A DNA stretch of 64,000 nucleotides from an uncultured beta proteobacterium. Lineage in GTDB: Bacteria; Pseudomonadota; Gammaproteobacteria; Burkholderiales; Burkholderiaceae_C. This document shows positions 1-64,000 of this stretch, piece by piece (position 1 is the stretch's first letter; each line of letters starts with the position of its first letter). The stretch spans positions 45,161 through 109,160 of the forward strand of contig CAIRAW010000067.1 of the NCBI GenBank assembly GCA_903876735.1, read 5' to 3'. A model generated the notes under the pieces. That model had not been told where the DNA came from. It worked only from the letters and a program-made list of their open reading frames with translations, and made no database searches. A program made the translations under genes and the position numbers.

Positions 1-2
1 TC

Positions 3-551
3 GCGCTGATTCATTTTGATGCCCATTGCGACACCTGGCAGGATCACTTTGGCGAGCCGTCCGGCCACGGCACCTGGACTTACGAGGCCCTGCAGGAAGA
101 TTTGGTCAGCCCCGCACACACGGTGCAGATTGGAATCCGCTCCAGCGGCGAGCGTGCCGCCACCGAGTATTTGCAGGATCAGGGCGGCCTGATCTTCACG
201 GCGCGCGCGCTGCGTGGGCTGGATGGCGTCGCGCTGCACCCGGTCGTGCGCCAGATTCGAGAGCGCATCGGCAAGCGTCCCTGCTACCTGACGTTTGACA
301 TCGATTGTCTGGACCCGGCCTTTGCGCCCGGCACCGGCACACCCGAACCCGGTGGTCTGAGCAGTTCGCAGGCGCTCACGCTGCTGGAGGAACTGGCGCC
401 ACTGAACCTGATTGGAATGGACTGCGTCGAAGTGGCGCCGGCCTACGACCACGCTGAACTCACCAGCCTGGTCGCCGCCACCCTGGTCTGGACCTATCTG
501 TGCGGCCAGATTGCCAAGTCCGAGCGCGGGAGCGATAAGCATGCTGCTTGA
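3..551 (+). CDS. speB: Agmatinase / arginase-family ureohydrolase (5'-truncated by window edge)
   Basis: Frame is open from position 3 (ALIHFDAHCDTW...), with ureohydrolase motifs HFDAHCDT and TFDIDCLDPAFAPGTGTPEPGG. Confidence 0.93.
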   Translation, partial: ALIHFDAHCDTWQDHFGEPSGHGTWTYEALQEDLVSPAHTVQIGIRSSGERAATEYLQDQGGLIFTARALRGLDGVALHPVVRQIRERIGKRPCYLTFDIDCLDPAFAPGTGTPEPGGLSSSQALTLLEELAPLNLIGMDCVEVAPAYDHAELTSLVAATLVWTYLCGQIAKSERGSDKHAA

Positions 552-1842
552 TTCGGACACTCAGCTGAACCAGAAGAGCTATTACGAAGCCAGCGTGCAG
601 CGTCCCCCCGAGGGTGCGCCGCTTCAGGAGACCTTGCAGGCCGATGTGCTGGTGGTCGGCGCCGGTTTTGCCGGGCTCTCGGCTGCAATCGAGTTCGCCC
701 AGCGCGGCTATCAAGTGGTGGTGTTGGAGGCCGATCGCGTCTGCAGTGGCGCGTCCGGGCGCAACGGTGGCCAGGCCATCGTGGGCTATTCGGGTGGACA
801 GGGTCCGTTTGAGGAACAACTGGGCAAGGCCGATGCCAGAATCGCCTGGGACCTGTCGCTGCAAGCGCTGGACCTGATCGACGAGCGCATCGCTGCGCAC
901 GGGATCGAATGCGATCAGGTCAAGGGTTACCTTTATGTCGCCACCTCCGCGCGCAAGGCGCGCGCCCTTGAGGCCGACATGCAGACGCTGGCGCAGGACT
1001 ACGGGTTCGCGACGGAATTTGCGCGCGGTGTCGATGCGCAACGCTTGATTCAGAGTCCGCTCTATCACGCCGCCGCGTTCGAGAACCGATCCGGCCACCT
1101 GCACCCGCTCAAATATGGGCTGGGTCTGGCACGGGCAGCGCGCGAACTCGGCGTGCGGATCTTCGAGCACTCACCGGTGCTGGACCTGCAACGCGGCAGC
1201 CGCCTGACGGCGCGCACGGCGCAAGGGTCGGTGTCAGCGGCGTTCGGCCTGCTCGCTGGCAACTGCACCCTGGCCGAATACGGCCCCCGCGTGGCACCCG
1301 AGATTGCGTCGCGCATCATGCCGGCCGGTACCTACATGATCGCCACGGCGCCTCTTGACCCGGCACTGTGCGCCCGACTGATTCCCAGCAATGCGGCAGT
1401 CTGCGACAACAACTTCATCCTCGATTACTTCCGTTTCAGCGCCGACTCGCACATGCTGTTTGGCGGGCGCGTCAGCTACTCAACACGCACGCCGGCCAAT
1501 TTGAAGACCCTGATGGCGAAGCGCATGGGCCAGGTCTTTCCGTTATTACGCGAGGTGCCGATTGACTTTGTCTGGGGCGGCTTTGTCGACATCAGCATGA
1601 ACCGCGCACCTGATTTCGGGCGCTTGGGGCACAACCTGTATTACCTGCAGGGCTTCAGCGGCCATGGCGTGGCCCTGACCGGCCTGGCCGGGCGTCTGGT
1701 GGCGCAGGCAGTGGCGGGGCAGGCCGAGCGCTTTGATCTGTTTGCCCGGTTGCGCCACCGCGAGTTCCCCGGTGGCCCCTTGCTGCGCACGCCAAGTCTG
1801 GTGCTGGGCATGCTCTACCATCGCCTACGCGACGCCCTATAA
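541..1842 (+). CDS. puuB: FAD-dependent oxidoreductase, gamma-glutamylputrescine oxidase-like
   Basis: Dinucleotide-binding motif VLVVGAGFAGLSAAIEFAQRG; DAO-family C-terminus; ATG at 541 overlaps the speB stop; polyamine cluster context. Confidence 0.85.
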   Translation: MLLDSDTQLNQKSYYEASVQRPPEGAPLQETLQADVLVVGAGFAGLSAAIEFAQRGYQVVVLEADRVCSGASGRNGGQAIVGYSGGQGPFEEQLGKADARIAWDLSLQALDLIDERIAAHGIECDQVKGYLYVATSARKARALEADMQTLAQDYGFATEFARGVDAQRLIQSPLYHAAAFENRSGHLHPLKYGLGLARAARELGVRIFEHSPVLDLQRGSRLTARTAQGSVSAAFGLLAGNCTLAEYGPRVAPEIASRIMPAGTYMIATAPLDPALCARLIPSNAAVCDNNFILDYFRFSADSHMLFGGRVSYSTRTPANLKTLMAKRMGQVFPLLREVPIDFVWGGFVDISMNRAPDFGRLGHNLYYLQGFSGHGVALTGLAGRLVAQAVAGQAERFDLFARLRHREFPGGPLLRTPSLVLGMLYHRLRDAL

Positions 1843-3324
1843 GGCTTTTCGGCCGGGCTTGAGTCGTTGCAGCGCTGACGCCACGGTGTCCGCCAGCAGC
1901 GGGCCGTAGCGTTCGATGTCGGCCAGACGCGCGTAGCCGTAGCCGATGACCAGACCTTTGGCGTCCTGACGCTTAAGGCAATAGGCCGATAGCGGGCGCA
2001 CCGTCAGATCAAGTTTGCTCATCTGATCGGCCAGCGCCTGGTCGTCAATCGCTTCTGGCAAGCGCAAACACAGGTGCAAACCCTGTTCCGCGCCGGTGAT
2101 CTGGGCTTGTGGCCCCAGACAGGGCTGCAGCGCCGCCAGCAGGCAACGCCGTCGCTCGGCATAACTCTGACGTGCGCGGCGCAGGGCGCTGGCGAAATGG
2201 CCCATCTCGATGAATTCGGCCAAGGCGGCCTGCAGCGGCATCTGGCCCGGTCGATTCAGGTCGTAATGCGCGCGCTTGAAGGCCGCCACCAGACCTTTGG
2301 GCACAACCAGGTAGGCGAGTTTGAGACCCGGATACAAAACCTTCGAGAACGAGCCCATGTAGAGCACGCGCTGATCGGTGTCGAGTCCGGCCAGCGAGGA
2401 GATCGGCGGTCCGCTGAAGCGGAATTCGCTATCGTAATCGTCTTCGAGTATCCAGGCCTTGTGTTGCCGGGCCAGCGCCAGGATCTGGTGGCGCCGCTCC
2501 AGCGACATCACGGCACCGGTCGGGTACTGGTGCGAGGGCGTGACGTAAATCAGGCGCGGTGGCGTCGCCTCGTCGTGGGCCTGCGGCGCAATGCCGTGTT
2601 CGTCAACCGGCACCGGATGCAGACTCAGGCCGGTGGCCATGAAGGCCTTGACCGCGCCCCAATAGGCCGGGTCCTCGAGCCAGACCGTATCCCTGTGATC
2701 TGCCAGCAGGTGGGCGCATAGCTCCATGGTCTGTTGGGTTCCGCTGGTGATGATGACCTGCTCGACGTCGAGCGGCACGCTGCGAAAAATGCGCAGGTAA
2801 TCGGCCACGGCCCGGCGCAGCGGTGCGTAACCGCCCGAGTCGTTGTAGTCCAGCATCTCGGGATAGGTCATGCGCCAGTGCTTGTTTTGCAGGCGTTGCC
2901 ACAAGGCCACCGGAAAGGCGTTGAAGTCGGCAATGCCCGGGGTAAATGGCTGAATCTCAAGCTGGCTGGCGCAAAACGTCGTCGCCAGCGCCTGGCCGCG
3001 CCGGGACAACTCGGCGCCCTGGTCCTCGCGCGCCAAATGCCGGCGTCGGGTCGGTTTGGGAACACCGTCTTTGACAAAGGTGCCGCTGCCGACATGGCTC
3101 ACCAGATAACCTTCGACCGTCAGCTGACTCAGCGCCGCGACCACCGTGTTGCGCGACATGCCCAGATCCTGTACCAGGTCGCGGCTCGACGGCAGGCGGT
3201 CGCCGGCCGCGAGCTTGCCGTCGAGGATGGCGCGGCGCAAGGCTTCGTACAGTTGACGGTGCAGCGGCAGTTTGTCCTGCAAGCGCAAACGGTTAATTTC
3301 GGTCAGCAACAGTTCCGAGAGCAT
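1837..3324 (-). CDS. MocR/PdxR-type GntR-family transcriptional regulator with aminotransferase-like domain
   Basis: N-terminal winged-HTH (LYEALRRAILDGKLAAGDRLPSSRDLVQDLGMSRNTVVAALSQL) plus class-I aminotransferase-like domain (LEDDYDSEFR, GSFSKVLYPGLKLAYLV). Confidence 0.92.
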   Translation of the reverse strand: MLSELLLTEINRLRLQDKLPLHRQLYEALRRAILDGKLAAGDRLPSSRDLVQDLGMSRNTVVAALSQLTVEGYLVSHVGSGTFVKDGVPKPTRRRHLAREDQGAELSRRGQALATTFCASQLEIQPFTPGIADFNAFPVALWQRLQNKHWRMTYPEMLDYNDSGGYAPLRRAVADYLRIFRSVPLDVEQVIITSGTQQTMELCAHLLADHRDTVWLEDPAYWGAVKAFMATGLSLHPVPVDEHGIAPQAHDEATPPRLIYVTPSHQYPTGAVMSLERRHQILALARQHKAWILEDDYDSEFRFSGPPISSLAGLDTDQRVLYMGSFSKVLYPGLKLAYLVVPKGLVAAFKRAHYDLNRPGQMPLQAALAEFIEMGHFASALRRARQSYAERRRCLLAALQPCLGPQAQITGAEQGLHLCLRLPEAIDDQALADQMSKLDLTVRPLSAYCLKRQDAKGLVIGYGYARLADIERYGPLLADTVASALQRLKPGRKAL

Positions 3325-3356
3325 AAAGTGGCACCCTGTACTTGGATTAACTGGCT

Positions 3357-3389
3357 CCCATTGTCAACCAATTGCACCCGCACAATGGG
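3357..3389. promoter_or_regulatory. Inverted repeat CCCATTGT-N17-ACAATGGG between divergent regulator and puuA-like gene (candidate operator)
   Basis: Perfect 8-bp arms at 3357-3364 and 3382-3389 in the intergenic region. Confidence 0.55.
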
Positions 3390-3423
3390 TCAAGGAACGC
3401 GCAACCGCAGTCTGGAGTAATTT

Positions 3424-4791
3424 ATGAACGACAAGAAAACGATGAACTTCAACGATCTGGAGCAGTGGCTCAACGAGCGTCGGGTCACGGAAGTCGAGTG
3501 TCTGGTGCCCGACTTGACCGGCGTTGCGCGCGGCAAGATCCTGCCGCGCGGAAAATTCACCGAAGACCGTGGCATGCGCCTGCCGCAGGCGATTGTGGCC
3601 ATGGGCGTGACCGGCGAGTTCCCGGAGAGTGGTCCCTATTACGACGTCATCGACCCGACCGACAAGGACATGCAGTTGCGCCCGGACCCATCGACCGTGC
3701 GCATTGTTCCCTGGGCAACAGACCCTACGGCGCAGGTGATTCACGACTGCTTTGACCACCACGGCAACCTGGTGCCGTTCGCACCCCGCACCGTGCTGCG
3801 CCGGGTCTGCGACCTGTTTGCGGCCGAGGGCCTGCAGCCCATCGTCGCGCCCGAACTCGAGTTTTACCTGACCGCGCGCAACACCGACCCCAACACCCTG
3901 CTGCGCCCGCCGGTCGGTCGCAGCGGTCGCGCCGAGACCTCGCGCCAGGCCTACAGCATCGATGCCGTCAACGAGTTCGACCCGTTGTTCGAGGAGATTT
4001 ACGACTATTGCGACAAGATGGAACTCAACGTCGACACGCTGATCCATGAGGTCGGGGCCGGGCAAATGGAGATCAATTTCTTCCACGCCGAACCGCTCGG
4101 ACTGGCCGACGAGGTCTTCTTCTTCAAGCGCACCGTGCGCGAAGCGGCGCTGCGCCACGACATGTACGCCACCTTCATGGCCAAGCCAATCGCGGGTGAG
4201 CCCGGCAGTGCCATGCATGTGCACCAGAGTCTGCTCGATGTGGCGACTGGCAAAAACGTCTTCAGCAACGAGGACGGAACGCCGTCCGAGACCTTCATGC
4301 ATTACATCGGTGGCCTGCAGCGCTACATCCCGGCCGCCATGGTGCTGGTAGCGCCCTACGTCAACAGCTACCGACGACTGTCGCGCAACACGGCGGCGCC
4401 GATCAATATCGAGTGGGGCTATGACAACCGCACGGTTGGCATCCGCTCACCGATTTCGTCGCCGGCGGCCCGGCGCGTCGAAAACCGCGTGATCGGTGCC
4501 GACGCCAACCCCTATGTCGCCATGGCGATGACGCTGGCCTGCGGCTACCTCGGCATCAAGAACAAGATCAAACCCAAATCCGAAATGAAGGGCGACGCTT
4601 ACCTGGCGCCTTATTCCCTGCCGCGCAGCCTGGGTGAGGCGCTTGACTGGCTGCGCCGCGAGCCCGATCTGCACGAGGTGCTGGGCAAGGAATTCATCAC
4701 CGTGTACTCGGAGATCAAGGAACTCGAGTTCGATGAGTTCATGAAAGTGATTTCACCCTGGGAGCGTGAGCACCTGTTGCTGCACGTCTGA
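3424..4791 (+). CDS. puuA: Glutamine synthetase family, gamma-glutamylputrescine synthetase-like
   Basis: GS-family motifs (VAPELEFYLT, GAGQMEINF, NIEWGYDNRTVGIRSP); polyamine cluster. Confidence 0.88.
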   Translation: MNDKKTMNFNDLEQWLNERRVTEVECLVPDLTGVARGKILPRGKFTEDRGMRLPQAIVAMGVTGEFPESGPYYDVIDPTDKDMQLRPDPSTVRIVPWATDPTAQVIHDCFDHHGNLVPFAPRTVLRRVCDLFAAEGLQPIVAPELEFYLTARNTDPNTLLRPPVGRSGRAETSRQAYSIDAVNEFDPLFEEIYDYCDKMELNVDTLIHEVGAGQMEINFFHAEPLGLADEVFFFKRTVREAALRHDMYATFMAKPIAGEPGSAMHVHQSLLDVATGKNVFSNEDGTPSETFMHYIGGLQRYIPAAMVLVAPYVNSYRRLSRNTAAPINIEWGYDNRTVGIRSPISSPAARRVENRVIGADANPYVAMAMTLACGYLGIKNKIKPKSEMKGDAYLAPYSLPRSLGEALDWLRREPDLHEVLGKEFITVYSEIKELEFDEFMKVISPWEREHLLLHV

Positions 4792-4823
4792 TTGACCATC
4801 CCCTCCTGATTAAAGGAACCCTC

Positions 4824-6221
4824 ATGAATACCGTGCTTGACACCGCTGCCATCCAGGCGCTCGACACTGCCCATTTTCTGCACCCGTTCACCGATTACAA
4901 GGACCTGGCCACACGCGGCGCGCGCGTGATCACCAAAGGCGAGGGCATCTACGTCTGGGATTCCGAGGGCAAACGCCTGCTCGATGCCATGAGCGGACTG
5001 TGGTGCGTCAATGCCGGATACGGCCGCAAGGAACTGGCCGACGCGGCGCACAAGCAGATGATGACGCTGCCGTTCTACAACAGCTTCTTCCAGACCACCA
5101 ATGTGCCGGCGGTGCAGCTTGCCACCAAATTGGCGTCTCTGGCACCAAAAGTGGGCAACCGCAGTTTTCAGCACGTTTTCTACTCATCGAGCGGCAGCGA
5201 AAGCAACGACTCCAATGTGCGCATGGTGCGCCGCTACTGGGACCTGCTTGGCCAACCGCAGCGCAAGGTCATCATCAGCCGCCTCAATGCCTACCATGGC
5301 AGCACCATGGCCGGCGCTTCGCTGGGTGGCATGAGCGGCATGCATGCCCAGGGCGATCTGCCGATTCCCAACATCACGCACATCGGTCAGCCCTATTATT
5401 TTGAGAACGGCCTGCCGGGCGAGAGCGCCAACGACTTCGGCCTGCGTGCGGCGCGCTGGCTGGAGGAAAAAATTCTTGAAATTGGAGCCGACAAGGTCGC
5501 GGCCTTTATTGCCGAGCCGGTGCAGGGCGCCGGCGGCGTCATCATCCCGCCCGCTACCTATTGGCCCGAGATCCAGCGCATCGTCGACCAATACGGCATC
5601 CTGCTGATCAGCGACGAGGTCATTTGCGCCTTCGGCCGGCTGGGCACCTGGTTTGGCTATGAAAAGTTTGGCTACAAACCCGATCTGGTGACCTTTGCCA
5701 AGGCGGTTACCAGCGGCTATGTGCCGCTCGGTGGCGTGATGGTGGGGGACCGCGTGGCCAAGGTCCTGATCGAGAAGGGCGGTGAATTCAACCATGGCTA
5801 CACCTACAGCGGGCATCCGGTGGCCTGCGCCGTGGCCCTGGCCAATCTGGACATCATGGAGCGCGAGCAGTTGCCGCAGCGCGTGCGTGACGACGTTGGA
5901 CCCTATCTGGCGCAGCGCTTTCTTGAAATTGGGGCACACCCACTGGTCGGCATGGCTGAAACCTGCGGCTTCATGGCAGGCCTGGTGCTGGTCAAGAACA
6001 AGCAGCGGCTGGAACGTTTTTCCGAGGAATTGTCGGTGGGTATGATTTGCCGCGGGCATTGCTTTGGCAACGGCCTGATCATGCGCGCTGTGGGTGATCG
6101 CATGATCATCGCGCCGCCCCTGACCATGACACACACCCAGATTGACGAAATGGTGACGCTGATCCTGCGCTGTCTTGATCTCACTTATCAGGAAGTGAAG
6201 GAAAAAGGCTGGTTGGCATAG
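4824..6221 (+). CDS. spuC: Class-III aminotransferase, putrescine/polyamine:pyruvate transaminase-like
   Basis: PLP class-III motifs (LLISDEVICAFGRLGTWFGYEKFGYKPDLVTFAKAVTSGYVPLGGV); start just after the GS gene. Confidence 0.88.
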   Translation: MNTVLDTAAIQALDTAHFLHPFTDYKDLATRGARVITKGEGIYVWDSEGKRLLDAMSGLWCVNAGYGRKELADAAHKQMMTLPFYNSFFQTTNVPAVQLATKLASLAPKVGNRSFQHVFYSSSGSESNDSNVRMVRRYWDLLGQPQRKVIISRLNAYHGSTMAGASLGGMSGMHAQGDLPIPNITHIGQPYYFENGLPGESANDFGLRAARWLEEKILEIGADKVAAFIAEPVQGAGGVIIPPATYWPEIQRIVDQYGILLISDEVICAFGRLGTWFGYEKFGYKPDLVTFAKAVTSGYVPLGGVMVGDRVAKVLIEKGGEFNHGYTYSGHPVACAVALANLDIMEREQLPQRVRDDVGPYLAQRFLEIGAHPLVGMAETCGFMAGLVLVKNKQRLERFSEELSVGMICRGHCFGNGLIMRAVGDRMIIAPPLTMTHTQIDEMVTLILRCLDLTYQEVKEKGWLA

Positions 6222-6334
6222 GGATTGCATGGATAGAAACACCTGATTTTGGGGTTTACCATCCAGCATTGGGTAGGTTCGATCGATTACTTCAGGAGAA
6301 TGAATTGGGCAATTCAACATTTGGAAAAAGATTG

Positions 6335-7438
6335 ATGGGCAAACTGATGACGGGTGTGGCGCTGGCCGCCTCGCTTGCCTTTGCTGCCACCTCGGCGCTG
6401 GCGCAGGAGGAAAAGGTACTCAATATCTACAACTGGTCGGACTACATCGCGGAAGACACGATCCAAAATTTTGAGAAGGAAACAGGCATCAAGGTTCGCT
6501 ATGACACCTTCGACAACAACGAAATCCTGCACGCCAAGCTGGTCGCCGGCAAGACCGGCTACGACATCGTCGTGCCATCATCCGGGTGGGCGAGACTGCA
6601 GATGGAAGGCGGCTTGCTGCGCAAACTCGACAAGGCCCAATTGCCGAACCTGAAGAACCTGGATCCCGACATCCAGGCCCAGATCGCCAGCCTTGATCCG
6701 GGCAACCAGTACCTGGTCAACTGGCTTTGGGGCTACACCACCATTGGTATCAACACGGCAAAAGTCAAGGCAGCGCTGGGTTCGGAGCCAATGCCGGCCA
6801 ATGTCTGGGAACTGTTCTTCAACCCCAAATACGTCAGCAAGATGAAGAGCTGCGGCGTTTCGGTGCTTGACAGTGCTTCCGAGGTATTGCCAGCCGCGCT
6901 GCACTACCTGGGCAAGGACCCCTTCAGCAAGAACGCGGCCGACTACCAGGAAGCCAGCAGCCTGCTCAAGTCGGTGCGGCCCTACATCACCCTGTTCAGT
7001 TCCTCAGGCTACATAAATGACATGGCTGGCGGCTCGATCTGCCTGGCGCTGGGCTGGAATGGCGACATCAATATCGCGCGTCAGCGCGCCATTGAAGGCA
7101 AGACCGGCCAGGACATCGTGGCTCTGATCCCGAAAAACGGCGGCCTGCTGTTCTTCGACATGATGGCCATGCCGACGGACGCGCCGCATCCGAAGAACGC
7201 CCATCTGTTCATGAACTACATCATGCGCGCGGAAGTACATGCGTCCCTGACCAACAAGGTGTTCTACGCGAATCCGAACAAGGAGTCGCGCAAGCACATC
7301 AAGGCTGAGGTGGCGCACAACCCGTCGGTGTTCCCGACCTCGGCCGAAATGGCCACGATGGTGCCACCGAAAGCGCTGAATAACGACATCCGACGCCAGA
7401 TCACCCGTGTCTACACGGCGTTCAAGACGGGGTTTTGA
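6335..7438 (+). CDS. potF: Polyamine ABC transporter periplasmic substrate-binding protein
   Basis: Signal peptide MGKLMTGVALAASLAFAATSALA, then VLNIYNWSDYIAEDTIQNFEKETGIKVRYDTFDNNE typical of PotD/PotF; start chosen at 6335. Confidence 0.92.
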   Translation: MGKLMTGVALAASLAFAATSALAQEEKVLNIYNWSDYIAEDTIQNFEKETGIKVRYDTFDNNEILHAKLVAGKTGYDIVVPSSGWARLQMEGGLLRKLDKAQLPNLKNLDPDIQAQIASLDPGNQYLVNWLWGYTTIGINTAKVKAALGSEPMPANVWELFFNPKYVSKMKSCGVSVLDSASEVLPAALHYLGKDPFSKNAADYQEASSLLKSVRPYITLFSSSGYINDMAGGSICLALGWNGDINIARQRAIEGKTGQDIVALIPKNGGLLFFDMMAMPTDAPHPKNAHLFMNYIMRAEVHASLTNKVFYANPNKESRKHIKAEVAHNPSVFPTSAEMATMVPPKALNNDIRRQITRVYTAFKTGF

Positions 7439-7452
7439 TCATTGTTTCCTGA

Positions 7453-8631
7453 TTGAGTGAGGGTTCCCTGGTGGCAACTGCCTCGAATTCCAAACCTGCG
7501 CCGGCTCCGGTCAGGGCCGGTGCGCCGTTTTTGCAGATCAAACGCATCGTCAAGCAGTTTGACGATGTGTTTGCGGTCGACGATGTGTCACTCGACATCC
7601 AGCAGGGCGAGATTTTTGCCCTGTTGGGTTCGTCCGGTTGCGGCAAGTCGACCTTGCTGCGCATGCTGGCCGGATTTGAAGTGCCGACCTCAGGGCAGAT
7701 CATGCTGGCGGGGCAGGACATTGTGGGCCTGGCGCCCTATGAGCGTCCGATCAACATGATGTTTCAGAGCTACGCCCTGTTTCCGCATTTGAGCGTCTGG
7801 GACAACGTCGCCTTCGGCTTGCGCCGCGATGGCTTGCCCAAGGACGAAATCGAGATCCGCGTGACCCAGATGCTGGACCTGGTGCAGCTCAAGGCCTATG
7901 CCAAACGCAAGCCGCACCAGCTCTCTGGCGGTCAGCAGCAGCGGGTGGCACTGGCACGCAGTCTGGCCAAGCGTCCCAAACTGCTGCTGCTGGACGAACC
8001 GCTGGGGGCGCTGGACGCCAAACTGCGCGAGCGCACCCAACTCGAACTGGTCGACATCATCGAGCAGGTCGGCGTGACCTGTGTCATGGTGACGCACGAT
8101 CAGGAAGAGGCGATGGTCATGGCCACGCGCATCGGCGTCATGAGCGAGGGCAAGATTCTGCAGATCGGTCGGCCAGCCGACATCTACGAAACACCGAACT
8201 GCCGCTTCGTTGCGGACTTTATTGGCAGCGTCAACCTGTTCAAGGGTACGGTGGAAGTCGATGAAGCCGATCACGTCATCATCGGCTCGCCCGAGTGCAA
8301 GCATTACGTCAGCCACGGCATCACCGGCACCAGCGGCATGGCGGTTCATGTCGCGGTGCGGCCTGAAAAAATCACCATCCAGTCACTCCCTCCGCATGAT
8401 GACGAGCGGGATTCTCCGGAAGAAATCGGGATGAACATGGCGCAGGGCGTCATCAAGGACCTGGCCTATCTGGGCAGCCTCACCACCTATCACGTGGCGC
8501 TGGATGGCGGCAAGACCGTGGTCAAGGTCACGCACACCAACGCGGCGCGCCGCGATGCCACGCAGCTGACCTGGGGCGATCGCGTCTATGTCTGGTGGTG
8601 CGGCAGTGACGTGGTCGTTTTGACCAGTTGA
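7453..8631 (+). CDS. potG: Polyamine ABC transporter ATP-binding protein
   Basis: Walker A GSSGCGKST, signature LSGGQQQRVALARSL, Walker B LLLLDEPLGALD, TOBE-like C-terminus; start is TTG 7453 or GTG 7471. Confidence 0.93.
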   Translation: MSEGSLVATASNSKPAPAPVRAGAPFLQIKRIVKQFDDVFAVDDVSLDIQQGEIFALLGSSGCGKSTLLRMLAGFEVPTSGQIMLAGQDIVGLAPYERPINMMFQSYALFPHLSVWDNVAFGLRRDGLPKDEIEIRVTQMLDLVQLKAYAKRKPHQLSGGQQQRVALARSLAKRPKLLLLDEPLGALDAKLRERTQLELVDIIEQVGVTCVMVTHDQEEAMVMATRIGVMSEGKILQIGRPADIYETPNCRFVADFIGSVNLFKGTVEVDEADHVIIGSPECKHYVSHGITGTSGMAVHVAVRPEKITIQSLPPHDDERDSPEEIGMNMAQGVIKDLAYLGSLTTYHVALDGGKTVVKVTHTNAARRDATQLTWGDRVYVWWCGSDVVVLTS

Positions 8632-8638
8632 GAGCGCC

Positions 8639-9565
8639 ATGACTGCCTCTGTCAAGTCCATTTCCTACGTGCACCAACAGATCATCGGGATCTGGGGTCG
8701 CAACTTGGTGATCGCATTTCCACTGAGCTTTCTGCTGATTTTCTTTCTGCTGCCATTTCTGGTGGTGCTCAAGATCAGCGTCTCGGAAATGGACAACGTG
8801 GTCTTCAAAGATCTGCTGGTCTGGTCCGATGGTCTGCTGCAGCTCAAGCTCAAGCTGAGCAACTACATCTTCATTGCGCAGGACGATCTGTACTTCCAGA
8901 CCTACCTGAGCTCGCTGAAGTTCGCCGCCGTCACAACCGCGTTGTGCCTTGTGATTGCCTATCCGTTTGCTTACTTCATGGCGCGCAGCCCGGCCGACAA
9001 ACGACCAGCCTTGCTGATGCTGGTGATGCTGCCGTTCTGGACATCGTTCCTGCTGCGCGTCTACGCCTGGAAGATGCTGCTGGCCGACAGTGGCGTCTTC
9101 AATAACATGGCGCTTGCAGCAGGCTTGATCTCCGAGCCGATCAAGATGATGAACACCCCGTTCTCTCTGGTGCTGGGCATGGTCTATACCTATGTGCCCT
9201 TCATGATCCTGCCGCTCTACGCCAACCTGGTGAAGATGGATTTGCGCTTGCTCGAAGCAGCACTGGACCTTGGCGCTACACCGTGGCAGGCTTTCTGGCG
9301 CATTACCGTGCCCCTGTCCAAGAGCGGTGTGATTGCCGGCTCGATGCTGGTGTTCATCCCCTGTGTCGGTGAGTTCGTGATCCCCGAACTGCTGGGCGGT
9401 CCGCAAACCCTGATGATCGGTCGCGTGCTGTGGGATGAATTTTTCAGCAACAACGACTGGCCGATGGCGGCCACGGTGGCCGTGGTCATGGTCCTGCTCA
9501 TCATCGTGCCGCTGGCCCTGTTCAACAAATACCAGGCCGAGAGCACAGGCGGAGGGCGGACATGA
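8639..9565 (+). CDS. potH: Polyamine ABC transporter permease
   Basis: Multi-span permease; EAA-like loop LLEAALDLGATPWQAFWRITVPLSKSGV. Confidence 0.92.
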   Translation: MTASVKSISYVHQQIIGIWGRNLVIAFPLSFLLIFFLLPFLVVLKISVSEMDNVVFKDLLVWSDGLLQLKLKLSNYIFIAQDDLYFQTYLSSLKFAAVTTALCLVIAYPFAYFMARSPADKRPALLMLVMLPFWTSFLLRVYAWKMLLADSGVFNNMALAAGLISEPIKMMNTPFSLVLGMVYTYVPFMILPLYANLVKMDLRLLEAALDLGATPWQAFWRITVPLSKSGVIAGSMLVFIPCVGEFVIPELLGGPQTLMIGRVLWDEFFSNNDWPMAATVAVVMVLLIIVPLALFNKYQAESTGGGRT

Positions 9566-10407
9566 AGCTCGATGCCGGTCGCCTCACCTCGCGCGTCTGG
9601 ATGAGCGCGGTCTTTGTCTTTTTGTACCTGCCGATCGTGACGCTGATTGTGCTGAGCTTCAATGCCAGCCCGATGGTCACCAGTTGGGGCGGCTGGTCCC
9701 TGCGCTGGTACTACGCTCTGGCCAAGGACGTTGAAATCATCGCCGGCTTCCGTCTGTCGCTTGAAATCGCCTTTCTGACGGCCTGTGCCTCTGTGGTTCT
9801 GGGCACGCTGGCGGCACTGGCGCTGACCCGTTTCAAGCGCTTTCCGGGGCGCACCCTGTTTGCCGGCATGGTGAACTCGCCGCTGGTCATGCCCGAGGTC
9901 ATCATCGGCCTGTCGCTGCTCCTGATGCTGGTCTCGGTGCAGCGCGCCTTTGGTTTTCCCGACCGCGGCCTGATGACGATCTGGTTTGGTCACACCTTGC
10001 TGGGCATGGCTTATGCCACGGTGGTCGTGCAGTCGCGCCTGCAGGAGATGAGTCCGCAACTTGAAGAGGCGGCGCAGGACCTTGGTTGCCACCCGTGGCA
10101 GGTCTTTTTCCTGGTCACGCTGCCGCTGATTTCGCAAGCCATTGGCTCGGCCTGGCTTTTAACATTCACCTTGTCGCTCGACGACGTGGTGCTGTCGGCT
10201 TTTCTGTCGGGGCCGGGGTCAACCACCATGCCGATCACCATTTTCAGCCGTGCCCGGCTGGGCCTGAGCCCCAGCGTCAACACGGTGGCGACTTTGACGG
10301 TGGCGGTTGTCAGCGTCGGTGTGGTGCTGGCAAGCATCTGGCTTTCTCGCTCTGAGCGCAGGCGTGCGCAAGAGATGTCCGCAGCGTTTCGGGGTGTCGC
10401 TTCCTGA
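9562..10407 (+). CDS. potI: Polyamine ABC transporter permease
   Basis: Permease with EAA loop LEEAAQDLGCHPWQVFFLVTLPLIS; ATGA overlap with potH. Confidence 0.92.
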   Translation: MKLDAGRLTSRVWMSAVFVFLYLPIVTLIVLSFNASPMVTSWGGWSLRWYYALAKDVEIIAGFRLSLEIAFLTACASVVLGTLAALALTRFKRFPGRTLFAGMVNSPLVMPEVIIGLSLLLMLVSVQRAFGFPDRGLMTIWFGHTLLGMAYATVVVQSRLQEMSPQLEEAAQDLGCHPWQVFFLVTLPLISQAIGSAWLLTFTLSLDDVVLSAFLSGPGSTTMPITIFSRARLGLSPSVNTVATLTVAVVSVGVVLASIWLSRSERRRAQEMSAAFRGVAS

Positions 10408-10438
10408 TTTTTCTTGATTCATTTATTTTGGAGTACAA

Positions 10439-11806
10439 ATGAGAAACAAACTGTCTATGCTGGCTGTTGCCATTGCCGCAATCTTCCCGATGGCACAAAG
10501 CGCTCATGCCCAAAGCAATGCGGAGTTGAAGCAGGAAATCGAACTGCTCAAGAAGCAGTTGCAGGTTCTCATGCAAAAAGTCGATGCCGCCAGCGCTGCT
10601 CCAGCGGCACAGGCGACGGTTGACCCGCAGGATTTCAACCGCATCAAGATCAAGGCCGAATCGACCGAAGACAATTTTGAGGCGTCCGGTCTGAAGGGAT
10701 TCAAGATCAGCGGCATGGTCGATCCGACCTACATCTTCAGCCGCAACCAGGATCGCTCGGGTTTCCTGTTCCTGAACAACTTTGATGCCCGCGACGGCGA
10801 GACGCCTTACGCCTTCGACAACGGCAATTTCGGCCAGGCCATGCTTGACATCCAGAAGGAGACCGAGGGCGGCAACAAATGGCGTTTGACGCTGGCACCG
10901 CACAAGTCGGCCAGTTCCGCCTACAACCTTGGCTCCATCGTGCACGAGGCTTCCGTTTCGATTCCCTTGATTGATTCCACGACACGGCTGATTGCCGGTC
11001 AGTTCCCGGACTGGTCCGGCTACGAGTACCTGCCGGCCAATCAGCAGCCCCTGATCACGCACAACATGCTGTTTGATTTCACCATTCCGAGCTTTTACAG
11101 CGGCGCCGGCATGGAGATCACGCGGGGACAATGGATTGGCAAATTCCTGGTCGGCAATGTGAATCAGGTGGCCCGGGCGCCTGGCGAAAAAGATCCGTCG
11201 CTCAACTACCGGGTCGACTACAGCAAGGGTGAGTTCAGCGGCTTCGGCTTTGCCGGAACCCATACCTTTGGCACCAACGCGCTCAACCTGTTTGAAGTCG
11301 ACGGTTATTTCACTCGCGGTGACTGGACCTTCCAGGGCCAGATTGGCGCTGGTCGTTGGGCTGGCATGGGCAATGACCAGTTGAATGGACCGACCGATGC
11401 GCAGTGGTGGGGCTTGTCGGCGCTGGCCGGCTACAAGCTGACACCACGATTGCAAGCGGTTGCGCGTGCCGATTACATCAACAACTCGAAAAACGGGGGC
11501 GGTGTCTTTGGCTATGCAAATGCCGGTGCCGGCGTCGATTCCCGCAACGGCTTCGGCGCATCACAACAGGACCTTGCCGACTACGCAGCCGGCAACATTA
11601 CGGAGTTGGCCGGTGCCAATCGCTACGCGCTGTCCTTGGGTCTGAACTACCTGGTCAACCCCACAACCACCTGGAAACTCGAACTGCGCTACGACGGCGC
11701 AAACAAGGATGTGTTTCAGGACTTGAGGGGCGACCCGAGCGGCGCCAACGGCGCTTACACCAACAGCAATATCCTGCTGGGTACTGCCGTCGTCGTATCG
11801 TTCTAA
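10439..11806 (+). CDS. DUF3138-like putative outer-membrane porin
   Basis: Signal peptide, short coiled coil (NAELKQEIELLKKQLQVLMQKV), beta-barrel-like repeats, terminal Phe (ILLGTAVVVSF). Confidence 0.72.
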   Translation: MRNKLSMLAVAIAAIFPMAQSAHAQSNAELKQEIELLKKQLQVLMQKVDAASAAPAAQATVDPQDFNRIKIKAESTEDNFEASGLKGFKISGMVDPTYIFSRNQDRSGFLFLNNFDARDGETPYAFDNGNFGQAMLDIQKETEGGNKWRLTLAPHKSASSAYNLGSIVHEASVSIPLIDSTTRLIAGQFPDWSGYEYLPANQQPLITHNMLFDFTIPSFYSGAGMEITRGQWIGKFLVGNVNQVARAPGEKDPSLNYRVDYSKGEFSGFGFAGTHTFGTNALNLFEVDGYFTRGDWTFQGQIGAGRWAGMGNDQLNGPTDAQWWGLSALAGYKLTPRLQAVARADYINNSKNGGGVFGYANAGAGVDSRNGFGASQQDLADYAAGNITELAGANRYALSLGLNYLVNPTTTWKLELRYDGANKDVFQDLRGDPSGANGAYTNSNILLGTAVVVSF

Positions 11807-11844
11807 CCGGCAGGGCGGTCCAGCCGCTTTTCAGAATAGTCGCG

Positions 11845-11872
11845 CGGGGTCGGCAGCAATGCCGCCCCGTTT
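11845..11872 (+). terminator. Hairpin CGGGG-t-CGGCA-gcaa-TGCCG-CCCCG followed by a short T run
   Basis: 10-bp stem with one bulge, loop gcaa; weak T tract (tttccattt). Confidence 0.55.
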
Positions 11873-11933
11873 CCATTTGTGAAGGCCTCTAGGGCCAATT
11901 TCATCCAATCGCAGCAAGCCACTTGAGAACTTC

Positions 11934-13421
11934 ATGACCAGCACCAAAACAATGCCTTTGCCCAAGTTTGACGGCCGGGCCCTGATTGACGGCAAACGCA
12001 CGGCTGCCCTGGGTGGCGAAAGCTTTGAATGCATTTCGCCGGTTGACGGTGCCACGCTGACCACGGTTGCGCGCTGCGGCGAAGCCGACATCAATGCCGC
12101 CGTGGCTGCGGCGCGCGCCGCTTTCGACGACAAGCGCTGGCGCGCTCTGGCGCCGGCCCAGCGCAAGCGCATCATGATCCGTTTTGCCGACCTCCTGCAG
12201 GCGCACGGCGATGAACTCGCACTGACCGAAACGCTGGACATGGGCAAGCCGATCAAGTACGCACGCAGTCTGGACGTCAACAGCGCGGCCAATTGCATTC
12301 GCTGGTATGGTGAGGCGGTTGATAAGGTCTATGACGAAATCGCACCCACACCTAGCACGGCACTGGCCTTGATCACCAAGGAGCCGGTTGGCGTGGTCGG
12401 CGTCATCGTGCCCTGGAATTACCCGATGATCATGGCGGCCTGGAAGATCGCCCCAGCGCTGGCGGTTGGCAACTCCGTCGTCCTCAAACCCAGCGAGAAG
12501 TCGCCACTGACCGCTTTGCGCATGGCCGATCTGGCGCTGGAAGCCGGCATTCCGGCTGGGGTCTTCAATGTGGTGACGGGCTACGGCCCGGAGGCCGGCT
12601 CTCCGCTGGCGCTGCACATGGATGTGGATTGCATTGCCTTCACCGGATCGACCCGGGTTGGCAAACAGATTCATGTCATGGCCGGGCAAAGTAACCTCAA
12701 GCGCGCCTGGACCGAACTTGGTGGCAAATCGCCCAACATCGTGTTCGCCGACTGTCCGGATCTGGACCGCGCTGTGGAAGCGGCGGTTGGCAGCATCTTC
12801 TTCAACCAGGGCGAAAGCTGCAACGCGCCATCGCGCCTGTTTGTTGAAGCCAGCATCAAGGAGCAGTTCCTGGAAAAGGCCTTGGCCCTGGTGCCAGGCT
12901 ACGCGCCGGGTAATCCGCTCGACCCGGCGACCGTCATGGGCGCCATCGTCGACCAGACGCAGATGAATTCGGTGCTGCGCTACATCGAAAGCGGAAAGAG
13001 CGAAGGCGCCAGGCTGCTGGCTGGCGGCGAACAAGCCAGGATCGAGAGCGGTGGCTGCTATGTCGAGCCAACCATTTTTGATGGCGTCAGGAGCGACATG
13101 AAAATTGCGCGGGAAGAGATCTTCGGCCCGGTGCTGTCGGTGTTTTCTTTCACCGATGCAGCAGACGTGGTGCAGCAGGCCAATGCCAGCGTTTACGGCC
13201 TGCACGCAGCGGTCTGGACCCGTGACATCAACAAAGCCCACGGCGTGGCGCGTGCGTTGCGTGCCGGCACCGTGCATGTGAATCAATACGACGAAGACGA
13301 CATTACCGTGCCGTTCGGCGGCTTCAAGCAAAGCGGTGTCGGGCGTGACAAATCGCTGCATGCGTTTGACAAGTACCAGGAGGTCAAGACAACCTGGATC
13401 CGGATCGATAGCCCGGTCTGA
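11934..13421 (+). CDS. puuC: Aldehyde dehydrogenase, gamma-glutamyl-gamma-aminobutyraldehyde dehydrogenase-like
   Basis: ALDH motifs (VPWNYPMIMAAWKIAPALAVGN, ELGGKSPNIVFADC, FFNQGESCNAPSRL); cluster context. Confidence 0.88.
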   Translation: MTSTKTMPLPKFDGRALIDGKRTAALGGESFECISPVDGATLTTVARCGEADINAAVAAARAAFDDKRWRALAPAQRKRIMIRFADLLQAHGDELALTETLDMGKPIKYARSLDVNSAANCIRWYGEAVDKVYDEIAPTPSTALALITKEPVGVVGVIVPWNYPMIMAAWKIAPALAVGNSVVLKPSEKSPLTALRMADLALEAGIPAGVFNVVTGYGPEAGSPLALHMDVDCIAFTGSTRVGKQIHVMAGQSNLKRAWTELGGKSPNIVFADCPDLDRAVEAAVGSIFFNQGESCNAPSRLFVEASIKEQFLEKALALVPGYAPGNPLDPATVMGAIVDQTQMNSVLRYIESGKSEGARLLAGGEQARIESGGCYVEPTIFDGVRSDMKIAREEIFGPVLSVFSFTDAADVVQQANASVYGLHAAVWTRDINKAHGVARALRAGTVHVNQYDEDDITVPFGGFKQSGVGRDKSLHAFDKYQEVKTTWIRIDSPV

Positions 13422-13484
13422 CTGCAGCGCAAACTGGCAACGCACTGCGCGCCCGAGCAGCGACCAGCCTTGAGAAAGCACCTG

Positions 13485-14813
13485 ATGACGATTGAATCCA
13501 CCATTGAAGCCTTGACCACTCAAGGCATTCACAGCGTTTTGACGCAGTTCACCGATATGCACGGTGTGGCCAAAGGCAAACTGGTTCCCCTGCAAAACCT
13601 GCGTGAGTGGGTTGAGACTGGCGCGGGCTTTGCCGGCCCCAGCATCTGGGGCACAGGCTTGCCGCGCTTTGGCAAGCGCAGCGAGTACTACGCCCGTGTG
13701 CAACTGGAATCGCTGCGACCCTTGCCCTTCATGCCGGGCGTGGCGCACGCGGTCTGCGACGGTTTTGCCGGCGATGAGCCGCTTGAAACCTGTTCTCGCC
13801 AGTTGCTCAAGCGCCAGTTGCAGCGCCTGACGCAAAAGGGATGGACGCTATGGGTCGGCATCGAGCCCGAGTTTTTCCTTTTGAACCAGGATGAACAGGG
13901 TCACTGGCAAAGGGCTGACCGCTTGGATCAGCTTGACAAGCCTTCCTACGATCTCAAGACGATTCATCGCAACAGAGGCTTTCTGGAAGACATGCGTGCG
14001 ACGCTGACCGAATTGGGTTTCGAGTTGCAACAGATCGATCACGAAGACGCAGTCGGGCAATACGAGATCAATTACCGCTTCGACGCTGCCCTCGCAGCGG
14101 CGGACCGCTTCATGCTGTTCAAGATGACCGCGCACGCGGTGGCGCAACGCCACGGGATGACCTTCAGTTGCATGCCCAAGCCGTTTGCGACAGCGCCGGG
14201 CAGCGGTTTGCACTTTCATTTGAGCATTACGGATGCGCAGGGGCGAGCAGTTTTCACGGATGAGACGGACGCACTCCAACTGAGTGCGCCGGCTTACCAA
14301 TTTGTGGCGGGCTTGCTGGAACACGCCGATGCCCTGGCGGCGGTCTGCGCGCCGACCGTCAACAGCTACAAGCGCTTGGCCTCCAGCGACAGTGCCTCCG
14401 GTACGACCTGGTCGCCGGTCTGGAAGAGCTACGGCAACAACAACCGAACCTGCCTCGTGCGCACCGTTGCCGGCCGGATTGAATGGCGCCTGCCGGACCC
14501 TTCCTGCAACGTTTATGCGGCCATTGCTGCCACGTTGGCCGCGGGGCTGGATGGCATCGACCGCAAGTTGAAGGCGCCGCTTTCGTGTGAGGCGGATTTG
14601 TACCAGTTACTGGAGATGGGCGTCAGCATGCCCGAGCGCCTGCCACGGGATTTGCACGCGGCTATCGAGGCCCTGGCAAGCAATCAGTCCCTGCGCAGTC
14701 TGCTGGGCGACGCCTTCTGCACCGAATTCATTCGACTCAAGAGGCAGGAGTGGGACGAATACTGTCAGCAGGTGACTGACTGGGAACTGCAGCGTTACGC
14801 TGACGGCTTCTGA
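13485..14813 (+). CDS. Second glutamine synthetase family protein (gamma-glutamyl-amide ligase-like)
   Basis: GS-family motifs (TQFTDMHGVAKGKLVP, GIEPEFFLL, GQYEINYRFD, SYGNNNRTCLVR); ATG 13485 inside a TTG-started ORF. Confidence 0.82.
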   Translation: MTIESTIEALTTQGIHSVLTQFTDMHGVAKGKLVPLQNLREWVETGAGFAGPSIWGTGLPRFGKRSEYYARVQLESLRPLPFMPGVAHAVCDGFAGDEPLETCSRQLLKRQLQRLTQKGWTLWVGIEPEFFLLNQDEQGHWQRADRLDQLDKPSYDLKTIHRNRGFLEDMRATLTELGFELQQIDHEDAVGQYEINYRFDAALAAADRFMLFKMTAHAVAQRHGMTFSCMPKPFATAPGSGLHFHLSITDAQGRAVFTDETDALQLSAPAYQFVAGLLEHADALAAVCAPTVNSYKRLASSDSASGTTWSPVWKSYGNNNRTCLVRTVAGRIEWRLPDPSCNVYAAIAATLAAGLDGIDRKLKAPLSCEADLYQLLEMGVSMPERLPRDLHAAIEALASNQSLRSLLGDAFCTEFIRLKRQEWDEYCQQVTDWELQRYADGF

Positions 14814-14952
14814 TGTTTCATTATGCGAAATCATTATTCAACCGACAAAAACTTCGTTTGCTGCACTGCGACATTTTTTCTCAGGGCGAAAAATTGCCTT
14901 TCATATTATGGACTGTGCTACGTAAGTCATTGATTTAAATTAATTAAATTAA

Positions 14953-14966
14953 GTCTTCTATAAGAC
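14953..14966. promoter_or_regulatory. Palindromic element GTCTT-CTAT-AAGAC upstream of aceA
   Basis: Perfect 5-bp inverted arms; first of a pair. Confidence 0.6.
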
Positions 14967-14983
14967 ATAAGAGGTCGACGTAA

Positions 14984-14997
14984 GTCTTATACAAGAC
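14984..14997. promoter_or_regulatory. Palindromic element GTCTT-ATAC-AAGAC upstream of aceA
   Basis: Same arms as 14953-14966; 31 bp start-to-start. Confidence 0.6.
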
Positions 14998-15075
14998 CTA
15001 GAATTGCAACCATCGGCACCAGACTTGCATGTCAAACGGTGCAGACAGTTTCAATTAACCCTAGGAGTGTTTTAC

Positions 15076-16395
15076 ATGCCGCAAGCCATCACCGAGCAAT
15101 TGAGCCGCGAACAGCAAATCGCCGCACTGGAAAAGGACTGGGCCACCAATCCGCGTTGGAAAGGTATCAAACGCGGTTATACCGCTGCTGATGTGGTTCG
15201 CCTGCGCGGTTCTTTCCCGATCGAGCACACCCTGGCCCGTCGCGGCGCCGAGAAACTCTGGAATCTGGTGAACACCGAGCCTTATGTCAACTGTCTGGGC
15301 GCGCTGACCGGTGGCCAGGCCATGCAGCAAGTCAAGGCCGGCGTGAAGGCCATTTACCTTTCCGGCTGGCAAGTCGCTGCCGACAACAACACTTCGGCCT
15401 CCATGTACCCGGACCAATCCCTGTATGCAGTGGACTCGGTGCCGAAAATGGTGGAGCGCATCAACAACACCTTCCGCCGTGCCGATGAAATTCAGCACTC
15501 CAAGGGTATTGACGCGGGTGACGCCGGCTATATCGACAACTTTGCGCCCATCGTGGCCGATGCCGAAGCCGGCTTTGGCGGCGTGCTCAACGCGTTTGAA
15601 CTGATGAAGAACATGATCAAGAACGGCGCTGCTGGCGTGCACTGGGAAGATCAGTTGGCTTCGGTCAAGAAATGCGGCCACATGGGTGGCAAGGTGCTGG
15701 TACCGACGGCCGAAGCCTGCCAGAAACTCATCGCAGCCCGCATGGCCGCCGACGTCTGTGGCGTGCCGACTCTGGTGATTGCCCGTACCGACGCTGAAGC
15801 GGCCGATCTGCTGACCAGCGACTACGACGAAAACGACAAGCCTTTCCTGACCGGTGAGCGCACGGCCGAAGGCTTTTACAAGACCAACAAGGGTCTGGAC
15901 CAGGCAATCAGCCGCGCCGTGGCCTACGCCGATTACGCTGACCTGGTATGGTGCGAAACCGGCACGCCGGATCTGGAATTTGCCCGGAAGTTTGCTGAGG
16001 CCGTGCGTGCCAAGCACCCCGGCAAATTGCTGGCTTACAACTGCTCGCCGTCCTTCAACTGGAAGAAAAACCTGGACGATGCCACCATCGCGAAATTCCA
16101 GAAGGAACTGGGCGCCATGGGTTACAAGTACCAGTTCATCACGCTGGCCGGCATCCATTCCATGTGGTACAACATGTTCGACTTGGCGCAGGACTACGTC
16201 AAGCGCGGCATGACAGCGTACATCGAGAAGGTGCAGGAACCTGAGTTCGCCGCACGCGACCGTGGTTACACCTTTGTCTCCCACCAACAGGAAGTCGGCA
16301 CCGGCTACTTTGATGAGGTCACCACCACCATTCAGGGCGGCAAGTCGAGCGTCACTGCCTTGACCGGGTCTACCGAAGAAGAGCAATTTCACTGA
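15076..16395 (+). CDS. aceA: Isocitrate lyase
   Basis: Isocitrate lyase signatures ([47 protein letters not shown]); ATG 15076 with upstream CTAGGAG. Confidence 0.95.
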
Positions 16396-16450
16396 TCTTT
16401 TTGGCCAGGTCGGGCAGCGTAAAATCGCGCTGTTCCGGCTTACAGTCATC

Positions 16451-16475
16451 AAAGCGCGGCCTGACCGCGCTTTTT
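16451..16475 (+). terminator. Hairpin AAAGCGCGG-cctga-CCGCGCTTT plus T tract between aceA and thrS
   Basis: 9-bp perfect stem followed by ttcattttt; only 12-15 nt before thrS ATG. Confidence 0.75.
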
Positions 16476-16487
16476 CATTTTTAAACC

Positions 16488-18413
16488 ATGATTCAAATCA
16501 CACTTCCTGACGGCTCCAAACGCGACTATCCCGGGCCTGTGACCGTGGCCGAAGTGGCCGCTTCGATTGGTGCCGGTCTGGCCAAGGCGGCGCTGGCGGG
16601 CAAGATCGACGGCAAGGTGGTCGATACCAGCTACACCATCGCTTCCGACAGCAGTCTTTCCATTGTCACTGCCAAGGATGGCGATGGGCTTGAGGTGATC
16701 CGTCACTCGACCGCCCACTTGCTGGCATACGCCGTCAAGGAACTGTTCCCGGACGCGCAAGTGACGATTGGGCCGGTCATTGAACATGGTTTCTTCTATG
16801 ACTTTTCCTACAAGCGTCCTTTTACGCCGGAGGATTTGCTGGCAATCGAGCGCAAGATGGTCGAACTGGCGGCAAAAGACGAACCGGTGACCCGACGCGT
16901 ATTGCCGCGCGACGAGGCTGTTGCCTATTTCAAGAGCCTGGGCGAACACTACAAGGCCGAGATCATCGCCAGTATTCCGGCCAACGAGGACGTCTCCCTG
17001 TACCGTGAAGGCAAATTCGAAGACCTGTGCCGCGGGCCCCACGTGCCCAGCACCGGCAAGCTCAAGTTCTTCAAACTGATGAAACTGGCTGGCGCCTATT
17101 GGCGCGGCGACCATCGCAATGAGATGCTGCAACGCATCTACGGCACGGCCTGGGCCAGCAAGGACGAATTGCAACAGCACTTGACCATGCTGGAAGAAGC
17201 AGAGAAGCGCGATCACCGCAAACTCGGCCGCGATCTCGATCTGTTTCACATTGATGACCACGCGCCGGGACTGGTGTTCTGGCACCCCAAGGGCTGGTCC
17301 CTGTGGCAGGAGGTCGAGAAATACATGCGCCAGGTTTACCGTAACAACGGTTATCTGGAGGTCAAAGGTCCACAGATCATTGACAAATCCTTGTGGGAAA
17401 AAACCGGTCATTGGGACAAGTACCGCGAAAACATGTTCACCACCGAATCGGAAAAGCGTGAATACGCGCTCAAACCGATGAACTGCCCGGGTCACATCCT
17501 GATCTTCAAGCAGGGCATCAAGAGTTACCGCGATTTACCCTTGCGCTACGGTGAGTTTGGCCAGTGCCACCGCAATGAGCCCTCGGGTGGATTGCACGGC
17601 ATCATGCGGGTGCGCGGTTTCACGCAGGACGACGGCCACATCTTTTGCACCGAAGACCAGATTCTTCAGGAGTGTGTTGATTACACGACCCTGTTGCAAA
17701 AGGTCTACAAGGACTTTGGCTTCAAGAACATCATTTACAAGATTGCCACGCGACCGGAAAAGCGCATTGGATCGGAAGAAAGTTGGGACAAGGCCGAGCA
17801 CGCCCTGATGGAGAGTTTGCGCGCCTCTGGCTGCGAGTTCGAGATCACGGCGGGCGAGGGCGCCTTTTATGGTCCCAAGATCGAATACACCCTGAAGGAT
17901 GCGATCGGTCGCCAATGGCAGTGCGGCACCATGCAGGTCGACTTCTTCATGACCGAGCGTCTGGACGCTGAATATGTGGGCGAGGATGGCGCGCGGCACA
18001 GGCCCGTGATGCTGCACCGCGCGATTGTGGGCAGTCTGGAACGTTTCATCGGGATTTTGATCGAGGAAAGTGCCGGTGCGTTGCCGACCTGGCTGGCCCC
18101 GGTTCAGTTGGCGGTGCTCAATATCACCGACGCGCAAGCCGATTACTGTCGTGAAATTGTCGAAAAGATCAAAAAATCACTGCCAAATCAAGAGCTTAGG
18201 ATAGTGACCGACCTTCGAAACGAGAAAATTACGTATAAAATACGCGAGCATTCAATGCAAAAGCTTCCTTATCTGCTCGTCGCGGGCGACAAAGAGAAGG
18301 CCGCTGGTACCGTTGCAGTGCGCGCCCGGGGTGGTCTAGACCTCGGTGTGATGTCCCTCGATGCGTTCGTGCAGAAGCTCGCAGCCGATATCACTGACAA
18401 GTCTGTTGTCTGA
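16488..18413 (+). CDS. thrS: Threonine--tRNA ligase
   Basis: TGS domain start [24 protein letters not shown]; class II motifs; [16 protein letters not shown] editing domain. Confidence 0.97.
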
Positions 18414-18501
18414 GCTCAAATCAAGCGAGATTGCAGTTTGCCCGCGTGCACAAAGCGGTTGTCGCTACGTTGTCGTAGCAGAAATTGTGAAGGAATAAGC
18501 C

Positions 18502-19095
18502 ATCGCTACTGAATTTCGTGATCGCCGTCACCGCGAAGAACGCAAACATCGCCTGAACCGGGAAATCATGGCCCCGGAGGTTCGTCTCTCCGGAGTCGAA
18601 AATGAGCCGCTTGGTGTGGTCAGCCTGATGGAAGCGCTGCGAATGGCAGGCGACCTGGATGTTGACCTGGTTGAGATCTCTGCCACGGCGGTTCCGCCGG
18701 TCTGTCGTTTGATGGATTACGGCAAGTTCAAGTACCAGGAGCAAAAGAAGGCTGCGGAGGCCAAGGCCAAGCAGACGGTCATTGAGATCAAGGAAATCAA
18801 ATTCCGACCCGGTACCGATGACGGCGACTACAACATCAAGATGCGCAATATCCGGCGCTTTTTGGCCGAAGGTGACAAGTGTAAAATCACGCTCCGGTTC
18901 AGGGGTCGCGAGATAACGCACCAGGAAATCGGCATGGCATTGCTCAACCGCATCCGTGCGGAACTCGGTGACTTGATCCTGATTGAGCAGTTTCCCAAGC
19001 TTGAAGGGCGCCAGATGATCATGATGATCGCGCCCGGCAAGAAGAAGATCGCGGCCAAGCCGGCGGTCGATACAGCGTCCACCGCGACGTCGTAA
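18502..19095 (+). CDS. infC: Translation initiation factor IF-3, AUC start codon
   Basis: In-frame ATC GCT ACT GAA TTT CGT GAT CGC CGT... preceded by AAGGA; downstream [22 protein letters not shown]-like [14 protein letters not shown]3 core. Confidence 0.93.
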
Positions 19096-19104
19096 GGATT
19101 TTAC

Positions 19105-19205
19105 GGTGCACGGGGTGAATACCCCGTTGCACCTCAAAACGGTGATCGGTTTATTCTGGTCACCAAAAAGTGGCTCGGGGCCAACAAGGCTGCAAACCGT
19201 TTGCA
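19105..19205 (+). promoter_or_regulatory. Structured intergenic leader between infC and rpmI (three hairpins)
   Basis: 19105-19133 GGTGCACGGGGT-gaat-ACCCCG-t-TGCACC; 19141-19164 GGTGA...TCACC; 19191-19205 TGCAAA-ccg-TTTGCA. Confidence 0.55.
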
Positions 19206-19241
19206 GACGCCTCACGAGCACAATGAAGAAGGAGCATGAAT

Positions 19242-19445
19242 ATGCCCAAAATGAAGACCAAGAGCGCAGCGAAGAAACGCTTCCGCGTTCGTCCAGGTGG
19301 CACCGTCAAGCGCGGCCAAGCCTTCAAACGTCACATTCTGACCAAGAAGACCACCAAAAATAAACGTCACTTGCGTGGTTCGACATCCGTTCATGAGACC
19401 GATATGGGTCGCATGGCACAGATGCTGCCAGGCCGTGGTATTTAA
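19242..19445 (+). CDS. rpmI: 50S ribosomal protein L35
   Basis: [46 protein letters not shown]. Confidence 0.97.
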
Positions 19446-19470
19446 TTAACGACGAACAAGGAGTAATCAC

Positions 19471-19830
19471 ATGCCTCGCGTCAAACGTGGTGTAACGGCT
19501 CGCGCCCGCCACAAAAAAATCCTAGCCCTTGCAAAAGGTTTCCGTGGTCGCCGCGGTAATGTCTTCCGGATCGCCAAAGAAGCGGTGATGAAGGCCGGGC
19601 AATATGCCTACCGTGACCGTCGTACCAAGAAGCGTGTTTTCCGCCAACTGTGGATTGCACGTATCAATGCCGCAGCACGTCAGTGCGGCATGACCTACAG
19701 CCAGTTTGCCAACGGTCTGAAGAAAGCGAACATCGAGATCGACCGCAAGGTTTTGTCTGATATCGCAGTCCACGACATGGCTGCCTTTGCTGGCATTGTG
19801 GAACAGGTCAAGGCCAAGCTGGCCGCTTGA
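19471..19830 (+). CDS. rplT: 50S ribosomal protein L20
   Basis: [51 protein letters not shown]. Confidence 0.98.
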
Positions 19831-19845
19831 GTTCACGCAGATCAG

Positions 19846-19882
19846 AAAAGGGCTAGAGCTTGAAAGAGCGCTAGCCCTTTTT
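19846..19882 (+). terminator. Rho-independent-type hairpin after rplT
   Basis: AAAAGGGCTAG ... CTAGCCCTTTTT. Confidence 0.88.
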
Positions 19883-19949
19883 CAATGAAATCGCAGCTTC
19901 AGAGAGAACCGATCGGCCCTGCGCTTGTGTCGGAACGACAAGAGAACAT

Positions 19950-21020
19950 ATGAACGACTTGAACACCGTTGTTGAAAGCGCCCAGGCTGCTTTCGAGCAG
20001 GCCAGAACTCCGGCCGATCTGGAAAATGCGAAGGCCTTGTTTCTGGGCAAGTCGGGGCGCATCACCGAACTGATGAAGGGCATGGCAGCTCTGGCGGTGG
20101 AACAGAAAAAAACGCTTGGCGCGGCCATCAACTTGGCCAAGCAGGCCATTGAAGCGGCGTTGAATGCGCGCCGACAAGCATTGGCCGATGCACAACTGCA
20201 GGCCCAGCTTGAAGCCGAGGCGCTCGATGTAACCCTGCCAGGGCGGCAACGCGGGCAGGGCGGTTTGCACCCGGTATCGATTACGCTGGAGCGCATTGAA
20301 GCCATCTTTGGTTCCATGGGTTTTGAAGTGGCACAGGGCCCAGAGATCGAGACCGACTGGTTCAACTTCACGGCGTTGAATACGCCTGAGGACCATCCCG
20401 CGCGGTCCATGCATGACACCTTTTACGTTGAGGGCGGCACAGCCACCGCGCCCAACCTGCTGCGCACCCATACCAGCCCGATGCAGATCCGCCACGCGGT
20501 CCAGCATGTCAAAAAACACCGTGCTGCGCTTGGTGCCGGTAATGAAGGGCTTTTCTCGGGCACCATGCCGGAGATTCGTGTCATCGCCCCGGGGCGTACC
20601 TATCGTGTTGACAGCGACGCAACCCATTCGCCCATGTTCCACCAGTGCGAAGGCCTGTGGGTCGGAGAGAACGTGAGCTTCAAGGATCTCAAGTTTGTCT
20701 TCACCGATTTCTGCCGGATTTTCTTTGAGTCGAACGACTTGATGCTGCGCTTTCGACCCAGCTTTTTTCCGTTCACCGAACCGAGCGCCGAAATCGATAT
20801 TCAGTTCCAGAGTGGTCCGCTGGCGGGTCGCTGGCTGGAAGTGGCCGGCTCCGGCCAGGTGCATCCCAATGTCGTGCGCAACATGGGGCTGGACCCGGAG
20901 AAATTCATTGGCTTTGCCTTTGGCATGGGCCCGGACCGACTCACCATGCTGCGCTACGGCGTCAGCGACCTGAGGCTGTTTTTTGACGGCGACATCCGCT
21001 TTCTTTCGCAATTCCAATAA
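19950..21020 (+). CDS. pheS: Phenylalanine--tRNA ligase alpha subunit
   Basis: [27 protein letters not shown], class II aaRS motifs, [21 protein letters not shown]. Confidence 0.97.
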
Positions 21021-21085
21021 AAGAACCTGTCGCGACAGCCTGCAGCACCATCGCCGCAAGCCCCGTCGCCAACTGATTGAAGACT

Positions 21086-23518
21086 ATGCAATTCCCTGAA
21101 TCCTGGCTGCGCGAATTCTGCAACCCACCGCTGTCAACCCAGCAACTGGCCGATACCCTCACCATGGCCGGGCTGGAAGTTGAAGAACTCACGTCCGTCG
21201 CCCCACCGTTCACCAAGATTGTTGTCGGTGAAATCAGGGAAGCGGTACAACACCCGAATGCCGATCGCCTGCGCGTGTGCCAGGTGGATGTAGGCCAGGC
21301 CGACTTGCTCAATATCGTATGCGGCGCGCCCAATGCGCGCGTTGGCATCAAGGTGCCCGTCGCCCTGGTCGGTGCCGAGTTGCCACCGGGCGAAGACGGC
21401 AAACCGTTCCTGATCAAGGTCGGCAAACTGCGTGGCGTCGAGAGTCAGGGCATGCTGTGTTCAGCACGCGAGTTGCAACTGTCGACCGACCATGGCGGGC
21501 TGCTTGAGCTCGCGGCCGACGCGCTGCTCGGTCAGGACATTCGCCAGCACCTGAACCTCGATGACACTTTGTTCACGCTCAAACTCACACCCAATCTGGC
21601 CCATTGCCTGAGCGTGTTCGGTGTTGCACGGGAAGTCGCAGCGCTGACGGGGTCGCCTTTGCTGACACCCGCGTTCCCTTCGGTCGAAGTTGGCAGCGCA
21701 GAGACGTTGCCGGTAAAAGTCGAGGCGCCGGATCTGTGCGGCCGTTTCTCCGGGCGCATTGTGCGCAACGTCAACACCCGCGCCAGCACGCCGCAATGGA
21801 TGGTCGATCGGTTGGCGCGCTGCGGTCAGCGCAGCGTTACGGCGCTGGTCGACATCTCGAACTACGTGATGTTCGAGTTCGGCCGACCTTCGCATATTTT
21901 CGATCTGGAGAAAATCCATGGCGGGCTGGAGGTGCGCTGGGGCAGGGTCGGCGAACAGCTCAAGTTACTCAATGGCACTACGGTCATGGTCGACGAAAAG
22001 GTCGGTGTCATTGCCGATGATCAGCAGGTCGAATCGCTCGCGGGCATCATGGGCGGCGACGCCACCGCAGTCGGTGACGACACGCAACATGTCTACGTCG
22101 AAGCCGCCTTCTGGTGGCCCAAGGCCATCGCCGGCCGCTCACGTCGATTCAATTTCTCAACCGATGCCGGTCACCGCTTCGAACGCGGCGTGGACCCGGG
22201 CCAGACGGTCGAGCACATCGAACGCATCACGCAACTGATCATCGACATCTGCGGCACCAGCAGCACAGCCTGTGGCCCGATCGATGACCTGCAGGTCAAT
22301 ATGCCGCCGGCCAACCCGGTCACCCTGCGCGTGGCGCGTGCCAGCAAGATCATCGGCATGCCACTGACGCAGGCCCGCTGCGCCGACGCCTTGGCGCGCC
22401 TGCAACTGCCGCTCACGCAAACCGAGGGCAGCATCACCGTGACGCCGCCTTCCTACCGCTTCGACCTGCAGATTGAAGAAGACCTGATCGAAGAAGTGGC
22501 GCGCATGGTCGGCTACAACGAGTTGCCGCAAACGCCGCCATTGGCGCCGGTGACGGCCAGAATCCGGGCCGAAGCGCAACTCAGTCCGTTTGCCTTGCGC
22601 CATGCCCTTGCGGGCCTGGGTTACCAGGAAACCATCAATTTCAGCTTTGTCGACGAGCGCTGGGAAAATGAACTGGCCGGCAACCCGAATCCGATCAAGT
22701 TGCTCAACCCGATTGCCAGCCAGATGAGCGTCATGCGCTCGTCCCTGCTGAGCTCGCTGTTACAGGTTCTGAAATTCAATCTGGACCGCAAGGCGCAGCG
22801 CGTGCGCGTCTTTGAACTCGGTCGCGTCTTCCTGCGCGATGCGTCGGTGCACAACAGCGACACCACGGTGGCCGGATTCCATCAACCGATGCGCGCCGCC
22901 GGCATGGTGTGCGGCGGTGCCGACACCCTGCAGTGGGGCCGCAAAGAGCAGGCTGTCGATTTCTTTGATGCCAAGGGCGACGTCGAAGCGCTGCTGGCAC
23001 CGCGCAAACCCGTCTTCGAGCCGGCACAACATCCGGCCATGCACCCGGGGCGCTGCGCGCGCGTGCTGCTCGATGGCATGGCCATCGGTTTCGTCGGTGA
23101 ACTGCATCCGAAGTGGCGTCAGACCTACGACCTGGCGCAGACACCTGTCATGTTTGAACTGGAACTCGATGCCGTGCTGCAACGCGGTGTACCGGCCTTC
23201 AAACCCGTTTCCAAACAACAGGCGGTGGAACGCGATATCGCCGTGCTGGTTGACGAAAAAATCAGCCATGCCGCCTTGCTGGCTGCGGTGTGGGCTGCAC
23301 CGACGCTTGGGCTGCTGCGCGACGCCGGTGTGTTCGACATCTATCGGCCGAAGTCGACCCAGGAAGCAGCCCTTGCTACCGTTTCCGAAAAGAGCATGGC
23401 GCTGCGACTGACACTCAACAGCGACGACGCCACCCTGACTGAAGAGCAGATCGACGCGGTGGTGCAAGCGGTAGTTTCTTCCTTGGTAAGCAAATTGGGT
23501 GCACGGCAACGCGCCTGA
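21086..23518 (+). CDS. pheT: Phenylalanine--tRNA ligase beta subunit
   Basis: MQFPESWLREFCNPPLSTQQLADTLTMAGLEVEEL; tRNA-binding, B5 and FDX-ACB domain sequence. Confidence 0.97.
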   Translation: MQFPESWLREFCNPPLSTQQLADTLTMAGLEVEELTSVAPPFTKIVVGEIREAVQHPNADRLRVCQVDVGQADLLNIVCGAPNARVGIKVPVALVGAELPPGEDGKPFLIKVGKLRGVESQGMLCSARELQLSTDHGGLLELAADALLGQDIRQHLNLDDTLFTLKLTPNLAHCLSVFGVAREVAALTGSPLLTPAFPSVEVGSAETLPVKVEAPDLCGRFSGRIVRNVNTRASTPQWMVDRLARCGQRSVTALVDISNYVMFEFGRPSHIFDLEKIHGGLEVRWGRVGEQLKLLNGTTVMVDEKVGVIADDQQVESLAGIMGGDATAVGDDTQHVYVEAAFWWPKAIAGRSRRFNFSTDAGHRFERGVDPGQTVEHIERITQLIIDICGTSSTACGPIDDLQVNMPPANPVTLRVARASKIIGMPLTQARCADALARLQLPLTQTEGSITVTPPSYRFDLQIEEDLIEEVARMVGYNELPQTPPLAPVTARIRAEAQLSPFALRHALAGLGYQETINFSFVDERWENELAGNPNPIKLLNPIASQMSVMRSSLLSSLLQVLKFNLDRKAQRVRVFELGRVFLRDASVHNSDTTVAGFHQPMRAAGMVCGGADTLQWGRKEQAVDFFDAKGDVEALLAPRKPVFEPAQHPAMHPGRCARVLLDGMAIGFVGELHPKWRQTYDLAQTPVMFELELDAVLQRGVPAFKPVSKQQAVERDIAVLVDEKISHAALLAAVWAAPTLGLLRDAGVFDIYRPKSTQEAALATVSEKSMALRLTLNSDDATLTEEQIDAVVQAVVSSLVSKLGARQRA

Positions 23519-23564
23519 ACCGTTACCATCGATACCAATCAGAATAAAGTGAAATGAGAATTCA

Positions 23565-23891
23565 ATGGACATTTCGGTTGAAAGTCTCGAAACCCCAGCA
23601 TTGACCAAAGCCCAGCTGGCTGAACTGCTGTTTGAGCAAATCGGGCTCAACAAGCGCGAGTCCAAGGACATGATCGATGCTTTTTTTGACCTCGTCTCAA
23701 GCAGCCTGGTCGAAGGCAAGGATGTCAAGATTTCAGGTTTTGGCAATTTCCAGATTCGCACCAAGGCGCCGCGCCCCGGCCGCAATCCGCGAACCGGTGA
23801 AGCCATTCCAATCCAGGCGCGCCGTGTTGTAACTTTTCACGCCAGCCACAAACTCAAAGAACAGATTCAGGACCAGGATCGTTCCGCCTGA
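23565..23891 (+). CDS. ihfA: Integration host factor subunit alpha
   Basis: HU/IHF signature [40 protein letters not shown]; follows pheT. Confidence 0.96.
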
Positions 23892-24003
23892 TCGCATAGT
23901 CAATCTTTTTTTGCCAATTGATGTGCTGTTTGCATTTGCGGCTTTACACGCTGCGGTGACTTAGAGTAATCTCGAAGCATCATCTCGTACGGCATTGATT
24001 TAA

Positions 24004-24453
24004 ATGGAGAAAGCTCTCCCTCCCATCCCCGCAAAGCGCTACTTCACCATCGGTGAAGTCGGCGACCTTTGTGGCGTGAAACCGCATGTGCTACGGTATT
24101 GGGAGCAGGAGTTCACGCAACTGCGGCCTATGAAGCGGCGCGGCAATCGGCGCTACTACCAGCACCACGAAGTGCTGATGATCCGCCGCATTCGCGATTT
24201 GCTCTACGACCAGGGTTTCACCATCAGCGGGGCGCGCAACAAGATGCAGGAAATTCTGCAAGCCGAGCGCGACAAGAAAAGAAATGGTGAGGTTCTGCTT
24301 GAGGGCGTCGACGTCATCGAACTGGCTGATGCGGATCTGGACGACACACAAGATGAACCGGACGACGAGGGTGATGACGATGTTTCAGGCCGTTTGCTGC
24401 TGGTTCGACGTGAACTGTTTGAAATTCGCGACCTGCTGTCGCTCTCGCACTGA
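24004..24453 (+). CDS. MerR-family transcriptional regulator
   Basis: YFTIGEVGDLCGVKPHVLRYWEQEFTQLRPMKRRGNRRYYQ; usual neighbour of ihfA. Confidence 0.93.
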   Translation: MEKALPPIPAKRYFTIGEVGDLCGVKPHVLRYWEQEFTQLRPMKRRGNRRYYQHHEVLMIRRIRDLLYDQGFTISGARNKMQEILQAERDKKRNGEVLLEGVDVIELADADLDDTQDEPDDEGDDDVSGRLLLVRRELFEIRDLLSLSH

Positions 24454-24473
24454 GAACCGGGCGGTCTAGCGTT

Positions 24474-24479
24474 TATAAT
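24474..24479 (+). promoter_or_regulatory. Candidate -10 box (TATAAT) for tRNA-Pro
   Basis: Exact TATAAT 11 nt upstream of mature tRNA 5' end; -35 weak. Confidence 0.5.
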
Positions 24480-24490
24480 CGTGCTCAGTT

Positions 24491-24567
24491 CGGTGTGTGG
24501 CGCAGCCTGGTAGCGCACTTGCATGGGGTGCAAGGGGTCGAAGGTTCGAATCCTTTCACACCGACCA
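24491..24567 (+). tRNA. tRNA-Pro (anticodon GGG)
   Basis: Acceptor stem CGGTGTG/CACACCG, anticodon stem CTTGC/GCAAG with loop ATGGGGT, T-loop GGTTCGAATCC, encoded CCA. Confidence 0.95.
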
Positions 24568-24576
24568 ATGTATACG

Positions 24577-24609
24577 GGGGTCAGCAGACAAAGTTTGCTG
24601 ACCCCTTTG
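24577..24609 (+). terminator. Terminator hairpin after tRNA-Pro
   Basis: GGGGTCAGCA-gacaaagtt-TGCTGACCCC then TTTG. Confidence 0.75.
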
Positions 24610-24673
24610 TCATGGATGGGCCGATTACGCTGCGGCGAATCACATTGACGAACTCAACACATTCAAATTCAGC

Positions 24674-26119
24674 ATGAAATCTCATATTGGCTTGATCGGC
24701 ATTGGCGTCATGGGCGAAAACCTGGTCCTCAACATGGAGAGCAAGGGCTTTCGCGTTTCCGTTTTTGACCAGTCCGGTGCCCGACTTGATCAGTTCGGCA
24801 GCACCAGAGCAGCGGGCAAGCGCATCCAGTGCTGCCATTCGGTCCAGGCGCTGATCGACTCCCTGGCGCTACCGCGCAAGATCATGCTGATGGTTCCGGC
24901 GGGACAGGCGGTTGACGACGTGATAGCGCTACTGCTGCCACTCCTGGAGAACGGCGACATCGTCATCGACGGTGGAAACTCGCATTTCCCCGACACAAGC
25001 CGCAGAGTGCAAATGTTGGAGGACCGAGGCCTGCTGTACGTCGGTGTCGGAGTTTCCGGAGGCGAGGAGGGTGCCTTGCTCGGGCCTTCGCTGATGCCGG
25101 GTGGCTCCGCCGCCGCGTGGGACAGCGTCAAGCCGATCTTCCAGGCCATCGCCGCCAAAGTCGATGGTGTCGCCTGTTGCGAATGGATCGGCGAAGAAGG
25201 CGCCGGTCACTTCGTCAAGATGGTTCACAACGGCATCGAGTACGGCGACATGCAACTGATCTGTGAGGTCTACGATGTGATGCGAAAGCTGTTGGGCATG
25301 ACGGCCGCCGAAATGCATGAGGTGTTCAAGGTCTGGAGCGAGAGCGAACTCAAGAGTTACCTGATCGAAATCACCCGCGACATACTGGCCGTCCGGGACG
25401 AGGACGGACTGCCTCTGCTTGACCGGATTCTGGATAAGGCCGGGCAAAAGGGTACCGGCAAATGGGCCGTCACGACTGCGCTTGATGTTGCCGTTCCGCT
25501 GACCCTCATCACGGAGTCGGTCTTTGCCCGCGTGCTCTCGGCCATGAAGGACGAGCGCCTGGTGGCATCCGCCCTGTTGCCCGGTCCGGTGCCGGAATTT
25601 TCTGCCGACAGAAGGGCGTTTATCGATGCGCTTGGCAAGGCCTTGTACGCCGCAAAACTTATTTCCTACACGCAGGGCTACCAGTTGATGCAAGCCGCGG
25701 GCAAGGCGTTTTCCTGGAACCTGAACTACGGCGGCATTGCGTCAATCTGGCGCGGCGGCTGCATCATCCGATCGGTTTTTCTGGGGCGAATCCAGGCGGC
25801 TTTTGCGCGCAAGCCCGATCTGGACAACCTGCTGCTCGATCCGTTCTTCCGGGAATCCATTGGCAGCACGCAGCAGGGCTTGCGCCATGTGCTGACGCAG
25901 GCCATTGGCAATGGCATCCCGGTGCCGGCTTTGTCCTCGGCGCTGGCCTATTACGATGGCTACCGCTGCGCGAACCTGCCAGCCAACCTGTTACAGGCAC
26001 AACGCGATTTCTTCGGCGCGCATCAATACGAGCGGACCGACAAGGCGCGCGGTACCTATTTCCACACCAATTGGACCGGGCGCGGTGGCGATACCGCGTC
26101 AAGCCTGTATTCGGTCTGA
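24674..26119 (+). CDS. gnd: 6-phosphogluconate dehydrogenase, NADP-dependent decarboxylating
   Basis: IGLIGIGVMGENLVLNMESKGF, DGGNSHFPDT, GVGVSGGEEGALLGPSLMPGG, C-terminal THFHTNWTGRGG-like motif. Confidence 0.95.
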   Translation: MKSHIGLIGIGVMGENLVLNMESKGFRVSVFDQSGARLDQFGSTRAAGKRIQCCHSVQALIDSLALPRKIMLMVPAGQAVDDVIALLLPLLENGDIVIDGGNSHFPDTSRRVQMLEDRGLLYVGVGVSGGEEGALLGPSLMPGGSAAAWDSVKPIFQAIAAKVDGVACCEWIGEEGAGHFVKMVHNGIEYGDMQLICEVYDVMRKLLGMTAAEMHEVFKVWSESELKSYLIEITRDILAVRDEDGLPLLDRILDKAGQKGTGKWAVTTALDVAVPLTLITESVFARVLSAMKDERLVASALLPGPVPEFSADRRAFIDALGKALYAAKLISYTQGYQLMQAAGKAFSWNLNYGGIASIWRGGCIIRSVFLGRIQAAFARKPDLDNLLLDPFFRESIGSTQQGLRHVLTQAIGNGIPVPALSSALAYYDGYRCANLPANLLQAQRDFFGAHQYERTDKARGTYFHTNWTGRGGDTASSLYSV

Positions 26120-26122
26120 GGT

Positions 26123-26341
26123 GTGAAGCCCGAAGACCTGCAACTGCTGGTGACGCGCACCATGCCATTTGGCAAATACAAGGGGCGTTGCATTGCCGAT
26201 TTACCCGGCAACTACCTGAGCTGGTTTGCGCGCGAAGGCGTGCCCAAGGGCGAGATCGGGCGCTTGCTGGCCCTGATGCACGAGATCGACCACAACGGCT
26301 TGTCGGATCTGCTCAAGCCCCTGCGGGCCAGCAAAAACTAG
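26123..26341 (+). CDS. DUF3820-family small protein
   Basis: MPFGKYKGRCIADLPGNYLSWFAREG matches the family pattern. Confidence 0.75.
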   Translation: MKPEDLQLLVTRTMPFGKYKGRCIADLPGNYLSWFAREGVPKGEIGRLLALMHEIDHNGLSDLLKPLRASKN

Positions 26342-26387
26342 CCGGACTGTCGCGCACATCCCCAGCCCGGCTTGCGATCCCGTGCGG

Positions 26388-29300
26388 CTAGTTGCGGCGC
26401 AAGTCGAGCGTGAACGGAAACTCGCGGCTGGCCGCCACGTGGATCGTGGCCGGGGGCACGACCAACTTGCCCGGCGTGTGGCCCATGGCCGCAAAGCGCG
26501 ACATGCGCCGGCTTTCCGCTTCGTAGGCATTGACCGGAAAGGTATCGGGGTTCAGGCCGCCCGGATGCGCCACGTGGTACTGGCAGCCGCCGAGTGAACG
26601 CTTCATCCAGGTGTCGACGATGTCAAAGGTCAACGGCGTGTGGATGCCGATGCCCGGATGCAGCGCCGACGGCGGGTTCCAGGCCTTGTAGCGCACACCT
26701 GTGGCGAATTCGCCAATGGTGCCAGTCGATTGCAGGGGCAAGGCGCGGCCGTTGCAGGTGACCACATAGCGGCTCTCATTCAGTCCCGTCACATGGACTT
26801 CAATGCGCTCGAGCGACGAGTCCACATAGCGGGCCGTGCCGCCGGGTGCGCCTTCCTCGCCCATCACGTGCCAGGGCTCCAGCGCGTTGCGCAGGGTCAG
26901 CTCGACACCGGCCGACTGGACCGAGCCCACGATCGGGAAACGGAACTCGTAGTGCGGGGCAAACCAGCTGCTATCGAAAGCGTAACCGGCGCCGCGCATC
27001 TCGGCCATCACATCGTCGAAATCCATCTTGATGAAGGTCGGCAGCAGGAAGCGGTCATGCAACTCGGTACCCCAGCGTGTTGCCGGCGCCTTGTACGGCG
27101 TCTTCCAGAAACGGGACACCAGAGCACGCAGCAACAGTTGCTGCACCACGCTCATGCGGGGGTGCGGCGGCATCTCGAAAGCGCGCAGTTCCAGCAGGCC
27201 CAGGCGTCCGGTGGCCGAGTCTGGCGAGTACATCTTGTCGATGGAAAACTCGCTGCGGTGCGTGTTGCCGGTGGCGTCGATCAGGATGTTGCGCAGCGTG
27301 CGGTCTACCAGCCAGGGCGGCATGCTCTGGCCGTGCAGTTCACGGTTTTTGTAAATCTGCTCGATGGCAATTTCAAGCTCGTAGAGCTGGTCATTGCGCG
27401 CCTCGTCAACGCGCGGCGCCTGGCTCGTGGGGCCGACAAACATGCCGCTGAACAGGTAGCTCAGACTCGGATGGTTGTGCCAAAACAGCAGCAGGCTGGC
27501 CAGCAGTTCGGGCTTGCGCAGGAACGGGCTGTCGGCTGGCGTGGCGCCGCCCATCACAAAGTGGTTGCCGCCACCGGTTCCGGTGTGTCGGCCGTCCTTC
27601 ATGAACTTCTCGGCCGACAGGCGCGACTCGAACGCCACGTCGTACAGGAACTCGGTATTGCGCACCAGATCGCCCCAGTTCGTCACCGGGTGGATGTTGA
27701 CCTCAATGACGCCGGGGTCGGGTGTGACCTGCAGCAGCTTCAGGCGCGGGTCGCGCGGTGGCGGATAGCCTTCGAGCACCAACTGCACGCCCAGTTCCTT
27801 TGCCGTGGCTTCAATGGCGCCGAGCAGATCGAGGTAGTCTTCGAGGCGCTCGAGTGGCGGCATGAAGATGTAGAGCACGCCGGACTTCTTGCCGACCGCC
27901 TCGGCCTTGGGCCCGCTGGCGCGACGCGGGTCGCGCACTTCGACGCACAGGGCGGTGCGCGTGATCCAGTGGGCCGACTCCTTTTGTTTCGGCACGCGGG
28001 CAAACCCGGCTGGCTCGGTCTGCAGCGTGCTTTGCGCGCTAGCGGCCGCTGAACTGGCGGCCAAGGCCGCAGCGCCGCCCGGGGCACTCTGAAATTTACG
28101 CGTTGCTTCAGCCGCGGGCCCGCTGCCCGAAAGATAAGGCGTTGCGCCTTTCGCGCCGCTGGCGTGCACAGCGCTTGTATAGCGTGCCGCCATCGCAGCG
28201 TGAGCGGGCAACTCGGAACGGGGCGCGCTGGGATCCTGCTCCAGCAGGTAAGGGTAGTCGCTCTTGCTGACCCAGGGCAAAGAGTCCAGCGGCAGGCGCA
28301 AACCCATGGGTGAATCACCCGGCATGAGGTACATGCGCTCGTCGCGCAGGAACCAGGAGCCGGTTGTCCAGCCAGCGCCAGCCCCATCCGTCTTTTCCGC
28401 CACTTTCACCGGCAACACATAGCCGACCACGCTATCGAGCTTCTGCTCGAAGACACGGCGCAGGCGCGCGCGTTCCATCTCGTCGTCGAGCTTGGAGTTG
28501 AACGGGTCGACGTTGACCGGCAGGCGGCGTTCGCGCCACAGGTAGTACCAGACATCTTCGTAGGCGCCCTGCATGAATTTGTCGGTGACGCCTAGCTTGG
28601 CCGCCAGCGCTTGCGTGAAACGCCGCGCGTCCTCGCTCGTGTAGTGCGTCGGCACGCGCTCGTCGGTGAACAGCGCGGGGTCACTCCAGACGGGTTGCCC
28701 GTCGGCGCGCCAGTAGATGTTCAAAGCCCAGCGCGGCAATTGTTCCCCGGGGTACCACTTGCCCTGACCGAAGTGCAGAAACCCACCTTCACCGTATTCG
28801 GCGCGCAGCTTATGCACCAATTCGGTGGCGAAACCACGCTTGGTTGGACCCAGCGCTTCGGTGTTCCATTCCGGTGCGTCGCGGTCATCAACCGCCACAA
28901 AAGTGGGCTCGCCACCCATCGTCAGGCGTACGTCACCAGCCAGCAATTCCTTGTCCACTGCGGCGCCGAGTGTCATAACATCGGCCCATTGCTCTTCGCT
29001 GTAGGGTTTGGTCACGCGTGGCGATTCGTAGATTCGAGTCACCGCCATGTGGTGCGCAAACTCGACCTCGCATTTGTCCATGCCGCCCTCGATTGGTGCG
29101 GCACCGGAAGGCTGCGGCGTGCAGGCCAGCGGAATGTGACCTTCACCTGCCAGAAGTCCGGAGGTGGCGTCCAGCCCGACCCAGCCAGCGCCCGGCAGGT
29201 AAACCTCGCACCAGGCGTGCAGGTCGGTGAAGTCAACCTCGGTTCCGCTCGGACCGTCCAGCGATTTCACGTCGGGCTTCAACTGAATCAGGTAGCCCGA

Positions 29301-29903
29301 GACAAAACGAGCCGCCAGACCGCAATGGCGCAGCAGTTGCACCAGCAGCCAGGCCGAATCACGGCAGGAGCCGGAGCCAAGCTTGAGGGTCTCGTCGGGC
29401 GTCTGCACGCCAGGTTCCATGCGGATCAGGTAGCTGATGTCCTTGTGCACCATGGTGTTGACATCGACCAGAAAATCGATGGTGCGGCGCTTGCTGCGGT
29501 CAATGCGCGCCAGGCAGGCCTTGAGTCGTTTGCTCAAGTGTTCGGTCGCCAGGTAAGGCGCCAGTTCCTGCTTGAGCAGGGCTTCGTACTTGAACGGGAA
29601 TTTTTCAGCGGCTGGTTCGAGGAAAAAATCGAAGGGGTTGAAAACCGCCATCTCGACCACGAGGTCCACCGTGACTTTGAACTCGCGCGTTTTTTTCTCG
29701 AACACCAACCGTGCCTGGTAGTTGGCAAAGGGGTCCTGCTGCCAGTTGAGGTAATGATCGGCCGGCTCGATCGTGAGCGAGTACGAAATGATCTTGCTGC
29801 GGCAATGGGGCGCCGGGCGCAGACGAATCACCTGCGGGCCGAGATTGACCAGGCGGTCGTATTTGTAATGGGTTACGTGGTTCAGCGCGGCGTGGATGGA
29901 CAT
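26388..29903 (-). CDS. Large transglutaminase-like protein with DUF2126 domain
   Basis: N-terminal transglutaminase core (GSCRDSAWLLVQLLRHCGLAARFVSGY, DLHAWCEVYLPGAGWVGLD); long C-terminal GGGNHFVMGGATPADSPFLR region; start at MSIHAALNHVTHY. Confidence 0.85.
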   Translation of the reverse strand: MSIHAALNHVTHYKYDRLVNLGPQVIRLRPAPHCRSKIISYSLTIEPADHYLNWQQDPFANYQARLVFEKKTREFKVTVDLVVEMAVFNPFDFFLEPAAEKFPFKYEALLKQELAPYLATEHLSKRLKACLARIDRSKRRTIDFLVDVNTMVHKDISYLIRMEPGVQTPDETLKLGSGSCRDSAWLLVQLLRHCGLAARFVSGYLIQLKPDVKSLDGPSGTEVDFTDLHAWCEVYLPGAGWVGLDATSGLLAGEGHIPLACTPQPSGAAPIEGGMDKCEVEFAHHMAVTRIYESPRVTKPYSEEQWADVMTLGAAVDKELLAGDVRLTMGGEPTFVAVDDRDAPEWNTEALGPTKRGFATELVHKLRAEYGEGGFLHFGQGKWYPGEQLPRWALNIYWRADGQPVWSDPALFTDERVPTHYTSEDARRFTQALAAKLGVTDKFMQGAYEDVWYYLWRERRLPVNVDPFNSKLDDEMERARLRRVFEQKLDSVVGYVLPVKVAEKTDGAGAGWTTGSWFLRDERMYLMPGDSPMGLRLPLDSLPWVSKSDYPYLLEQDPSAPRSELPAHAAMAARYTSAVHASGAKGATPYLSGSGPAAEATRKFQSAPGGAAALAASSAAASAQSTLQTEPAGFARVPKQKESAHWITRTALCVEVRDPRRASGPKAEAVGKKSGVLYIFMPPLERLEDYLDLLGAIEATAKELGVQLVLEGYPPPRDPRLKLLQVTPDPGVIEVNIHPVTNWGDLVRNTEFLYDVAFESRLSAEKFMKDGRHTGTGGGNHFVMGGATPADSPFLRKPELLASLLLFWHNHPSLSYLFSGMFVGPTSQAPRVDEARNDQLYELEIAIEQIYKNRELHGQSMPPWLVDRTLRNILIDATGNTHRSEFSIDKMYSPDSATGRLGLLELRAFEMPPHPRMSVVQQLLLRALVSRFWKTPYKAPATRWGTELHDRFLLPTFIKMDFDDVMAEMRGAGYAFDSSWFAPHYEFRFPIVGSVQSAGVELTLRNALEPWHVMGEEGAPGGTARYVDSSLERIEVHVTGLNESRYVVTCNGRALPLQSTGTIGEFATGVRYKAWNPPSALHPGIGIHTPLTFDIVDTWMKRSLGGCQYHVAHPGGLNPDTFPVNAYEAESRRMSRFAAMGHTPGKLVVPPATIHVAASREFPFTLDLRRN

Positions 29904-30013
29904 GTTCTGACTTTTTAGAGAGGGAGCAAGGGCTTGCCTTAAACGAATACTAGCAATGTTGGTGCCATTGGATTTTCCGGGGTACGATAAAAGCACGCCC
30001 ATGAACCCGAACT

Positions 30014-30889
30014 GTGACCGCCATGACTGACTCGCAACGCCAGGATTTTCGCTTCTTTCACCGCCTTCGGGTGCGATGGGTCGAAGTTGACCTGCAGAAA
30101 ATCGTGTTTAACGCGCATTACCTGATGTACTTCGACACCGCGATCGCCGATTACTGGCGCGCCCTGGCCTTGCCTTACGAGAGCACCATGCTGGCCTTAG
30201 GCGGCGACCTCTACGTCAAAAAGGCCAGCATCGAATACCACGGCTCGGCCACCCTGGACGATCAGATCGACGTGGCGCTCAAGTGCAGCCGTATTGGCAA
30301 CTCATCCTTTTGCTTCACGGGCGCGATCTTTCGCGGCGAGAAACAACTGATCAGTTGCGAGCTGATTTACGTATTTGCCGACCCTGCGACGCAGACCTCG
30401 AAACCGTTGCCCGATGCCCTGCGCCAGATCATGCTGGGCTACGAGGCCTGGCAGCCGATGGCGCGGCTTGAAACCGGCAACTGGCAGCACCTTGGCGCGC
30501 CCGCGCGCCAGCTGCGCGCCGACGTCTTTCACGACGAACAAGGGATTGCCGCCGAGCTGACCTGCGATGCCGCCGACGAGTTCGCCGTGCACGTGCTGGC
30601 GCGTAACTGGCTCGGTGTGCCGGTAGCCACCGGACGCCTGTTGCAACAGGCGCCGGGGATTGGAAGAATCGGTCGCATGGCCGTCAGCCGGGTGCTGCGC
30701 GGCTCCAACCTGGGTCGAGACGTGTTGCGCAGCCTGATGCAGACCGCGAAAGAGCGTGGTGACCATGAAGTGGTTCTGCACGCACAGCGCACGGCTGAAG
30801 GCTTTTATGCGCGCCTTGGCTTTGTGCAGCGGGGCGAACCATTCGAAGAAGCCGGCATCGTGCACATCGAGATGGCGCACGCGCTCTAA
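30014..30889 (+). CDS. Fusion of hotdog acyl-CoA thioesterase (YbgC-like) and GNAT N-acetyltransferase
   Basis: N-terminus RVRWVEVDLQKIVFNAHYLMYFDTAIADYWRAL (hotdog); C-terminus LRADVFHDEQGIAAEL...IGRMAVSRVLRGSNLGRDVLRSLMQTAKERGDHEVVLHAQRTAEGFYARLGF (GNAT). Confidence 0.85.
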   Translation: MTAMTDSQRQDFRFFHRLRVRWVEVDLQKIVFNAHYLMYFDTAIADYWRALALPYESTMLALGGDLYVKKASIEYHGSATLDDQIDVALKCSRIGNSSFCFTGAIFRGEKQLISCELIYVFADPATQTSKPLPDALRQIMLGYEAWQPMARLETGNWQHLGAPARQLRADVFHDEQGIAAELTCDAADEFAVHVLARNWLGVPVATGRLLQQAPGIGRIGRMAVSRVLRGSNLGRDVLRSLMQTAKERGDHEVVLHAQRTAEGFYARLGFVQRGEPFEEAGIVHIEMAHAL

Positions 30890-30902
30890 AAAATCGGCTT
30901 GA

Positions 30903-31820
30903 TCAAATATCGGCCGGCAAAGGGTAGGGTGCTGCTTGCACCGTCAGGGCCGGGCCGGAGACCGTGCCCAGATGCAAGCCGCCACCGTCAAAGGCTGCGA
31001 CCTGCATCGAAACAATCGCATCAAAACCACCACCGTTTGCGGCAGCCGACTGCGCCACGATGCCGCAGGGCTGCTGCGCGTCTGCGTCCTGAAACACTTC
31101 GTCGCCCGCCTTCATGGCGGCATCCGAATGCGCCAAAAAGGCGCGACGCTTGAGAGTGCCGCGAAACTGGCTGCGCGCCACGACCTCCTGCCCCGGGTAG
31201 CAGCCTTTCTTGAAGCTAACGCCCCCAACCGACTCGTAGTTGAGCATCTGCGGCACAAAGGCGTCCACCGTTGCAGCGCTGATCAAGGCGATGCCGCTGC
31301 GGACCTCGCCCAAGGCCCAGTCTTGCGCACTTAGCGCGGGTCCAGCGGGCGCTGGCTGCGCTGCTGGCGCGAGCCAGAGGGCGCGTGCCACACCATCGGC
31401 CGGGTACAGGAACAGCACCGAGGCGCCGTCAATGTCCCGCATCGACCAGACCGCTGGTTCGCCGGGTGCCAGGGCTGCAAGGGCATCGCCAGCCAGGCCG
31501 AACAAGCAAAATTCGGCACTGGCGTCGCTCAGTTTTGCCTTGGCACGCATGACGAAGCGGGATAAGCGTGGAACCGTTTCAGCCAACAAGTCGCGACTGC
31601 AGATGAGCAGTATTTCAGTCGGGCTGCGCTTGAAACCATAAAAGCTGGCCAGCATCCGGCCTTTGGCCGAACAATAGGCGGCCAGTCGCGCTTCGGATTG
31701 CCCTAGCAGCAGAAAATCCTGGGTCAACTGGTTGTGGAGAAAGTTGGCGGCGTCAGCGCCTTCAACCCGGATGACGCCCAGATGCTCGATTCGCGCGATG
31801 CCATTGAGTTTGGTATGCAT
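30903..31820 (-). CDS. ygfZ: Folate-binding YgfZ/GcvT-like protein
   Basis: Motif VSFKKGCYPGQEVVARSQFRGTLKRRAFLA. Confidence 0.9.
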   Translation of the reverse strand: MHTKLNGIARIEHLGVIRVEGADAANFLHNQLTQDFLLLGQSEARLAAYCSAKGRMLASFYGFKRSPTEILLICSRDLLAETVPRLSRFVMRAKAKLSDASAEFCLFGLAGDALAALAPGEPAVWSMRDIDGASVLFLYPADGVARALWLAPAAQPAPAGPALSAQDWALGEVRSGIALISAATVDAFVPQMLNYESVGGVSFKKGCYPGQEVVARSQFRGTLKRRAFLAHSDAAMKAGDEVFQDADAQQPCGIVAQSAAANGGGFDAIVSMQVAAFDGGGLHLGTVSGPALTVQAAPYPLPADI

Positions 31821-31867
31821 GGACTGAATTATCATCCTCCCTCGATTTAACCAAAGGCTGTAGGGCT

Positions 31868-32851
31868 GTGCGCCGTATCTTTTTTACCATTGTTGTGCTT
31901 ACGGCCCTGTTCGGTGGTGCCGCGGGTTGGTGGCTCAACCAGGATCTGGATTTGAACACCGACACCGTCGACCTGTCGATTGAACCGGGCACGTCGGTGC
32001 GCGCGCTGGCTCAGTCTGTCAGCGACGCCGGAGTACGGGTCAGTCCGGCGCTGCTTTACTGGTGGTTTCGCCTGTCCGGGCAGGCGCGCCAGATCAAGGC
32101 CGGCAGCTATGAACTGGAGCCGGGCATCAGCCCGCGCAGCCTGCTGCGCAAACTTGTGCGCGGCGAAGAGGCGCTGCGCGCTGTGACGCTGGTGGAGGGC
32201 TGGAACTTCAAGCAGGTTCGTGCCGCGCTGCTGAAAGCCGAACAACTCACGCCAGAGTCAAAAAATCTGCCTGATTACCTGCTCATGAAAGTGCTGGGCA
32301 AGCCCGGTGTCGCGCCCGAAGGTCGTTTTTTCCCGGACACCTACACCTATGCCAAGGGCAGCAGTGATCTGGCGCTGCTCAAACGGGCCATGCGCGCCAT
32401 GGACAAACAGTTGGCTGCCGCCTGGAAACAGCGCCAGCCTGACACGCCTTTGACCACACCCGAGCAGGCCTTGGCGCTGGCCAGTATTGTCGAGAAGGAA
32501 ACCGGCCGCGCCAGTGACCGCAGTCTGATCGCCGGCGTGTTTGTCAACCGGCTGCGCATGGGCATGCTGCTGCAGACCGATCCGACCGTCATTTTTGGCA
32601 TGGGGGACGCTTTTGACGGAAACCTGCGCCGGCGCGACCTGCAAAAAGACACGCCCTGGAACACCTATACGCGCGCTGGCCTGCCGCCGACCCCGATTGC
32701 CATGCCAGGCAAGCCGGCCCTGCTGGCGGCAGTGCAGCCGGCAAGCACCAAGGCCCTTTATTTTGTGGCCCGCGGCGACGGCAGCAGCGAGTTCAGCGCC
32801 AGCCTGGAGGCGCACAATCGGGCGGTCAACAAATACCAGCGCGGAAAGTGA
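31868..32851 (+). CDS. mltG: Endolytic transglycosylase MltG
   Basis: YceG/MltG motifs: EGRFFPDTYTY, LASIVEKETG, VFVNRLRMGMLLQTDPTVIFGMG, NTYTRAGLPPTPIAMPG. Confidence 0.95.
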   Translation: MRRIFFTIVVLTALFGGAAGWWLNQDLDLNTDTVDLSIEPGTSVRALAQSVSDAGVRVSPALLYWWFRLSGQARQIKAGSYELEPGISPRSLLRKLVRGEEALRAVTLVEGWNFKQVRAALLKAEQLTPESKNLPDYLLMKVLGKPGVAPEGRFFPDTYTYAKGSSDLALLKRAMRAMDKQLAAAWKQRQPDTPLTTPEQALALASIVEKETGRASDRSLIAGVFVNRLRMGMLLQTDPTVIFGMGDAFDGNLRRRDLQKDTPWNTYTRAGLPPTPIAMPGKPALLAAVQPASTKALYFVARGDGSSEFSASLEAHNRAVNKYQRGK

Positions 32852-32857
32852 CGACAG

Positions 32858-33517
32858 ATGTCAACAGGGGGTCTCTTGCAGGGTCTTTTCATCAGTTTTG
32901 AAGGCATCGATGGGGCGGGCAAATCGACCCATATCGACGCTTTGGCACAAGCTTTTCGGGCCCAGGGCAGGGCGCTGACCGTGACGCGTGAGCCGGGCGG
33001 CACAGCGCTGGCTGAAAAATTGCGCGCCATGGTGCTCAACGACCCTATGGACGCCATGACCGAGGCCTTGCTGGTGTTCGCGGCGCGGCGCGATCACCTG
33101 CGCCAGGTCATTGAACCAGCGCTAGCGCTGGGCCAGGTGGTGTTGTGCGACCGCTTTACAGACGCCACATTTGCCTACCAAGGCGGTGGCCGGGGCTTTG
33201 ACCTGGGCCTGTTGTCGCAACTGGAGCGCATGGTGCAAACCATCTCGATCAACGGAGCGGACCTGGTGCGGCAACCCGACGTCACGGTCTGGTTCGACTT
33301 GCCAGCCGAAATTGCCGCGCAGCGCCTGGCCGGCACCCGCGTACCTGACAAGTTCGAAGCGCAGCCGGTGGAGTTTTTCCGCCAAGTTCACAACGGCTAC
33401 TTGGAGCGCATGCGGGAGACTCCGGCGCGTTTTGCGCGTATCAATGCCGATCAGGCGCGTGAAGCCGTCTGGCGCGATGTCCTGGCGGCACTGCAAGGCA
33501 GAGGCTGGCTGGCATGA
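32858..33517 (+). CDS. tmk: Thymidylate kinase
   Basis: [51 protein letters not shown]. Confidence 0.96.
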
Positions 33518-34509
33518 CTGAAGAAGCCCCTGTTGCGCCCTGGATCGCCGCCCAAACCCGATCCCTGCTGGCCCAGCGTGGCCACGCCTGGTTGCTGACC
33601 GGCCCGTCCGGACTTGGACAGTCTAAATTGGCCCTATCGCTGGTGCGGGCCTGGCTCTGCGAACAGGCATCGGAGGATGGCGCCTGCGGTCACTGCGGCA
33701 GTTGCCACGCCATCGATGTGCGCACCCATGCTGATTTGTGCGTGCTGATGCCCGAAACCGTGATGCTCGAACTTGGATGGCCCCTGAGCGAAAAAGCCCA
33801 GGGCGAGATCGATGACAAGAAACGCAAGGCAAGCAAGGAGATCCGGGTCGACGCCATGCGCGACGCGGTAGAGTTTGCGCAGCGCACCAGCGCGCGCGGT
33901 CGCGGCAAGGCGGTGCTGGTCTTTCCGGCCGAGCGCATGAACAATGTGACGGCCAATGCCCTGCTCAAGACATTGGAGGAGCCGCCTGGCGACGTCAGGT
34001 TTGTACTCGCCAGTGAAGCGGCCGACCAGTTGCTGCCGACGATTCGCAGCCGCTGCCTGGGGCACACCATGCTCTGGCCGGCGCAGGAAGATGCGCTGGA
34101 CTGGCTGCAGCAATGCGGCATCGACCGGCAGTCCGGGCGCGTCATGCTGCGCGCTGCCGGCGGCCGCCCGGAAGACGCCCTGCAGTTTTCACGCTGGGAG
34201 CCGGGTGTACAGGCCTGGGTCAAACTGCCCAAGGCCATGGCGCGCGGCGACGTGAGTGCGTTGAAGGACTGGTCGCCAGCACAGGCGGTAAGCGCCCTGC
34301 ACAAGATTTGTCACGACGTTCTGGCGCTCAAGACCGGGGCGGCGCCTCGGTTCTTTGAGGTGGCTGATTTGCCCGGCGGCGGCTCGGTTGCCAGTTTGAC
34401 GGCCTGGGCGCGGGCGCTGGCTGCGACAACGCGCAGCGTGGAGCACCCTTTCAACCCCGGTTTGATGCTCGAAGCGCTGGCGAGTCAGGCCCAACGCGCA
34501 CTGAGCTGA
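33514..34509 (+). CDS. holB: DNA polymerase III subunit delta'
   Basis: [50 protein letters not shown]. Confidence 0.94.
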
Positions 34510-34510
34510 C

Positions 34511-35305
34511 ATGTTTACCGATTCACACTGCCATTTGACCTTTCCGGAGTTGGCGGCACAGATCCCGGCTATCCGCACCGCCATGGCCCAGGCCCAGGTC
34601 GACCGCGCGCTGTGCATCTGCACCTCGCTGGAGGAATTTCCGGGGGTGCATGAACTCGCGACCGGGTATGACAACTTCTGGGCCACGGTCGGCGTCCATC
34701 CAGACAACGAAGGCGTCCAGGAACCCAGTCTGCAGGACTTGCTGGACCGGGGAAAGATGCCGCGTGTGGTCGGAATTGGGGAAACCGGGCTCGACTATTA
34801 CAGGCTTGCGGGCCGCAGCATTGCCGAGATGGCTTGGCAGCGCGATCGCTTTTGCACCCATATCCTGGCGGCACGCCAGTTGGGGCTGCCGCTGGTGATT
34901 CACACCCGGTCCGCCTCGGACGACACCCTGGCGATTCTGCGCGAGCAGGGCGAGGACGGTTCAACGGGTAGCGCCGGCGGGGTATTTCACTGTTTTACCG
35001 AAACGGCCGATGTTGCTCGCGCTGCGCTGGACCTGGGTTATTACATCTCCTTTTCTGGCATCCTGACCTTCAAGAATGCGCAGGATCTGCGCGACGTGGC
35101 GGCTTTTGTGCCGCTGGACCGGTTGCTGATCGAGACCGACAGCCCCTATTTGGCCCCGGTGCCCTACCGCGGAAAGACCAACAACCCGTCCTATGTGCCG
35201 CACGTGGCAGCTCAGTTGGCGGCAATCAGGAATCTTCCGCTTGCGCAGATCGCACAGGCCAGCAGTCGTAACTTCGAAGCCCTGTTCAAAGGTGTTCTGA
35301 AATGA
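34511..35305 (+). CDS. TatD-family metal-dependent hydrolase
   Basis: [58 protein letters not shown]. Confidence 0.95.
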
Positions 35306-35985
35306 GTTTGCGACCGCCTTTGAAGTTAAAGTGTTTATTTCGAAAGTGTTTTTATCTTGTTGTTTTTACTGGATATTCTCTTTGCTCGGCCGGGTCATTT
35401 GAGGATTACTTTACGGCCATCAAACGCGATGATGCCGAACTCATCGCCGGCTTGTTGAAGCGCGGTTTCGACCCCAACACGCCCAATTTGGAGGGTGAAC
35501 AAGGGCTGTTTCTTGCCATTCGGGATTCGTCACTCAGGACTGTAAAGGCGCTGCTGCGCCATCCCGACACCCAGGTCGAGGCGCGTTCGCTCAACGATGA
35601 AAGCCCGCTGATGCTGGCTGCACTAAAGGGTTTGACCGATCTGTGCCAGCAATTGATAGCCAGGGGCGCGGACGTCAACAAGCCGGGATGGACGCCGCTG
35701 CATTACGCCGCCACCAACGGTCATTTAGCGGTGATGGCCCTGTTGCTTGAGGAGCACGCCTATATCGACGCAGCATCACCCAATGCCACAACACCGCTCA
35801 TGATGGCGGCGCGCTACGGCACGGCTGAGGCGGTCAAGTTGTTACTGGAGGCTGGTGCCGACCCGACGCTCGCCAATGATCAAGGATTGTCCGCCGTGGA
35901 GTTTGCCCAGCGCGCCGGTCGGGCCGATATAGCGGGGATCATCGCAACCGCCATCCGCAAGCGTCAGCCCCCGGCCACTTGGTAG
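35302..35985 (+). CDS. Ankyrin repeat protein with N-terminal signal/anchor
   Basis: Repeated ankyrin units ([67 protein letters not shown]). Confidence 0.92.
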
Positions 35986-36033
35986 GCCGCCGCCGGCGAG
36001 CAGAGCCAAATAGCTGGATTTTCGTTCGTTTTA

Positions 36034-36051
36034 TACTTCATACGATGTATA
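36034..36051 (+). repeat. Left direct repeat (XerC arm plus central region; degenerate XerD arm CCTTACTAATG to 36062)
   Basis: Exact match to 37443-37460. Confidence 0.95.
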
Positions 36052-36069
36052 CCTTACTAATGCTTTGAT

Positions 36070-36354
36070 TTAATTGAAGATTTTTCCGAAGTGGGTAAAA
36101 AAAGGGGCGTTCTTGGAAGTCAGAACAGCCGGTTTTTCAGGGCGCGGGGCGGCATCTGTGGCACGCAGCGTCCACTGGCGCGAAGTGGAAACCGTGGCTG
36201 GCATAGGCTGGGCAGGGCGCAACGGTCCATAGCCTCGATGTGGCAGAGATTGACCGATCGGGTACCCCTCCCGGCGTTTCGCTTCGCTTCCATGGGGTTT
36301 CACCCCATACCCCCGGCGAATGGTGCGAACGACATTTTCAAACCACCAGGTCAT
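36070..36354 (-). CDS. Small hypothetical protein of the IMEX candidate (MTWWFENVVRTIRRGYGVKPHGSEAKRREG...)
   Basis: Start overlaps stop of the upstream ORF by ATGA at 36351-36354. Confidence 0.5.
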   Translation of the reverse strand: MTWWFENVVRTIRRGYGVKPHGSEAKRREGYPIGQSLPHRGYGPLRPAQPMPATVSTSRQWTLRATDAAPRPEKPAVLTSKNAPFFTHFGKIFN

Positions 36355-36545
36355 GATGCGTCACCCCCATGGCTCAGGCCCTCGACCACCTCAGCCGCTG
36401 CGCGGATAGATTCCACCTGCTCGCGAAAGACGTAGACCCAAGGCGGGGCAGTCTCGCCAGCTGCGGCTTCGAGCGATTCCCCGATGGCGTGAGCCATGAG
36501 CAGCCGGTCATTCAGGGCGTTGACGGCCTCGCGCAGGGCGCTCAT
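36351..36545 (-). CDS. Small hypothetical acidic protein (64 aa)
   Basis: Same-strand ORF with ATGA coupling; helical-looking sequence MSALREAVNALNDRLLMAHAIGESLEAAAGE. Confidence 0.55.
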   Translation of the reverse strand: MSALREAVNALNDRLLMAHAIGESLEAAAGETAPPWVYVFREQVESIRAAAEVVEGLSHGGDAS

Positions 36546-37450
36546 AGGGCACCCCTTGGCGTGCTCGCCTGCTTGGCGGCCTTCGCCGCCGCAGGCATTG
36601 CACTCTGGCTACATTGAGCGGGACAGGGCTTGACGCTCACGCTTGTCTTTCTCGTAGATGGCCTGCTTTTCGGCTCGGGTGAGCTTGGCGGGTTGGGCGG
36701 GTTCGGTCGGTTGAGGAATTGTTTTAGATGGCTTTGGCTCAGCCGCTGCTGGCTCTGATCGGGCCGCAGGAGGTTCACCCGGATTGCGCAGGTAGGCGTC
36801 CAAGGCAACGCAAATGAGAGCGTTGATGCTGATGCCGAGATAGTCGGCCTTGGCGCGTGCAGCGGCGTCAAGGGCGTCTGGGAGTCTGAGTGAATAGGCC
36901 ATACTTGCATTATGACGTCATTTTGACGTTGCTTTGACGGGTTATTTTTTGTTGAATCAAGAGTTGTTTTATATGGGACAAGCCCCGCGGCTTCGCCGCT
37001 TTCGGCGCGCTGCGCTTGCCGCTCGAAAGCTGGCGCCGCCGTGACCTCAGCCAATGCGAGGCGCAGCCGGGTGGCTTCGTCGTAGACCGCCCGAAAGCCT
37101 GCCGCCTGCCTGACGAGCAGAGACCACCACGAGCCATCATGTGGCGTGATCTGGCGACCCTCTGGCGTGATCAAGACGTTCCCTTCAAGCCGCCAGCCGG
37201 CCCAAGCCTCGCTGGGCAGTTCCAGACGCGCCAGGACGCGAGCCAGTTTGTAGACGGCATACGGGATGCGGTGCGCGCCGCTTTCCCAGTTATGCCAAGT
37301 GCGATCCGTGACCTGAAAATATTTCCCCGCAGCCTCGACCGACCAGCCAAGCTTGATCCGGGAGTAACGCAGGCGTTCTCCAAGCTGGGCGCGGGTGTCC
37401 GGGTCATGGGGGCATGTTTTCCTGTACTTTGAACTGTGACTGTACTTCAT
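36542..37450 (-). CDS. VC1465/XafT-like Xer recombination activation factor (N-terminal ~130 aa; C-terminal part of ORF doubtful)
   Basis: LGERLRYSRIKLGWSVEAAGKYFQVTDRTWHNWESGAHRIPYAVYKLARVLARLELPSEAWAGWRLEGNVLITPEGRQITPHDGSWWSLLVRQAAGF has the HTH plus WRL.GN.L.TPEGR pattern of this phage/satellite family; the C-terminal half overlaps the RHH gene in another frame. Confidence 0.65.
   Translation of the reverse strand: MKYSHSSKYRKTCPHDPDTRAQLGERLRYSRIKLGWSVEAAGKYFQVTDRTWHNWESGAHRIPYAVYKLARVLARLELPSEAWAGWRLEGNVLITPEGRQITPHDGSWWSLLVRQAAGFRAVYDEATRLRLALAEVTAAPAFERQAQRAESGEAAGLVPYKTTLDSTKNNPSKQRQNDVIMQVWPIHSDSQTPLTPLHAPRPTISASASTLSFALPWTPTCAIRVNLLRPDQSQQRLSQSHLKQFLNRPNPPNPPSSPEPKSRPSTRKTSVSVKPCPAQCSQSAMPAAAKAAKQASTPRGAL
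36609..36902 (-). CDS. Small Arc/RHH-like DNA-binding protein
   Basis: MAYSLRLPDALDAAARAKADYLGISINALICVALDAYLRN resembles a ribbon-helix-helix fold followed by a Pro/Lys-rich tail. Confidence 0.65.
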   Translation of the reverse strand: MAYSLRLPDALDAAARAKADYLGISINALICVALDAYLRNPGEPPAARSEPAAAEPKPSKTIPQPTEPAQPAKLTRAEKQAIYEKDKRERQALSRSM

Positions 37451-37471
37451 ACGATGTATATTATGTTAACC
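37444..37471 (+). other. dif: Candidate chromosomal dif site: ACTTCATACGA TGTATA TTATGTTAACC
   Basis: Central TGTATA and XerD-arm TTATGTTAA identical to the E. coli dif 15-mer TGTATATTATGTTAA; XerC arm divergent (4/11). Confidence 0.8.
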
Positions 37472-37536
37472 AACGTATTGACTTTTCAACAATAGCCAGG
37501 CACCACTCCACCGCAACCCGTGCTAGCCAATTTGCA

Positions 37537-38988
37537 CTAGACGCCGGTAGCCTTTGCCATCAGTGCACGCCAGCGCTGGTAGCGCTTTTGCAACGCTGAA
37601 TCGGGTTTGGCCGTGAAGACATCCTCATGTGCGCCCTGGTTCCAATCCAAAGGTCGCCCGCATGCCAGATAGGCAATACCGCGCGCGCTCGCTTCCGGGT
37701 CGTCACGCCGATGGACCGGCAAACCACTGATACTGGCAAGGCACTGGCACAGTCCATCCAAGAGCGACACGCCGCCACTGACGCGGATGCGCTTAGCGGC
37801 AGGGATATAGCGGTCCATGTGGTCGATATTGGCCTGCAGCAGGAAGGCAATGCTCTCGACCACGGCCACGGCTTTCAGCCAAGGCTCGCCCTCGCCCACA
37901 AAGCGTGACTGGAACTCGGCTTGCCAGAACGGTCCACCCAAGCCAGCAATGCCGTTGAGAAACAGCGGCGGCTCCTCGTGCCTTGCCAGCCATTGCGCCA
38001 GTGTGTCAGCGAGGTTGCCAAGACCAAACTCCTTGCTGACCCATTCCAGCGCAGTGCCGGCTCCGTTCACATTGCCTTCGACCATATAAAGGCGGCTCGC
38101 ACCGTCGTCCAGGATGATTCCGGTCAACTGGCGCGGCACCTGGCCGGGAAAACTCGTAAGTGCGCGTTGCACGAAGGCACTCGTACCGATGTTGATATAC
38201 GCCGAATCAGCTTCAGGCCAGCCGAACGCGAAAACAGCTGCCGACTGGTCGCCGTTGACTGCGGTCAGTGGAATAGCCGTGCCCAGCAGGTCCAGCGTTC
38301 CCCATGGATAAAAGGTGGGCACACTGCGTGGCAAAAAACCCTCGGGCAGGCCAAAGAGTTCCAGCAGGTCCGGGTCCCAGTCCTGAGTCTGCAGGTTCCA
38401 GAGCTGGGTGCGCGCGGCGCACTGCGGGTCTGCCAAAAACGGCTGCTCAGCGCAGAGGCGAAAAACGACAAAACTGGCCATCGGACCCCAGCACAGGGTT
38501 TTGTTTTCAAGCGCCCCCCGCACGGCAGGCAGATTGTCCAGCGCCCAGCGCAGTTTGCTGGCGCCATAGTGCGGAGAAAGGTAGAGGCCACTCTTGCGGT
38601 GCACGCCATCGGCGTGAGGCTGCAACTGGTCAATCCAGGCGTGGGCACGCCGGTCTTGCCAACTGAAGATCGGAGACAAGGGTTTGCCTGTGACCCGGTC
38701 CCAACAGATCACGCTCGAGCGCTGGCTGGAAAGCCCGGCGGCCACCACGTCCTGACGGCGCGTCCCCAAAGCCTGCAAGGCCTGCGTCACCGCGAAGAGC
38801 ACGGAATTGACGATTTCGTCGCCATCCTGCTCAGCCCAGTCCGCCTGCGGGTATTTGATGCTGATGTTTTCAACGCCGCTGGACAGCGTGCGCCCCTGTC
38901 GGTCAAACACGAGTGCCCGGCTGGCATGCGTTCCCTGGTCAATGGCCAGGACCAGAGGGTTGCTTACGGCACCGATCCTTTCGTCCAT
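37537..38988 (-). CDS. FGGY-family carbohydrate kinase (glycerol kinase-like)
   Basis: LAIDQGTHASRALVFDRQG, INIGTSAFVQ, IRVSGGVSLLDGLCQCLASISGLPV. Confidence 0.9.
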   Translation of the reverse strand: MDERIGAVSNPLVLAIDQGTHASRALVFDRQGRTLSSGVENISIKYPQADWAEQDGDEIVNSVLFAVTQALQALGTRRQDVVAAGLSSQRSSVICWDRVTGKPLSPIFSWQDRRAHAWIDQLQPHADGVHRKSGLYLSPHYGASKLRWALDNLPAVRGALENKTLCWGPMASFVVFRLCAEQPFLADPQCAARTQLWNLQTQDWDPDLLELFGLPEGFLPRSVPTFYPWGTLDLLGTAIPLTAVNGDQSAAVFAFGWPEADSAYINIGTSAFVQRALTSFPGQVPRQLTGIILDDGASRLYMVEGNVNGAGTALEWVSKEFGLGNLADTLAQWLARHEEPPLFLNGIAGLGGPFWQAEFQSRFVGEGEPWLKAVAVVESIAFLLQANIDHMDRYIPAAKRIRVSGGVSLLDGLCQCLASISGLPVHRRDDPEASARGIAYLACGRPLDWNQGAHEDVFTAKPDSALQKRYQRWRALMAKATGV

Positions 38989-39001
38989 GGCAGGCCGGAA
39001 T

Positions 39002-39916
39002 TCAAGACACCGAGAAGCTCACGATCGGCGTACTCAGATCGGCAAAGGACGATCCCAGCGCAATCTGGCCTTCGCCGTGCAAAACACATTCTTCGCGCCG
39101 GAGCAACAAATCAGAGCCGCCGCCTGAAAACCGGACCCAGCATCCATAGGAGCTGAGGTCGACCAGCATCATGCTGCCGTTGCGCCAGTCGATTCGGGCG
39201 TGGGTACGTGAAACGCGGGGATCATCGACCACAAATTCCGCCCGGTGCAAACGGCCAATGTGAATCGGCAACTCGAAGGACTTGAAACTCATTCTGTCCT
39301 TCATCCAGACCAGTTCAATTTGCCCGCCCAGGGTATCGACCTGAGCCGGATCGAACAGAGGAACCATGTCCGACTGCATGGTCAGCAAGGCCGACGTCGC
39401 ATCATCCTCCCAGTCAACCTGGTAGACGGTACAGGGCTCGGCACGCCCCCTGATGCTGATCGGACCCATCACGCGAAATCGAACGTCCTGCGCCTCGCTC
39501 ACACCATCCAGCGCCGCGCCGTTGGTCCAGATCTGGCTCGCGCCAGCAAGATCGCTCAGGCGTGATGCCACGTTGACGGCGTCGCCATAACAGTCTCCGG
39601 CCACGATCTCGACGTCGCCGCTGGCAACACCGATGCGGATCGGCATGCGGTTGGCCGGCGCAATATGCGGCATGCGTTTTTGGTGTTTGCGCTGCAACTC
39701 GACCACCGCGCTGATGGCGGCAGGGTTATTTCCGAACAAGGCCAGCACGCCATCGCCCAGCATTTTGACCACACGTCCCCCATGCGCCTCGATAATCTTG
39801 GCGATCCAGGTCGTTACCTGCGTGACGGCCTGCGTCGCCTTGGCATTGCCCAAGGCTTCGAAGACACTTGTGCTGCCGAAAAGATCGGCAAATACGACGG
39901 TGGCATGAGCACTCAT
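39002..39916 (-). CDS. Adenylate/guanylate cyclase (class III) domain fused to FHA domain
   Basis: VVFADLFGSTSVFEALG, VVKMLGDGVLALFGN, IGVASGDVEIVAGDCYGDAVNVASRL; FHA: IHIGRLHRAEFVVDDPRVSRTHARIDWR. Confidence 0.9.
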   Translation of the reverse strand: MSAHATVVFADLFGSTSVFEALGNAKATQAVTQVTTWIAKIIEAHGGRVVKMLGDGVLALFGNNPAAISAVVELQRKHQKRMPHIAPANRMPIRIGVASGDVEIVAGDCYGDAVNVASRLSDLAGASQIWTNGAALDGVSEAQDVRFRVMGPISIRGRAEPCTVYQVDWEDDATSALLTMQSDMVPLFDPAQVDTLGGQIELVWMKDRMSFKSFELPIHIGRLHRAEFVVDDPRVSRTHARIDWRNGSMMLVDLSSYGCWVRFSGGGSDLLLRREECVLHGEGQIALGSSFADLSTPIVSFSVS

Positions 39917-39971
39917 TCCGGCCTGGTTTCCATTTGGTTGAGTTGGCACAGTTTAGGGCAAATCAGCGTTC

Positions 39972-40964
39972 TTAGACGTGACCCCAAAACAGCAGTGCAT
40001 CACGCCCTTGCACCAGCAGGTCTGTTTTGGCCCCGACCGGCAAGACCACCTTGGTGGCGACATGGCCGTAGGGCAAATTGGTCAGTACGGGTACCTTCAC
40101 TCGCTGGCGCAACCAATTCACCACCGTAGCCAGTTTGTAACCGCGGTCATGCGGCACCAGTTTGAACTCGGTAAATTGACCGAGCACTATGGCCTTCTGG
40201 CGACCCAGAACACCGGCGTGTAGCAATTGGGTCAGCATGCGCTCGATACGGTAGGGGTGCTCAGCCACATCCTCCAGGAACAGAATCCCTTTGCTGATTT
40301 GTGGGAAATAAGGCGTTCCCAGCAGCGATGTCAGCACTGACAGATTGCCGCCCCACATGACGGCGTTTTTCACGGAACACTCTGCTTGCGCCTCAGGGGC
40401 CGCTGCGTCCTCAGACGGGTTCAGCGCGCCCGCTTGGCTCTCCCGAAGTTGCCGCCAACCGGCGCCCTCCCCTTGGCCGCGAATCAGATCGTCGAAGCAG
40501 GCTTCCATGATGTCGTCAGGCACGCGTTCTTCGCCATGGCCATCGGGCTGATCCGGTTTGCCACCGACCCCAAAACCCTCGCACAGCGCTGGGCCCGCCC
40601 AGGTGACGGCACCCGTGCGGGCCAGCACCGCACTTTGGAAAGCTGTGAAATCACTGATGCCGACAAACAACATGCCTTTTGCAACGGCTTTGGCGATTTT
40701 TTTATAGTCAATACCGTCCAGAATGCGGCTCAGGCCGTAACCGCCGCGCGAGATCAGAGCGACATCGGCACCACTGGCGGCAGCACGGTGAATGGCAGCC
40801 AGGCGCGTCACGTCGTCGCCGGCAAAGCGCAGATAGCTGGCCAGTGCCGCGCTGTCAATTTCCACCTCATGGCCGAGCGCCTGAAGTCGAGCCACACCGC
40901 GCTTGAAAGCGACCTTGTCACGCACAGCCCCGGACGGGGAATAGATGTAGATGTGTTTCTTCAT
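39972..40964 (-). CDS. ldcA: LD-carboxypeptidase (peptidase S66)
   Basis: IYSPSGAVRDKVAFKRGVARLQALGHEV, ALISRGGYGLSRILDGIDY, MWGGNLSVLTSLLGTPYFP. Confidence 0.92.
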   Translation of the reverse strand: MKKHIYIYSPSGAVRDKVAFKRGVARLQALGHEVEIDSAALASYLRFAGDDVTRLAAIHRAAASGADVALISRGGYGLSRILDGIDYKKIAKAVAKGMLFVGISDFTAFQSAVLARTGAVTWAGPALCEGFGVGGKPDQPDGHGEERVPDDIMEACFDDLIRGQGEGAGWRQLRESQAGALNPSEDAAAPEAQAECSVKNAVMWGGNLSVLTSLLGTPYFPQISKGILFLEDVAEHPYRIERMLTQLLHAGVLGRQKAIVLGQFTEFKLVPHDRGYKLATVVNWLRQRVKVPVLTNLPYGHVATKVVLPVGAKTDLLVQGRDALLFWGHV

Positions 40965-40989
40965 GATGGGTCAGCCTCGGGGTTTATTG

Positions 40990-42024
40990 TCATGCTTGTA
41001 CCCAATGCGCAAAGGCGCGTTGCGCGGCCTGGTGGCCTGTGTCGGGAAACGGGGCGGCGTATGCAGGGTCGCTGGCGTCAGCCGTGATGTCCAGCAGCAG
41101 TTCGCCAACAAAACGTTCGACTTCGCTGGCGGCCAGGGCGGACCCCAGAGTTTCCCCGGCGTTTTGCCGCACCACGACGCAACGCTGCAATTCCAGGCGC
41201 GCCACCAGCGCACCCAGCACGCGGCGATGCCGCTCGGCGTCATGCCAGCTTTCTTTCTTGGGCTTGTCGCTCATGCCAAAACCAATCAGGTCCGGCGCCA
41301 CCACGCGGTGACCGGCCGCCAGCCAGGCTGCGATGTGCTGACGAAACACATAGCTCCAGGCCACGCCGTCGTGCAGACACAGATAGCATTGCGCTGCATC
41401 GCGCGGTCCGACATCAAGATAATGCAGGCGCAGGCCGTCCAGACCGGGCAAGTCACTGGCGTAATGCCCCTCCCATGGGTAATCCGGCAGCGCCGCAAAA
41501 CGCGTTGCGGGCGTGCGCAAGGCGTCCTGGCGAAGCGGACTGGCCGTTTCCTGCAATTGCTCGCGCCGGTGCATGAAAAAGTCCTGCAACAAAGCCGCGC
41601 ACTCGGCCTGCTGCAAACCGCCCTGCACTTGGGTCTGGTGATTGAGTTGAGGGTTTGCGAACAGGTTCAGCACCGATCCGGCCGCGCCCGCCTTGGGGTC
41701 CGGCGCGCCAAACACCACGCGTTTGAGCCGTGCCTGCAAAATGGCGCCGGCGCACATGGCACAGGGCTCGAGCGTGACAAACAATTCGCAATCGGTCAGC
41801 CGGTAGTTCGCCATCAGTTTGGCTGCTGTACGTAGCGCGACGATTTCAGCGTGCGCACTCGGGTCGTGCTGGCCGATGGGCGCATTGCCGCCAACCGCAA
41901 TCACCTGTCCCGATCGCACCAGTACGGCGCCAACCGGTACCTCGCCAGCTGCAGCAGCCGCCCTGGCTTGGACCAAGGCAATCTGCATGAAATCGCCATC
42001 CGCCATGGACGCCACCTGTTCCAC
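40990..42024 (-). CDS. tadA: tRNA adenosine(34) deaminase TadA fused to a truncated alpha/beta-hydrolase-like domain
   Basis: Deaminase motifs HAEIVALRTAA and TLEPCAMCAGAI; C-terminal LHYLDVGPRDAAQCYLCLHDGVAWSYVFRQHIAAWLAAGHRVVAPDLIGFGMSDKP hydrolase-like. Confidence 0.9.
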   Translation of the reverse strand: MEQVASMADGDFMQIALVQARAAAAAGEVPVGAVLVRSGQVIAVGGNAPIGQHDPSAHAEIVALRTAAKLMANYRLTDCELFVTLEPCAMCAGAILQARLKRVVFGAPDPKAGAAGSVLNLFANPQLNHQTQVQGGLQQAECAALLQDFFMHRREQLQETASPLRQDALRTPATRFAALPDYPWEGHYASDLPGLDGLRLHYLDVGPRDAAQCYLCLHDGVAWSYVFRQHIAAWLAAGHRVVAPDLIGFGMSDKPKKESWHDAERHRRVLGALVARLELQRCVVVRQNAGETLGSALAASEVERFVGELLLDITADASDPAYAAPFPDTGHQAAQRAFAHWVQA

Positions 42025-42245
42025 TATTTCTCGTCAGGCATGGGGCGTGGGGTCCGCATGGCAGCCTCCAGCGCCTGCTTATACTGCTCGGGCTGGTTCT
42101 TGGCAGGCAGAGCGCTGGCAGAGTCTTTGGGATTGGACAGCACCGACGGCGCGGTTGGTCCGCTGCTGCGCAATTGCTGCCTGACCAGGAGACCGGTGAC
42201 AGCAAGGGCCAGCAGCAAGCCCGCGATGCCAAAAAGTCCTTTCAT
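42024..42245 (-). CDS. Small single-pass membrane hypothetical protein
   Basis: [22 protein letters not shown]-terminal hydrophobic segment; overlaps neighbours in frame-coupled fashion. Confidence 0.65.
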   Translation of the reverse strand: MKGLFGIAGLLLALAVTGLLVRQQLRSSGPTAPSVLSNPKDSASALPAKNQPEQYKQALEAAMRTPRPMPDEK

Positions 42246-42880
42246 GCCTGCTCACCCAGGTTCAGCCGGTCCATCCAAAGCGCCAATGCACGTTGATTGT
42301 CATCACCCGCCTCGTAAACAGCCTTCATGGCGGCGTGAGACTCTGGCCGGTGCTGGTTGATCTTGAGTTTGGTTTTCAAATCGGTCACCCGCAGTTCAAA
42401 GCCCACAATACCGGCGAGCATCTTTTGCGCAAACTCATCGCCCAAACCCCGCCACTGTTCGGCGTAGGCGGGTTCGTGATCGCCAATCAGCTTCTTGAGT
42501 AAGCGGTCTTTCGCCTCCGGTTCTTCGATCACGCTGGCCTCCACCCTGCACTGCACGGCAAGGTAGTTCCAGGTTGGCACCCGCGCCAGGTCCGGATAGA
42601 CCTGGGGTGACAGGTAGGCGTGCGGCCCCATAAATGTCACCGTCGCCGCCGGGCGGGTCTGCAAATACCGCCAGTGCGGATTGCCTTTGGCACAGTGACC
42701 CAGCAAGACCAAATGATCGGCGCGTTCCTCCAGATACAGGGGAAGGTGTGTGACGTAGACTGAGCCTGCGTCGTCCAGACTGATCAGGCTGGCAAACGGA
42801 TGCTCACGCATGAGCAACAAAGCGTGGCTAGCATCGTCAGTCTTGAATTGGGCTGGCAGATACATGCTATTCCCACTCAA
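42242..42880 (-). CDS. FMN-binding negative transcriptional regulator, PaiB family
   Basis: [64 protein letters not shown]. Confidence 0.92.
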
Positions 42881-44480
42881 TTGTCGCCGGTGGTTTGCTG
42901 CTCACATCATAGGTAACGCGGTTGATGCCACGCACCTCGTTGATGATGCGGCTCGACACTTTCTTCAGCAATGCGTAGGGCAGTTCGGCCCAGTCGGCCG
43001 TCATGAAGTCGCTGGTCTGCACCGCGCGCAAGGCCACCACATAGTCATAGGTACGGCCGTCACCCATCACGCCAACACTCTTGACTGGCAGAAATACGGT
43101 GAAGGCCTGACTGGTCAGGTCGTACCAGCTTTTACCGCTTTCTTCGTCGATAAAGTTGCGCAGTTCTTCAATGAAGATAGCGTCCGCACGGCGCAACAGA
43201 TCGGCGTATTCCTTCTTCACTTCCCCCAGAATCCGCACGCCCAACCCGGGGCCCGGGAACGGATGGCGGTACACCATGGCGTGTGGCAAGCCCAGCGCCA
43301 CACCGAGTTCACGCACTTCATCTTTGAACAATTCGCGCAGGGGTTCGAGCAGCTTCAGACCCAGTTGCTCCGGCAAGCCGCCCACGTTGTGGTGGCTCTT
43401 GATGACGACGGCCTTCTTGTTGCCAGCGCCGCCCGACTCGATCACGTCTGGATAAATCGTTCCCTGCGCCAGCCAGGCGACATGGCGCGACTGATCGCTC
43501 TTGAGCTTGCTCGCCTCGCTCTTGAACACCTCAACGAATTCGCGGCCAATGATCTTGCGCTTGGCCTCGGGTTCACTGACCCCGGCCAGATGTCCGAGGA
43601 ACTGGTCTGCTGCGTCGACCCGGATCACCTTGGCGTGCAGTTTGCCAACAAACATGTCCATCACCATGTCGCCTTCATCCAGGCGCAACAAGCCATGGTC
43701 GACAAAGACACAGGTCAGTTGGTCCCCGATGGCGCGGTGAATCAGCGCTGCAGCCACCGATGAATCGACGCCGCCCGACAGGCCAAGGATGACTTCTTCC
43801 TGCCCCACCTGGGCCCGGATTTTCGCAACCGCTTCGCTGATGTAGTCACCCATGATCCAGTCCGGACGCGTGGCACAGATGTCGAGAACAAAGCGCTCCA
43901 GAATCGCAGCACCGCGCTTGGTGTGCGTAACTTCCGGATGAAACTGGACGCCGTAAAAACGCCTCTCTTCATCGGCCATGCCGGCAATCGGGCAACTGTC
44001 CGTGCTGGCCATCAGTTTGAAACCATGCGGCATCGCCGTGACCTTGTCGCCGTGGCTCATCCAGACCTCAAGCATGCCGTGGCCCATGGGCGTTGCATAG
44101 TCCTGAATCCCGTCAAGCAACTGCGTATGGCCGTGCGCCCGCACATCGGCCGGACCGAATTCGCGCTGATGGCCGCTCTGGACGACACCGCCGAGTTGGT
44201 GCGCCATGGTCTGCATGCCGTAGCAGATACCCAGCACCGGCACCCCGAGTTCGAACACAGCCTGCGGCGCCTTATCCGTGGTTTCCTCATAGACGCTGGC
44301 ATGGCTGCCCGAGAGAATGATGCCCTTGAGCATGCCGTCACGGGCATAAGCCCGCAACCAGTCCTCGCTCACGTCGCAGGGGTGAACCTCGCAAAACACA
44401 TGCGCCTCGCGTATGCGCCGCGCGATCAGTTGGGTGACTTGGGAGCCGAAGTCAAGAATAAGAATTTTTTGATGCTGCAT
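42867..44480 (-). CDS. guaA: GMP synthase (glutamine-hydrolysing)
   Basis: [47 protein letters not shown]-terminal KPPATIEWE. Confidence 0.97.
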
Positions 44481-44518
44481 ATTTAGGCCTGCTGATGCGG
44501 GTCCCCATATCCAGAAAC

Positions 44519-44606
44519 ACCGTGGAACCGGCTAAGCCGGGCCACAGGTGTTGCCCCCTGCAAGGGGGGTGGCGTAGCGACACGCAGTGCGCGAAGCCTG
44601 GGGGTG
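44519..44606. repeat. Candidate REP-like intergenic repeat between guaB and guaA
   Basis: CCGGCTAAGCCGG palindrome, CCCCCT-gca-AGGGGG hairpin, then GGTGGCGTAGCGACACGCAGTGCGCGAAGCCTGGGGG; resembles dispersed Comamonadaceae intergenic repeats from memory. Confidence 0.4.
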
Positions 44607-44611
44607 AGTCA

Positions 44612-46081
44612 TTATTCTGCCCGATAGTTAGGTGCTTCTTTCGTGATCTGCACGTCGTGCACATGGCTTTCGCGGATACCAGCGGTGGTGATTTCGACGA
44701 ACTCGGCGCGGTCCTGCAACTCATCGATCGTCGGGCAGCCACAGTAGCCCATGCTGGCCCGCACGCCACCCGCCATCTGGTAAACAATGGCCACCATCGA
44801 GCCTTTGTAAGGCACGCGCCCTTCAATGCCTTCAGGCACCAGTTTGTCGGCGTTCGGGTTGCCGGTGCTGGATTCCTGAAAATAGCGGTCCGCACTGCCC
44901 TGCTGCATGGCGCCAATGCTGCCCATGCCGCGGTAGCTCTTGTAGCTGCGGCCCTGGAACAGGATCACCTCGCCCGGAGCCTCTTCGGTTCCGGCGAACA
45001 TGCTACCCATCATGACGCTGCTGGCACCGGCCGCCAGGGCTTTGGCAATGTCGCCGCTGTAGCGAATACCACCGTCGGCAATCAGCGGGATGCCGCTGCC
45101 GCGCAGGGCCGTGGCCACACTGTCAATCGCCATGATCTGCGGCACACCAACGCCAGCCACGATGCGGGTAGTACAAATCGAGCCCGGACCAATTCCAACC
45201 TTGACCGCATCGGCACCGGCTTCGGCCAGGGCCAAAGCAGCCGCGCCGGTGGCGATATTGCCGCCGATGACATCGACCTGGGGATAGTTGCGCTTGACCC
45301 AGCGCACGCGCTCGATCACGCCATGGCTGTGGCCGTGCGCCGTATCCACCACGATGGCGTCAACGCCGGCCCGCACCAGGGCTTCGACCCGCTCTTCCGT
45401 GCCTTCACCAACGCCCACCGCCGCGCCGACGCGCAGTTTGCCCTGCGCGTCTCGCGCCGCGTTGGGAAAACTGGTCTGCTTGGTGATGTCCTTGACGGTG
45501 ATCAGGCCCTTGAGTTCAAACGCATCATTGACCACCAGCAGGCGTTCAATCTTGTACTGGTTGAGCAAAACCTTGGCCTGCGCCAGGGTCGTGCCGTCCG
45601 GTACCGTGACCAGTTTGTCACGCTGCGTCATGATGTGGCTGACAGGAAGATCGTAGCGGGTCTCGAAACGCAGATCGCGTCCGGTCACGATGCCCACGAC
45701 TTTGCCGCCGTCGAGAACCGGGAATCCGGAGACGCCAAGCTGTTCCGACAAATTCATGACCTGGCGCACCGTGTGCTGGGGCGTGATCACAACCGGATCG
45801 CGCAGGACGCCGGACTCGTAGCGTTTGACCTTGGCCACCTGTGCCGCCTGTTCCTGCGCGGACATATTCTTGTGAACAATGCCGATGCCACCCTCCTGGG
45901 CAATGGCAATCGCCAGTCGCGCCTCGGTGACGGTGTCCATGGCCGCAGAAACCAGGGGCAGGTTCAATGCAATATTGCGGGAAAAACGGGTGGCGAGAGA
46001 GGTGTCCTTGGGCAGGACCTGAGAGTACGCCGGCACCAACAAGACATCGTCGAAGGTGAGCGCTTTGCCGATTAGGCGCAT
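44612..46081 (-). CDS. guaB: IMP dehydrogenase
   Basis: [27 protein letters not shown] domains; [20 protein letters not shown]; start corrected to 46081. Confidence 0.97.
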
Positions 46082-46218
46082 ATTCTTGGGCTCCAAATCG
46101 CCAATTGTACCCAAGCCAACGCTCAAGACCCGGGCCAGGATGGTGAAAAACGACACTTTGAACGCCGCGCTAAACCTGAGAGCTTGAAAGTTGAACGTGC
46201 TGCACGCTAAACTCGCGC

Positions 46219-46695
46219 ATGCATCAAATTCGTCGCTTCCTCGTAGCCGCAACCTGCCTGGTGTCGCTGGCGGCATCAGCCCAGTGGCAGTGGGTCGACA
46301 AGGACGGCCGCAAGGTCTTCAGCGACCGTGCCCCCCCGCCCGAGGTGCTGGAGAAAGATATTCTGAAACGCCCTGCTGCCCGCAATGCGGCCTCGGCGCC
46401 AGCACCACAAGGCGAGGCCAGCGCGCCCCGGGTCAGTGGCGTCGACAAGGAACTGGCAGACCGAAAGAAGAAGGCCGAGGAGGCGGAGCTAGCCAGACGC
46501 AAGGCCGAGCAAGAGACGTTCCTCAAAGCCAAGATCGAAAATTGCGCCCGCGCCAAGCAGGCCAAGGCGACCTACGAGTCCGTGCAAAGAATTGCCAGGA
46601 CCAACGACAAGGGCGAGCGCGAGATCATGGACGGCGCCAGCCGTGCCGCCGAACTCAAACGCATTCAGGCGATCATCGAGTCCGACTGCAATTAG
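46219..46695 (+). CDS. DUF4124-domain protein
   Basis: Signal peptide, then [22 protein letters not shown], charged coiled-coil tail. Confidence 0.85.
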
Positions 46696-46711
46696 GCCCT
46701 CGGAGCCGGCT

Positions 46712-47059
46712 TTAATACCCGGCTTTGGCACCAGCGCGTTTTTTGACAAACAGGCCGGCCGTACGGGCGCCTTGGCGGGCAAAGCGCTCACGCCGCGCCA
46801 CCTTCGGATCAACGCCGAGTGGCCGATAGATTTCAATCCGGTCATTCTCTCGCAGACACTGCGCCAGACTGGCCTTGCGCCCCCACAAGCCAACATGGGC
46901 ATCGCGAAGATCGATCGCCGGAAAGGATTGCAGCAGGCCGCTGGCCTGCAGGGCCTGCAAAACGGTGCTGGAAACTGGCAGCAGCAGCGCGACTTCATGC
47001 ACCTCACGCGCGGCTGGCGAGTAAACCAGCGTCACCGGTATCAGCGCCTCAACCGCCAT
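46712..47059 (-). CDS. RnfH-family protein
   Basis: IPVTLVYSPAAREVHEVALLLPVSSTVLQAL, LRENDRIEIYRPLGVDPKVARRERF; overlaps ratA. Confidence 0.9.
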   Translation of the reverse strand: MAVEALIPVTLVYSPAAREVHEVALLLPVSSTVLQALQASGLLQSFPAIDLRDAHVGLWGRKASLAQCLRENDRIEIYRPLGVDPKVARRERFARQGARTAGLFVKKRAGAKAGY

Positions 47060-47492
47060 AGACCTGACCGGCGCGCTTGACAAACGCATCCACCATGCTG
47101 CCGGCGATCTTGTCAAAAACCGGCCCGACCAGTTTGCTCAGGGCTGCATTGTCAAAGCCGTAGTGAAGCGTCAACTCAACGCGGCAGGCGCGCTCCGAAT
47201 CATCGCCCAGTGGCATGAAATTCCACTCGCCATCGAGGCGGGAAAAAGGGCCATTGACCAGTTTCATGCGCACCTGGCGAGCAGGAACATGCTCGTTGCG
47301 CGTCGTGAAGGTCTGGCGGATGCCGCTGAACGAAATTCCGATTTCAGCCAGCATGCCAAGCTCGTCGCTGCTGACCACGCGCGCCCGGTCACACCAGGGC
47401 AGAAACTGGGAATAGCGGTCGACATCGGTCACCAGCGCGTACATTTCTTGCGGGCTGTACCAGATCAGGACGGACTTCGTTACGGTTTTCAT
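47049..47492 (-). CDS. ratA: RatA-family (START-like / coenzyme Q-binding type) protein
   Basis: SVLIWYSPQEMYALVTDVDRYSQFLPWCDRARV; ratA-rnfH next to smpB is conserved synteny. Confidence 0.9.
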   Translation of the reverse strand: MKTVTKSVLIWYSPQEMYALVTDVDRYSQFLPWCDRARVVSSDELGMLAEIGISFSGIRQTFTTRNEHVPARQVRMKLVNGPFSRLDGEWNFMPLGDDSERACRVELTLHYGFDNAALSKLVGPVFDKIAGSMVDAFVKRAGQVYGG

Positions 47493-47560
47493 AGAATAGG
47501 GACTTGCGCGGGATTGTAGACAAGCCTTGTACGCAGCACTTACATCCCCAGATTGACCCC

Positions 47561-48034
47561 ATGGCCAAAAAACCCGAAACCGCTGCCCGCATTGCCGACA
47601 ACAAGAAGGCTGCCTACAACTATTTCTTTGAGGAGCGTTTCGAGGCGGGTCTGGTGCTGGAAGGCTGGGAGGTCAAATCGCTGCGCGAGGGCAAGGTGCA
47701 ACTGACCGATGGTTATGTGGTTATTCGCGATGGCGAGTTGTTCCTGATCGGCTTGCAGATCACCCCGCTGGGCACGGCATCGACCCACATCAGCCCGGAC
47801 AAGACGCGCACCAAGAAGCTTCTGATGCACAAGGAAGAGATCAAGCGCCTGATTGGCAAGGTCGAGCAAAAAGGCTACACCCTGGTGCCGCTCAACCTGC
47901 ACTGGAAAACCGGCAAGATCAAATGCGACATTGCGCTGGCCAAGGGCAAGGCCGAGCATGACAAGCGCGACACCATCAAGGACCGCGAGGGCAAGCGCGA
48001 AGTGGAGCGTGCCATGAAGGGCCGCAACCGCTAA
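47561..48034 (+). CDS. smpB: SsrA-binding protein
   Basis: [49 protein letters not shown]. Confidence 0.97.
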
Positions 48035-48040
48035 GCCGAA

Positions 48041-49168
48041 TCAGCGCAAATTGCGCAAGGGATGCGCGTGAGCCGGCCACGGACTCTCGAAGAACGGCGA
48101 CACCATGACGGCAGTCACCTCTTCCACAGCGCCAGGCCGCCACTTCGGGGACTGGTCTTTGTCAACCGCCAGGGCCCGTATGCCCTCGACCGTTTCGCTG
48201 CTGATTCCGATCCGTCCCAGATGCCGGGTGTTGAAACAGTGGCGCACCATGTCACGTTCCATGCGCAGATCATCGGCCAGCGACAGGCCTCGCGCGCGGC
48301 GAATTTGCGCCAGCACCACGTGCAGCATCAGGGGCGAGCGCGAGCGCAAGGTGGCGGCCGTTTGCTGCGCCCAGACCGAGTCCTCGGCTTCCAGCGCAGC
48401 CAAGATAGCCGTGACCGACTCAAGCGAAAAGAAGCGCTCAATCTGCACCGTCAAATCGATTGGCAGCGAGTCGGCAGCGACGGCATGGCGCGCAAGCCAG
48501 ACGTCGAGAGCCTGTGGCGCGTCGACAGCCACCTCGGCCAGCGCCTCCCAAGCTGACACCAGTTGGCCAACGTCGAAGCAGACATCGGCCAGACCGAAGG
48601 CCAGCGCCTGTGGGGCCCCTATCACTTCGCCGGTCAAGGCCAGCCATTCACCCACGTGCCCGGGACAACGGCTCAGAAAATAGCCGCCACCGACGTCCGG
48701 AAACAAACCGATATTGGTCTCGGGCATGGCCATCTTGGTACGCTGCGTGACGATCCGGGTCTTGGCGCCCTGGGCAATACCCATGCCCCCACCCATCACG
48801 ATCCCGTCCATGAAGGCGATAAAGGGCTTGGGGTAGCTGTGGATCAGGTGGTTGAGCGTGTACTCCTCCGTAAAGAAGTCTTCCAGTTCTGCGTTGCCCG
48901 ACAGGGCAGCCTGATGAAAGAAGCGGATGTCACCACCGGCGCAAAAAGCGGCAAAAGGCCCGGTCTTGCTGACGCCGCGAATGGCCACGGCCTGGACCTG
49001 ATCATTGCCGCGCCAAGCCAGCAAACACGTCGTGAGGGTGCGAATCATGCCCAGGGACAAGGCGTTGAGCGCCTGCGGTCGGTTCAGGGTGATGAAGCCA
49101 ACCTGGCCTCGAACTTCGCTCAAAACATCGGGTGCAGTCTGAGTTGTCAGCACGGGTTTGGTTGTCAT
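48041..49168 (-). CDS. Enoyl-CoA hydratase/isomerase family (3-hydroxyisobutyryl-CoA hydrolase-like)
   Basis: GFITLNRPQALNALSLGMIRTL, FCAGGDIRFFHQ, MPETNIGLFPDVGGGYFLSR. Confidence 0.9.
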   Translation of the reverse strand: MTTKPVLTTQTAPDVLSEVRGQVGFITLNRPQALNALSLGMIRTLTTCLLAWRGNDQVQAVAIRGVSKTGPFAAFCAGGDIRFFHQAALSGNAELEDFFTEEYTLNHLIHSYPKPFIAFMDGIVMGGGMGIAQGAKTRIVTQRTKMAMPETNIGLFPDVGGGYFLSRCPGHVGEWLALTGEVIGAPQALAFGLADVCFDVGQLVSAWEALAEVAVDAPQALDVWLARHAVAADSLPIDLTVQIERFFSLESVTAILAALEAEDSVWAQQTAATLRSRSPLMLHVVLAQIRRARGLSLADDLRMERDMVRHCFNTRHLGRIGISSETVEGIRALAVDKDQSPKWRPGAVEEVTAVMVSPFFESPWPAHAHPLRNLR

Positions 49169-50040
49169 TCTCTGCTTCTCCAGCCTATCAATTCATTGGT
49201 CACCAGAGCGCCAATCACCAGCGCCCCACCGGTCAGTACCTGCAGGCGCGGCACCTCATTGGCGCCAAGCCAGGCCAGCAGGATACCGAAAATCACTTCG
49301 AGCAAACCCAGCAAGGACACCTCAGGGGCCTTGAGCACCCTGGCACATAGCACGGCGAGTGCGGACGGGATGGCCAACTGCACCAGACCCAGACCCGCGA
49401 GCAGTAACAGATCATGCGCCGAGGCCTGAAATGGAAAGGCCAGCGGGAGGGTCAGGATGCAGGACATGACGGCGCCTATCAAGACAGCCGGAATCAAATC
49501 GACATCGTGACCCTGGGCGTGGGCATGCTGCGTCAGCGTCCAGTTGGCTGCGCCGGAAAACGGTACACCCAGCGCCACCAGGACACCGACCAGGCTGACG
49601 CCCTGCCCCAACTGACTGCCAAACATGTAGGCAACGCCGGCACCGGCCACAACGATGGCCACCCAGGTCCGAAGCGCGATGCGGTGGCCGATGAAAATGC
49701 GTGCACCCAGCGCCGTGAGCAAGGGTCCGATCGACATGGTCACCAGGACGGTTGCCGTACTGGCAAGCGTCAGCGCCACCATGAAAAAGGTGAACATGCC
49801 GCACCAACACAGGCCCGAGACCCACTGGGCCCAGCCACCGCTGCGCATGCGAGCAAAGACGCCTGTGCCCTGAAAAACGGGCAGGATGACCAGCAGGGCC
49901 AGCACCGTGAAGAAACTGCGCCAGAAGGTCACCTCAAAGCTGCGGGCATGCTCCAGATGGCGCGTCACCACCCCGGCGATGGACCACATCAGGGTCACCG
50001 CCACCATCAGGAGAACCGCCCGGTTGTGGGTGAGCTTCAA
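49165..50040 (-). CDS. EamA/DMT-family transporter
   Basis: About 10 hydrophobic segments, duplicated EamA pattern. Confidence 0.88.
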   Translation of the reverse strand: MKLTHNRAVLLMVAVTLMWSIAGVVTRHLEHARSFEVTFWRSFFTVLALLVILPVFQGTGVFARMRSGGWAQWVSGLCWCGMFTFFMVALTLASTATVLVTMSIGPLLTALGARIFIGHRIALRTWVAIVVAGAGVAYMFGSQLGQGVSLVGVLVALGVPFSGAANWTLTQHAHAQGHDVDLIPAVLIGAVMSCILTLPLAFPFQASAHDLLLLAGLGLVQLAIPSALAVLCARVLKAPEVSLLGLLEVIFGILLAWLGANEVPRLQVLTGGALVIGALVTNELIGWRSRE

Positions 50041-50051
50041 TCCCGCAGTCT

Positions 50052-51887
50052 TTACACAGTCGGTCCGCGGCCGGCGCGCTTGCGTTCGCTCTCGGTCAGG
50101 TGACGCTTGCGCAGACGAATCGACTTGGGCGTGATTTCAACCAGTTCGTCTTCTTCGATGAATTCGACGCCGTATTCCAGCGTGCATTCGATCGGAGGTG
50201 TGATCTTGATCGCGTCTTCCTTGCCGCTGACGCGGAAGTTGGTCAACTGCTTGGTGCGCGTGGCGTTGACCACCAGGTCGTTGTCGCGGCTGTGGATGCC
50301 GACGATCATGCCTTCGTACACCGGGTCATTGGCTTTGACAAACATGCGTCCCCGGTCATCAAGCTTGCCCAGTGCGTAGGTGAAGATTTCACCGGCGTCC
50401 ATGGAAATCAGCACGCCGTTCTTGCGCCCTTCGATCTCGCCCTTGTACGCTTCGTAGCTGTCGAAGATGTTCGAGATCAAGCCTGTGCCACGCGTCAAAT
50501 TCAGGAATTCGTTCGTGAATCCTATCAGTCCGCGCGCCGGAATGCGGTACTCCAGGCGCACGCGCCCACGACCATCGGACTCCATGTTGAACAAGTCGCC
50601 CCGGCGCTCGCCCAAAGCCTGCATCACGCCACCTTGATGCTGCTCTTCGATGTCGACGGTCACCATTTCGATGGGCTCGTACTTTTCACCATTGACGAAC
50701 TTGAACACCACACGCGGCTTGGAAACGGCCAGTTCGTAACCTTCGCGGCGCATGTTTTCCAGCAGGATGGTCAAGTGCAGCTCGCCGCGACCCATGACTT
50801 CGAAAATGCCTTCTTCGTCGGTTTCCTTGACGCGCAGCGCCACGTTGTGCTGAAGTTCCTTTTGCAGGCGGTCCCAGATCTGACGGCTGGTGACGTACTT
50901 GCCTTCACGTCCGGCCAGCGGGCTGGTGTTGACGCAGAAATTCATGGTCAGGGTCGGCTCGTCAACCTTGAGCATGGGCAGCGGCATCGGATTGGTAGGG
51001 TCTGTGATGGTGACGCCAATGCCGATATCGGTCAGGCCGTTGATCAACACGATTTCACCCGGGCCGGCGTCCGTGGCCTGCACGCGCTCAAGGCCTTGAA
51101 AGGTCAGAACCTGATTGACGCGTCCCTTGATGGCCTTGCCGTCCGGACCTTCCATGACCACGACGTCCATCATGGGTTTGATCGTTCCCTGGCTGATACG
51201 TCCAACCCCAATACGCCCGACAAAGGTCGAGAAGTCCAGTGCCGAGATCTGCAGTTGCAGCGGTGCAGCAGGGTCGCCCTGCTGGTGCGGCACGTGATCA
51301 AGGATGGTGTTGAACAGGGCCGACATGTCCGGACCCCACTGCTCGCCCTGCGCACCCTCTTCCATCGATGACCAGCCATTGATGCCCGATGCGTAGACCA
51401 CGGGGAAGTCGAGTTGGTCATCGGTGGCGCCGAGCTTGTCGAACAGGTCGAAAGCGGCGTTCACGACCCAATCCGGACGCGAACCGGGCTTGTCAACCTT
51501 GTTCACCACCAGGATTGGCTTGAGGCCCAGGGCCAGCGCCTTCTTGGTCACAAAGCGCGTTTGCGGCATCGGACCTTCCTGTGCATCAATCAGCAACACA
51601 ACGCCGTCAACCATGCTCAGCGCACGTTCGACTTCGCCGCCAAAGTCGGCGTGGCCGGGGGTGTCGACGATGTTGATGTGGGTGTCTTTCCAGGTCACGG
51701 CGCAATTCTTGGCCAGAATCGTGATGCCGCGCTCTTTTTCGATGGCGTTGTTGTCCATCACGGTGTCGACCACCTTCTCATGCTGGGCAAAGGTGCCGGA
51801 CTGGCGCAGCAGTTGATCGACCATGGTGGTCTTGCCATGATCGACGTGGGCGATGATGGCGATGTTGCGAATTTGTTTGTGGCTCAT
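50052..51887 (-). CDS. typA: Translational GTPase TypA/BipA
   Basis: [67 protein letters not shown]. Confidence 0.97.
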
Positions 51888-51911
51888 GGTTTACTTTCTC
51901 TTAAATCCCGT

Positions 51912-52859
51912 CTAACTAACTCTGGCCATCTGCTCAATCTCGATCGGACTGAGCAGCCGCCCCGGTATCAATTCACCCGCCCTGACATGGGCCGTGCCCA
52001 GCAAGGCAGACGGGCTATCGGCATAGACCGCAACCCTGTCCTCGTCCGGCCAATCGCCGCGGCGACGCAGGCCGCTGAGAAAACGCCCGGCGTTTTCGGC
52101 ATCCAGCGTCACCACCGTGTGCTCGCGAAGCAGCGAGTCCACCGGCAGCAAGCACTTCAATCTTTCGTCTTCCGTCATGGCTTCCAGCGCCTGCAGCGTA
52201 ATGCACTGCGCCGCCAGAAAACCGCCGGTCTCGATCCGGCGCAAGGCTGTCAGGTGCGCACCGCAACCCAGAGCCTCGCCAATGTCTTCGCCCAAGGTGC
52301 GGATGTAAGTACCCTTGCTGCACCTGACCGTCATCTCGATGGCTCCCGGGGCGCCCTCGGAAGCTTCAAGATCAAGTTTCAACTCATAAATCGTCACATC
52401 GCGGGCGTCCCGCTCAACTTCAACCCCGGCCCGCGCATACTCATACAAGGCCTTGCCGTCCTTTTTCAAGGCACTGTGCATCGGCGGTATCTGCCGGATC
52501 GGTCCGGTAAAACGCGTGGCCACGCTGCGAACGTCCTGTGCACTCACATTGACCGCGCGTTCTTCGATCACATCACCCTCGGCGTCGCCAGTGCTCGTCT
52601 TCAGTCCGAGCCGCGCTGTTGCCAGATAGGTCTTGTCGGCATCCAACTGGAGCTGACTGAACTTCGTCGCCGCACCAAAACACAGCGGCAGCACACCCGT
52701 GGCAAGCGGGTCCAGCGTACCGGTATGCCCGGCTTTCTCCGCGCGCAACAGCCATTTGGCTTTTTGCAAAGCGTCATTGCTCGACCAACCCAGGGGCTTG
52801 TCCAGCAGCAGAACCCCGTGCACGGGGCGCCTGGCAACCCGTGCACGCGGCGCATTCAT
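51912..52859 (-). CDS. truB: tRNA pseudouridine(55) synthase
   Basis: GVLLLDKPLGWSSNDALQKAKWLLRAEKAGHTGTLDPLATGVLPLCFG; start MNAPRARV at 52859. Confidence 0.96.
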   Translation of the reverse strand: MNAPRARVARRPVHGVLLLDKPLGWSSNDALQKAKWLLRAEKAGHTGTLDPLATGVLPLCFGAATKFSQLQLDADKTYLATARLGLKTSTGDAEGDVIEERAVNVSAQDVRSVATRFTGPIRQIPPMHSALKKDGKALYEYARAGVEVERDARDVTIYELKLDLEASEGAPGAIEMTVRCSKGTYIRTLGEDIGEALGCGAHLTALRRIETGGFLAAQCITLQALEAMTEDERLKCLLPVDSLLREHTVVTLDAENAGRFLSGLRRRGDWPDEDRVAVYADSPSALLGTAHVRAGELIPGRLLSPIEIEQMARVS

Positions 52860-52861
52860 GG

Positions 52862-53230
52862 TCAATCCTCTTTGGCGCGGGAAGCCACCGCGCGCGCAAT
52901 CAGGGCATTCATGTCCGCCGCGTTCTCGGTGGTTCGGTCGAAGACGAAGTGCAGTGTCGGCACGGTGTGAATGTGCAGACGCTTGAACAGACCCGCGCGC
53001 AAAAAACCGGCAGCCTGGTTCAAGCCCTCCGTGCATTCCTTCGGGTCTCCGGTCAGCAAGCTGAAGAAAACCTTGGCGTGCGCGTAGTCCGGCGTGACCT
53101 CCACGGCCTGGATGGTGACCATGCCGACGCGTGGATCCTTAAGCTCGCGTGCGATCAGTTCGGTCAGATCGCGCTGGATCTGATCGGCTACCTTGAAGGC
53201 GCGGTTGGGCGTACTTGATTTCTTGCGCAC
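52862..53230 (-). CDS. rbfA: 30S ribosome-binding factor RbfA
   Basis: [50 protein letters not shown]. Confidence 0.95.
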
Positions 53231-53233
53231 GAT

Positions 53234-56176
53234 TTACAGCGTTCTGGCCACTTCGCGGATTTCGAAGAACTCGAGCACATCGCCTTCGGAGATGTCGTTG
53301 TAGTTCTTGATATTCAAACCACACTCAAAACCTTCCTTGACTTCCTTGGCATCGTCCTTGAAGCGCTTGAGCGAATCGAGTTCACCCGTGAAGATGACCA
53401 TGTTGTCGCGCAGCAGACGTAAGCGCGCTGCACGCCTGACAACACCGGCGGTGACCATGCAACCGGCAATCGAACCGATCTTGGACACCTTGAAGACCTG
53501 GCGGATCTCGGCGGTACCGATGACTTCTTCCTTCTTGTCCGGCGTCAGCATGCCCGACATCGCGAGCTTGAGCTCATCGACTGCGTCATAGATGATGTCG
53601 TAGTAGCGGATGTCGACGCCGTTGTTCTCGGCCAGTTTGCGCGCACCGGCATCGGCCCGCGTGTTGAAGCCGATGATGACGGCATTGGAGGCAATCGCCA
53701 GATTCACGTCGGATTCGCTGATCGCACCCACCGCCGAGTAAACCAGTTGCACCTTGACCTCGTCGGTCGAAAGCTTGAGCAGCGACTGCGCCAGGGCTTC
53801 CTGCGAACCCTGCACGTCGGCCTTGATGATGATGGGCACCATCTTGACTTCGCCTGCCGCCATGTCGGTGAACATGTTCTCTAGTTTGGCTGCCTGCTGC
53901 TTGGCCAACTTGGTGTGGCGGAACTTGCCCGCACGGTAGGTCGCAATTTCACGGGCCCGGCGCTCATCGGCCATCACCATGAATTCGTCACCCGCCTGCG
54001 GCACTTCCGTCAAGCCCTGGATCTCGACCGGAATCGACGGACCTGCCGACTTGATCGACTTGCCGTTTTCGTCCAGCATGGCACGCACGCGGCCATAGGT
54101 CGAGCCGGCCAGCACGATGTCGCCCGTCTTGAGCGTACCCGACTGCACCAAAACGGTTGCCACCGGGCCACGACCCTTGTCCAATTGCGCCTCGATTACC
54201 AGACCCTTGGCCATGGCATCGACCGGCGCGCGCAGTTCAAGCACTTCGGCCTGCAACAGCACTTGCTCCAGCAGCGCATCAATGCCCTGACCGGTCTTGG
54301 CCGACACTGCAACAAACGGCGAATCGCCGCCGAACTCTTCGGGCACCACTTCTTCGACCACCAGTTCGTTCTTGACTCGTTCCGGATTGGCGTCGGGTTT
54401 GTCGATCTTGTTGATCGCGACCACGATGGGAACGCCCGCAGCACGGGCGTGCTTGATGGCTTCCTTGGTTTGCGGCATCACACCGTCATCAGCAGCCACC
54501 ACCAGAATCACGATGTCGGTTGCCTCGGCACCACGGGCACGCATGGCCGTAAAGGCTTCGTGGCCCGGGGTATCCAGGAAGGAAATCACCCCGCGTGGCG
54601 TCTCGACGTGGTAGGCGCCGATGTGCTGGGTAATGCCGCCGGCCTCGCCCGATGCCACTTTGGCACGGCGAATGTAATCGAGCAGTGAAGTCTTGCCGTG
54701 ATCGACGTGACCCATGACGGTCACAACCGGTGCGCGTGGCAAGGACTCGGATTGCTGCTTGGAGACCTCGTCATCGGTAAATGCTTCCGGATCATCCAGC
54801 GCAGCCACGATGGCCTTGTGTCCCATTTCTTCCACCACAATCATGGCGGTGTCCTGGTCCAGCGGCTGGTTGATCGTCACCATCTGGCCGAGTTTCATCA
54901 AATGCTTGATGACTTCGGACGCCTTGACTGCCATCTTGTGCGCCAACTCGGCCACGGTAATGGTTTCGGGCACATGGACTTCGATAATGCGCGCTTCGAC
55001 CGGTGCCGATTGCGAGCGGTCATCGTCGCGGTGGTCGCGGTCATTGCTGCCACGCTTGCCGCGTGGACCCGCACGCCAGTTATTGCTACGCCCACCCGGT
55101 GCACCGGTGGCGCCGCGCGTTGGAATGGCTTTTTTCTTGGCGGGGTCGCCGGCCCAACTGCTCGAGAGCTTGGCCGACTTGACTTCCTTGCCGGCGCCTG
55201 GCGCAGCCACAGCACCCGGCGCACCGGGAGCGCCTGGTGCGCCCGGTCGAGCCGGTTTCGCAGGCGCAGTACCGGCTGCCGGTTTGTGCAGCGTACCCTT
55301 GAGGCCTGCCTTCGCAGCCTCAGCAGCGGCCCGGATTTCTTCGGGTCGTTTGGCCGGTGGCGGCGGCTTCTTGGCCGGCGCCGACATCATCAGGCGAATC
55401 GCTGCGGCTTCCGCTTCAGCGGTGCGACGGCGCTCGCCCAGATCCGCCGCCCGGACCGCGTCTTCGGCTGCCCGCTTCTTGGAATCGGCTGCTGCCTGCT
55501 CGCGTTCCTGCGTCTGTGCTTTGGCCAGTGTTTCGGCCTTTTCTGCGGCCTGCGCAGCTTTGGCGGCTGCGCTGTCGATGCCATCCTGAGCCTGGGTATC
55601 AGTTGCCTTGGGCTTTTCCTGCTCCAGAGCCGCCTCGGCAGCCACCTTTTGCGCAGCCTGCTCGACCGCCAGTTCAGCGGCTTCACGCGAGCGCTGCTCC
55701 TGCTCCTCACGCGCACGCCTGCGTTCCGTCAGCTCTTCCTCCTGCCGACGAATCAGTTCTGCCTGCCGACGCGCTTCTTCTTCACGACGCGCTAACTCCA
55801 CATTGCTGACCGAAGGTGCGGTCTCAATGACTTCAGCTTCCGACTCGTGCGCATCTGATGGCACCTCAACCCCGTCCTCGCGTCGCACAAAAGTGCGCTT
55901 CTTGCGCACTTCCACCTGAATGGTGCGGGCCTTGCCGGTGGAATCCGCCTGCTTGATTTCACTGGTCGACTTCTTGACCAGCGTAATCTTCTTGCGCTCA
56001 GGACTGGCAGTGCCATGGCTGGCCTGCAAAAAGCCAAGCAGACGCTGCTTGTCAGCCTCTGTCAGCTTGTCAGAGGCGGCCGATTTGGCAACCCCCGCCG
56101 ACTTCAGCTGCTCGAGCAGCGTTTCGGTGGATTTTTTGAGTTCATTGGCAAACTCTGCGACGGTCGTACTGGACAT
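53234..56176 (-). CDS. infB: Translation initiation factor IF-2
   Basis: [41 protein letters not shown]; long Ala/Glu/Pro-rich linker. Confidence 0.98.
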
Positions 56177-56269
56177 TTGGTGTTTAACCTTTAGTTCGGC
56201 CTGGCAAGCCCTGCGGGCAATTGCTGGCCATCACTGAAATTTCGTATTCATGTATTCATGACGTTGGCT

Positions 56270-57766
56270 TTATTCTTGAGAGGCGGTGTCATTGGTAAAC
56301 CAATGTTCGCGCGCTTTCATGATCAAGGTCTTGGCTTCGTCCTCGGACTGGCCCGTGATGTCGGTGAGTTCGTCAACCGCCAGATCGGCCAGGTCGTCGC
56401 GGGTGTGAACACCCTTGTCAGCCAGCTTTCCGATCAACTCGGGCGTCAGCCCTTCAAGGTCACGCAAGTCCAGCGAGACCTCTTGCACATTCTCTTCATG
56501 CGCAATCTCCATGGTCAGCAGCGCATCTTTGGCGCGCGTGCGCAACTCGTTGACCGTGTCTTCGTCGAAGCTCTCGATCTCGAGCATTTCCTCCAGCGGC
56601 ACATAGGCCACCTGCTCCAGGCTGGTAAAGCCTTCGGCAATCAGGAGATCGGCGATTTCCTCGTCGACATCGAGCTTTTCCATGAACAGTTTGCGCCCGG
56701 AATCGGTCTCACTGGCCTGCTTCTGCGCCGACTCGGCTGCATCCAGGATGTTGATCTTCCAGCCGGTCAGTTCGGACGCCAGGCGCACATTCTGGCCGCC
56801 ACGTCCAATGGCGATGGCAAGATTCTCTTCGTCCACCACCACATCCATGGCGTGGCGCTCTTCGTCCACCACGATGGAAGAGACATTGGCCGGGGCCAGG
56901 GCGCCGATCACGAACTGCGCCGGATCTTCGCTCCAGAGCACGATATCAACGCGCTCGCCGGCCAATTCATTGGTCACGCCATTAACGCGGGTGCCTCGCA
57001 CGCCGACGCAGGTTCCGATTGGATCAACCCGCTTGTCATGCGACAGCACGGCAATCTTGGCGCGTGAACCGACATCGCGCGCACAGGACTTGATCTCCAG
57101 CAGGCCTTGCTCGATCTCGGGCACTTCCTGACGGAACAGCTCAATCATGAATTCAGGAGCCGAACGCGACAAGATGATGGGCGCGCCACGCAGGGTCAGG
57201 TCCACCTCCATGATCATGGCCCGGACCCGGTCACCAACGCGCAGGTTTTCCTTCGGAATCATCTCGCTGCGACGCAAACGGCCTTCGACGCGACCACTTT
57301 CGACAATGATGTCGCCCTTGTCCATGCGCTTGACGGTGCCGACAAAGATCTTGTCGCCGCGTGACATGAAGTCATTGAGCAGCATCTCGCGCTCGGCGTC
57401 GCGAATCTTCTGCAAAATGACCTGCTTGGCAGCCATGGCGCCAATACGACCAATCGGCAACGATTCCACGGTTTCCTCGATGTACTCGTCGACCTCGATA
57501 TCGGCAATCTGCTCCTTGGCTTCAAACAGCAGAATTTCCTGGTCAGGCAACTGCAGGCCGGCCTCGTCCGGCACCACGTGCCAGCGCCGAAACGTCTCAT
57601 AAGAGCCGCTGTCACGATCGACCGCAACCCGAATATCCACATCGCCCGGGTAGAGCTTCTTCGTTGCCTGCGCCAGCGCCGCCTCGACCGCGCCAAACAC
57701 CACATCACGCTCGACGTTCTTCTCGCGTGAGATGGCTTCCACCAGCATTAACATTTCGCGATTCAT
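56270..57766 (-). CDS. nusA: Transcription termination/antitermination protein NusA
   Basis: [38 protein letters not shown]1/KH regions; start corrected to 57766. Confidence 0.97.
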
Positions 57767-57788
57767 GCCATGACTCTCCTGTTTCAAT

Positions 57789-58397
57789 TCAATCCAAATC
57801 CGACTCGGCACCACTCTTGGAGCCACGGCCCTTGAAGCTGACGATGGGCGCAAGACGCGCCTCCCGCAACTCATCCAACGTAAACCCCAGCGCCTGCAGC
57901 GGCACCGGCAATCTCTTCTTGCTGATTCTCTGACCCGGTTTGACAGCCGGCGCGTCGCTCCAGACGATTTGCCAGCCTGAAACGCCATCCGCACCGCAGA
58001 CACGCTCCAGAACACCCCGGAATTTCTTGCGATTGGCGCTGACCAAAGTTCCCGCCACCACACCCACACCGACCGGCACCTTCAGCGTGACATCAATCTG
58101 CTGTCCGACAAAGCGTTCAAAATCGTTCTCGCTGCGCAAAGGACGATCGATACCGGGCGAGGAAACCTCCAGCCGCTTGTATTCAACACCATCCACCTCC
58201 AGCGCAAACAGAAGCTGGCGTGTCACTTTTTCACAGTCTTCCACGGTGACAAACTGCTCCACCACGGCATCAGCAGCGGGTCTTGTCCACGGCAGGTCGA
58301 TCGTGACGCGCAGCAATCCTGCTGCAGACCGTTCGATCTCCACCAGTTCGTAGCCCAGACCGGCCACAGTTTGTTCAACAATTTCTTTAAGTGCCAC
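57789..58397 (-). CDS. rimP: Ribosome maturation factor RimP
   Basis: [53 protein letters not shown]. Confidence 0.95.
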
Positions 58398-58430
58398 TTC
58401 GAGTCAAATGCAAGGCAAAAACAATCGACC

Positions 58431-58462
58431 AAAAAAAACGGGCGGTAGTTACCCGCCCGTTT
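58431..58462 (-). terminator. Rho-independent terminator downstream of M16 peptidase gene
   Basis: Minus strand: AAACGGGCGG-gtaacta-CCGCCCGTTT followed by a T8 run. Confidence 0.9.
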
Positions 58463-58558
58463 GGTCGTGAGCTTGGATTGTATCCTAAAACGAGCCTAGA
58501 GCCATGATTTTCAAGGATTTATTGTGCTCTGACAACAAGGGCAAGCCGCCATCGCCGG

Positions 58559-61321
58559 CTATTTCGCGGCGGCCACCGGTAAGGTGCCGGCCTTGATCAG
58601 GACCATGGCCTGCGGCTTCAGGTATTTTTTGATCGCGGCATTGACCTGCTCGTCGGTCAGCGCCTTTATCTTTAACGGGAAGTCGTCCAACCAATTCACG
58701 TCGTATCCCCGATTGACCGCGGCCAGCAAGGCGCCGGCCATGCCATCAGTCGTCGCCAGATCCACCTTGAAGGAGCCGATCAGATTGCTCTTGCGCGCCT
58801 CGATCTCAGCCGCCGTGGCGCCGCTTTCATACCAGAGCGCGAGCTGGCGCCGGGTCGAGGCAATGCCTTTTTCCAGCAAGGCTGGGGCAAAACTTCCCGT
58901 GATCTTCCAGTCGCCGGCATTGACCGTGTCGTTGGCCAGACGGGCGCCAACGTCATAGGTCAACCCCTCTTTGTCGCGCACATTGGCCATCAGGCGCCCG
59001 GTAAAACCGCTGCCTAAAATGGCCGTGGCAAGACGCAAAGCCTGGTAATCCGGGTCACTGTACTGCAAACCGCTGGCTTGGCCCAGCACTACCGAAACAC
59101 TGGTTTTGTCTGCCAGCACCACTTCCTGCTGCTGCGACGCAGGCGCGGCGGTCGGCTTGGCGGCGCGCACCCGAACGGCCCCCCCCTGCCAGCCAGCAAA
59201 GGAGTTGCCAAGCGCCGCCTCCAGCGCCGGCAAATCAAGATCGCCGACCAGAACCAGCGTCATCTGCGCGGGACCGTAAACGGCCTTGTGAAAGGCCTGC
59301 ACATCCTCCAGTTTGGCGAGTTCAAGCGCCGCCAGCAGTTCGTCGGGAGCCGGATTGCGATTGGGATGCGCTGCCGGGTAAACCAAACGCGAAAAGGCAT
59401 CGGCGGCGCGGAAGTCTGTGTTTTCCAGGCGGCGTTTGAGGCTGCCGGCAAACTGTTTTTTGACCTTGGCAAACTCCTCGGCCGAAAAGGCCGGCATGCG
59501 CAATTGCTCGGCAATCAAGCTGATAACCAGGGGCGCGTCCTTTTTCAGGGATTTGGCACTGACCTCAACAAAGTCCGTGCCCACCGAAAACGAGATGCTG
59601 GCACCAACGGCCTCAAGTTTCTCCGCAATGGCAAACTTGTCCTGCTTGAGTGTGCCCTGGTCGAGCATCATGCCGGTCAATGTGGGGATCGACGGGTTGC
59701 CGCTAAGCCCCAGCGCCTTGCCCGCCGGAAGTGCCGCGCGCAGGGTAACCACATCCTTGACGCCGGTCGGGTAGGCAATGACGTCAATGCCCGCCAGTTT
59801 CAGGCGCTTGACCCGGGGCGCTATCTTGCTGCCGTCAGTCCCTATGGCCGGGCCGCCGGCGCCTGTCAGCGCGTCGGTCTGGGCCAATGCATCAACGGCC
59901 GGACTGCGGTAGTAGTTCGGGCCACTGACACCCGACCTTTGGGCGCTGGCGCCCTTGGCCGCGCCTGCGCCAGCCGAAGATGTCGGTACAAACCAGCCTG
60001 TGCTGCTCTGGTCTTCGTTCAGATAAGTATTCGCAACACGCTTGATATCGGCAATCGTCACTTTGGCCATGGCCTGGTCCAGCGTGTAAAACAGACTCCA
60101 GTCACCAACGGCGATGCATTCGTTCAGATTGCCGGCCACGGCAAAAGAGCCGTCGCGCTTGAAGGCTGCATCGGCCAGCGTCTTGGCAATCGCAGTCCGG
60201 AGTTCAGCCTCCGTGACACCGTCTTTCTTCAATTTTTCAATTTCCTGCAAACTGACCCTCTCCACTTCCTCATGCGTGGCGCCAGGGGCCAAGGGGGCAA
60301 AAATGATGTGCAGCGATGGATCGCTGTTGAAACCGGCATCGGCTTCAACGCCTGTGGAAAGATTCTTGTCGGTCAGAGCCCGGTACAAGCGGCTGTTCTT
60401 GCCGTCGGAAAGGATGGCGCTGAGCAGACTGATCGCAGCGTAGTCGGGATGCGTGGCAGCCGGGATCTTGTGCGCAATGGCGACCACGCCGAGCTGGCCG
60501 GCCCGCTTCACGGTCACCCGGCGCGCCCCGGTTTGCGCCGGCTCTTCCGTGTAAACGGTCGGAATCGGCTTGGGTGCGCGCGGGTAAACGCCAAAGGACT
60601 TCTTGACAAGGGCCAGCGCCGCTGCCGGTTCAAAGTCCCCAATGATGCTGACAGTGGCGTTATCGGGCCAGTAGAAGGTGTCGTAGAACGCACGCAGTTT
60701 TTCGATTGAGACTTTTTCAATGTCGCTGCGATGCCCGATGGTGCTGTGATGATAAGGATGGGCGACAAAGGCCGTCTGGTAGATTTCTTTGTACAAGGAC
60801 TGCACCGGCGAGTTCTCGCCGCGTTCAAATTCATTGCGCACAACAGTCATCTCGGGGTGGCGGTCTTCATCGCGCAGCAGCAGATTGCGCATGCGGTCGG
60901 CTTCCATGTCGACCACGGCGGCCAGATGCTCGCTGCCCAGGTTCTCGTAATAGTTGGTGCGATCGAGCCAGGTTGTGGCGTTGTAGCGGGCCCCGGTGCG
61001 CTCAAGCAACTGGTCAACGTTATTGCCCTTAGTGCGGTCACGTTGCGTCGTGCCCTTGAACATCAGGTGTTCCAGAATATGCGTCGCGCCGGTGCTGCCG
61101 GTCACCTCGTTCTTGGAGCCGACCCGGTAGGTGACCATGAAGGTCAGCGTCGGACTGGAATGTTCGGGCAGCAGCAAGACCTGCAAGCCGTTCGATTGCA
61201 GCGTGTATTCATCCATGCTGCCAACGGTCTTGACATGTGAATACCCGGCAACGGACACGGGACCCGCATGAAGCGTCAAGGCACAGACAATCAGACTGAG
61301 AAGCACAAGGCAACGACGCAT
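58559..61321 (-). CDS. M16-family zinc metallopeptidase, two-domain
   Basis: HILEHLMFKGT (HxxEH), signal peptide, second M16-like half, SQLVYPAAHPNRN-like motifs. Confidence 0.93.
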   Translation of the reverse strand: MRRCLVLLSLIVCALTLHAGPVSVAGYSHVKTVGSMDEYTLQSNGLQVLLLPEHSSPTLTFMVTYRVGSKNEVTGSTGATHILEHLMFKGTTQRDRTKGNNVDQLLERTGARYNATTWLDRTNYYENLGSEHLAAVVDMEADRMRNLLLRDEDRHPEMTVVRNEFERGENSPVQSLYKEIYQTAFVAHPYHHSTIGHRSDIEKVSIEKLRAFYDTFYWPDNATVSIIGDFEPAAALALVKKSFGVYPRAPKPIPTVYTEEPAQTGARRVTVKRAGQLGVVAIAHKIPAATHPDYAAISLLSAILSDGKNSRLYRALTDKNLSTGVEADAGFNSDPSLHIIFAPLAPGATHEEVERVSLQEIEKLKKDGVTEAELRTAIAKTLADAAFKRDGSFAVAGNLNECIAVGDWSLFYTLDQAMAKVTIADIKRVANTYLNEDQSSTGWFVPTSSAGAGAAKGASAQRSGVSGPNYYRSPAVDALAQTDALTGAGGPAIGTDGSKIAPRVKRLKLAGIDVIAYPTGVKDVVTLRAALPAGKALGLSGNPSIPTLTGMMLDQGTLKQDKFAIAEKLEAVGASISFSVGTDFVEVSAKSLKKDAPLVISLIAEQLRMPAFSAEEFAKVKKQFAGSLKRRLENTDFRAADAFSRLVYPAAHPNRNPAPDELLAALELAKLEDVQAFHKAVYGPAQMTLVLVGDLDLPALEAALGNSFAGWQGGAVRVRAAKPTAAPASQQQEVVLADKTSVSVVLGQASGLQYSDPDYQALRLATAILGSGFTGRLMANVRDKEGLTYDVGARLANDTVNAGDWKITGSFAPALLEKGIASTRRQLALWYESGATAAEIEARKSNLIGSFKVDLATTDGMAGALLAAVNRGYDVNWLDDFPLKIKALTDEQVNAAIKKYLKPQAMVLIKAGTLPVAAAK

Positions 61322-61525
61322 GGTTTCACCTGAAAATTGAAAAGCGCAACCTTAGCACAGCGCGTCGCATCTGGTCGGGACCCGACTGCCGGTGCCTGAT
61401 CCACTTGGGTGCCAGACCCCGGCAATCGGTGGCCGGCAAAATCGGGCCGCCCATGCGACAATTCCTGCTCCAACGCTGCCGTCGCTGCGGCGCTGAAACC
61501 TTTGCAAATGGAAGAAGAAGACGAT

Positions 61526-62326
61526 ATGGGATTTCTGACAGGGAAAAAATTACTGATTACCGGTGTTTTGTCCAAGCGCTCGATTGCCTACGGCATTGCG
61601 CAGGCCTGCCACGAACAAGGTGCGGAGCTGGCATTCAGCTATGTGGGCGACCGGTTCAAGGAACGCATCACCGAGTTTGCTGCGGATTTTGGCTCCTCGT
61701 TGGTATTTGACTGCGATGTCGGCGACGACGCACAGATTGAAAAATTGTTCACCGATCTGGCCGTTCACTGGCAGCATTTTGACGGTTTTGTCCACAGTAT
61801 CGGCTATGCGCCGCGTGAAGCCATTGCGGGCAATTTCCTGGACGGTTTGAGCCGGGAGAATTTCAGAATTGCCCATGACATCAGCGCCTACAGCTTTCCC
61901 GCCATGGCCAAGGCGGCGCTGCCTTATCTCAATGACAAGTCATCACTGCTCACACTGACCTACCTCGGTGGCGTTCGGGTGGTGCCAAGTTACAACACGA
62001 TGGGTCTGGCCAAAGCCTCGCTGGAATCGTCGGTGCGCTACCTGGCCGACGCCATCGGACCGCGTGGCATGCGCGTCAACGGCCTGAGCGCTGGCGCTGT
62101 GAAAACCCTGGCCGCCAGCGGCATCAAGGATTTTGGTCGGCTGCTGGCGATCTCGGCCAGTGCCTCGCCACTGCGGCGCAACGTGACGATCGAAGAAGTC
62201 GGCAATGTCGCGGCCTTCCTGCTCAGCGACCTGGCGTCCGGCATGACCGGCCAGATTTCCTACGTTGACTGCGGCGTCAGTCAGACCGCCGTGGCGGTTG
62301 TGGAAACACCGAGCGCATCAGAATAA
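61526..62326 (+). CDS. fabI: Enoyl-ACP reductase (NADH)
   Basis: MGFLTGKKLLITGVLSKRSIAYGIAQACHEQGAELAFSY; YNTMGLAKASLESSVRYLADAIGPRGMRVNGLSAG; start 61526 or 61508. Confidence 0.93.
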   Translation: MGFLTGKKLLITGVLSKRSIAYGIAQACHEQGAELAFSYVGDRFKERITEFAADFGSSLVFDCDVGDDAQIEKLFTDLAVHWQHFDGFVHSIGYAPREAIAGNFLDGLSRENFRIAHDISAYSFPAMAKAALPYLNDKSSLLTLTYLGGVRVVPSYNTMGLAKASLESSVRYLADAIGPRGMRVNGLSAGAVKTLAASGIKDFGRLLAISASASPLRRNVTIEEVGNVAAFLLSDLASGMTGQISYVDCGVSQTAVAVVETPSASE

Positions 62327-62368
62327 GGACTGAACCTGCCGCCAGGCTGCCCCAAGGGCGGCGCTTGA

Positions 62369-64000
62369 TCAGACGATCACGCAATCGGCGTAGTAGCGCT
62401 TCTCACCATCAGCGTCGTCCACTTCCACCAGACCGTGAATGTCGGTTTCGAAACCTGGGCACTGGCTGTTGAAATCGCGTGAGAACTTGAGGTAGTCAAC
62501 AATCTTCTTGTTGAAAACTTCACCCGGGATCAGCAGCGGGATACCCGGTGGATACGGCGTAACCAATCCCACGGTGATCCGGCCTTCCAGATGGTCGATT
62601 TCCACTCGCTCTGTCCTGCGCAGCGCGATGTGGGCGTAGGCATCACTGGGCTTCATGGCTGGCGTCAGGTCACTCAGGTACATGTCGGTGGTCAGTCGGG
62701 CAATATCGTACTTGGCGTAGAGCTGATGGATAAGCTGACACAAGTCAGCCAAGCCCATGGTTTCATATTTCGGATACTTCTGACAGAACTCGGGCAGGAT
62801 GCGCCACATCGGCTGGTTCTTGGCGTAGTCATCCTTGAACTGCTGCAAGGCAGTCAACATGCTGTTCCATCGCCCCTTTGTGATGCCTATGGTAAACATG
62901 ATGAAGAAACTGTACAGGCCTGTCTTCTCCACCACCACACCATGCTCGGCCAGGAACTTGGTCACGATGCTGGCGGGGATCCCGGTCTTGGCAAACTTGC
63001 CGTTCAAGTCCATTCCGGGCGTTACCACGGTGGACTTGATCGGGTCCAGCATATTGAAACCAGTGGCCATCTTGCCAAAGCCATGCCAGTTGACACCGGC
63101 CTTGGCTTTCGGCGATTCACCCTTGATGATCCAGTTGTCGGCGCGGCCAATGCCCTCATCGACCAGTTTGTCTGGTCCCCAGACCTTGAACCACCAGTCG
63201 TCACCGTACTCCTCGTCCACCTTGCGCATGGCACGGCGGAAATCGAGTGCTTCAGCGATGCTTTCCTCACCCAGCGCCGTGCCACCCGGTGGCTCCATCA
63301 TGGCGGCGGCGACGTCGCAACTGGCAATGATGCTGTATTGCGGGCTGGTGCTGGTGTGCATCAGATAGGCCTCATTAAAGAGGTGCTTGTCCAACTTGAC
63401 CGTCTGCGAGTCCTGCACCAGCACATGACTGGCTTGGCTGATACCGGCCAGCAACTTGTGCAGCGACTGGGTCGCATACACCACGGCGTGCTTGGGTCGT
63501 GCCCGGTTCTTTCCCATGGCGTGGTAGCTGCCATAAAAGGGGTGAAACGCAGCATGCGGCAACCAGGCTTCATCGAAGTGGATGTTCTCGACATAACCGT
63601 CCAGCAAGCCCTTGACCGTTTCGGTGTTGTAGAGGACACCGTCGTAGGTGGACTGCGTCAGGGTCAGCACGCGCGGCTTGATCTTGCTGGCGTCCACGCC
63701 CTTCAGATGCTGCTGGATCAGGGGGTTGGCCCTGATCTTTTCCTTGATCGCCGCTGGTTCGAACTCGCTCTTCGGGATCGGCCCGATGATGCCGAAGTGA
63801 TTGCGTGTCGGCTTCAGAAAAACCGGAATGGCACCGGTCATGATGATGGCGTGCAGGATCGACTTGTGACAGTTGCGGTCCACCACCACCACGTCATTCG
63901 GTGCCACCGTGTGGTGCCAGACCATCTTGTTGCTGGTGCTGGTGCCGTTGGTCACGAAAAAACAGTGATCAGCATTGAAGATGCGCGCCGCATTGCGTTC
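62369..64000 (-). CDS. Orn/Lys/Arg decarboxylase, inducible PLP type (N-terminus beyond window)
   Basis: Reads ERNAARIFNADHCFFVTNGTSTSNKMVWHHTVAPNDVVVVDRNCHKSILHA into the edge; TQSTYDGVLYN, ATQSLHKLLAGISQAS PLP-Lys region. Confidence 0.93.
   Translation of the reverse strand, partial: ERNAARIFNADHCFFVTNGTSTSNKMVWHHTVAPNDVVVVDRNCHKSILHAIIMTGAIPVFLKPTRNHFGIIGPIPKSEFEPAAIKEKIRANPLIQQHLKGVDASKIKPRVLTLTQSTYDGVLYNTETVKGLLDGYVENIHFDEAWLPHAAFHPFYGSYHAMGKNRARPKHAVVYATQSLHKLLAGISQASHVLVQDSQTVKLDKHLFNEAYLMHTSTSPQYSIIASCDVAAAMMEPPGGTALGEESIAEALDFRRAMRKVDEEYGDDWWFKVWGPDKLVDEGIGRADNWIIKGESPKAKAGVNWHGFGKMATGFNMLDPIKSTVVTPGMDLNGKFAKTGIPASIVTKFLAEHGVVVEKTGLYSFFIMFTIGITKGRWNSMLTALQQFKDDYAKNQPMWRILPEFCQKYPKYETMGLADLCQLIHQLYAKYDIARLTTDMYLSDLTPAMKPSDAYAHIALRRTERVEIDHLEGRITVGLVTPYPPGIPLLIPGEVFNKKIVDYLKFSRDFNSQCPGFETDIHGLVEVDDADGEKRYYADCVIV

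What the first reader, a model, noticed from the sequence alone, without database searches (positions are those of the whole stretch)
36034..37471. Miniature Xer-exploiting element (IMEX) apparently integrated at the chromosomal dif site
Seen directly: the 18-bp repeat TACTTCATACGATGTATA occurs at 36034-36051 and 37443-37460, 1409 bp apart. The right copy continues into TTATGTTAACC, giving a full 28-bp dif-like site. The left copy continues into CCTTACTAATG, a poor XerD arm. Between them is a minus-strand operon and no integrase or transposase. Established: CTX-phi and TLC-phi type elements integrate at dif with host XerC/XerD and regenerate one functional dif; TLC-phi attP keeps the XerC side and lacks a good XerD site. 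Inference: this is such an element, but very small (about 1.4 kb) and lacking a recognisable replication gene, so it is a new minimal type, a satellite, or a remnant.
Basis: partly seen in the sequence, partly recalled or inferred. Interest (0 to 1): 0.93.

Follow-up and report, generated by a model that had tools for sequence, protein, structure and literature searches.

The report
Tiny dif-integrated element carrying a XafT gene
A 1.4-kb DNA element sits in this bacterium's chromosome-dimer-resolution site, brings its own activator of the host Xer recombinases and apparently no replication gene of its own, and belongs to a widespread family of such elements, some of which also assemble as small circles.

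Summary
The window lies in a Rhodoferax-like genome (Burkholderiales). Cumulative GC skew peaks at the right repeat, the genome's only complete 28-bp dif. The 1409-bp segment lies between that dif and a half-site with intact XerC arm and central hexamer but a degenerate XerD arm, the TLCphi-type layout. The same locus (tatD-ank-dif) is empty in 28 congeneric genomes and filled by related 1.2-1.5-kb elements in at least five others. Across loci I found 64 non-identical dif-bounded XafT units, median 1.44 kb, some in tandem, and eight 1.3-2.0-kb circles (contigs with terminal overlaps) carrying only the predicted excised attP. Two new conserved features: a 17-bp dyad at fixed distance beside the degenerate arm (candidate XafT site) and a hairpin resembling one in a 1.6-kb rolling-circle plasmid (candidate ssDNA origin). 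Purifying selection on xafT and a nested ribbon-helix-helix gene argues against a dead remnant. Most likely: a minimal, Rep-less TLC-type IMEX that depends on a helper. Integration mode is well supported; helper dependence is inferred. New variant of a known kind.

The parts
36034..36062 (+). left half-site (attL): XerC arm ACTTCATACGA and central TGTATA as in dif, degenerate XerD arm CCTTACTAATG (36052-36062)
   Evidence: same layout in related elements
36071..36087 (+). dyad TAATTGAAGATTTTTCC, 8 bp beyond the degenerate XerD arm; candidate XafT-binding accessory site
   Evidence: de novo motif at the same offset within 3 bp in 60 of 67 non-redundant left ends; 13.0 bits against 4.9 shuffled
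36034..36315 (+). left-end region, conserved at 70-85% nucleotide identity with elements of other species and genera
36276..36313 (+). GTTTCGCTTCGCTTCC + hairpin ATGGGGTTTCACCCCAT + ACCCC; candidate replication (ssDNA) origin or packaging signal
   Evidence: perfect hairpin of this type in 34 of 67 left ends, 0 in shuffles; 90% identical over 40 bp to plasmid pM02_c11
36351..36545 (-). 64-aa ORF overlapping the xafT stop; resembles the ORF at the same place in L070 and L077; function unknown
   Evidence: no family match
36609..36902 (-). 97-aa ribbon-helix-helix (Arc/HicB-like) gene nested in the xafT 3' end in another frame
   Evidence: phrog_6506 E=6e-5, HicB E=0.002, below cut-off; dN/dS 0.33
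36542..37450 (-). xafT: VC1465-family Xer recombination activation factor, HTH + DUF3653 at residues 22-129; start codon lies inside the XerC arm of the right site
   Evidence: NF040522 92.5 bits, cut-off 70; PF12375 37.1 bits, PF13560 28.2 bits; dN/dS 0.27-0.32 over residues 1-180 against congeneric relatives
37444..37471 (+). regenerated chromosomal dif, 28 bp
   Evidence: only complete copy in the genome
34511..35985 (+). host left flank tatD + ankyrin-repeat gene, directly next to dif in empty congeneric genomes

Best explanation
It is a minimal TLCphi-type integrative mobile element exploiting Xer (IMEX). Shown from sequence: it occupies dif, carries a XafT-family gene, keeps dif's XerC arm and central region, has a degenerate XerD arm, and leaves a complete dif behind. 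Inferred, by analogy with TLCphi: in the circle, XafT binds the dyad next to the poor XerD arm, activates and positions XerD without FtsK, XerD then XerC exchange strands with dif, and the same reaction reverses to excise. Also inferred: it encodes no Rep and is replicated, perhaps packaged as ssDNA, by a helper's rolling-circle Rep (a filamentous phage, a small plasmid or a Rep-bearing sister element) through the conserved left-end hairpin. The nested ribbon-helix-helix gene may repress the operon.
For: Family hit to XafT over the curated cut-off. Empty tatD-ank-dif locus in 28 congeneric genomes; related elements there in G003 (two in tandem, 1212 and 1229 bp), G028 (1477), G044 (1318), G048 (1499) and G049 (1453), all with a degenerate left arm and intact right dif. 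The same architecture in other genera. 64 non-identical XafT units, median 1441 bp. Eight contigs with 40-127-bp terminal overlaps bearing one degenerate attP and no full dif; L161 (1534 bp) is 82% identical over its length to an integrated unit. XerD above cut-off and a best XerC candidate in the genome. Fixed-offset dyad. Hairpin shared with a Rep_1 plasmid and found just past the Rep gene in a Rep-bearing unit, L174. Purifying selection.
Against: No experiment. Circular contigs can also arise from tandem integrated copies, which exist. No circle was found for this very element. No helper seen in the genome: no Zot and no G2P-type Rep, though it is a draft. XafT binding of the dyad is untested. 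The XerC candidate (317 bits) falls below the XerC model's cut-off of 335 bits. The right flank of the empty sites was not shown to be orthologous.
Confidence: 0.86

Rival explanations
1. Deletion remnant of a larger phage or IMEX, stranded at dif and decaying.
For: No Rep or structural genes; a decaying relative exists (G036, left half-site degraded).
Against: xafT N-terminal part and the nested gene are under purifying selection; 64 non-identical units have similar size and layout; circular contigs of that size.
Confidence: 0.08
2. Autonomous replicon: an unrecognised small protein or host factors replicate the circle without a helper.
For: Circular contigs of 1.3-2.0 kb without a recognised Rep; DnaA-box-like TTATCCACATAATC near the left end of several relatives.
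Against: No gene other than xafT is shared by all; accessory ORFs differ between elements; this element shows no such box near its left end by eye; Rep-bearing sister units exist.
Confidence: 0.2
3. Helper is a filamentous phage and the element is packaged like TLCphi or RS1 (sub-case of the best explanation).
For: IMG/VR contigs with Zot-like genes encode XafT proteins; a mini-unit lies next to phage genes in L228.
Against: The element hairpin was not found in L228-L231; no Zot match in the window's genome; no match of the element's DNA in phage records.
Confidence: 0.45

Closest known systems
TLCphi (satellite phage of Vibrio cholerae, with XafT/VC1465)
   Same: attP with dif-like XerC arm and central region but degenerate XerD arm; XafT-family gene; integration at dif restoring a complete dif; tandem copies known in TLCphi and seen in this family
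   Different: TLCphi is larger (about 4.7 kb from memory) and has an autonomous replication module (PMC4246890); none was found here. Hosts differ (Comamonadaceae and relatives). The fixed dyad was not checked against TLCphi.
CTXphi/RS1 and VGJphi-type IMEXs
   Same: use host XerCD at dif
   Different: different attP type and XerC-first exchange (PMC4246890); the present attP layout differs and a XafT-family gene is present
XacF1/Cf-type inoviruses of Xanthomonas
   Same: attP lies within a regulator ORF that promotes and stabilises integration (PMC5666396); here the xafT start codon lies in the XerC arm
   Different: 7.3-kb complete phage
GGI, EludIMEX-1
   Same: dif-integrated IMEXs; GGI also has a degenerate XerD arm
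   Different: 57 kb and 29.1 kb (PMC5357621); GGI uses FtsK
Acinetobacter pdif (Xer) modules
   Same: small segments bounded by Xer sites
   Different: resistance-gene modules flanked by Xer sites (PMC7399989), on plasmids; whether any has a XafT gene was not tested

Membership tests
TLC-type IMEX | integrated at the host's chromosomal dif | tested here: met
   single full dif, GC-skew maximum, empty and filled loci
TLC-type IMEX | attP with dif XerC arm and central region but degenerate XerD arm | tested here: met
TLC-type IMEX | XafT-family activation factor | tested here: met
   NF040522 92.5 bits, cut-off 70
TLC-type IMEX | excised circle with a single attP | tested here: inconclusive
   met for eight relatives as contigs with terminal overlaps; not seen for this element; tandem arrays could mimic it
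TLC-type IMEX | XerD-first, FtsK-independent recombination stimulated by XafT | not testable with these tools
   needs in vitro or in vivo assay
TLCphi-like satellite phage | autonomous replication module | tested here: not met
   no Rep-like family match among six element ORFs in three libraries
TLCphi-like satellite phage | packaged by a helper filamentous phage | not testable with these tools
   only circumstantial: XafT-bearing inoviruses
inovirus | Zot/morphogenesis genes | tested here: not met
   none in the element; no Zot match in the genome

The most novel reading that the evidence does not exclude
A widespread family of mostly 0.9-2-kb Rep-less satellites, centred on Burkholderiaceae (in the GTDB sense), that live as dif-integrated copies and small circles, with XafT plus a fixed adjacent dyad acting as a self-contained device that recruits XerCD to a one-armed site, and with an ssDNA origin shared with rolling-circle plasmids so that several kinds of helper can move them.
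Probability: 0.45. Interest if true: 0.8.

Novelty: new variant of a known kind. Interest (0 to 1): 0.7.

Why it matters
The IMEXs described in the papers I could read are phages, satellite phages with their own replication module, or islands of tens of kb. These units reduce the strategy to an attachment site, an activator and a putative origin, and are common enough for comparative work. How XafT makes a poor XerD site work becomes testable: the fixed dyad predicts where it binds. They also show that dif, a site needed for chromosome segregation, is repeatedly occupied and regenerated in environmental Burkholderiales.

Tried and rejected
Chance repeat: rejected. Ancestral segment: rejected by empty sites. 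Element DNA in phage records: no match; in plasmid records only the hairpin of pM02_c11. Exact hairpin pattern in IMG/VR: none. A 2022 paper on the Xer activation factor (10.1093/nar/gkac429) is not held, so what I say of XafT biochemistry beyond PMC9765430 and the family name is from memory. G018 Rep hit: lies beside a long ORF resembling a tyrosine integrase, no dif site seen; not a helper of this kind. TLCphi itself was not fetched because its locus adjoins the CTX prophage. Class-wide search: 3 of 387 genomes at E<=1e-15, 2 over the cut-off, both in this family, against 17 of 401 within the family.

Full report
Observation. The 18-bp repeat is exactly where stated, and no further match at up to three mismatches occurs in the window. 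The right copy is a complete 28-bp dif; the left copy has the XerC arm and central hexamer but a degenerate XerD arm. In the 3.91-Mb draft genome the exact 17-mer core is found only at these two places and the 26-bp dif only once. Cumulative GC skew turns over in the same place, as expected for the terminus.

What it is. The 302-aa minus-strand ORF matches NF040522, 'VC1465 family Xer recombination activation factor', at 92.5 bits (cut-off 70), with HTH_31 and DUF3653. Nested in its 3' end in another frame is a 97-aa ribbon-helix-helix gene, followed by a 64-aa ORF. No Rep, integrase, transposase or structural gene was found.

Empty and filled sites. In 28 genomes of the same genus tatD and/or the ankyrin gene are followed directly by a complete dif with no insert (my count of rows with a tatD/ank match and no XafT match). 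By tatD identity the closest of those compared, G007 (89%), is empty (L098). Elements with XafT sit at the same locus in G003 (two in tandem, 1212 and 1229 bp), G028 (1477), G044 (1318), G048 (1499) and G049 (1453); G036 has a decayed left end. G005 (1348), G050 and G053 have XafT beside dif, but the host left flank was not seen.

Wider family. Searches in other genera gave the same layout, and named genomes carrying XafT relatives include Rhodoferax, Polaromonas, Acidovorax, Hydrogenophaga, Xylophilus, Variovorax, Comamonas and Luteimonas (the dif layout of each named record was not checked one by one). Over all loci I counted 64 non-identical XafT-containing units, 875-4058 bp, median 1441; the 4058-bp one contains a transposase gene. 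The family search finds XafT over the cut-off in 17 of 401 family genomes but in only 2 of 387 across the class, both from this family.

Circles. Eight metagenome contigs have identical 40-127-bp ends, and each holds a single attP with a degenerate XerD arm and no full dif; 1600 shuffled contigs gave no such overlap. Unit lengths are 1283-2020 bp. L161 (1534 bp) aligns over its length at 82% with integrated unit L156 (1524 bp). The contig ends lie away from the core, which favours circles, but tandem arrays such as those in L072, L077 and L087 are not excluded.

Attachment-site motif. De novo motif finding in 67 non-redundant left ends gave ccAtgGAAatTTtTTCA starting within 3 bp of the same offset in 60 of 67 (13.0 bits; shuffled 4.9; other windows 5.9-7.7). 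In the window it is 36071-36087. Its partial dyad symmetry and place beside the weak XerD arm make it a candidate XafT site; that is inference. In the circle this block also lies upstream of xafT, whose start codon is in the XerC arm, so integration changes what lies upstream of xafT (read from the sequence; regulatory effect not tested).

Putative origin. The left-end region is conserved at nucleotide level. It contains a perfect hairpin followed by ACCCC, of a type found in 34 of 67 left ends and never in shuffles. Forty base pairs around it are 90% identical to the 1633-bp circular plasmid pM02_c11, which encodes a Rep_1 protein and has the hairpin just past the rep stop. In unit L174, which encodes a relative (72% identity) of the PF23343 Rep of L065, a similar hairpin also lies just past the Rep gene. 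One hairpin type beside two different Rep families suggests a Rep-independent role such as single-strand origin; packaging signal is the alternative. This is inference.

Alive or dead. Against four congeneric relatives dN/dS is 0.27-0.32 for the first 180 codons of xafT, and 0.33-0.34 for the nested gene against the two of them in which it was found; the overlapping xafT C-terminus gives 0.60-0.95. The selected reading there appears to be the nested gene. This argues against a dead remnant.

Helper. The element has no recognised Rep. The genome shows no Zot and no G2P-type Rep, so no resident helper of those kinds was seen; XerD exceeds its model's cut-off and the best XerC candidate falls somewhat below its own. 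IMG/VR contigs with Zot-like genes encode XafT proteins, so filamentous phages share the integration device and are plausible helpers; RCR plasmids or Rep-bearing sister units are the alternatives.

Verdict. The integration mode and membership in the TLC-type IMEX group are well supported; the replication-module feature of TLCphi-like satellite phages was tested and not met. Helper dependence, packaging and the XafT-dyad interaction remain to be tested.

Noticed in passing
36609-36902 within 36542-37450 (-): A ribbon-helix-helix gene is nested in the xafT 3' end in another frame; the same kind of overlap occurs in L070, L076, L077, L080 and L161.
   Followed up: partly
37537-38988 (-): FGGY kinase (glycerol-kinase-like) right of dif had no tblastn match in the compared stretches of related genomes; possibly another lineage-specific insertion.
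   Followed up: no
L174:3959-5635: 1676-bp dif-bounded unit with only XafT and a G2P-type Rep plus the hairpin: a possible autonomous two-gene version.
   Followed up: partly
left ends of L065, L071, L078, L161, L167, L173, L203, L220: DnaA-box-like TT(A/G)TCCACATAATC or close variants roughly 80-110 bp from the attP core; not seen in the window's element.
   Followed up: no
L228, L229, L230, L231: IMG/VR filamentous-phage contigs encode XafT proteins.
   Followed up: partly
L203, L230, L173, L065, L067: Apparently shared accessory ORF with a W-(I/L)-x-x-E-(D/E)-(V/L)-like motif, seen by eye; function unknown.
   Followed up: no
L181:3991-8049: A 4058-bp unit contains a transposase gene, apparently an insertion sequence inside such an element.
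   Followed up: no

Follow-up and report, generated by a model that had tools for sequence, protein, structure and literature searches.

A Rhodoferax-type dif site and the 1.4-kb element that adjoins it

When a dif-like 28-mer has its XerC half repeated 1.4 kb away, does it mark the terminus of the chromosome, the end of an integrated element, or both? This question is raised by the sequence ACTTCATACGA-TGTATA-TTATGTTAACC on the plus strand of the 64-kb window, i.e., the whole stretch of DNA that was analyzed (Table 1). We suggest, with a probability of about 0.88, that it is both the chromosomal dif site and the attR of a 1.4-kb element that was inserted via a XerC-side route.

Position and uniqueness of the dif site

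The 28-mer exhibits the 11-6-11 layout of dif sites and has a well conserved XerD arm. An earlier note on this DNA had proposed it as a candidate dif by comparison with that of E. coli, and this comparison is correct by inspection: the central region is identical at all six positions, the XerD arm at 9 of 11 and the XerC arm at 4 of 11, with a 15-mer common to both sites. Allowing up to three mismatches, the window contains one copy of the 28-mer, where 0 would be expected, and the entire 3.91-Mb, 82-contig draft genome contains no further one, and a looser proteobacterial dif pattern has its sole genomic match at the same position. The genome-wide scan advised by the note thus yielded a single site, and a better dif elsewhere, the finding that would have spoken against the candidate, was looked for in the 82 contigs of the draft and none was found.

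The same-genus genomes used for comparison include several named Rhodoferax in GTDB, and most relatives are represented by MAGs. TGTATATTATGTTAA is present as an exact match in mostly one copy per same-genus genome, and the XerC arms of the genus read ACTTYATACGA or are near variants thereof. The arm of the window matches these; divergent as it looks next to E. coli, it is the norm within the genus. The published dif of R. ferrireducens DSM 15236, ACTTGATACGATGTATATTATGTTAAGT (Carnoy and Roten 2009, PMC2731167), is identical to the window site at 25 of 28 bases, differs at three positions, and shares with it the central region and the nearness to the GC-skew maximum; here, in contrast, the XerC arm was seemingly supplied by an integrated element. 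The dif itself is ordinary and of a catalogued type.

The cumulative GC skew reaches its maximum at contig position 82137, 467 bp from the start of dif at 82604, so that the peak foreseen for the whole replicon was found at the scale of the 109-kb contig of this draft genome. KOPS of the form GGGNAGGG aim at dif in 42 of 45 cases when three genomes are pooled: the contig of the window has 11 forward and 0 reverse copies to the left of dif and 0 and 2 to the right, the corresponding numbers are 9/0 and 1/13 in G010, and they are 4/1 and 1/3 in G036, where exceptions are present. Both of these relatives are assembled as single contigs; in G010 (length 4,936,681), dnaA lies at 61 and the dif site follows at 2,478,845 (50.2% of the chromosome), and the distance from dnaA to dif in G036 amounts to 49.3%. 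To the right of dif, the window has a strong local negative GC skew between 56000 and 60000 (−0.11 to −0.15 in 2-kb windows) that ends at about 59–60 kb.

The gene content expected for a dif of the XerCD type is present as well: XerD and the FtsK gamma domain score above their cut-offs, and a second XerC/D-type recombinase (258.7 bits) is taken as the putative XerC. As a site that occurs once per replicon, at the terminus, the candidate can, as judged by its sequence and context, be regarded as confirmed: positions 37444–37471 are the chromosomal dif of this Rhodoferax-type genome, at which the host XerC and XerD would resolve chromosome dimers under FtsK.

Table 1. Coordinates of the dif site, the integrated element and the flanking genes in the window
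Feature	Positions	Strand	Remarks
dif = attR	37444..37471	+	single site, relatives' arms, skew, published dif
dif, XerC arm	37444-37454	+	
dif, central region	37455-37460	+	
dif, XerD arm	37461-37471	+	
attL	36035..36062	+	XerC arm 36035-36045, central region 36046-36051, non-XerD half 36052-36062
Integrated element	36046..37454	.	1,409 bp, repeat to repeat
HTH (cro/C1 type) + DUF3653 gene	36542..37450	-	conserved part residues 1-135, ~37046-37450
Arc-like ribbon-helix-helix (RHH) gene	36609..36902	-	97 aa
64-aa gene	36351..36545	-	no assigned function; family in 19 of 31 tabulated elements
Conserved left-end motif	36063..36087	+	family form TTTGATWTTCATGGAAATTCTTTC
Conserved non-coding motif GTTTTTCAGGGCG	36132..36144	+	
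Ankyrin-repeat gene	35302..35985	+	left border of empty site in relatives
Adenylate-cyclase/FHA gene	39002..39949	-	right border of empty site in relatives

Ends, genes and empty site of the element

The duplication of the XerC arm at a left element boundary, also reported in the earlier note, is real, and the repeat is longer than claimed: an exact 18-nt direct repeat, TACTTCATACGATGTATA, at 36034–36051 and 37443–37460 spans the entire XerC arm and the entire central region. The remainder of the left copy, CCTTACTAATG, matches the XerD arm at just 4 of 11 positions and is hence not a XerD arm. In genus relatives with an empty locus, the order is tatD, an ankyrin-repeat gene, dif and an adenylate-cyclase/FHA gene, i.e., dif occupies the same locus in relatives that are free of the element; the distance from the ankyrin stop codon to dif is 14–103 bp, and that from dif to the cyclase gene, where the latter follows directly, is 25–54 bp. 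Related elements in other genomes can be aligned over the whole interval bounded by the XerC arms of attL and attR, whereas their flanks diverge. In the window, a gene for an FGGY-family carbohydrate kinase (37537–38988) is situated between dif and the cyclase/FHA gene; it is absent from that position in most relatives examined.

The three genes of the element all lie on the minus strand, and Pfam and PHROGs searches of its open reading frames revealed neither recombinase genes nor genes for replication or virion morphogenesis; an Rfam search gave no match. An element that sits at dif, leaves a complete dif at one end, has no recombinase of its own and is missing from the empty site of relatives has properties expected of Xer-exploiting elements (IMEX). 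The HTH-DUF3653 gene is found at the XerC-arm side and is transcribed away from this arm; the part of its frame that follows the conserved segment and overlaps the RHH gene may not be real coding sequence. The candidate start codon of this frame, an ATG at 37448–37450 (minus strand), belongs to the XerC arm of dif, and the XerD arm contains a promoter-like −10 element (CATAAT) on the minus strand. A role of this ATG as a switch was considered and discarded, given that several relatives carry ACTTTATACGA in its place, which lacks the ATG. A hairpin of about 40 nt at 36275–36313 shows 90% identity to a segment next to repA in pM02_c11, a 1.6-kb rolling-circle plasmid. Since a pattern for it matched no more than 3 of the 61 genomes searched (that of the window, G016 and G028), we make no claim that it is a replication origin.

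The arrangement can be accounted for by the following route. A circular form, whose attP would consist of a XerC arm, TGTATA and a non-XerD half, would recombine with dif through an exchange placed at the XerC arm and the central region; the XerC arm of the chromosome would remain at the left end (attL), and that of the element would complete dif at the right end (attR). The right end would then carry a rebuilt dif and the left end a defective site, and the insertion would be stable, because FtsK-activated XerD should not excise an element whose attL has no proper XerD arm. The rebuilt dif would stay usable and could take up the next element, and tandem arrays would therefore be stacked on the dif side. 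Most likely, then, the dif of this bacterium is of mixed origin: its XerD arm is chromosomal, and its present XerC arm arrived with the element.

A family of miniature elements at dif

With the 135-aa HTH-DUF3653 part as the query, matches were obtained in 21 of 401 family genomes, and in all 21 a dif lies immediately 5' of a HTH-DUF3653 copy, on the XerC-arm side. Within the genus, PF12375 is represented in 17 of 90 genomes by 23 copies, 21 of which have dif or another (tandem) att on their 5' side; for the other two (L152 and L160), only the far att was seen. At the class level DUF3653 is rare (4 of 370 genomes), and in two further families (G737 and G534) a copy again adjoins a dif-like site.

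Both ends could be tabulated for 31 mini elements, which range from 875 to 2,728 bp, most being near 1.2–1.5 kb, and all carry the DUF3653 gene on the XerC-arm side; because the regulator was the bait by which they were gathered, the share of mini elements without it cannot be read from these numbers. The elements reproduce the XerC arm and the central region of the host dif. Within an element the central region is identical at both ends (one mismatch between attL and attR in G119 is the exception), and it tracks that of the host, be it TGTATA, TGTGTA, TGTGTG or TGTGCA. The far halves of attL agree with the XerD arm at a mean of 3.9 of 11 positions, against 3.1 ± 0.26 for shuffled sequences. 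In L061, the XerC arms differ, with ACTTTATACGA on the left and ACTTCATACGA on the right, as would be expected if the left arm is that of the host and the right one that of the element. Tandem elements occur in G003, G055, G215, G286, G331, G875 and G881. The left ends have a common motif close to TTTGATWTTCATGGAAATTCTTTC just inside attL, and GTTTTTCAGGGCG, with up to two mismatches, is found in 22 elements at 73–258 nt from attL and never in reversed or shuffled controls.

The dN/dS values of the regulator (0.09–0.29) indicate purifying selection. Its identity between the window and G053 is 83% (cyclase 61%), that between the window and G049 is 84% (cyclase 80%), and across relatives it correlates with the identity of the neighboring gene (Spearman 0.66). 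Part of the inheritance of the element may thus be vertical; the partial uncoupling of element and neighbor divergence suggests transfer, without proving it. The case for mobility is built on patchy occupancy and tandem structure, because neither a circular form nor a replication gene nor a helper was found.

Taken by their sequences, these elements look like a miniature family of IMEX that would borrow the XerC and XerD proteins of the host. No mini dif elements in Burkholderiales were found in the searched literature, which covered few subscription journals and preprints and in which one paper mentions DUF3653, and the family is apparently new. A broader proposal would be that Xer-exploiting elements of 0.9–2.7 kb are widespread at dif in Burkholderiales, with HTH-DUF3653 at the XerC arm, conserved left-end DNA and an att type outside the three described classes, and that DUF3653, which tailless phages have as well, generally marks Xer-based integration and may even be a functional partner in it; we consider this wider picture about as likely as not.

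Comparison with known systems and alternative readings

Three types of att sites have been described for the IMEX phages of V. cholerae (CTX, VGJ, TLC) and the satellite RS1 (PMC4246890). Like these, the mini element has no integrase of its own, uses a dif-like att, leaves a complete dif at one end and forms tandem arrays; unlike these, it measures only about 1.4 kb and is devoid of replication or virion genes. None of the three att types fits exactly, as the XerC arm and central region are intact here and there is no clear XerD arm. The VGJ-type att matches on the XerC side and is mismatched in the part of the central region next to the XerD arm (PMC4246890). In the window, the central region is identical at both ends in all six positions, which sets it apart from this type. 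TLC-type integration proceeds through a XerD-first exchange and needs a usable XerD arm, and the far halves of attL, near the shuffled level, do not appear to offer one. The gonococcal genomic island (difNg/difGGI) is bordered by one wild-type and one modified dif, and its stability has been attributed to the modified site (PMC9765430). The combination of one normal and one modified end site is the same here; the differences are that a 1.4-kb element rather than a genomic island is bordered, and that the far half of its attL contains essentially no XerD arm.

The dif of the same-genus genome G029 holds a 7.6-kb inovirus prophage (L114:9884-17521; Rep_trans, Zot), and the sequence directly before it agrees with the right end of the window element at 45 of 46 nt. 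This inovirus resembles the mini elements in its XerC arm, its central region and the side of dif that it occupies, and it stands in tandem with a mini element; it differs in its 7.6-kb size, in its Rep_trans and Zot genes and in that its genome is without a DUF3653 match. In G064, a relative at the level of the order, a Zot gene lies between two dif-like sites that are separated by 7.9 kb (L115:4243-12150), and this interval is probably another dif-integrated inovirus.

The tandem in G029, together with the conserved non-coding motifs and the lack of any replication or virion gene, is consistent with the element being a satellite that is replicated and packaged by a helper phage (inovirus or tailless), comparable to RS1. 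The G029 inovirus, however, shares only the att and the adjoining tandem element end with the element, and motif scans of viral contigs gave no convincing helper: the scan with a 16-mer motif had 19 exact matches, none with convincing dif-like ends, which are taken as chance, and the left-end motif had no match. A satellite nature is a serious possibility at somewhat less than even odds, and it is compatible with the insertion of a Xer-exploiting element at dif, since it concerns the means of spread only.

The second alternative relates to the regulator. Its HTH is modelled with confidence as cro/C1 type, the DUF3653 part less well (block pLDDT about 59–83), and a PDB sequence search gave one weak HTH match. 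The role that we consider most likely, at about even chances, is that of the element's repressor, of the lysogeny or immunity type. Instead, the protein could assist the Xer reaction at att as an accessory factor, comparable to XafT, which serves the TLC phage in this way. Its strict placement beside the XerC arm would fit such a function, and so would vibriophage NO16, where DUF3653 is detected in gene 7 (2.2e-15): this gene has the same orientation, being transcribed away from the dif-like site GGTGCGCATTA-TGTATA-ATGTGGTAAAC on its XerC side, the sides being assigned here by sequence. XerCD-dependent integration at dif has been proposed for NO16, and so has a repressor role for its genes 6 and 7, gene 7 being put forward as a lysogeny repressor from expression (PMC9966536). 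This, and a predicted fold in which a common cro/C1 HTH is joined to a second domain of uncertain structure, make an accessory factor unlikely compared with the repressor that we favor.

Slightly less probable still is that the element, instead of belonging to an independent family, is what decay has left of a larger phage (inovirus or tailless) at dif. A remnant would agree with the full inovirus at dif in G029 and with the DUF3653 regulator that NO16 and PG21 (Vinavirales) have in common with the mini elements. These are 10-kb capsid-bearing phages, and the PG21 match (36% over about 69 aa) comprises the regulator domain only; a backbone that the mini elements would have in common with NO16 and PG21 is unsupported, and what they share is the regulator and, with NO16, the layout. 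DUF3653 among phages and plasmids was found in Vibrio records only, a search of viral contigs with DUF3653 revealed no relative, and phage and viral-contig searches found no full-length phage with this regulator in Burkholderiales. Because 31 elements from many genera have kept a similarly small size, both att ends and left-end motifs, and because the regulator is under purifying selection, independent decay is an improbable source. That a mobile element introduced the 28-mer as a mere dif-like relic, with the true dif elsewhere, might be argued from the element origin of half of the site and the 82-contig assembly, but is hardly credible given that the genome has no other dif site, that relatives without the element hold dif at the same locus, and that skew and KOPS switch at this very position.

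With the preferred reading of a chromosomal dif that doubles as attR, the terminus and the dif site of this genome are fixed. It also suggests an explanation for the greater variability of the XerC half of dif, compared with the XerD half, within the genus, namely that integrating elements bring a XerC arm with them. If the family is real, its members would rank with the smallest integrating elements known to rely entirely on the Xer proteins of the host, DUF3653 would gain a genomic role, and the elements would provide a natural test of an att site without a XerD arm.
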